From assembly GCA_005778035.1 (NCBI GenBank), contig SXKT01000047.1, positions 1 through 33,063 on the forward strand: 33,063 nucleotides of DNA, given 5' to 3'. The stretch is from Chloroflexota bacterium (GTDB lineage Bacteria > Chloroflexota > Anaerolineae > Anaerolineales > Villigracilaceae). The position numbers and the translations under genes were made by a program. Shown piece by piece: positions 1 through 33,063 of the stretch. A model generated the notes under the pieces. It had not been told where the DNA came from. It did not search any database and worked only from the letters and a program-made list of their open reading frames with translations. How positions within the stretch are numbered: position 1 is the stretch's first letter; the number at the start of each line of letters is the position of its first letter.

Positions 1-1066
1 CCGTCTTCCAGCCATCCACCAATATTTTATAAATGGCTTGAACATTTTCCGGACAGGCCGCCAAAGTAAGTTGGATGTTATCGGGAGTCACTAGTCCTGA
101 GGTGGCTGGCGCTTCAACTTCATCGGAACGCACACTTTGGGCCAGGGTTTTCATGGCTTTGAGAAGCGCTTGGGCAGATTTCATATCAAACGAATTACCC
201 ATTTCAATGTGCGCAGATGACTCCGTAATATGTAAAGCCGAGATTTTCTTAACTACACTCTGATAAACATCAATGTTCTCGGGGCTGAACCCTTGGCGTT
301 TTCGTAACGACTCCCAGAAAAGGATGATAGTTGGCGGATGCGCAGTTACAGCCGGTTGGAGTGCTGCAAGTCCTGCGCTCAAACCAGGCATAAGCATAGC
401 CAGCCGAGTAGTCCGATTTCCATAAGGACTGTCCAGCACAATCGAGTGAGCTGTTGTCGTCACCAGATAGCCCGCCTTAGCCCATTTTTCCATCAAGAAT
501 GTGTAAATTGCTTGAATCTGCTGATTGCACTTGGTCAAAACGCCATAAACCACTTGCATTTCTTTCGGCGTCATTTTTATGTTTGGTAAAACAGGTTCTG
601 GATATGTCAATTCTTCCGGCGGCTTAATCTCATAAAAATGACGAATGGCAGCCAAAAGGTTCGCACGCACTGTTTCAACTCCGCTCAACAATGAATCGAA
701 AACAGCCTGCAAATTTTCTCGATAAAACGAGTGCAAAGGCAAGCAAAGCGTAAAAAACAAGATATTGTCTTTGAAAGCATACTGGGCCGAAGGAATTTCT
801 GAAATGACCGTTAATAACTGCATGACCTCACCCAAATTTATGATTTTCCCATACACAGGCATAACCACGATTGGAATGTTTATCACCGCAATAGATTGCT
901 CTGCCCCAAATTGCGCAATTGCCAGCACACCTTTTGCGCCCTGCAGGGTCACTGCGTGCGTCCAAATGGCAGTAAGTGTAGTCAGGTCATACTGGTTGAC
1001 AACCAAAACTTGGCCGATTAATGCTTTCAAATCATCGGGGATCTCATGAATTGCGTCAGGGTTCAT
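1..1066 (-). CDS. Hypothetical protein, C-terminus truncated by window edge (about 355 codons, MNPDAIHEIPDDLKALIGQVLVVNQYD...)
   Basis: Translated by hand on the minus strand from ATG at 1066 with no stop to position 1; absent from the ORF track because it has no stop inside the window. Contains an internal repeat (NQQIQAIYTFLMEKW / PENVQAIYKILVDGW). Confidence 0.75.
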   Translation of the reverse strand, partial: MNPDAIHEIPDDLKALIGQVLVVNQYDLTTLTAIWTHAVTLQGAKGVLAIAQFGAEQSIAVINIPIVVMPVYGKIINLGEVMQLLTVISEIPSAQYAFKDNILFFTLCLPLHSFYRENLQAVFDSLLSGVETVRANLLAAIRHFYEIKPPEELTYPEPVLPNIKMTPKEMQVVYGVLTKCNQQIQAIYTFLMEKWAKAGYLVTTTAHSIVLDSPYGNRTTRLAMLMPGLSAGLAALQPAVTAHPPTIILFWESLRKRQGFSPENIDVYQSVVKKISALHITESSAHIEMGNSFDMKSAQALLKAMKTLAQSVRSDEVEAPATSGLVTPDNIQLTLAACPENVQAIYKILVDGWKT

Positions 1067-1436
1067 TTTTCCTCTCAATTTTGCTCCTGATTGAACTGTA
1101 CTTTCGCTAGAGATGCACGCAGTTATTACATAAGCAGATTCTGTAGCCGGTTTTACCAAAGTATCATAATCGCTATCAATTAGATAAAGTGGCTGCGATA
1201 GGTCAAAGGTAACACCTATCAACAAAGTGTCGTCAAGCGCCCATCTTTCAAATTTTTCGTCATCATATTCGATATGTAATTTTTCGATTAAGGCAACCTA
1301 ACAATATATCCACAGAAAATATCCGAATATATGTCCGTTTAGTTGTTTTATACAGAATTAACCTACCCAATCAAAGTGCGCTGAAAATTATTATATAATC
1401 CTTTGATTTTTTAAGTAAATCCTTGGAGCATAAAAC

Positions 1437-2349
1437 ATGGAAAGCTGCCCCAAAAAAACTCCTGGACAAAGTGCGTGAATCCATCCGAGTCAAACATTTC
1501 GCCCGCAATACCGAACAAGCTTACGTTTACTGGATCAAAAAAAAATATCCTCTTCCATAATAAACGCCATCCCAAAGAAATGGGTAACGGTGAAGTTCAG
1601 GCATTCCTACTAACCCACCTGGCTTTAGATAAGCATATTTCGGCTACTACACAAAACCAGGCACTTAGCGCGTTGCCTTTCCTGTACCGCAATGTCCTAA
1701 GCCAGGAGCTTGGTTCAGTCGACTCGGCATGCGTCTGATGGAGTGTATCCGTTTACGTGTGAAAGATTTGGATTTTGAGTATCGCCAGATTGCCGTGCGT
1801 GATGCCAAAGGCGCGCACGACCGTTATCCACTTCTGCCCGCCAGCCTGGTGGAGCCAATAAAAGGTCATTTGACTCAATTAAGAAGGACTCACGCAGAGG
1901 ATCTGTCCAAAGCATATGGTGTCGTTTATCTACTATTTGCACTGGTTGAGAAATACCCCAACGCCAATCGGGAATGGACCTGGCAGTATGTTTTTTCTTC
2001 TCATTCGTTATCAACGGATGAACAGGATGGCATTATTCGTCGTTTTCATGTGAGTGAAGCCGGGCTGCAAAAAGCCGTCAAGGCGGCGGTGAAGAAAGCG
2101 GGTATTCCTAAAAAAGTTGGCTGTCATACCTTCCGGCACTGCTTTGCTACCCACCTGCTTGAAGCGGGCTATGATATCCGCACCGTTCAAGAACTTCTCG
2201 GTCACAAGGATGTCAAAACCACTATGATCTACACAACCGTGCATAACCGCGGCCCAAACACCGTGCGCAGTCAGTTAGATGAATATTTTCCTTGTAAAAA
2301 AAAAGCGCCCTCCGAAAATGGAGAGCGCTTGATGACGCAGCTAATTTGA
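1437..2349 (+). pseudogene. Integron-integrase-like tyrosine recombinase (IntI/XerC family), frameshifted and internally deleted
   Basis: Pieces read KLLDKVRESIRVKHFARNTEQAYVYWIKK / ILFHNKRHPKEMGNGEVQAFL / [17 protein letters not shown]...[12 protein letters not shown]...[37 protein letters not shown]. Frame breaks at A7 (near 1455) and A9 (near 1540); about 40-45 aa missing between [11 protein letters not shown] and GMRLMEC. Confidence 0.85.
2296..2330 (-). terminator. Rho-independent terminator for the minus-strand mevalonate operon
   Basis: Minus strand AAGCGCTCTCC-ATTTTC-GGAGGGCGCTT followed by a run of 9 T; lies just after the DUF35 stop at 2352. Confidence 0.8.
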
Positions 2350-2351
2350 AT

Positions 2352-2759
2352 TTACCGCAGACCGGCAAGTACTGGCCGGAATTTATACCCGTACAAGATC
2401 ACCCCGCGTTCATCACCATCGTTGCGCATTTTGCGGGTTACCATCTCAACCGGCATGCCGATCTCTACTGGTTGTTCACCCAGGTCGGTAAGTTGAGCGG
2501 TGACCATCGGGCCTTCATCCAGTTTTACCAACGCCACCGTGTAAGGGGCATTCGCCTCAAAACCTGCCGGCGCCTCGTAAATGGTTGTAAATGAGAATAC
2601 TTCCCCTTGGCCAGAAAAGTTAAACGGCTCTTTGGCTTCATCGCCGCAGTTAGGGCAAACATCCCTTGGCGGGAAGATCTTGTGGTCACAATGAGGGCAA
2701 ACCTCACCTACCAAACCGTATCGTTGTTGCTTCAAACGCCAATGTCGCGCAATTTCCAT
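2352..2759 (-). CDS. DUF35 OB-fold / zinc-ribbon acyl-CoA-associated protein
   Basis: N-terminal rubredoxin-like zinc ribbon CPHCDHKIFPPRDVCPNC followed by OB-fold region; next to thiolase and HMG-CoA synthase as in archaeal operons. Confidence 0.85.
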   Translation of the reverse strand: MEIARHWRLKQQRYGLVGEVCPHCDHKIFPPRDVCPNCGDEAKEPFNFSGQGEVFSFTTIYEAPAGFEANAPYTVALVKLDEGPMVTAQLTDLGEQPVEIGMPVEMVTRKMRNDGDERGVILYGYKFRPVLAGLR

Positions 2760-2777
2760 TTTGATTACTCCTCAATA

Positions 2778-2797
2778 AATAGTACTTAAGCACTATT
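2778..2797. repeat. 20-bp near-perfect palindrome AATAGTaCTTAAGcACTATT
   Basis: Direct reading; arms AATAGT/ACTATT around the CTTAAG core, one mismatched pair. Confidence 0.6.
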
Positions 2798-2823
2798 CTA
2801 TGCCTCGAACCTATCAGGACCTA

Positions 2824-3987
2824 TCAACTTTCCATTTTTGAGAGAATGTGGCTAACACAAGTGGAGCCAGGGCCACCAATCCCTTGGATCATCGCGTGAG
2901 TCGCGCCTGGCACCTGGTTGGCTTTGGCATCACCCCTCAATTGAAGTACTGCCTCTACCGCCTGATAGATACCGGTTGCGCCGCCAGCAAAACCACGTGC
3001 CTTGTTGCCGCCAAAAGTAGCACAAGGTAACCTTCCACCAACACCGATCTCATCCTCAAGCGCCATTTTCCAGGCTTGTCCGCGTTCGCAAAAACCGGTA
3101 GCCTCCAAAGCCAATGCTGCAAATATGCCAAATTGGTCATCATACTCAAACAAATTGATCTGTCCGGGCCGTAAGCCTGCCTGGTCAAACGCTTTCTGGG
3201 CACACCTCGCCACCGAACGGAATTCCAGAACATCGACGCGGTCGTGCAAGGACAGGGTATCGGTGGATAGCGCGCTGGCGCTCACTTTAACTGGTTGAGC
3301 GGAGCCTTTATAAAGGGAGGAACGGGTAAGTACTATGGCCGCTGCCCCATCCACAAAGGGGGCAATATCAAACATATTCAATGGCTCGCTCACCATTTCA
3401 GCCTTGAGGTAGGTATCTGCCTTGATCGCTTTTTGGAACATTGCGTTCGGGTTCCCTGCCCCGTTTTTGTGCGCGTTGAGCGCAAACCCGGCGAAAGCGC
3501 TCCTTTCCGCCTTGTATTGCATCAGGTACCTTTGCATAAGCATGGCCGCCTGGCTGGTAGTCGTCAGACCTTGCATTGCCTCAAAATCACCATCCATATT
3601 GGTAGCCAAAGCAGATTCCAACTCGCCGCCGGCTTTATCGGTGAACTTCTCCACACCCAGCGCAATGGCGCAATCGACCAAGCCGCTTTTAACCGCCAAA
3701 ACTGCTTGCCTAATCGCAGCCCCGCCAGAAGCTCCGCCCGCCTCTACTGTTGCCGCCTCTATGCCCACCAGGTCTGCCCGGTCAGCGATCAGGGTTGCCA
3801 GGTGTGCCTGGTTGGATATATTCATTGAAAGCATGTTGCCAACAAACAGCGCTTGTGGTTCAGGGTTGCCGGCGTTTTGCAATGCCAAGCGAACAGCCTT
3901 CGCGCCCATCTCCCGCAGGGAACTATCCCAATGTTCCCCCGCGGGTATCTGCCCAACACCTGTGATCAGGATCTCTTCCATAATCAA
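2824..3987 (-). CDS. Thiolase-fold protein (archaeal acetoacetyl-CoA thiolase / SCP-x-like) lacking canonical catalytic residues
   Basis: Full-length thiolase architecture, but VEAGGASGG where VEAACASGG is expected, EYDDQF where VHDCF is expected, and GFAGGATG where GHPxGATG is expected. Start may be 3981. Confidence 0.85.
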   Translation of the reverse strand: MIMEEILITGVGQIPAGEHWDSSLREMGAKAVRLALQNAGNPEPQALFVGNMLSMNISNQAHLATLIADRADLVGIEAATVEAGGASGGAAIRQAVLAVKSGLVDCAIALGVEKFTDKAGGELESALATNMDGDFEAMQGLTTTSQAAMLMQRYLMQYKAERSAFAGFALNAHKNGAGNPNAMFQKAIKADTYLKAEMVSEPLNMFDIAPFVDGAAAIVLTRSSLYKGSAQPVKVSASALSTDTLSLHDRVDVLEFRSVARCAQKAFDQAGLRPGQINLFEYDDQFGIFAALALEATGFCERGQAWKMALEDEIGVGGRLPCATFGGNKARGFAGGATGIYQAVEAVLQLRGDAKANQVPGATHAMIQGIGGPGSTCVSHILSKMES

Positions 3988-4000
3988 TTCACTTTGCCGA

Positions 4001-5068
4001 TCATTTCATTGCCAACTTGCCGCGGTAGCGAACATAGGTTGCGTAATCGATCTCAGTTCGGCGGGCAATATATTCGCCTGTTTTTTTGGCCAAATTTCTG
4101 CGCTCACTGATCTTGTCTGTTACTTCAATATCAAATGCGTCGGACCCGGCACCGGACCCAAAAGAAACCATCAGAATCCGGTCACCCGGCTCGGCAATAT
4201 CCAACACACCCGTCAGCCCGATCATCGCCGCGCCAGCATACGTATTGCCGATCACCGGCACCAGTAATCCGGGTTGGATCTGTTCAAGGCTAAAGCCAAG
4301 TTGGCCGGCTACTTTTTGCGGGAACTTGGTGTTCGGTTGATGGAAAACCGCCCATTTATAATCTTTGGCAGTAGTGCCAATAGAATGCATCAAAGTGGTC
4401 GCTGCCTCGCTGATATGCTTAAAGTAGGCAGGTTCGCCGGTAAAGCGCATTCCGTGTTCCGGGTACTTTTGGTATTCCCGTCGCCAAAAATCAGGGGTGT
4501 CGGTCACAAAGGAGTATGTAGCGTTGACCCTGGCCAAAGAATCCTCAGCCGGTCCAACAATATAAGCAGCGCCACCCGCTCCGGCGGTGTATTCCAGCGC
4601 GTCGCCCGGTTTCCCTTGGGCGGTATCCATACCAATGGCCAAAGCATATTTGCCCATGCCACTGCCGACCAAGCCCATCGCCGCCACGAATGCCTCTGTG
4701 CCAGCCTTGCACGCAAATTCCCAATCGGCCGCCTGCGTGTGTGGCACCGCGCCGATCGCCTCGGCGACCAGGGTAGATGTTGGTTTCACCGCGTAAGGGT
4801 GCGATTCTGAGCCTACCCAAACCGCGCGAATGTCTTGCGGAGAAATGCACGCCCTTGCCAAAGCATTACGGGCTGCCTCGATCGACATAGTTACTACATC
4901 TTCGTCCAAGCCCGGCACAGATTTTTCTTTGATCGGCAATCCGCCCTTGCCACCCGTCCAAACCCTGGCTACTTCTTTTGCCGCCAGCCGATATCGGGGC
5001 ACATAAGAACCATACCCAATGATTCCAACGGGTTTATCGGGGGTCATGTGCAGTTGTTGTTCGCTCAT
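4001..5068 (-). CDS. Hydroxymethylglutaryl-CoA synthase (archaeal-type)
   Basis: [28 protein letters not shown] (Glu); [10 protein letters not shown] (Cys); [10 protein letters not shown] (His); GNTYAGA. Confidence 0.92.
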
Positions 5069-5075
5069 CTGTCCT

Positions 5076-6374
5076 CTATTCCTTGGCGCCCAGGTTTCTG
5101 AGCTCCCAAATAAGTTTTTCAGCCAGATCTACCCGAATGGCTTTTTGTTCCACCATGCGGGCAGAGATCACATCTACTTCGTCACTATTTGCGCCAGCCG
5201 CAATGGCCACCTGCCGGGCGTGCAAACCCATATGTCCTTTTTGAATACCCTCGGTCGCCAAAGCGCGGATGGCTGCCAAATTTTGGGCCAAGCCAACCGA
5301 AACGATCACCTCTGCCAATTCTGTTGCCGTTCTTACTCCCATCAATTTGATGGCAGCCTTGGCTGCGGGGTGCACTTTGGTTGCCCCGCCAATCGTCCCT
5401 ACTGCCATTGGGATCTCCAACTCTCCCATCAGGTCGCCAGCATCATTCTTCCACCATTTGCTCAGGCTGGTATAGCTGCCGTTTCGCGCGGCAAATGCAT
5501 GAGCGCCTGCTTCAATCGCCCGCCAATCATTACCGGTTGCCATCACAACCGCGTCGATCCCATTCATGATCCCCTTGTTGTGGGTGGCCGCGCGGTATGG
5601 GTCTACAGCCGCAAAGGCATATGCGGCAATAATGCCATCACGCACCTCTTCACCGCTATACCCATCAAATGCCAATTCACTTGCCGGGATCCTGCAAGAG
5701 GCGGTTGTTACCCGTCGATCTGCCAGGTTGCTTAGGATCTTTAGATGAACCTTCCCGCCGGTAGCCTGCTCAATTTCTGGGGCTAATTTTTCGCAGGCTG
5801 TATTCACCGCGTTGGCTCCCATCGCGTCGCGCACGTCGTAGATCAGGTGCAATACCAAAAAGGGACCCACCGGTGATTGATCGAACCGGCGTATGATCAA
5901 ATCTCTTGCGCCACCACCAAATTTTTTCAGGATGGGGTCGATCCCATCGGCCATTTCGATCAATTGCGATTTGCGCAAGTTAACATTCGTGATCGCCTGT
6001 TCCATATCGGCGATGTTTAATACCTGAATTTGGCCGATCATTTCTGGTGGGGTGCTTTTTGCGGTGAAACCACCCGTAGACCGGGCAAGTTTTGCCATAA
6101 AGGACGCCCCAGCCACCACACTCGGTTCTTCCAAAACCATCGGAACCAGCACGTCTCGGCCATTGACCTGAAAATTAAGCCCAATACCCACTGGCAGGCT
6201 GTGTAGGCCGATCACATTTTCGATCATGTGGTCGGCATTCTCGTAGGTCAGCCCGCCATTATCCCAAGCGAGCATATCCTGCTGGTTTAGGTCGGTTTGT
6301 TGTTGTAAGGCCGCGAGTTTTTGTTCTTTGGGTAATTTAAAAAATCCCGCAATACGTGAATTTGCCATTTTCAT
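5076..6374 (-). CDS. mvaA: Hydroxymethylglutaryl-CoA reductase, class II (degradative-type)
   Basis: [52 protein letters not shown]: catalytic Glu, Lys, Asp and His motifs present. Confidence 0.92.
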
Positions 6375-6428
6375 CCTGTTGGTTGTTTTATCTAATTGTA
6401 GCCAGGGCTTCTTGCAAAACCTATCAAC

Positions 6429-6456
6429 TTGACAATCATCCCTGCTGCGTTAGAAT
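6429..6456 (+). promoter_or_regulatory. Sigma70-type promoter TTGACA-N16-TAGAAT for the histidine kinase gene
   Basis: TTGACA at 6429-6434, TAGAAT at 6451-6456, CDS start at 6477. Confidence 0.6.
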
Positions 6457-6476
6457 AATTTCTCAGGAGCCGTACA

Positions 6477-8153
6477 ATGACCAGTACGAACCAATTGTTC
6501 GATGACAAATTGATCGCCTTACATAAAGCCAGCCTCGAGTTGGTGGCAGATGTATCGATAGATTCCCTCCTCGAACGGATCGCGGCAGTTGCTTGCCAAC
6601 AAGCCAACGCCCAATTTTCTGCCTTGGCAACTACCGACGATAATGGCAAGATCGAGAAATTCATCGTCGTAGGGTTCTCCGACGACCAAATTGCAAGGAT
6701 CTCCCATAATCCAATGGGTTTGGGGTTGCTTCGCGAGACCTTTAATTCCAAAGCCCCAATACGGGTATCGCACATACAGCAAGACCAACGGAGTGTTGGG
6801 TTTCCCGAACACCACCCATCCATGGACTCCTTTCTCGGGGTGCCGATCTTGGTTGCAGATAAACCCGTAGGGCAGCTTTACCTAACCAACAAGATGGATG
6901 GCACTTCGTTTACGGCAGAGGATGAACAAACCATCCAATTGCTTGCCAGTTACGCTGCTACGGCAATAAAAAATGCCACCTACGTTGAAGAGCTTCATAA
7001 GAAGGATATGATGTTAACCCGCCAGACCCAAGATCTGGCGTTGCTGAACAACATTGGAGAGTCTTTAACTACTTCCATTGAATCGGATGAGGTCTTGCAA
7101 AACACATTGGCCCTGGTTATAAGCCACCTCAACGTAGAAGCTGGCGAGATATTTTTGCTTGATGACGACGGTACCACTTTGGAGCTGGCCATGCACCGCG
7201 GGGCAGCAGCCGAAGTTTTTTGGACCCGCAATAAATTTGCGGTTGGTGAGGGGATCATTGGCCATGTAGCAAAAATCGGTAAACCGGTCATCAGCCCAGA
7301 CCTTTCCAGTGATCAGCGATTCTTACGATCAGCGATCCTGGCTGCCGGATTCCGCCAAATGGCGGCTTTCCCACTTACTTCCAGGGGTAAGGTCATAGGC
7401 GTTTTGGCCACATTCACCCAAAGCAGAACCCAGATCAACGACCGTGATCTTAAGATCATCAGCTCCATTTGCAACTGGGCCGGCATTACCCTGGAAAATA
7501 CCCGCCTTCAGAACAATGCACGCCGATTGGCAATATTGGAAGAACGCGATCGTATTGGCATGGACCTTCACGATGGCATCATACAAGAGATTTACGGAGT
7601 GGGCTTGATGCTGGAACACGCAAGGCTGGATATCCGGTCCGATCCAGAACACTCAGCCAGTCAAATTCAGGCAGCCATCAACGGCCTCAACCGAACCATA
7701 AGGGACATTCGCAGTTATATTTTGGACCTAAAACCACGCGAACTGGGTGATGAGAACTTGTTGGAGGGGATCAAACGGTTGGTCACTGAATTCAAGGTAA
7801 ACACCCTCTCTGAAGCCATCCTCACAGGCCAACCAAAAGATCTTACCCACCTTCCCCAAAAAATATCGCTTACCCTGTTTTTGATATGCCAGGAAGCACT
7901 GGCAAATATCGCCAAACATGCGCGAGCGAAAAAAGTCTCTGTTTCTATTTGGACAACCCCCGGGCGTGTCATGCTGGAGATCACAGACAACGGGGTTGGC
8001 TTTGATGTCGATAAAATGAGCCAATCGCTTGGGCATGGGCTTTCGAACATGCACACCCGCGCCAAACAGGTCGGCGGAGAGATCGAGATCACATCTTCGG
8101 CCGGAGCGGGAACCTCGCTACTTATTTGGGTGCCACGCAGGCTGCCCGAATGA
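6477..8153 (+). CDS. GAF-domain sensor histidine kinase (NarL/LiaS-type, HisKA_3)
   Basis: Two GAF-like regions; EERDRIGMDLHDGIIQEIYG phosphoacceptor motif; HATPase CQEALANIAKHARAK and DNGVGFD. Confidence 0.9.
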   Translation: MTSTNQLFDDKLIALHKASLELVADVSIDSLLERIAAVACQQANAQFSALATTDDNGKIEKFIVVGFSDDQIARISHNPMGLGLLRETFNSKAPIRVSHIQQDQRSVGFPEHHPSMDSFLGVPILVADKPVGQLYLTNKMDGTSFTAEDEQTIQLLASYAATAIKNATYVEELHKKDMMLTRQTQDLALLNNIGESLTTSIESDEVLQNTLALVISHLNVEAGEIFLLDDDGTTLELAMHRGAAAEVFWTRNKFAVGEGIIGHVAKIGKPVISPDLSSDQRFLRSAILAAGFRQMAAFPLTSRGKVIGVLATFTQSRTQINDRDLKIISSICNWAGITLENTRLQNNARRLAILEERDRIGMDLHDGIIQEIYGVGLMLEHARLDIRSDPEHSASQIQAAINGLNRTIRDIRSYILDLKPRELGDENLLEGIKRLVTEFKVNTLSEAILTGQPKDLTHLPQKISLTLFLICQEALANIAKHARAKKVSVSIWTTPGRVMLEITDNGVGFDVDKMSQSLGHGLSNMHTRAKQVGGEIEITSSAGAGTSLLIWVPRRLPE

Positions 8154-9001
8154 CAGCCCTTTCCTTTGGGCTTTTGGTGATTTCCGCCATTCTTCACACA
8201 TCCTGGAATTTTTTACTCAAGAATATCCAGGATCGTTTTTTGGCAATTTGGTGGGCGATCCTGATTGGGTCTTCGGTTTTCCTGCCCTTGCTGTTTTTTA
8301 GCGGCCTGCCAAACCCCGCTATTTGGCCGTGGTTCCTTGCCAGTGTTGTGGTGGAGATCTTGTATTACAGCATGCTTGGCTTGGCATATTCCATCGGTGA
8401 TTTTTCAGTGGTGTATCCATTTGCGCGCGGTTCTGCGCCTTTGTTTCTGTTGGTTTGGTCCCACTTCTTCCTTGGGGAAGAATTGACCCTTGTTGGCAGT
8501 ATAGGGGTCGGTATCTTGATCCTCGGTTTGGCCCTCATCACATCAGGCGCCAAAGCCACAAGCAACTCTGCCTCAAAACCCGCGGGGGTATTGGTAGCCT
8601 TGGCAGTTGGGTTGCTCATCTCCGTTTACACTGCCATTGATGGCTATGCGGTTAAGCAAACAGACGTGTTAGGGTACGGCATCCTCTTGTTTTTTGCCTT
8701 GCCAGTTTTTAGTTTTCCTGTGGTGTACACCCATTATGGCCATCAAAGATGGTTGTCTGTTATTACCTCACAACCCTTCAAAATCAGCATCGTTGGTGTA
8801 TTCTCTGTGGCAGCCTATTTGTTAGCCCTTTTTGCTTACCAAACCTCTGTGGTTGGTTACTCAGGTTCAGTAAGGGAGATCAGCGTCGTTTTTGGCGCTT
8901 TTGCGGGGTGGTTTTTCCTCAAAGAACAGCTGGGTAGAAGGAGGTTGGCAGGATCTTTCGCCATCTTTGCTGCTTTGTTATTAATCGGATTTTGGGGTTA
9001 G
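8150..9001 (+). CDS. EamA/DMT-family transporter
   Basis: About 10 hydrophobic helices with EamA-like repeats; ATG at 8150 overlaps the kinase TGA (ATGA), in frame with ORF 8126..9001. Confidence 0.8.
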   Translation: MTALSFGLLVISAILHTSWNFLLKNIQDRFLAIWWAILIGSSVFLPLLFFSGLPNPAIWPWFLASVVVEILYYSMLGLAYSIGDFSVVYPFARGSAPLFLLVWSHFFLGEELTLVGSIGVGILILGLALITSGAKATSNSASKPAGVLVALAVGLLISVYTAIDGYAVKQTDVLGYGILLFFALPVFSFPVVYTHYGHQRWLSVITSQPFKISIVGVFSVAAYLLALFAYQTSVVGYSGSVREISVVFGAFAGWFFLKEQLGRRRLAGSFAIFAALLLIGFWG

Positions 9002-9101
9002 TGGCGAATCTGCATTTTTGATGTTTCACAGCGAAAATAAAACAATGTTTTACAAAAATATTTTTTAACATATATACGCGATAAGGCAATTGTTTGGCGA
9101 T

Positions 9102-9123
9102 TACCCCCCATATATGGGGGGTA
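9102..9123. repeat. Perfect 22-bp palindrome TACCCCCCATATATGGGGGGTA
   Basis: Direct reading; no T-run follows, so not an obvious terminator. Confidence 0.85.
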
Positions 9124-9444
9124 GCATTGTCTCAATTCGAAGTGATTTCGGCAACGAATGTTCTATGGTTTCGTTAAACCAAATGTTATCTGCAGTAACT
9201 ACCTCTTCAATGGCCTGGTTTAAAAAAAATAATCTTTTAATGCTTCCGTAGGGTTTCGGTGTGGAAGTTTAAACCGTTCCTTGCTAAAATGAACGCGTTG
9301 ATAGTCTTAAAGGGTGTGGGTGCACACATCCTATTATCCAAAAAATAATAACAATTGAACTGTAAGACAACTCCGCTGGCAAAAACAGGCCAGCGGCTTG
9401 GTCAACTCACCTAATTTATTGATTTTTGAAGCATTGGAGCATTA

Positions 9445-10806
9445 ATGGACGCTGAACAAGCATGGAAGTCGGTTAAAGGACAGTTGCAGATGGACATGTC
9501 CCGTGCGTCCTATAATACCTGGGTTAAAGATACCCGAGCCTTAAGCTACGATGACGGCAAGATGACAATTAGTGTACAAAACGCCTACGCGCGCGATTGG
9601 CTGGAAAGCCGCCTTTCCAGCACTGTGGTTCGGTTATTGTCCGGAATTATGAATCGCCATGTGATCGTCGAATTTGTGGTTGAACATTCCCTTGCCGATG
9701 AAGCTGATGAAACAGCTTCGTCAAACCAGCAAGATGTTCAGGTAGCAGATCTGCCAGGCACGGCCCAACCCCACAATTCAACCTTCAACCCCCGTTATAC
9801 TTTTGGCACGTTTATTGTAGGCGCCAATAATCGCCTGGCGCATGCCGCCGCCCAAGCGGTGACCGAAAACCCTGCAGGCGCCTATAACCCGCTTTTTATT
9901 TATAGTGGGGTAGGTTTAGGGAAAACACATTTGTTGCACGCCATTGGCAACGCTTGCATTGCGCGTGGTAAAAAGGTGCTTTACGTATCCTCAGAAGAAT
10001 TTACCAACGATTTGATCCAATCGATCAGGCAGCATACTACCCAAGCCTTCCGTAACAAATATCGTTCAGCCGATGTCTTGTTGTTGGATGACATCCAATT
10101 TATTGCCGGCAAGGAAGGCACGCAGGAAGAGTTTTTCCACACATTCAATGCCCTTCATGGGCAGGGCAAACAGATCGTAATTACCTCAGACCGGCTGCCA
10201 AAGTCGATGGTCACCCTGGAAGAGCGTTTGCGTTCCCGATTCGAATGGGGTTTGCTGGCCGATATCCAAGCTCCCGATCTTGAAACTCGCCATGCCATTT
10301 TGCGGTACAAGGCAGAAAAAATGGGCAAACACGTTCCTACAGAGATACTAGACATGATCGCCCGCAGGGTCCAATCCAATATCCGTGAACTCGAGGGTGC
10401 ATTAAACCGTGTGATCGCCTTTGCAGAGTTATCCGGTGTCCCATATTCTATCCAGTTGGCTGAAATGGCCTTGGTGGACCTGTTACCCCAAACCCAGCAT
10501 ATATCTGCCGACAAGTTAATTGCCATAGTGGCCAACGAATGGCAAACTACCGTCGAAGCGCTCACCAGCAAAAGCCGAACCAAGCAAATCGCCGAACCAA
10601 GGCAAGTAGCCATGTACCTGCTGCGCCACGAGACCAATTCCTCCCTGCCCCAGATCGGTGAAGTATTAGGCGGCCGGGATCACACAACCGTGATGTATGG
10701 CATCGAAAAGATCGCCAGCGAGATCCTAACCAAAAAAGATATTGAACGGCGGATCAATCGCATTAAACAGTTGTTGCACAACCCCGCCAGTTTTGCTGCC
10801 GCTTAG
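9445..10806 (+). CDS. dnaA: Chromosomal replication initiator protein DnaA
   Basis: AFRNKYRSADVLLLDDIQFIAGKEGTQEEFFHTFN, Walker A GVGLGKTHLLHAIGN, domain IV GGRDHTTVMYGIEKI. Confidence 0.98.
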   Translation: MDAEQAWKSVKGQLQMDMSRASYNTWVKDTRALSYDDGKMTISVQNAYARDWLESRLSSTVVRLLSGIMNRHVIVEFVVEHSLADEADETASSNQQDVQVADLPGTAQPHNSTFNPRYTFGTFIVGANNRLAHAAAQAVTENPAGAYNPLFIYSGVGLGKTHLLHAIGNACIARGKKVLYVSSEEFTNDLIQSIRQHTTQAFRNKYRSADVLLLDDIQFIAGKEGTQEEFFHTFNALHGQGKQIVITSDRLPKSMVTLEERLRSRFEWGLLADIQAPDLETRHAILRYKAEKMGKHVPTEILDMIARRVQSNIRELEGALNRVIAFAELSGVPYSIQLAEMALVDLLPQTQHISADKLIAIVANEWQTTVEALTSKSRTKQIAEPRQVAMYLLRHETNSSLPQIGEVLGGRDHTTVMYGIEKIASEILTKKDIERRINRIKQLLHNPASFAAA

Positions 10807-10871
10807 CCGGCGGTAATCCACTACATATAAAATAGCCGGGGTCACGTTTATTCCATCCCATCAACTGTTTG

Positions 10872-10905
10872 CTGGTTCCAAGGTTGGCAGGAACCGGGGT
10901 TTTTT
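10872..10905 (+). terminator. Rho-independent terminator downstream of dnaA
   Basis: CTGGTTCC-(10 nt)-GGAACCGG followed by GGTTTTTT. Confidence 0.7.
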
Positions 10906-11060
10906 CCTATTTAAACCTCCTACCATGTGGCTAAGCGGTACTTTAAGCGTTATTCCTTCTCAGAGAAGTATTGCCTCCTTTATAGCCCTTGCCGTCGTTG
11001 AATAAAATTGATACTTTCCTTTACAATTATCACCATCTTATACAGTCAAGAGGTTACCGG

Positions 11061-11618
11061 ATGAATAACTCAACCCCGCAAGAATTAATTCAGGCATTTC
11101 AGCTTGGTTATACGCAACGGGATGTAACAAAAGTAGAAGCCTTCATGGAATTGTTCACCGAGGATGCCGAAGTGATTGGCACGAACGGACAAAAACCCGG
11201 AGTTGATGAGTGGTACACTAACAGAGACGGCGCACGAGAGCTTGTTGAAGGTGACTGGGAAAGTTGGGGAGACCTGCGGTTAGACCTCGATACTGCAAAT
11301 ATTCACCAGAATGGTGATATCGCATGGATGGCAGCAACCGCCACTGTGAGCAAGACGATCGGCAAGGACAATTTCCAGTCTTACCTGGATTTCATTCGCG
11401 ATTACATGGACCAGTCAACCCTGCCGGCGGAACAAAAGCTACATTACATTCTGCGTGGCGGTACCAACACAATTTATGAATTAAATCGCGGAGAGAATTT
11501 TATTTGGGTGCTGAGGTTTACCGCGGTAATGGTATGCCAGGCAGGGTATTGGAAATTTGCCCAGATGAACTTTTCTTTTCCAACGATCTATTTTCCAGAT
11601 GTTAGGGTCATTGAATAA
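11061..11618 (+). CDS. NTF2-like / SnoaL-like family protein
   Basis: ORF 10989..11618 in frame; likely start MNNSTPQELIQAFQLGYTQRD at 11061; SnoaL/DUF4440-like pattern. Confidence 0.65.
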   Translation: MNNSTPQELIQAFQLGYTQRDVTKVEAFMELFTEDAEVIGTNGQKPGVDEWYTNRDGARELVEGDWESWGDLRLDLDTANIHQNGDIAWMAATATVSKTIGKDNFQSYLDFIRDYMDQSTLPAEQKLHYILRGGTNTIYELNRGENFIWVLRFTAVMVCQAGYWKFAQMNFSFPTIYFPDVRVIE

Positions 11619-11893
11619 CGCATGGATAACACCGAAAAAAATCGGCGAGATAAATTGGCATTATGCGATCCCAGCAACAAGGATATCGTGGAATTGGCCG
11701 TCGTTCCTGATTCAAGATTGATGAATTCACAAAATTTCGTCAATTTGGCAACCAACCATCTATCCAGATCCATTCAGGTCCGATCCTGGCCAAGGTTTCC
11801 CGCCAAAGCACCTTTGTGCTTCACCGGGTTAACCAATCAACCAATGGTTTCACCCCCTACAAACGCATCCCATAACCTGATGAGGAGGTAAGC

Positions 11894-12358
11894 ATGAAAA
11901 CGATCTTAGTAAAAAGCAAGTACCTGATGTTAATTGCTGTATTTGGTTTGTTGGTCACCCATTTTTTTGCGTTGGCATGGGCAACTTTAAAATCGTATGA
12001 TACTTGGGCAGAGATCATCAGCACAGTTGGCCGCTCCGAGAAGATCATCGTCTATTTGGTAAAGGTCGTGGACGGTTTTTTGATCGCGTTCGTTTTGTAT
12101 TTGCTGGCAGCCAGCATTTACCGCATGACCATCGGCGAATTGGACGTATTAGACAACCTAACGGCCAAATCCTTGTCCGAACTAAAAACAAAACTGAGCA
12201 GCATTATGGTGTTGGTCCTCGGAATCAGGTTTATCGAGATCCTTTTTAGTGAGGAAGTGAGCGGCCAGCACCTTCTCTATAGTGCTGGCGCAATCGCTAT
12301 TGTAGGCAGTATGTTGATCGCGTTTTCCGCCTATGGCAAGGGCTCTGGCGAGCACTAA
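11894..12358 (+). CDS. YqhA family (UPF0114) membrane protein
   Basis: KSKYLMLIAVFGLLV...VVDGFLIAFVLYLLAASIYRMTIGELD...LVLGIRFIEILF. Confidence 0.75.
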   Translation: MKTILVKSKYLMLIAVFGLLVTHFFALAWATLKSYDTWAEIISTVGRSEKIIVYLVKVVDGFLIAFVLYLLAASIYRMTIGELDVLDNLTAKSLSELKTKLSSIMVLVLGIRFIEILFSEEVSGQHLLYSAGAIAIVGSMLIAFSAYGKGSGEH

Positions 12359-12369
12359 CGAAAGTTAAA

Positions 12370-12900
12370 TTGGCGGTCTTGCAAACCCCTCGGCTGTTAT
12401 TGCGGCCCCTTGTCCTTGAGGATGCCGAACCACTCCAAGTGGTTTTTGGCGATCCGGCAGTGATGCAATTTGGAGATGGCGTCAGGGATCTCGCGTGGAT
12501 CAGAGAGTGGATCAAGACTGTCATAAGGACCCAGTATCCCATAGGGCTTGGTGTATTGGCAGTAACGATCATTCCCGATCCAATTCCGATCGGCTTTTGT
12601 GGTCTATCCTATTACCCGTCGATCAGCCCCGGGGGGCAATTCGAGGTCGGGTTTCGGCTTGGACAACATTATTGGGGCCAAGGTTACGCTACCGAAGCGG
12701 CCACTGCGATCTTGCGAAAAACTTTTACCGAAACAAAAATTGAAAAACTGGTATGCCTGATCGATCCGAACAACTGGCGTTCCATCAGGGTAGCCGAAAA
12801 ACTGGGTATGAGCTTGGAACGAGAAGTGATGCTTCCCGGCTATACCCACCCAGACATCCTATTCGCCATCTCGAGATCCCAATATTTGGCACAAGATTGA
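12370..12900 (+). CDS. GNAT family N-acetyltransferase (RimJ/RimL-like)
   Basis: TPRLLLRPLVLEDAEPLQVVFGDPAVM...GFRLGQHYWGQGYATEAATAIL...NNWRSIRVAEKLGM; TTG start. Confidence 0.88.
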   Translation: MAVLQTPRLLLRPLVLEDAEPLQVVFGDPAVMQFGDGVRDLAWIREWIKTVIRTQYPIGLGVLAVTIIPDPIPIGFCGLSYYPSISPGGQFEVGFRLGQHYWGQGYATEAATAILRKTFTETKIEKLVCLIDPNNWRSIRVAEKLGMSLEREVMLPGYTHPDILFAISRSQYLAQD

Positions 12901-12957
12901 CCAAAAAATATCAATGTTGGGAACTGGGGTAAAATTTGCCACACAGGCATTATTTAA

Positions 12958-13623
12958 ATGGTTGATGAAAAGATCCGTATCCTGATCGTTGATGATTATC
13001 CGGTTGTGCTAAGCGGTTTGGTGGCCATGCTGCAAGCGCATACCGAGATCGATGTGGTTGGCGTTGCAAGCAATGGCCAATCGGCGGTTGAACTTGCTTT
13101 GCAACTTCATCCCAAAGTTGTCCTAATGAACGTATCCATGCCTGGGATGGATGGCATTGAAGCTACCCAACGCATTAAAAAAGCCGCCCCTGACATCAAT
13201 ATCCTGATCTTCTCTGGCCTTAGCAGCCAAGACAAGGTCACCCCAGCCATCAACGCCGGCGCAATTGGGTACATCCTCAAAGACTCATCCGAAAGCGAGC
13301 TGCTGAGCGCTATCAACCAAGTTGCCAGGGGAGAAGCATGTTTGCACCCGTCGGTTATTGGGTACATTCTCAAGCAAGTGCAAGCGGCAGAAGATACCGA
13401 CACTTTGATAAAAAGCCTGACAGAACGAGAACTGGATGTGCTCAAATTGATGGCTGAGGGCCACTCTAATCAGGAGATCGCCCGAATGATGGTTGTTGGC
13501 CATGCTACCGTGCACTCACATGTAAGCCGAATTTTGGCCAAACTCAAAGTAAGCAGCCGAACCCAGGCAGTAATCTATGCCATGCGTGTTGGCCTGATCC
13601 CCCCGCCAGAAGAACTCCCCTAA
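12958..13623 (+). CDS. NarL/FixJ-family response regulator with LuxR HTH; Asn at the phosphoacceptor position
   Basis: IRILIVDDYPVVLSGL, VVLMNVSMPGMDG (N for D), LTERELDVLKLMAEGHSNQEIARMM. Confidence 0.92.
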   Translation: MVDEKIRILIVDDYPVVLSGLVAMLQAHTEIDVVGVASNGQSAVELALQLHPKVVLMNVSMPGMDGIEATQRIKKAAPDINILIFSGLSSQDKVTPAINAGAIGYILKDSSESELLSAINQVARGEACLHPSVIGYILKQVQAAEDTDTLIKSLTERELDVLKLMAEGHSNQEIARMMVVGHATVHSHVSRILAKLKVSSRTQAVIYAMRVGLIPPPEELP

Positions 13624-13641
13624 ACACCCTCGCTTTTTCTC

Positions 13642-14121
13642 TCAACCCAGGCAGGCTGCCAACGCGGCCAATTGGTCTGTGGCTATCCCCCAGCCGGCGT
13701 GGAATCCCATCCGTTCATGCTCTTCTTTATCCTCAACCGTCCAATGTACTACGGTCGCCTTATATAAGGTTGTCCCATCCCCTTGATCTAAAAACTCGAT
13801 GGTAGCGGTCATAAATGGCTTTTCACTGGGGATCCATGCTTCGGTATAAGCATCCGTAAAAACCAATTTCTGGTTAGGTACAACTTCCAGGTAAACGCCC
13901 CTGTTCGGGATCTCCACTCCCTCGGGCGATCTCATAACGATCAGCGTGCTACCGCCAGGTCGAAGGTCGGTTTCTGCATGGGACACCGTAAAAGGGGGTG
14001 GGGTGAACCACTTGGTGATGAGTTCTGGCTTTGTCCAACAATCGAACAAATGCCGCGCTTTCACCGGAATGACTCGGGTAAGGGTCAATTCCCTTGGGTT
14101 TGATGGCAAATTCTCGGACAT
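13642..14121 (-). CDS. SRPBCC / AHSA1-like domain protein
   Basis: ORF 13642..14262; likely start MSENLPSNPRELTLTRVIPVKARHLFDCWTKPELITKWFTPPPF at 14121; typical AHSA1 pattern. Confidence 0.85.
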   Translation of the reverse strand: MSENLPSNPRELTLTRVIPVKARHLFDCWTKPELITKWFTPPPFTVSHAETDLRPGGSTLIVMRSPEGVEIPNRGVYLEVVPNQKLVFTDAYTEAWIPSEKPFMTATIEFLDQGDGTTLYKATVVHWTVEDKEEHERMGFHAGWGIATDQLAALAACLG

Positions 14122-14224
14122 TAGGTTTATTCCTTTTTTTGGGTTGATGTCTTTATGCTCTATTCTACAACGCCTCTTGCGGAAAAGGATTCCCGTTGAT
14201 TGTTTCCGAATCGGAAATAAAATT

Positions 14225-14252
14225 TGACCTGTGTTTCCCATTCTGTATAATC
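14225..14252 (+). promoter_or_regulatory. Sigma70-type promoter TTGACC-N16-TATAAT for the polyamine operon
   Basis: Direct motif reading about 110 bp upstream of the substrate-binding protein. Confidence 0.65.
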
Positions 14253-14261
14253 GTATTATCA

Positions 14262-14277
14262 CCTATGGTTATAGGTA
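14262..14277. promoter_or_regulatory. Inverted repeat ACCTAT-GGTT-ATAGGT just downstream of the predicted -10; operator candidate
   Basis: 6-bp perfect arms at about +3 to +18 of the predicted transcript. Confidence 0.4.
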
Positions 14278-14361
14278 AATTTCTCGATCAGGAGGTGTAT
14301 ATAAGGGCGCTTATTTTGGTTTTCTGAGTTGCAAAATTATTGGAACAAACAGGAGAAGATA

Positions 14362-15531
14362 ATGATTAGATTTCGTATTACCGCTTTGATCATGGCACTA
14401 AGTATTGTTCTAAGTGCCTGTGGTGGCGCGGCAGGAGGAGCCGGCGCCCCAATGAAATCCATAGGCGAAGGTGAAGGTGAAGTAGCAATCATTGCCTGGG
14501 CTGGTTACATTGAACGTGGTGAGACCGATCCGGCTTACGATTGGGTCACTGAATTCGAAAAGACCACCAGCTGCAAAGTCACTGTGAAAACCGCTGCAAC
14601 ATCCGACGAGATGGTTTCTTTGATGAATGAAGGTGGTTTTGACCTGGTTACCGCCAGCGGCGATGCCAGTAACCGCCTTATCGCCGGTGGCAAGGTACAG
14701 GAACTGAACATCGACCTGATTCCTTCCTGGAAAACGATCGATGAGCGTTTGCAGAATTCACCCTGGCATACGGTTGATGGCAAACATTACGGTATCCCTT
14801 ACCAATGGGGGCCGAATGTGTTGATGTACAACACCGAGGTCTTTGCGGAAGCCCCAACCAGTTGGGATGTAACCTTCGAAGAGATGACCCTGCCCGATGG
14901 CCAGTCCAACAAGGGTCGCGTACAGGCATTTGATGGGCCGATCTTTATTGCAGATGCCGCTCTCTACCTCAAACACAAGAATCCTGAATTGGGTATTGAT
15001 AATCCGTATGACCTGACCAAAGAGCAATTTGATGCAGTCATTGAATTACTCAAGGGCCAGCGTACACTTGTCAATCGCTACTGGCACGACGCGTTCGTCC
15101 AGATCGATGATTTCACCAATGAAGGAAATGTGGCTTCGGGTTCCTGGCCATTCCAGGTCAACATGCTTCAATTTGCTACTCAACCCGTTGCATCCACAAT
15201 CCCAGTTGAAGGCGCAACCGGCTGGGCGGATAGCACCATGCTCCATGTGAATGCCCCGCACCCCAATTGCGCGTATATGTGGCTGGATTGGAGCTTGAAC
15301 CCAAAACTGCAGGGTGACCTGGCCGCCTGGTTCGGCAGCGTGCCCGCCGTGCCGGCCGCCTGCCAAGGGAACGAACTGTTAGGTGATTCTGGTTGTGCGA
15401 CCAACGGATTTAATGACTTCGAAAAGATCTGGTTCTGGCGCACCCCCACTGCTGAATGCAGCACTGGCAAAGGTGGTTGTATCCCGTACAGCGAATGGGT
15501 CAACTCCTACATCGCTGTCATCGGCAGCTAA
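14362..15531 (+). CDS. Spermidine/putrescine ABC transporter substrate-binding lipoprotein (PotD-like)
   Basis: Lipobox ALSIVLSACGG; PotD-like body; followed by ATPase and two permeases. Confidence 0.85.
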   Translation: MIRFRITALIMALSIVLSACGGAAGGAGAPMKSIGEGEGEVAIIAWAGYIERGETDPAYDWVTEFEKTTSCKVTVKTAATSDEMVSLMNEGGFDLVTASGDASNRLIAGGKVQELNIDLIPSWKTIDERLQNSPWHTVDGKHYGIPYQWGPNVLMYNTEVFAEAPTSWDVTFEEMTLPDGQSNKGRVQAFDGPIFIADAALYLKHKNPELGIDNPYDLTKEQFDAVIELLKGQRTLVNRYWHDAFVQIDDFTNEGNVASGSWPFQVNMLQFATQPVASTIPVEGATGWADSTMLHVNAPHPNCAYMWLDWSLNPKLQGDLAAWFGSVPAVPAACQGNELLGDSGCATNGFNDFEKIWFWRTPTAECSTGKGGCIPYSEWVNSYIAVIGS

Positions 15532-15545
15532 CGCATTAGAAAGTT

Positions 15546-15577
15546 GCAGCCCACCCTTTTTTCAATGGGTGGGCTGC
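15546..15577 (+). other. Intercistronic stem-loop (11-bp perfect stem, 10-nt loop) between the potD-like and potA-like genes
   Basis: GCAGCCCACCC-TTTTTTCAAT-GGGTGGGCTGC, no strong T-tract after it. Confidence 0.8.
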
Positions 15578-15596
15578 CTTAATTGAAAGGGACTAT

Positions 15597-16628
15597 ATGG
15601 CCAACGGAATCACCGCGGTTAGCTTTGAAAAAGTGAGCAGGTCTTTTGGAGAGATCAAAGCAGTTGACCAGGTCGACCTCGAGATCCGCGATGGTGAATT
15701 TTTTTCTTTGCTTGGCCCCAGCGGCAGCGGCAAAACAACCAGCCTTCGCCTGATTGCCGGCTTCGACAGGCAAACATCGGGATCGATCCACCTATACGGG
15801 CAAGATGTATCAGACCTCCCACCCTACGAACGGGATGTGAATACAGTGTTCCAAGATTACGCCCTTTTTCCGCACATGAACATTGCGGATAATATTGGCT
15901 ATGGGTTGATGATCAAGAAAGTACCCCGACATGAACGGGATAACAAAGTCGAAGAAATGCTCAACCTGATCCAATTGCAGGGCGTTGGAAGCCGAAAGCC
16001 AAGCCAGCTAAGTGGTGGGCAACGGCAACGCGTAGCCTTGGCGCGTGCATTGATCAACAACCCAAAAGTATTATTGTTGGATGAACCTCTTGGTGCCCTG
16101 GACTTAAAACTTAGGCAACAAATGCAGGTTGAGCTGAAAAGCCTGCAAAAAAGAGTGGGAATCACATTTATTTTCGTAACCCACGATCAGGAAGAAGCCT
16201 TAACGATGAGTGACCGAATTGCGGTCTTCAACAAAGGCAAGATCGAACAAGTCGGCAGCCCTGCAGAGATCTACGAACATCCGTCCACTTCCTTTGTGGC
16301 AGGTTTTGTGGGAGTTAGCAATCTGATCAAAGGGCAAGTTTCATTACGGCTGGCAGGCACCGACGCCACCTATTCTATCCGGCCGGAAAAGATCCACCTG
16401 ACCAACCCGCTACAAGCCGGGCAAGGGGTTGTAATTGCCAATGGCAGCGTGCGTGATGTGGTCTATCTGGGTTTGTACACCCGCTATTTGGTGGAGTTGG
16501 AAGATGGGGGCGACCTGGTTGTGGTAGAACAAAATTTACACACAACCTCAATGGATGTGTTGGCCTTGAAAGGAAAGAAGGTTTCGCTTTCCTGGAAAAA
16601 GGAACACATGCGGCTGATCGGCGACTAA
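15597..16628 (+). CDS. potA: Spermidine/putrescine ABC transporter ATP-binding protein
   Basis: LGPSGSGKTTSLRLIAGF, LSGGQRQRVALARAL, LLLDEPLGALD; TOBE-like C-terminus. Confidence 0.92.
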   Translation: MANGITAVSFEKVSRSFGEIKAVDQVDLEIRDGEFFSLLGPSGSGKTTSLRLIAGFDRQTSGSIHLYGQDVSDLPPYERDVNTVFQDYALFPHMNIADNIGYGLMIKKVPRHERDNKVEEMLNLIQLQGVGSRKPSQLSGGQRQRVALARALINNPKVLLLDEPLGALDLKLRQQMQVELKSLQKRVGITFIFVTHDQEEALTMSDRIAVFNKGKIEQVGSPAEIYEHPSTSFVAGFVGVSNLIKGQVSLRLAGTDATYSIRPEKIHLTNPLQAGQGVVIANGSVRDVVYLGLYTRYLVELEDGGDLVVVEQNLHTTSMDVLALKGKKVSLSWKKEHMRLIGD

Positions 16629-16629
16629 T

Positions 16630-17535
16630 ATGTTCAAGTTCCTTTCAACTTACCTCTACCTGCGCCCTAAATTGGTCCTTGGTTTGCTTCTTGGACCGCC
16701 AATGATCTATATGGCCGTGGTATACCTCGGCAGCTTGGCTTCTCTGTTGGTGAACAGTTTTTACAAACTGGATAGTTTTACTGGTTTGATCGATCGCCAA
16801 TTTACCCTTGAAACTTACGCCCAGTTATTTCAGCGTTCAAATTTGGATATCCTCATCCGTACAACCACCATGGCCGCCGCGGTAACAATCACCGACGCGC
16901 TGATCGCCTTCCCGCTTGCATACACCATTGCCAAGGTTGCTGGCAAGCGAGCCAAAAGCTTTTTGTACCTTGCTGTTATGTTGCCCTTATGGAGCAGCTA
17001 CCTGATCCGGGTTTACGCCTGGAAATTGATCCTTTCAAAGGAAGGCATCATCAGTTGGTTGTTTAATTTGGTTGGCCTAAACCCCTTGTTAGATTGGATC
17101 CTCTCTTTGCCAAATATTGGAGGATCATCTCTTGCTCTTTCACCCATTGGTGTGTTCATCGTTTTTTGTTACATATGGTTGCCGTATATGATCTTGCCAA
17201 TCCAGGCTGCCCTAGAACGGGTTTCGGGCACACTCGAAGAGGCTTCCAGCGATCTTGGCGCAAAGACAACCCAAACCTTTTTCAACATCACCTTGCCGTT
17301 GTCCATGCCGGGTGTTATCGCCGGTTCCATCTTCACTTTCTCCCTCACTTTGGGAGACTTCATCGTGCCACTTTCTCTCGGAAACTCCAAATATTTCATT
17401 GGTCAGGCGGTTTATAGCCACCAAGGAACATCCGGGAATGTCCCACTGGCGGCGGCTTTCACAATGGGCCCGGTATTGATCATGGTCATTTACCTTCTGA
17501 TCGCCAGAAGAATGGGAGCCTTCGATGCACTCTAA
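16630..17535 (+). CDS. potB: Spermidine/putrescine ABC transporter permease (PotB-like)
   Basis: Multi-helix permease; [33 protein letters not shown] loop. Confidence 0.88.
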
Positions 17536-18334
17536 CAATAAGGTCCTTGCCATCCTCAAGGCGGCATCCGCGGGGACATTGCTATTCTTGCACATCCCCC
17601 TTGCTATCATCCTTCTGTATGCTTTCACAACCGATGAAACCACCTACACCTTTCCGTTGCCTGGTATTACAACCCAATGGTTTGCGGTTGCCCTGGCTCG
17701 CCAGGATCTTTGGGCGGCGTTGGCCCTATCAGTAAAGGTCGCATTAGTCGCCACTGCCATTGCCATGGTTTTGGGTACCATGGCGGCCGCCGCGGTTTAC
17801 CGCAGCAACTTCTTCGGTCGCGAGTCAGTCTCCTTCTTGTTGGTGCTCCCCATTGCGCTGCCCGGGATTGTTACCGGCATCGCGCTTCGTTCGGCCATCG
17901 GAGGTTTGGATATCCCTTTTTCATTTTGGACCATCGTTATCGGCCATGCCACGTTTTGTGTGGTCACTGTTTACAACAATGTTCTTGCCCGTTTTCGCCG
18001 AACCTCAAACTCATTGGTAGAAGCATCGATGGATCTTGGCGCGAACTCGTTTGAGACCTTTCGCCATGTCGTTCTTCCCAACATTGGCACCGCCTTGCTG
18101 GCGGGAGGTATGCTGGCTTTCGCGCTTTCGTTCGACGAGGTGATTGTGACCACCTTTACTGCCGGTCAGCAAACAACCCTGCCCGTGTGGATCTTTAGCC
18201 AGCTAACCCGTCCACGAGACCGCCCAGTAACCAACGTGGTTGCGATGATCGTGATCTTGATCACTGCCTTGCCGATCTTCCTGGCCCAAAAGTGGACATC
18301 TGATTCATCTGATGCCAACGAAAATGGAAAATAG
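17525..18334 (+). CDS. potC: Spermidine/putrescine ABC transporter permease (PotC-like)
   Basis: Multi-helix permease; [33 protein letters not shown] loop; overlaps the previous gene by 11 bp. Confidence 0.88.
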
Positions 18335-18355
18335 AACCCCCAATAATTTCCACAT

Positions 18356-18385
18356 CAGCCCGGTTTCATTCCGGGCTGTTTTTTT
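18356..18385 (+). terminator. Rho-independent terminator of the polyamine operon
   Basis: CAGCCCGG-(7 nt)-CCGGGCTG followed by TTTTTTT. Confidence 0.88.
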
Positions 18386-19409
18386 AACTTGTATGTGTTA
18401 GCACACGTAAGGCCCGCAGGGTAACATATTTGTTGGGTTTTTTCTTCTCACCAAAATCACACCAGCTTTTGCCTGGGTAATCAAATTCCAAATTCCAACA
18501 GCCATCCGCATTTTGCTTTTGCCTGATCACATCCAACGTGTTGGCCAATCGGGGGTCTGCCCCAGCCCCACAATCTTGCACAGCCTGTACCAATTGCAAC
18601 AGGTCGGTGATATAAAACACCGGAAAACCAAACTTCCACCAATTCCTGCTTGGCTTTTGATCATTGTTGGTCGGGTATTTTGCCAAAGAAGGATCTATTC
18701 CCAATAAAAGATCCAGGCCTTTCTTTTTCGCTTTTTCAGTTTGTTCCGTTTGCAAGCGTGCCGGTAACGAACCCAAAGCCAACATCACCTTCACCGCACC
18801 CCAGGCACATGGTTGCCATTGATTTACCCCACACTGAAAATCTGGGCCGCTTTTGTAAGCATAGTACCGTATGGTTGAAGTCCGGTCTTCCTTGGGAGCA
18901 ATACCTTCGCCAGTTTGCGATCTGGCAAGCCAATCAATTGCTTTGGCAAGCCTTTCGTCCTCATAACCGAGTTGCATCAACGCCCAGATCAGGTTACCTT
19001 GCAGGCAGTCCACTGTGCCAGCTGGGCTGCCGAGGGATTGGGTAGAGAATTGCCCGGCAATAGCCATGTGGTCCACCAAATAATTGCACCCGATCTTTAT
19101 CCGTTCATCCGCTTGAATTTTTGCACCCAGTTGGCCAAGCAGGATCAAAGCCCACACGGTAGAACGATACTTGGGATTGTAACCAGCTCCTGGCCGAACC
19201 CAATACCCCTCTGGTTGCATCGCGTCCAAGATATTGGATATCGGTCCTTGTCGGTGGGCTTGGTGCATGCTTTCCAAATATTCCGGGTCATCAGCGCTAC
19301 GGCCCAGTAAATATCGCAATGCCATCGCCCTCACATCAGGGTCTTTTTTTTCCAACAACCACGCAATCGTATCCATCGTCAGAGATATGTCTTTTTCCAT
19401 TCCAGCCAC
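18384..19409 (-). CDS. Alpha-alpha toroid (prenyltransferase/squalene-oxidase-repeat-like) protein
   Basis: Repeats such as AIDWLARSQTGEGIA and DVIRQKQNADGCWNLEF resembling QW repeats; no clear cyclase DxDD motif. Confidence 0.6.
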   Translation of the reverse strand: MAGMEKDISLTMDTIAWLLEKKDPDVRAMALRYLLGRSADDPEYLESMHQAHRQGPISNILDAMQPEGYWVRPGAGYNPKYRSTVWALILLGQLGAKIQADERIKIGCNYLVDHMAIAGQFSTQSLGSPAGTVDCLQGNLIWALMQLGYEDERLAKAIDWLARSQTGEGIAPKEDRTSTIRYYAYKSGPDFQCGVNQWQPCAWGAVKVMLALGSLPARLQTEQTEKAKKKGLDLLLGIDPSLAKYPTNNDQKPSRNWWKFGFPVFYITDLLQLVQAVQDCGAGADPRLANTLDVIRQKQNADGCWNLEFDYPGKSWCDFGEKKKPNKYVTLRALRVLTHTS

Positions 19410-19463
19410 CTTGGGAAATCCAAATTTCTAAACTTTGAGAAAACTCCCCAACTTGTCATCGCG

Positions 19464-19913
19464 TCAAGCAGACCTTTTTTCCAGCCGTTGGCGCAGTTCC
19501 CATAACGCGGTCTTGTCTCCATCGTAACGCATCAGGGAGATTGCCTGGTCGTACGAAAACCAACCAAATTCAGTATGTTCATGTGATATTGCGATCAACT
19601 CATCTGCCTGTATGCCAAAGGAATACTGGGGGATCACGAACACATCCTCACCCCAACTGGCCTTTGCGGAAAAAATTTCCGCCGGTATGGATTCAACTGA
19701 ATCCAACGTGATGAGTGTAGCGGATGCCGAGATCCCCGCCTCCTCCGCGGTCTCTCGTCTGGCTGCCTCCAAGGGGGTTTCATCATCCTCCCCACCGCCG
19801 GCCACGCCCTGCCATAATTGATTATCCACCCTCTTAAACAGACAAAATTCAAGCGCCCCGTTTGTAGAACGACGGTAGGGGAAGACCAGAACCTGGAATT
19901 TTGCCCTGGCCAT
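19464..19913 (-). CDS. Nudix hydrolase
   Basis: Nudix box GGGEDDETPLEAARRETAEEAGI. Confidence 0.9.
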   Translation of the reverse strand: MARAKFQVLVFPYRRSTNGALEFCLFKRVDNQLWQGVAGGGEDDETPLEAARRETAEEAGISASATLITLDSVESIPAEIFSAKASWGEDVFVIPQYSFGIQADELIAISHEHTEFGWFSYDQAISLMRYDGDKTALWELRQRLEKRSA

Positions 19914-20383
19914 TATGGCCCCTTATGTAACCAGCACAAGGCTTGCCGGATCTCGCCCAGATGATAAGCGGAATGCGCTATCACAGCCATTGCCATCCCG
20001 AACTGGTCTGCGGATGTGTATTGGACGTTATGGACCAGTACCTGTTTGATCGTAGCGTACTCGTATTGTAAAGATTGCTTAATTTCCAGCCATTCCTCCT
20101 CGCTCACGGAGGCAGTGCTCCGCCAAACCTCAGCCCAATCTGCTTTTTGCGGCTCCGGATTGGTAATCGCTTCCTGCAACACCTGAAGATAATACACCAC
20201 ATGTTTTACCTGCGCAGCCAGCGTGGCGCACCTTCCTCCAACAGGTATGGAAGCTTCGGCCGCGCTGATACTAACGAGTGTTTCAAACAAGCTGGTATCG
20301 CGGTCCAGACAGTACCCGTGCACTTTCTCAAAAAATTCCTCCAAAAGATCATTCAGGCTGGCTGTAAAATGGCTTTGCTCCAT
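19913..20383 (-). CDS. DinB-like four-helix-bundle protein
   Basis: ORF 19913..20428; likely start MEQSHFTASLNDLLEEFFEKVHGY at 20383; C-terminal AHSAYHLGEIRQAL motif. Confidence 0.6.
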   Translation of the reverse strand: MEQSHFTASLNDLLEEFFEKVHGYCLDRDTSLFETLVSISAAEASIPVGGRCATLAAQVKHVVYYLQVLQEAITNPEPQKADWAEVWRSTASVSEEEWLEIKQSLQYEYATIKQVLVHNVQYTSADQFGMAMAVIAHSAYHLGEIRQALCWLHKGP

Positions 20384-20384
20384 C

Positions 20385-20624
20385 CTAATTATCCTTATTA
20401 AGCCATTTTGCCAACCACTCCATCCCATTGAGGAAAAAGAAGATCAGCAGCATAGGGATCAACATTCCGAGCAAACATAATAACCCCATGACCGCCGCAC
20501 CCCAGCCATAGATCCAGGCGATCAGGCTTAGGCCAACAATAAACAAGATCGCGATCGAGCCTGCAATCAGCCGGAAAGTAGTGTGTTCTGTATATTTTCG
20601 TAGGTCCATAATCTCCTCATTCAA
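20385..20624 (-). CDS. Small membrane protein
   Basis: 79 aa with two hydrophobic helices, separated by 1 bp from the next gene. Confidence 0.55.
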   Translation of the reverse strand: MNEEIMDLRKYTEHTTFRLIAGSIAILFIVGLSLIAWIYGWGAAVMGLLCLLGMLIPMLLIFFFLNGMEWLAKWLNKDN

Positions 20625-20650
20625 ACTACATCATACCCTTGTTCGATCAA

Positions 20651-20692
20651 TTAAACACACACTGGGATGGCACAGGGTCATCCCAGTGTGTG
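20651..20692 (-). terminator. Strong hairpin / terminator after the hydrogenase operon
   Basis: 14-bp perfect stem CACACACTGGGATG-(9 nt)-CATCCCAGTGTGTG followed on the minus strand by TTTAATT. Confidence 0.75.
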
Positions 20693-20707
20693 CTACCTTA
20701 GCAAATA

Positions 20708-22471
20708 TTATTGTGGCTGATATTCAGGGCAGACTTCCTCTTCCAATAGCCCTTGTACATGCAGTACTTCATGGGCTTTATGGCTACCTGCCTCTCCCAA
20801 AAAGCTTGTATATAATTCCTGAACCGACGGGTTCAGGTGCGATTTCCGTATCGTTGTTCCCCGGTCCAAATGATACAAACCGCGTACCCGTTGCTCAATG
20901 ATCTCGTCCCGTTCTTCCGAATAGGGTTGCCCGCCGCCATTTACACAGCCACCGGGGCATGCCATGATCTCAATGATGTCGAATTTTTCTTCACCGCTCT
21001 CGATCTTCTCCAATACCTTTCGGGTATTCCCCAACCCCGATACGGCAGCTACGCGCACCGTCCTGCCTTCCAGATCGATCTCAGTCTCGCGGATGCCTGC
21101 CAACCCACGTACAGCGGTAAAGTTCACATCCACCAACTCCTTGCCGGTCACTTTTTCATACACAGTCCGCAGGGCTGCTTCCAGAACTCCGCCAGTGCCA
21201 CCAAAGATCACCCCTGCCCCTGTACTGCGGCCAAGCGGGTCATCAAACTCCTCATCCGGCAAATGGCGCAGGTCCATGCTGCCTTCCTTGATCATTTTTG
21301 CCAGTTCGCGTGTGGTTAGCACCAGGTCCACATCCCTAATACCATAGGTCTGTTCCGCGGGCAAGGCGGCTTCGTATTTTTTTGCGATACAAGGCATTAC
21401 CGAGACCACCACAACATCTTGCGGATCGTACCCCATTTTTTGGGCATAATACGTCTTGATCACTGCGCCGGTCATTTGCTGCGGGCTTTTACAAGTGGAT
21501 GCCATATAGTCCAAATTCGGGAAATGGTACTTGAGGAAGTTGATCCAGCCTGGGCAGCACGAGGTCAGGATCGGCAAATGCTCTTTGCGTTCCAAGCGCT
21601 CTACGATCTCCTTGCCTTCTTCCACCACTGTCAGGTCCGCGCCAAAGGTTGTATCAAACACGGCGTCAAAGCCCAAGCGGCGCAAGGCCGCCACCATTTT
21701 TCCCGTCACAGGTTGGCCTGGCGGCATTCCAAATTCCTCACCAATGGCTACCCTAACCGCCGGAGCTACCTGAACGATCACCTTCTTTTTGGGGTTGAAC
21801 AAGGCTGCCCATGTGTCTTGAATATAACCGACACCGGTAAGCGCCGCGGTAGGGCAAACACTTACGCATTGCCCGCAATACACACAATTGCTTTCAGCCA
21901 ACGGCATTTTCTCTGCGGGGGTTACCACGGTGTGGAACCCGCGGCCAAAAGCGGTTAGCGCTCCTACGGTCTGAACAGTGTTGCACATGGTCTCGCAACG
22001 ACGACACATGATGCACTTGTTAGGATCCCGTTTGAGCGCGGAACTGGTCTTGTCGATCGGGTGGCTGGAGCGTTCACCGGTATACCGCTGGGTGTTGATG
22101 CCAAACTCCCAAACCAGTTTTTGCAACTCGCAATCGGTAGATTTGGCGCAAACAAGACACTCAAATGGATGGTTCGAAATGATCAATTCCAAATTCTTGC
22201 GCCGAGATGCCAAGACCCGCTTGCTGTTGGTGGTCACTTTCATCCCCTCAAAAACCGGGGTAGCGCAAGATGGAGCCAGATTATGTTTGCCTTCAACTTC
22301 CACTACGCATATGCGGCAACTGGCCACTTGGTTTAAATATTTCGATTTTTCCAATTTTAGGTAGCACAAAGTCGGAATATCGAGATGCACCTTTTGGGCT
22401 GCTTCCAGGATGGTTGTCCCTTCAGGGACGCTTACGTGGTTTCCATCGATGGTGAGGTTGATCATATCCAT
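20708..22471 (-). CDS. hydA: [FeFe]-hydrogenase catalytic subunit (HydA/HndD-like, trimeric NAD-linked type)
   Basis: H-cluster motifs TSCCPGW, MPCIAKKYE, EIMACPGGCVNGGGQP; N-terminal 2Fe-2S, His-Cys3 and 2x4Fe-4S domains. Confidence 0.96.
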   Translation of the reverse strand: MDMINLTIDGNHVSVPEGTTILEAAQKVHLDIPTLCYLKLEKSKYLNQVASCRICVVEVEGKHNLAPSCATPVFEGMKVTTNSKRVLASRRKNLELIISNHPFECLVCAKSTDCELQKLVWEFGINTQRYTGERSSHPIDKTSSALKRDPNKCIMCRRCETMCNTVQTVGALTAFGRGFHTVVTPAEKMPLAESNCVYCGQCVSVCPTAALTGVGYIQDTWAALFNPKKKVIVQVAPAVRVAIGEEFGMPPGQPVTGKMVAALRRLGFDAVFDTTFGADLTVVEEGKEIVERLERKEHLPILTSCCPGWINFLKYHFPNLDYMASTCKSPQQMTGAVIKTYYAQKMGYDPQDVVVVSVMPCIAKKYEAALPAEQTYGIRDVDLVLTTRELAKMIKEGSMDLRHLPDEEFDDPLGRSTGAGVIFGGTGGVLEAALRTVYEKVTGKELVDVNFTAVRGLAGIRETEIDLEGRTVRVAAVSGLGNTRKVLEKIESGEEKFDIIEIMACPGGCVNGGGQPYSEERDEIIEQRVRGLYHLDRGTTIRKSHLNPSVQELYTSFLGEAGSHKAHEVLHVQGLLEEEVCPEYQPQ

Positions 22472-22476
22472 ACTCC

Positions 22477-24369
22477 TTAGTTTCTCGATACCGCGGCAAA
22501 TTTACAACGGCTTAGGCATGCACCGCATTTTATACAACGTGCTTGGTCGATCAAGTGCACTTGTTTGACAGACCCGGAAATACAACCGACCGGGCAACCC
22601 CTTGCGCAAGATGTACAACCGATACATTTTTCAGCAATGATCTCGTAGTGCATCAGTTTTTGGCAGGTGCCGGCCGGGCAATGCTTCTCAAACACATGGG
22701 CTTCATATTCAGCCATAAAGTACTTCATCGTACTTAGCACCGGGTTTGGCGCAGTTTGGCCAAGACCACATAGCGAGGTATCCATGATCGTTTCTGCCAG
22801 GCTGCGCAACTCATGCAAGTCCATGGCTGTTCCACGGCCTTCGGTGATGTTGGTCAGAATCTCGAACATGCGTTTATTGCCAATTCGGCAAGGCGCGCAA
22901 CGGCCGCAAGATTCTTCAACGATGAATTCGAGATAGAACCTGGCCAAGTTCACCATGCAATCCTGGTCACTCATAATGATCATGCCACCTGACCCCATCA
23001 TCGAACCGATCGCTGATAGCGATTCGTAATCAATAGGCGTATCGAGGTACTGCTCTGGGATACACCCGCCCGATGGGCCGCCGGTTTGCGCAGCTTTAAA
23101 TTTAGCGCCGCCTTTGATGCCACCGCCAATGTCGTAGATGATCTCCCGCAAGGTAGTGCCCATTGGCACTTCCACCAACCCTACATTATTGATCTTGCCT
23201 GCCAAGGCGAAAACCTTGGTACCTTTGCTGGTTTCGGTACCGATGCTACTGAACCAATCGGCGCCTTTTTGGTAAACCACCGGCACATTGGCCAGGGTTT
23301 CCACATTATTCACGGAAGTTGGCTTTCCCCATAAACCACTCTCCGCCGGGAAAGGCGGCTTGGTACCAGGCTCGCCCCTCAGCCCTTGCAAGGAGTGGAT
23401 CAATGCGGTCTCTTCACCGCAAACAAACGCGCCGGCTCCCAATCTGATCGATATATCAAAATTGAATCCGGAACCCAATATATTCTTCCCTAACAAACCC
23501 GCGGCTCTCGCCTGGTCAATAGCGATCTGTAATCTTGATACAGCCAATGGGTACTCCGCCCGTATATACACGTATCCTTGGGTTGCCCCAATTGCGTACC
23601 CAGCAATGGCCATGCCTTCCAATACGCTGTGGCTATCCCCTTCCATGATCGATCGATCCATAAAAGCGCCGGGGTCGCCTTCATCGGCATTGCAGATGAT
23701 GAATTTTTCCTCACTGGTGCTTTTGCTGGCATATTCCCATTTACGGCCGGTCGAAAATCCCGCCCCTCCTCGGCCTCGCAAGCCAGACTTTTTCATTTCC
23801 TCGATCACTTCCTTGGGCGACATTCCACCGACAACCTTCGCCAAGGATTGGTACCCTCCGGTTGCAAGATATTCTTCGATCTTTTCAGGGTTGATCAAGC
23901 CACAATTGCGCAAAGCAACCCGTTGTTGCAGTTTGTAAAAAGAGATGTCATCGGCGGACTCGATCTTTTGTTTAAGTTTTGGGTCCTCGTAGAGCAATCG
24001 CCGCACTTTTTCGCCATTGAGAATATGCGAATCAAAGATCTCGGGAACATCGGCTACCTTTACTGAAACGTAGAAGACATTTTCCGGATAAATTTTGATG
24101 ATCGGACCTTTTTCACAAAAGCCAAAACAGCCGCTTATGGATGCGGATATCCTTTCATCCATTCCGTTTTCCTTGATCAAGCGCTTGAACTCATGGACGA
24201 TCTGCTTGCTTTCCGACGCCTGGCACCCTGTGCCTCCACAAACCAGGATCATTCGCTCTTGTGGGCCACCTCTTTTTCCTGATCGCAGGTCCAATAAGCT
24301 CTTTGTTTCTTCGTACGCATCCAATAATTGGATCGGGCTTGTGATCTCAAGCATGGGAAACCTCCTCAA
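22477..24369 (-). CDS. hydB: NuoF-like hydrogenase subunit (HydB/HndC-like)
   Basis: KSGLRGRGGAGFSTGRKW, NADEGDPGAFMDRS, GAGAFVCGEETALIHSLQG, CGRCAPCRIG; C-terminal 2x[4Fe-4S] ferredoxin domain. Start may be 24354. Confidence 0.95.
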   Translation of the reverse strand: MRRFPMLEITSPIQLLDAYEETKSLLDLRSGKRGGPQERMILVCGGTGCQASESKQIVHEFKRLIKENGMDERISASISGCFGFCEKGPIIKIYPENVFYVSVKVADVPEIFDSHILNGEKVRRLLYEDPKLKQKIESADDISFYKLQQRVALRNCGLINPEKIEEYLATGGYQSLAKVVGGMSPKEVIEEMKKSGLRGRGGAGFSTGRKWEYASKSTSEEKFIICNADEGDPGAFMDRSIMEGDSHSVLEGMAIAGYAIGATQGYVYIRAEYPLAVSRLQIAIDQARAAGLLGKNILGSGFNFDISIRLGAGAFVCGEETALIHSLQGLRGEPGTKPPFPAESGLWGKPTSVNNVETLANVPVVYQKGADWFSSIGTETSKGTKVFALAGKINNVGLVEVPMGTTLREIIYDIGGGIKGGAKFKAAQTGGPSGGCIPEQYLDTPIDYESLSAIGSMMGSGGMIIMSDQDCMVNLARFYLEFIVEESCGRCAPCRIGNKRMFEILTNITEGRGTAMDLHELRSLAETIMDTSLCGLGQTAPNPVLSTMKYFMAEYEAHVFEKHCPAGTCQKLMHYEIIAEKCIGCTSCARGCPVGCISGSVKQVHLIDQARCIKCGACLSRCKFAAVSRN

Positions 24370-24898
24370 CTTCCAGGTCTTCCGTTAGGAAGCGTTCAAT
24401 GATTTCTCTTACCTGGCTGACCTTCACTTTTCCATACACTTTGCTATTGATGGTGACCACCGGCGCCAAACCACATGCCCCCACGCAACGCAAACTTTCA
24501 ATCGAGAACTTGCCATCTGCCGATACCTGCCCGGCTTTGATCTCGAGGATGCGCTCGAATTCGGCCAGGATCTGGTCTGCGCCATTGACATAGCACGCGG
24601 TTCCAAGGCAAACATTCACCTGGATCTTCCCCTTTGGCGTAACCGTAAAAAAGTTGTAAAAACTGATCACTCCTGAAACATCGGCATGCGAAATACCGTA
24701 GCGGTCCGCAATGAACAACTGAACTTCCTCAGGCAAGTAACCGAAGATCATTTGGGCACGGTGCAAGGTCATGATGAGCGTATCCTTCCGGCGAGGGTTG
24801 CGCTGGTCGATCTGGAGAGAGTCAAGGTACTCCCCCAGTTCCTGGAATTGCTTGCTGTGCTCCTGATAACTTTCACAATGTTTTAGCGTCTTCTTCAT
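24347..24898 (-). CDS. hydC: NuoE-like hydrogenase subunit (HydC/HndA-like)
   Basis: GVISFYNFFTVTPKGKIQVNVCLGTACYVNGADQIL...RCVGACGLAPVV; start MKKTLKHCESYQEH at 24898. Confidence 0.93.
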   Translation of the reverse strand: MKKTLKHCESYQEHSKQFQELGEYLDSLQIDQRNPRRKDTLIMTLHRAQMIFGYLPEEVQLFIADRYGISHADVSGVISFYNFFTVTPKGKIQVNVCLGTACYVNGADQILAEFERILEIKAGQVSADGKFSIESLRCVGACGLAPVVTINSKVYGKVKVSQVREIIERFLTEDLEVEEVSHA

Positions 24899-24934
24899 GA
24901 TCTCTCCTGTACATCCTTGGCTTTGCGCCAATGT

Positions 24935-25612
24935 TTATTGCAATGTGTTTTCATCCCGAAAGAACCATGCTGGTTCTTCTATCAGGCGGGCGTTTTGCTG
25001 TGCCAACAGCGGCTCGGTAAAGTACAAAACCCGTTTCGCGAGCAAATTCACTTCCGCCGGTAAATGGGTGATCAGCAATAGCGCCATTTCCGGGTCGGCA
25101 GCCAGCAAATGCCGTGCCATTTTTGCCTTTGTTTTCATGTCGATCGACTGAAACGGCTCATCCAGGATCAACAGCTGCGGGCGCTGAATGATCGCGCGGA
25201 TAAAACTTACCTTTTGTTTCATGCCGCCCGAAAGCTGATAAGGATAAAGATCGCCGGTGCCTGCCATATTGGATACTTCCAACCACTCCCGCATCCATTC
25301 GGCTGCAACAGCACCACCATCAATGCCTTGCGCCTGAAATGGCAAGAGGATATTTTGGCGGACGGTAAGGAATGGGAATAATCTTGGCTCTTGGAATTGG
25401 GTTGAAATTCTGTCTGTATGGATCGAAACCGAGCCGGTCGTTGGCAACTCAAGGCCGCTTAATATCCTAACAAGGGTAGATTTCCCAGCGCCAGATGGGG
25501 CAAAGATCGCGGTCCGGTCCGATACGTTAAGTGTTATGTTCAACCCACTGATCACAGCTTGCCCTGCGATCTCCTTTACCAACGATTCAACACACAACAA
25601 AGGTTTGTCCAT
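24935..25612 (-). CDS. NitT/TauT-type ABC transporter ATP-binding protein
   Basis: FAPSGAGKSTLVRILSG, LSGGMKQKVSFIRAII, LLILDEPFQSID. Confidence 0.88.
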   Translation of the reverse strand: MDKPLLCVESLVKEIAGQAVISGLNITLNVSDRTAIFAPSGAGKSTLVRILSGLELPTTGSVSIHTDRISTQFQEPRLFPFLTVRQNILLPFQAQGIDGGAVAAEWMREWLEVSNMAGTGDLYPYQLSGGMKQKVSFIRAIIQRPQLLILDEPFQSIDMKTKAKMARHLLAADPEMALLLITHLPAEVNLLAKRVLYFTEPLLAQQNARLIEEPAWFFRDENTLQ

Positions 25613-25614
25613 CT

Positions 25615-26376
25615 TTATCCTGTGAATGAATATTTCTTAAAGATCGTGGCAAATACCAAGGTGTTCGCTGCCTGTGCCACAAGTGAAAATGCCAGTAACA
25701 CAAACAAATAAAAGAAAACCTCTCGCATATTCAGGGTGATCTGGGCTCGATTCAACAAGTAGCCGATCCCGTCTTGGGCACCAATGAACTCTCCCAACAC
25801 CACGATCTTGGACGCCAGGCTTATGCCCAGGCTAATATTCGCCTGCAAGGTTGGCACCAAAGCTGGAAGGTAGATGAAACGCAAGGTTGCCATGCGGGTG
25901 GCATGAACGGAAAGCAGGTACTGAGCCAGCAATGTGTCGGCATTATCCAACCCGCGAACAGTATTGATCACAATGGTAGGAAGCACCAATGCGGCGACCA
26001 GAAGGATCGGCGCCATACTCCCCAATCCGAACAGCAACAGGAAGATGACCCCCAATACCGTACCTGGGATGACTTGTAAGGAAACCATCAGGGAATTGGC
26101 GATGTTTTGAATGCCAAGCCAGTAAGCCGAAATGCCGATCAATGTGCCCATAACCAGCGCCGCCCCAAAGCCGATGACCAATCTGAACATCGTAAGCAAT
26201 GCCTGGGTCGCAAAACTGCTTGGCAGGTACTCTGCCAGGCTCGCAAACGTCTCTGTAGGGGATGGCAGGATATAAGCAGGGTACACAGTGGAGGCTGCAG
26301 CCCAGATCGCCAATACCAGGCCAAACCCCAACAATTCAGTTCGCAGCGGAGTAGAAAAAGCCTTCTGTCGTTTCAT
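25615..26376 (-). CDS. NitT/TauT-type ABC transporter permease
   Basis: SsuC/TauC-like multi-helix protein; LGISLASKIVVLGEFIGAQDGIGYLL. Confidence 0.85.
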   Translation of the reverse strand: MKRQKAFSTPLRTELLGFGLVLAIWAAASTVYPAYILPSPTETFASLAEYLPSSFATQALLTMFRLVIGFGAALVMGTLIGISAYWLGIQNIANSLMVSLQVIPGTVLGVIFLLLFGLGSMAPILLVAALVLPTIVINTVRGLDNADTLLAQYLLSVHATRMATLRFIYLPALVPTLQANISLGISLASKIVVLGEFIGAQDGIGYLLNRAQITLNMREVFFYLFVLLAFSLVAQAANTLVFATIFKKYSFTG

Positions 26377-27328
26377 CCAATTCCTTGCCGATCACCTGGT
26401 AATACATCTGAACACCATTTTTCATTGCCTCACCAGTGAGTAACTGATAACGGGTACGGCCCAATGCGGATACCATTATTGGCGCGGGGATCTTGAAGTG
26501 TTCGATCACAGCGTCCACCGCCGATTCAGGATCACCTTGTACCTGCTCGATGGACCCTGACAGATAAATACTGAACTGGTCTACAATATCGTGATGGTCT
26601 GCGGCCCACTGGCTGTTGGCAAAGCTGCCGACCTGCGGATAGCCCTGCGCGGCCGGGTTATTACGATTCCACTCATCATAAAGATCCAGTGAGACAGAGA
26701 TTCCCGGCTGGCCTTCCAGCAAGGAGACCATTGGTTCCGGCAAAATCACAGCCGCCGCTTTTCCTTCCTTGAGCAATGCGATCGAGGCATCAAACGGCGA
26801 ATACACCGGTGCTATATCCTTTTTCCAAGCCAATCCTTCTTGCCGCACCAAATAAGCTGCCACTTCTTCGATCGGGGATCCTTCAAATGGCACATACACC
26901 TGCTGGCCTATAAGGTCTGCCCACGTATTGACAGTGATGCCACTGGTAACAAGGTAAGAAAGGCCGGTAACATACGTGTTCACCAGCGTGATGGGCGCTT
27001 GGTTCTTGTGCAGGTCCAACCCCACCGACAAACCCGTAACCAATATTTGGGCATCTCCCCGCAAGAAAACAGTGTTAGCCTGAGCCTGGTTGGTGTACAA
27101 CACCAGCTCAACATTTTGCATTTTCGCCGCCGCCAAGATCACCGGCACCGACGACGTGGATGCCGGAGCGTAGATCACGACTTTTTCAGGGGCAACGGCC
27201 TTTTCCTCAGTGGCAGCCGACAAAGTACCGAACTCACTTTCGGAATTCGCAATCGGTGTCACCGCGCCACAGCCAGCCAAAAGGATCATCAAACATAAAA
27301 CAAAGATAGTTCTTGCTGTTTTTCTCAT
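26336..27328 (-). CDS. ABC transporter substrate-binding lipoprotein (NMT1/SsuA-like)
   Basis: Lipobox LMILLAGCG; GSPIEEVAAYLVRQEGL, ALLKEGKAAAVILPEP; overlaps the permease gene by 41 bp. Confidence 0.85.
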   Translation of the reverse strand: MRKTARTIFVLCLMILLAGCGAVTPIANSESEFGTLSAATEEKAVAPEKVVIYAPASTSSVPVILAAAKMQNVELVLYTNQAQANTVFLRGDAQILVTGLSVGLDLHKNQAPITLVNTYVTGLSYLVTSGITVNTWADLIGQQVYVPFEGSPIEEVAAYLVRQEGLAWKKDIAPVYSPFDASIALLKEGKAAAVILPEPMVSLLEGQPGISVSLDLYDEWNRNNPAAQGYPQVGSFANSQWAADHHDIVDQFSIYLSGSIEQVQGDPESAVDAVIEHFKIPAPIMVSALGRTRYQLLTGEAMKNGVQMYYQVIGKELDETTEGFFYSAAN

Positions 27329-27366
27329 CTTTCATCTCTCATTAGCCTGTTGAGGCTGTAGTGTAT

Positions 27367-27384
27367 TTGTGAAATATATCACAA
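27367..27384. promoter_or_regulatory. Rex-like / CRP-FNR-like operator TTGTGA-AATATA-TCACAA
   Basis: 18-bp inverted repeat with perfect 6-bp arms, 38 bp upstream of the ABC-hydrogenase unit; TATAAT on the minus strand at 27394-27399. Confidence 0.6.
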
Positions 27385-27450
27385 TCTAACCTAATTATAT
27401 TCCCGACTGACAACCAAACCATCGCCTTAATTGTTCAAATTGGCTTGTAC

Positions 27451-27487
27451 TTAATGTTGAGCAGCCCTCAACATTAATGTTGAGGGC
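27451..27487. promoter_or_regulatory. Overlapping palindromes with three copies of TTAATGTTGAG
   Basis: TTAATGTTGAG-CAGCC-CTCAACATTAA (27451-27477) plus a perfect 24-bp palindrome GCCCTCAACATTAATGTTGAGGGC (27464-27487). Confidence 0.7.
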
Positions 27488-27559
27488 GATTCTGCATCCA
27501 GCATGCTTGCGTGGGTAATTTCAATTTAGAATTGTGATACTCTTAGAAAATAAAACGAG

Positions 27560-27955
27560 GTGATGATGGAGACCAACAATGCCACTACAATCGATGAGTT
27601 TATCCTGCAATTTTCGCCTGAAGTGCAACTGATCCTGGAAAAAGTCAGGCGTGTGATCAAGGAAACCGTACCAGAGGCGGAAGAGAAGATCGCCTACGGG
27701 ATCCCTACCTTTACCTTCCACGGCAATCTAGTCCATTTTTCCGCCTATAAGAACCACATCGGTTTTTACCCGGCCCCATCGGGCATTGAAAAGTTTAAAG
27801 ATGCACTGGCCAAATACCAAAAAGGCAAAGGAACGATCCAATTCCCGATCAATGAACCGATCCCCTATGAATTGATCCGTGAGGTTACCGCTTACAGGGT
27901 GGAGGAAAATTTGCGCAAGGCGCAGGAAAAGATTAACAAGAAGGCTGCCAAGTGA
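27560..27955 (+). CDS. DUF1801 / YdhG-like (iron-chaperone-type) protein
   Basis: TIDEFILQFSPEVQLILEKVRRVIKETVPEAEEKIAYGIPTFTFHGNLVHFSAYKNHIGFYP. Confidence 0.85.
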   Translation: MMMETNNATTIDEFILQFSPEVQLILEKVRRVIKETVPEAEEKIAYGIPTFTFHGNLVHFSAYKNHIGFYPAPSGIEKFKDALAKYQKGKGTIQFPINEPIPYELIREVTAYRVEENLRKAQEKINKKAAK

Positions 27956-28998
27956 CCAAAAACCAGGATCGCCACGTTTGGATCGACCTTGCCAGGATCA
28001 TCGGTTCTTTTTTGGTTGTAATGATCCATGTCACATCCCCGATCTTGACCCGCTACCAACAGATCAGCCAACAAAGCTGGATGTCCGGCAACTTTTATGA
28101 TTCCATCGCCCGGCTGAGCGTACCGATGTTTTTTATGATCACCGGCGCACTTCTATTGGGAAAAACTGAACCATTACCCGAATACTTCAGAAAGCGCCTT
28201 ACAAAAGTACTGATACCGTTGGTGGCGTGGTCGTTGGTGTATTTCTTTTGGGCATACTGGGCAGATCAATCTGGCCTTACACTCAAGAGGTTGGCCAAAC
28301 TTTGGTATTCGCCAGCATATTATCACTTATGGTATCTGTATGCCTTGCTCGGCCTCTATTTGGTGATCCCCATACTACGGATGATCACCCTTCATAGCGA
28401 TGCATGGTTGTTGGGCTTGTACATCGCCCTTTGGTTCACCGCCTCAGGGATATTTCCACTGCTAGAGAAAACCCTTGAGATCAGCTTGTTGCCAGACCTG
28501 CAATTTGCCAGCGGTTTTGCCGGATACCTTGTAGCAGGGTATTTTCTATCAAAAACCCCACTCTCAAAAAGATGGGCCGCTTTTTCAGCCCTGCTCATGG
28601 TCTGTTCGGCTATAGGGACGATAGCGCTTACCTATATTGCCAGTTCCCAAAAAGGCCAATTCGTTGGAACCTATTACGAATATCTCAGCCCCAATATCCT
28701 ACTTTTGTCCACTTCTGCGTTTTATCTCGTCCGGTGGGCATCTTCCAACCTGCCAGCCCTTACAGGGCCATCTCACAAGGCAATTCAAACTCTTGCCTCT
28801 GCCAGCCTCGGCATTTACCTCGTCCACATCATCCCCATGACGTTGCTGGAAAAAGGAATGCTTGGCATTAGCCTTACCGCATGGAGCTTCAACCCGCTTT
28901 TCGCGATACCGGCAACCACCTTGGCAGTTTATTGTGCCAGCCTGGCGATCACCCTCATTCTTCAGCGCATCCCGCTCATCAACAAGATCGTGCCCTAA
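27952..28998 (+). CDS. Acyltransferase 3 family membrane protein
   Basis: WIDLARIIGSFLVVMIHVTSPI, VPMFFMITGALLLG; GTG start overlapping the previous stop. Confidence 0.85.
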   Translation: MTKNQDRHVWIDLARIIGSFLVVMIHVTSPILTRYQQISQQSWMSGNFYDSIARLSVPMFFMITGALLLGKTEPLPEYFRKRLTKVLIPLVAWSLVYFFWAYWADQSGLTLKRLAKLWYSPAYYHLWYLYALLGLYLVIPILRMITLHSDAWLLGLYIALWFTASGIFPLLEKTLEISLLPDLQFASGFAGYLVAGYFLSKTPLSKRWAAFSALLMVCSAIGTIALTYIASSQKGQFVGTYYEYLSPNILLLSTSAFYLVRWASSNLPALTGPSHKAIQTLASASLGIYLVHIIPMTLLEKGMLGISLTAWSFNPLFAIPATTLAVYCASLAITLILQRIPLINKIVP

Positions 28999-29069
28999 GG
29001 TTATCGGCCGGCTCAGCCATCCTTGGCGGCAACCGGATACCTCAATTTGCCATCAATAGAAAGGACATT

Positions 29070-29534
29070 ATGACAACCATCACCCCATTTTTATGGTTCA
29101 ACAAAGATTTGGCCGAAGCGCTGGATCATTACTCAGCCATTTTCCCAGACTTCCGAATCATCGAAACCCGCAACACATCCAATGGCCAGACGGAGGAACT
29201 TTTTACCGCCAGTTTTGAAATGGCCGGCCAAAGATTTATGGCTCTCAACGGCGGCCCCCATTTTACTTTCAACGAAGCCATAAGCCTGTTTGTGGAATGT
29301 TCTGGCCAGGAGGAAGTAGACCATTTTTGGAATTACCTTACCGATAATGGCGGCAAAGAGGAAAGATGTGGTTGGCTGAAAGACAAGTACGGCATCAGCT
29401 GGCAGATCATCCCCAAGGACCTTGGCAAACTGCTCGGCGACCCAGACGCGGCAAAGGCATCGCGGGTGATGCAAGCCATGTTGGCGATGAATAAGATCGA
29501 AATTGAAAAGTTATATATTGCATACCGTGGGTAA
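29070..29534 (+). CDS. VOC family / PhnB-like protein
   Basis: ORF 28881..29534; likely start MTTITPFLWFNKDLAEALDHYSAIFPD at 29070; GGPHFTFNEAISLFVEC, CGWLKDKYGISWQIIP. Confidence 0.88.
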   Translation: MTTITPFLWFNKDLAEALDHYSAIFPDFRIIETRNTSNGQTEELFTASFEMAGQRFMALNGGPHFTFNEAISLFVECSGQEEVDHFWNYLTDNGGKEERCGWLKDKYGISWQIIPKDLGKLLGDPDAAKASRVMQAMLAMNKIEIEKLYIAYRG

Positions 29535-29554
29535 AATAAGAGGCATCGAAACAC

Positions 29555-29597
29555 CCCTGCGAGTGTTACTTGAAGGCAGGGAATACACCTCGCGAGG
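29555..29597 (+). promoter_or_regulatory. Leader with two stem-loops, the second containing the Shine-Dalgarno sequence
   Basis: CCCTGC...GCAGGG (29555-29581) and CCTCGCGAGG (29588-29597) immediately upstream of ATG 29604. Confidence 0.4.
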
Positions 29598-29603
29598 AGC
29601 AAT

Positions 29604-30656
29604 ATGAAAGAAATTAAAGTGATCATGGTAGGGCTGGGTAACGTCGGCCAAGGTTTCCTTAAGATCCTGGAAACCGACCATGCCAGCCTGATGCAAAACC
29701 AGGGGCTTGATATTAAAGTGGTAGGGGTTTCTGACCTGCGTTATGGAAATTACTCTGAGCCCAATGGTTTTCAGGTCACATCATTGCTAAAGGCATTAGA
29801 AAACGGCAACCTTGAGGGAATGGGTAAAAAAGACGAAAGGTCCTCTACTGAAAACTGGATCAAGTCATGCGATGCCCAATTCCTGTTGGAGGCAAGCTTT
29901 ACCAATTTTACTAACGCTGAACCAGCCATCCAATATATGCGGGCGGCGCTTTCCAGTGGCAAGCATGTAGTAACCAGTAACAAGGGGCCGATCGCTCTTT
30001 TTTACTCTGAACTTGCCACCATGGCAAAGCAAGGCGGCTTACAGATCGGTGTTGAAGGCACTGTAATGAGCGGCACTCCCAGTATGGCGCTTGGAATCAA
30101 CACCCTAAAGGCAGCCGGGATCACCTCCATTCAGGGTATCCTCAACGGTACAACCAATTTCATCCTTACCCGTATGGAGCAAGGCAACAGTTACCAAAAC
30201 GCTCTTGCCGAAGCCCAAAAACTGGGCTATGCCGAAGCAGACCCCACCGGCGACGTAGAAGGATATGACGCTGCAGGCAAGGTGGTCATACTGGGTAATT
30301 TGGTAATGGATCGCCCCATCACCTTTGCGGATGTGGAACGAAAGGGCATTAGCGGCGTTACCTTGCAAGATGTGGAACTTGCCAAGGCCGAGGGGAAGCG
30401 TTGGAAGTTGATCGGCACGTTATCTATTGATAATGGAATTGTGAGCGCCAGCGTAAAACCAACCTTGCTGCCAACCGAAGATCCCTTGGCAAATGTTGGT
30501 GGCGCAACCAACGCCATCACCTTCACGACCCAACACATGGGCAAAGTCACCCTCATCGGCGCGGGGGCCGGCCGGGTAGAGACTGGCTTTGCCTTGCTGA
30601 GCGATATCCTCGCGATCTCTAAAACAAACGAACCATCCAATTGGAGGAAACAATGA
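29604..30656 (+). CDS. hom: Homoserine dehydrogenase (short form, no ACT domain)
   Basis: VIMVGLGNVGQGFLKIL, KHVVTSNKGPIALFYSEL, GILNGTTNFILTRMEQG, GYAEADPTGDVEGYDAAGKVVIL. Confidence 0.88.
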   Translation: MKEIKVIMVGLGNVGQGFLKILETDHASLMQNQGLDIKVVGVSDLRYGNYSEPNGFQVTSLLKALENGNLEGMGKKDERSSTENWIKSCDAQFLLEASFTNFTNAEPAIQYMRAALSSGKHVVTSNKGPIALFYSELATMAKQGGLQIGVEGTVMSGTPSMALGINTLKAAGITSIQGILNGTTNFILTRMEQGNSYQNALAEAQKLGYAEADPTGDVEGYDAAGKVVILGNLVMDRPITFADVERKGISGVTLQDVELAKAEGKRWKLIGTLSIDNGIVSASVKPTLLPTEDPLANVGGATNAITFTTQHMGKVTLIGAGAGRVETGFALLSDILAISKTNEPSNWRKQ

Positions 30657-31510
30657 GCGACCGAAAAAAGATCACCCTGCCTTACTTGTTCCAAAAAGTG
30701 CAAGATAAAGAGCCGATCAGCTGGCTTACCTGCTACGATTACCCCACCGCTTACCTGCAAGAACAAGCCGGTGTGGAAATGATCTTGGTGGGAGATAGCC
30801 TGGGCATGACCATGCTCGGCTACGACAGCACCTTGCCCGTAACTATGGACGATATGATCCGCCACGCCAGCGCCGTTCGACGAGGCGCACCTACCGCCTT
30901 TGTGGTTGGCGATATGCCCTATATGACCTACCAACCCAGCAATGAACTGGCCGTAAAGAACGCCGGCCGCTTTATGGCAGAAGCCGGCTGCGATGCCATA
31001 AAGTTGGAAGGTGGCGTTGCAATGGCTCCCCGCATCAAAGCCATTGTAGATGCCGGCATCCCCGCCATCGGACATCTCGGCCTCACCCCTCAATCAGTAG
31101 CCGCCTTGGGCGGTTTCCGCTTGCAGGGCAAAAGCGCTTCGTTGGCAAAAAAGATCGCAGACGATGCCAAAGCCCTGCAAGACGCTGGCGCTTTCGCCAT
31201 CCTGCTGGAATTGGTTCCAGACCGATTGTGCAAGCTGATCACCGAACAAGCCGAAGACTGCATTATTATGTCGCTTGGCTCTGGCCCCGATGCCCACGGG
31301 CAGCTGTTGATCTACCATGATATGTTTGGCCTGTATCCCAAATTCAAGCCGAAGATGGCCAAGGTATTTGGCAACGCGGGCGAGGTGATCCTCAATGGCC
31401 TTAAGAAATATGTCAGCGAAGTTAAAAGTGTCACCTTCCCTGCCGCCGAAAACTACTTCGGTATGCCAGACAACGAGTACGACGAATTAGTGAAACTGAC
31501 CAAGAAGTAG
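30653..31510 (+). CDS. panB: 3-methyl-2-oxobutanoate hydroxymethyltransferase (PanB) family protein
   Basis: EMILVGDSLGMTMLGYDSTLPVTMDDMI, VGDMPYMTY, AIKLEGG, IGHLGLTPQS; ATGA overlap with the upstream stop. Confidence 0.88.
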   Translation: MSDRKKITLPYLFQKVQDKEPISWLTCYDYPTAYLQEQAGVEMILVGDSLGMTMLGYDSTLPVTMDDMIRHASAVRRGAPTAFVVGDMPYMTYQPSNELAVKNAGRFMAEAGCDAIKLEGGVAMAPRIKAIVDAGIPAIGHLGLTPQSVAALGGFRLQGKSASLAKKIADDAKALQDAGAFAILLELVPDRLCKLITEQAEDCIIMSLGSGPDAHGQLLIYHDMFGLYPKFKPKMAKVFGNAGEVILNGLKKYVSEVKSVTFPAAENYFGMPDNEYDELVKLTKK

Positions 31511-31518
31511 GCCAGCCA

Positions 31519-32676
31519 ATGGATTTCGCGCAAAGAACACACCACTTACGGCCGGAAGGCGCATACCAGGTGCTTGCCAAGGCTGGCGAACTGGAAAGAG
31601 CCGGCAGGCATATCATCCATTTGGAGATAGGCCAACCTGACTATGCCACCTTTGAGAACGTCAGCAACGCTGGCATCGAAGCAATTAAAACCGGTAAAAC
31701 CCGTTATACCCCTCCCAGCGGCATCCCTACCCTGCGAGAAGCATTGGCGGAGGACGCGGGAAAGCGCCGTGGGATCAAGGTAAGCCCCGAGGAGGTTGTT
31801 ATCGGCCCCGGTGGCAAACCGATCCTGTTCTTCCCTACCATGGCCATCATTGAGCCAGGCGACGAGGTGATCTACCCCAACCCCGGCTTCCCTACCTATG
31901 AGGCAATGATCAAGGTCGCAGGTGGCATACCCGTCCCGGTACCCTTGCTGGAAGAGAACCAATTTTCCTTTGACATCAGCGTGTTCGACCGTTTGATCAA
32001 TAAGAAGACCAGGTTGATCATCCTCAACTCACCCAGCAACCCTACCGGCGGAGTTATCCCCCAGGCAGACCTGGAACATATCGCCGCTGCCGCCCTCAGG
32101 AACGATGCCTGGATCATGAGCGATGAACTCTACACCCGCATTGTGTACGATGGGCTCACAGCTCCCTCTATCGCCAGCATCCCCGGCTTGCAAGACCGCA
32201 CCATCATCGTGGATGGTTTTTCCAAAACGTATTCGATGACCGGGTGGCGCTTGGGCTACGGCATTATGCCCAAAGCCCTGGCCGAAAAAGTTGACCTGTT
32301 GCTAACCCATGCGGTTGGCTCCACCGCGCACTTTACCCAGTTTGCCGGGGTAGAGGCGGTAACAGGCCCCCAACACCGGGTAGATGAAATGGTAGAGGAA
32401 TACCAGCGTCGACGCGACGCCATCGTAAACGGTTTGAATAGCCTGCCAGGGTTCAACTGCCAAATACCACAGGGCGCTTTTTATGCCTTCCCCAACATCA
32501 CACAAACAGGCAGGTCCTCTTCCGAGCTTGCCAACCTGATCTTGGAAAAAGCCGGAGTAGCCCTGTTGCCTGGCAACTCTTTTGGAGATCGCGGAGAAGG
32601 ATACCTGCGCTTGTCCTATGCCAATTCTATAGAAAACATACGGCAAGGGATAGAACAGATCAGGGCTGTACTTTAA
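31519..32676 (+). CDS. Class I/II pyridoxal-phosphate-dependent aminotransferase
   Basis: LEIGQPDYATF, NSPSNPTGGV, SDELYTRIVYDG, GFSKTYSMTGWRLGYG. Confidence 0.93.
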   Translation: MDFAQRTHHLRPEGAYQVLAKAGELERAGRHIIHLEIGQPDYATFENVSNAGIEAIKTGKTRYTPPSGIPTLREALAEDAGKRRGIKVSPEEVVIGPGGKPILFFPTMAIIEPGDEVIYPNPGFPTYEAMIKVAGGIPVPVPLLEENQFSFDISVFDRLINKKTRLIILNSPSNPTGGVIPQADLEHIAAAALRNDAWIMSDELYTRIVYDGLTAPSIASIPGLQDRTIIVDGFSKTYSMTGWRLGYGIMPKALAEKVDLLLTHAVGSTAHFTQFAGVEAVTGPQHRVDEMVEEYQRRRDAIVNGLNSLPGFNCQIPQGAFYAFPNITQTGRSSSELANLILEKAGVALLPGNSFGDRGEGYLRLSYANSIENIRQGIEQIRAVL

Positions 32677-32694
32677 ACCCCAAACTACACTTAC

Positions 32695-32728
32695 CAAAAA
32701 ACTTGCGGTTAATTCCGCAAGTTTTTTT
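32695..32728. terminator. Bidirectional rho-independent terminator
   Basis: AAAAAACTTGCGG-TTAATT-CCGCAAGTTTTTTT. Confidence 0.88.
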
Positions 32729-32825
32729 AATTAGAAATAATGAAATTATAAAGGTACTAATGACACGCACCTGCCTTTTGCCGGATATGTATAATGTGTG
32801 TAGATTCACGTTTAAAGGAGTGATC

Positions 32826-33063
32826 ATGAAAAAGTTTCTCACTATTCTTTTGGCCTTGTTTATTGCGGTAAGTTCTACGTCAACCCCAGCCTTTGCGGCT
32901 GATCCTGTCGCAACAACCATTTACGGCACAATCTCTGCGATCAATACCGATGGAACCATTACCGTTACCGGAAGCGACGGTATCGCTTACTCAGTGATTC
33001 TGCTAATTGGCACAGACCCAGCCACTCTATTGGTTGGCAGCTTGGTCAAGCTAACCGGTACTA
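32826..33063 (+). CDS. Secreted protein, N-terminal fragment (signal peptide), truncated by window edge
   Basis: MKKFLTILLALFIAVSSTSTPAFAADPVATTIYGTISAINTDGTITVTGSDG...; preceded by AAAGGAG; open to window end, so absent from the ORF track. Confidence 0.7.
   Translation, partial: MKKFLTILLALFIAVSSTSTPAFAADPVATTIYGTISAINTDGTITVTGSDGIAYSVILLIGTDPATLLVGSLVKLTGT

Follow-up and report, generated by a model that had tools for sequence, protein, structure and literature searches.

A conserved thiolase-fold protein without catalytic Cys in the mevalonate operon of Chloroflexota, a probable non-catalytic partner of HMG-CoA synthase

Several protein assemblies combine a thiolase, an HMG-CoA synthase (HMGS) or HMGS-like protein and a DUF35 protein. 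In the archaeal complex from M. thermolithotrophicus (6ESQ/6ET9; described in PMC6392133 and PMC12329534), CoA is bound at an interface formed by all three proteins (PMC6392133). PhlABC likewise consists of HMGS-like, thiolase and DUF35 subunits, of which the HMGS-like one, PhlA, has neither Cys nor Glu; the substrate is contacted by the active thiolase subunit only, but the whole complex is still required (PMC6392133). In the aldolases Ltp2 and Sal, which have a DUF35 partner and share the thiolase fold, as does TbSLP, a catalytic Tyr takes the place of the His of the HDCF motif, and the third motif residue is His in Ltp2 and an essential Cys in Sal (PMC12329534). MucABC, like PhlABC a multicomponent acyltransferase, was seen here as a fold match only. 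A thiolase-like protein from Sulfolobus tokodaii, ST0096 (4YZO), is also Cys-less, with VDNTSGSGG placing Ser at the nucleophile column, but retains the HD and GHP His residues and is only ~25% identical to the protein described below.

That protein is encoded on the reverse strand of a 33,063-nt contig from a Chloroflexota bacterium (SXKT01000047.1; Anaerolineae, Villigracilaceae), referred to in its entirety as the window, within the following operon:

5076 to 6374, reverse strand: HMG-CoA reductase (HMGR; class II, TIGR00532), the operon's first gene; Pfam PF00368 E 4e-110, TIGR00532 above cut-off
4001 to 5068, reverse strand: HMGS, archaeal type; TIGR00748 544.7 bits against a cut-off of 353; catalytic motifs present
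2824 to 3987, reverse strand: pseudo-thiolase of PRK06064/PF22691 type, without the Cys, HD-His and GHP-His; open frame of 387 codons
2352 to 2759, reverse strand: DUF35 protein (zinc ribbon and OB fold, PF12172/PF01796), the operon's last gene
2303 to 2330, reverse strand: terminator-like hairpin of 11 pairs followed by a T run, directly after the DUF35 gene; from a consensus scan that overall gave about as many hits in the region as expected by chance

The operon likely ends at this hairpin, and the thiolase gene, judged by eye, probably starts at ATG 3981 rather than TTG 3987. The first-pass annotation of this DNA had described the operon as not decaying, with HMGS and HMGR intact, and this holds, since both proteins score above curated equivalog cut-offs; the catalytic Cys and Glu of HMGS can both be read from its translation (FACKAGTEA, GSESHPYAV). 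The DUF35 protein is the sole PF01796 match in the window's assembly, and several genomes have a single DUF35 gene, sited in the HMGS operon. The order HMGR-HMGS-thiolase-DUF35 is kept across families, and the thiolase gene is encoded together with an archaeal-type HMGS and a DUF35 protein, the gene set expected of a thiolase/HMGS/DUF35 complex. A fusion of HMGS and thiolase genes, sought among the loci compared as a sign of such a complex, was not found; the single fusion joins HMGR and HMGS in one 793-codon frame (L158:5681-8059, coordinates of the reverse-oriented locus).

Elsewhere in the window, a tyrosine recombinase is spread over two forward-strand frames next to the operon (1475-2349; SAM-like N-terminal domain at 1475-1738, catalytic part at 1729-2349), and is probably a frameshifted, integron-like integrase. 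On the reverse strand, positions 20708-24369 hold genes for an [FeFe]-hydrogenase and a NuoF-like subunit, as in electron-bifurcating hydrogenases.

The closest solved relative of the pseudo-thiolase, both by sequence (~39%) and by Foldseek E-value, is the P. furiosus thiolase PFC_04095 (7YVY), in which, unlike the window protein, the Cys, HD and GHP motifs are intact (EAACASGG, FFEVHDAF, GHPVGATG). Motif columns were set by alignment to this sequence and to 6esq (EAACASGS, EVHDCF, GHALGATG), ungapped at all three motifs, and gave these codons:

3733 to 3735, reverse strand: Gly85, at the column of the nucleophilic Cys
3139 to 3141, reverse strand: Asp283, at the column of the HD-motif His; FEYDDQF matches FEVHDAF without a gap
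2989 to 2991, reverse strand: Phe333, at the column of the GHP His

The Gly and Phe replacements given in the first-pass annotation are therefore at the columns claimed for them. Its broader statement, that all recognisable thiolase catalytic residues are lost, stands for the Cys, HD-His and GHP-His but misnames the residue replacing the HD-His: this is Asp283, and the Tyr proposed for the position is residue 282 (codon 3142-3144), one residue early, at the Val/Leu column just before the His. None of the residues that define an archaeal-type acetoacetyl-CoA thiolase (ACAT; Cys of VEAACASGG, His of HDAF/HDCF, His of GHPxGATG) is present in the window protein, and it scores below the cut-offs of the curated ACAT models (306.7 of 600 bits for NF053570, 361.4 of 420 for NF004720), as it does for every thiolase model listed.

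These losses are not a peculiarity of one contig. The comparison covered 110 homologues encoded in operons of the window's family and its near relatives; those with a name are Chloroflexota/Anaerolineae, except one labelled only "bacterium". At the nucleophile column 109 of them have Gly and one has Glu, and all 110 have lost the GHP His, with F, N, Y or D in its place. The Cys and GHP-His losses are thus clade-wide and not local decay. The HD-His column behaves differently, with His in 100 of the 110 sequences and Tyr in four, and the HD Asp is invariant. Residue 282 is Tyr in 105 sequences and is a conserved feature of the group, not a substitute for His; in Cys-less families beyond it, the column is mostly Leu.

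The register of this Tyr matters because the first-pass comparison with Ltp2-type aldolases depended on its lying at the His column. With Asp there in the window protein and His in most orthologues, that suggestion loses its main argument. A more general form of it, in which the protein has been repurposed for other acyl-CoA chemistry tied to HMG-CoA metabolism (retro-aldol, decarboxylation or thioester hydrolysis), has some points in its favor: Sal, also paired with a DUF35 protein, has Gly at the Cys position as the window protein does (PMC12329534), Tyr282 and Cys322 (104/110) hardly vary within the window's group, and the HD His and Asp are widely kept. It nevertheless appears unlikely. 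The window motif is DDQF where the aldolases have YDHF (Ltp2) or YDCY (Sal), so that the base Tyr is absent from its column and the third residue is Gln285 instead of His or Cys. The Cys-less families as a whole share no polar catalytic set (residue 85 is G, D, Q, S, A or E, and 282 and 322 vary, the latter being Ile, Val or Leu outside the window's group), and the gene stays with HMGS and HMGR rather than with a steroid hydratase.

A wider survey of 74 genomes (Anaerolineae and Chloroflexia) found a Cys-less operonic thiolase in 42. Elsewhere in the order and class, the Cys column of the operonic thiolase is occupied by G, D, Q, S, A or E in about half of the genomes, and in the remainder the Cys is intact, nearly always together with both His residues. 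Three sampled Chloroflexota families outside the class, presumably Chloroflexia to judge from where the mevalonate pathway occurs, are all Cys-less. Some individual sequences depart from the common patterns. Five operonic thiolases (L154, L156, L137, L164 and L175) lack the Cys alone, replaced by A, D or G, and keep both His residues, as if Cys loss came first, and one (L144) has the reverse pattern, with Cys kept and the GHP His changed to Asn. In L179-L185, which are HMGS-linked, Cys-less and from outside the class, an ELSDPHG-like sequence replaces the HD motif, and in most of them the classical CxGG position has a Cys (CLGG), possibly a displaced one. A separate, standalone thiolase-like clade (L218, L219, L223, L225, L230 and L231; SH-aLRT 100) has Thr at the nucleophile position (e.g., RAATATGA) with HD and GHP His intact, and a group of paralogues 34-38% identical (L234, L235, L251, L252 and L282) has Pro there (VENGPASGG), also with intact His motifs.

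The history of the loss depends on which gene is followed. The thiolase tree requires seven changes of Cys state, but a topology that unites every Cys-less operonic thiolase in one clade is not rejected (AU p 0.755) and in fact has the better score; long branches in this tree may be attracting one another. For HMGS, joining the Cys-less operons in one clade is rejected (AU p 0.0014). Because the two trees disagree, repeated loss of the Cys cannot be distinguished from exchange of the thiolase gene inside the operon, and both are possible. In family f2, the operon slot is occupied by an intact thiolase that groups with standalone copies (SH-aLRT 99), and the order is DUF35-thiolase.

The Cys-less gene evolves much as its neighbors do. 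Median dN/dS in close pairs is 0.104 for the pseudo-thiolase, 0.086 for HMGS, 0.093 for DUF35 and 0.116 for HMGR; like HMGS, it is under purifying selection. Residue losses cluster in the active site. The positions conserved in intact relatives but kept in fewer than 20% of Cys-less proteins are 85 (the Cys), 143, 147, 333 (the GHP His), 335 and 369 (which corresponds by motif to the CxGG Cys of classical thiolases); all are motif positions except 143 and 147, which lie in a helix starting at 143. Of the remaining conserved positions, most are kept at frequencies above 85-90%, with E18, Q60, E113, D132, E136, R153, Y154, H173, D207, D213, E281, D284 and E295 kept in 100%. The predicted model of the window protein (pLDDT 94.0, pTM 0.94, replacing an earlier one from 30 sequences with pLDDT 75.8) has a complete thiolase fold, and its best TM match in Foldseek is 6esq_A, the thiolase of the archaeal HMGS complex (TM 0.96, rmsd 1.6).

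Within this conserved group, the window protein is the fastest-evolving member, with a branch of 0.91 against a median of 0.25, and what marks it out is its HD-His loss, common to few others, together with a general rate acceleration. This raises the question of whether it is losing function altogether in its lineage. Its mean identity is 58% (75% for the group), it differs at 13 sites that orthologues conserve (median of the others, 1), and it has lost the HD-His too, while the window's HMGS and DUF35 have no such changes. Decay is very unlikely all the same, since the frame is intact, the fold is confidently predicted and the operon is complete, another member (L097) reaches a similar change count, and the core residue loss is clade-wide and conserved. 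The fast rate could mean that even a structural constraint is weakening in the window's lineage, or that partner contacts are shifting.

If the operonic protein makes no acetoacetyl-CoA, another enzyme should. DXR, of the MEP route, was found in none of 31 genomes and mevalonate kinase in all 31, so mevalonate is probably the sole isoprenoid route and acetoacetyl-CoA is needed. The first-pass annotation had called for a search for a second, catalytically intact thiolase, and the window's assembly, although only 64% complete, has one of archaeal type (L002; VESACSSG, LHDAF, GHPVGATG), encoded away from the operon among unrelated genes, as well as two PF02803 thiolases. At least one classical (PF02803) thiolase is present in all 42 Cys-less genomes of the 74-genome sample, though these may serve beta-oxidation alone. 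In that sample, eight genomes lack PF02803, and the operonic thiolase of each is intact (Fisher p 7e-4), an association counted over genomes and descriptive only, as phylogenetic control leaves just 1-4 independent pairs. Ten genomes of a further family (f13) also lack PF02803 and have a Cys-less operonic copy, but all ten encode a separate archaeal-type copy with Cys (HD and GHP His were also seen in nine; one copy ends at a contig edge), so any rule that another thiolase accompanies the loss must count archaeal-type copies too. No genome relying on the Cys-less protein alone was found among those examined.

The constant presence of another thiolase also bears on whether the operonic protein could still be an acetoacetyl-CoA thiolase, with a displaced nucleophile or without a covalent intermediate. 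Its position in the operon would fit, as would Cys322, which in the window's group lies close to the GHP loop, and the Cys that several other Cys-less families have at 369. The Cys-less set as a whole shares no conserved Cys, however, and PhlC activity is abolished by changing Cys88 to Ala or Ser (PMC6392133); together with the other thiolases in every genome examined, this leaves residual thiolase activity highly improbable.

The intact copies could alternatively act within the complex, with the pseudo-thiolase as a non-catalytic subunit docking an intact paralogue to DUF35 and HMGS so that channelling is kept. Ketosynthases provide a precedent in their chain-length-factor-like non-catalytic subunits. 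Nearly all genomes of the window's family have intact archaeal-type copies, one locus (L115, 6549 bp) encodes HMGS, pseudo-thiolase, DUF35 and intact thiolase consecutively in one operon, and several genomes have no DUF35 gene other than that of the HMGS operon. Such a heteromer is improbable as a general arrangement, given that many Cys-less genomes (families f9, f10 and f15, and Chloroflexia) have no second intact archaeal-type copy and that L002 is encoded elsewhere.

The reading that best fits the whole, with a probability of roughly 0.65, is that the protein is a conserved pseudoenzyme, a structural partner of HMGS and DUF35 that would help to form the CoA site, while acetoacetyl-CoA would be produced in trans. 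The first of the two interpretations offered originally, a non-catalytic partner in an HMGS/DUF35 complex with acetoacetyl-CoA coming from elsewhere, is supported in both parts: by residue loss that is conserved clade-wide while the rest of the protein is conserved, and by the intact L002 and the additional thiolases of all Cys-less genomes examined. Mechanistically, the protein would be unable to form an acetyl-cysteine intermediate but would keep the thiolase fold and, presumably, its contacts with DUF35 and HMGS; it would most likely be an obligate structural partner helping to form the CoA site of an active HMGS, supplied with acetoacetyl-CoA by a standalone archaeal-type thiolase (L002 here), a classical PF02803 thiolase, or both. 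The parallel with the M. thermolithotrophicus complex lies in the same three genes, the archaeal-type HMGS and the thiolase fold; the difference is a thiolase subunit without equivalents of the Cys85, HD-His and GHP-His, in an assembly represented here by genes and a monomer model. PhlABC offers a parallel of another kind, one thiolase-fold subunit being without catalytic residues yet required (PMC6392133), with the roles reversed: there the HMGS-like subunit is dead and the thiolase active. A broader proposal, that the thiolase in much of Anaerolineae and Chloroflexia has become an obligate non-catalytic subunit completing the HMGS CoA site, turning the archaeal channelling complex into a two-site design fed with acetoacetyl-CoA from outside, is more tentative, and somewhat short of an even chance.

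Searches of the literature, mostly outside subscription journals, found no previous description of an HMGS-linked thiolase without the Cys in Chloroflexota; relative to that literature, the thiolase/HMGS/DUF35 architecture is known and the conserved dead thiolase within it is new. Since the Cys-less genes resemble thiolases, match thiolase models and would pass as the first enzyme of the pathway, reconstructions of isoprenoid synthesis in a large group of bacteria would probably name the wrong gene. If the preferred reading is true, this is a pseudo-thiolase in central metabolism, the mirror image of PhlABC. It would separate two roles of the thiolase, synthesis of acetoacetyl-CoA and completion of the HMGS assembly, of which these bacteria appear to retain only the second, and would allow a direct test of whether HMGS needs its partner or channelling, in which intact relatives of the operon could serve as natural controls.
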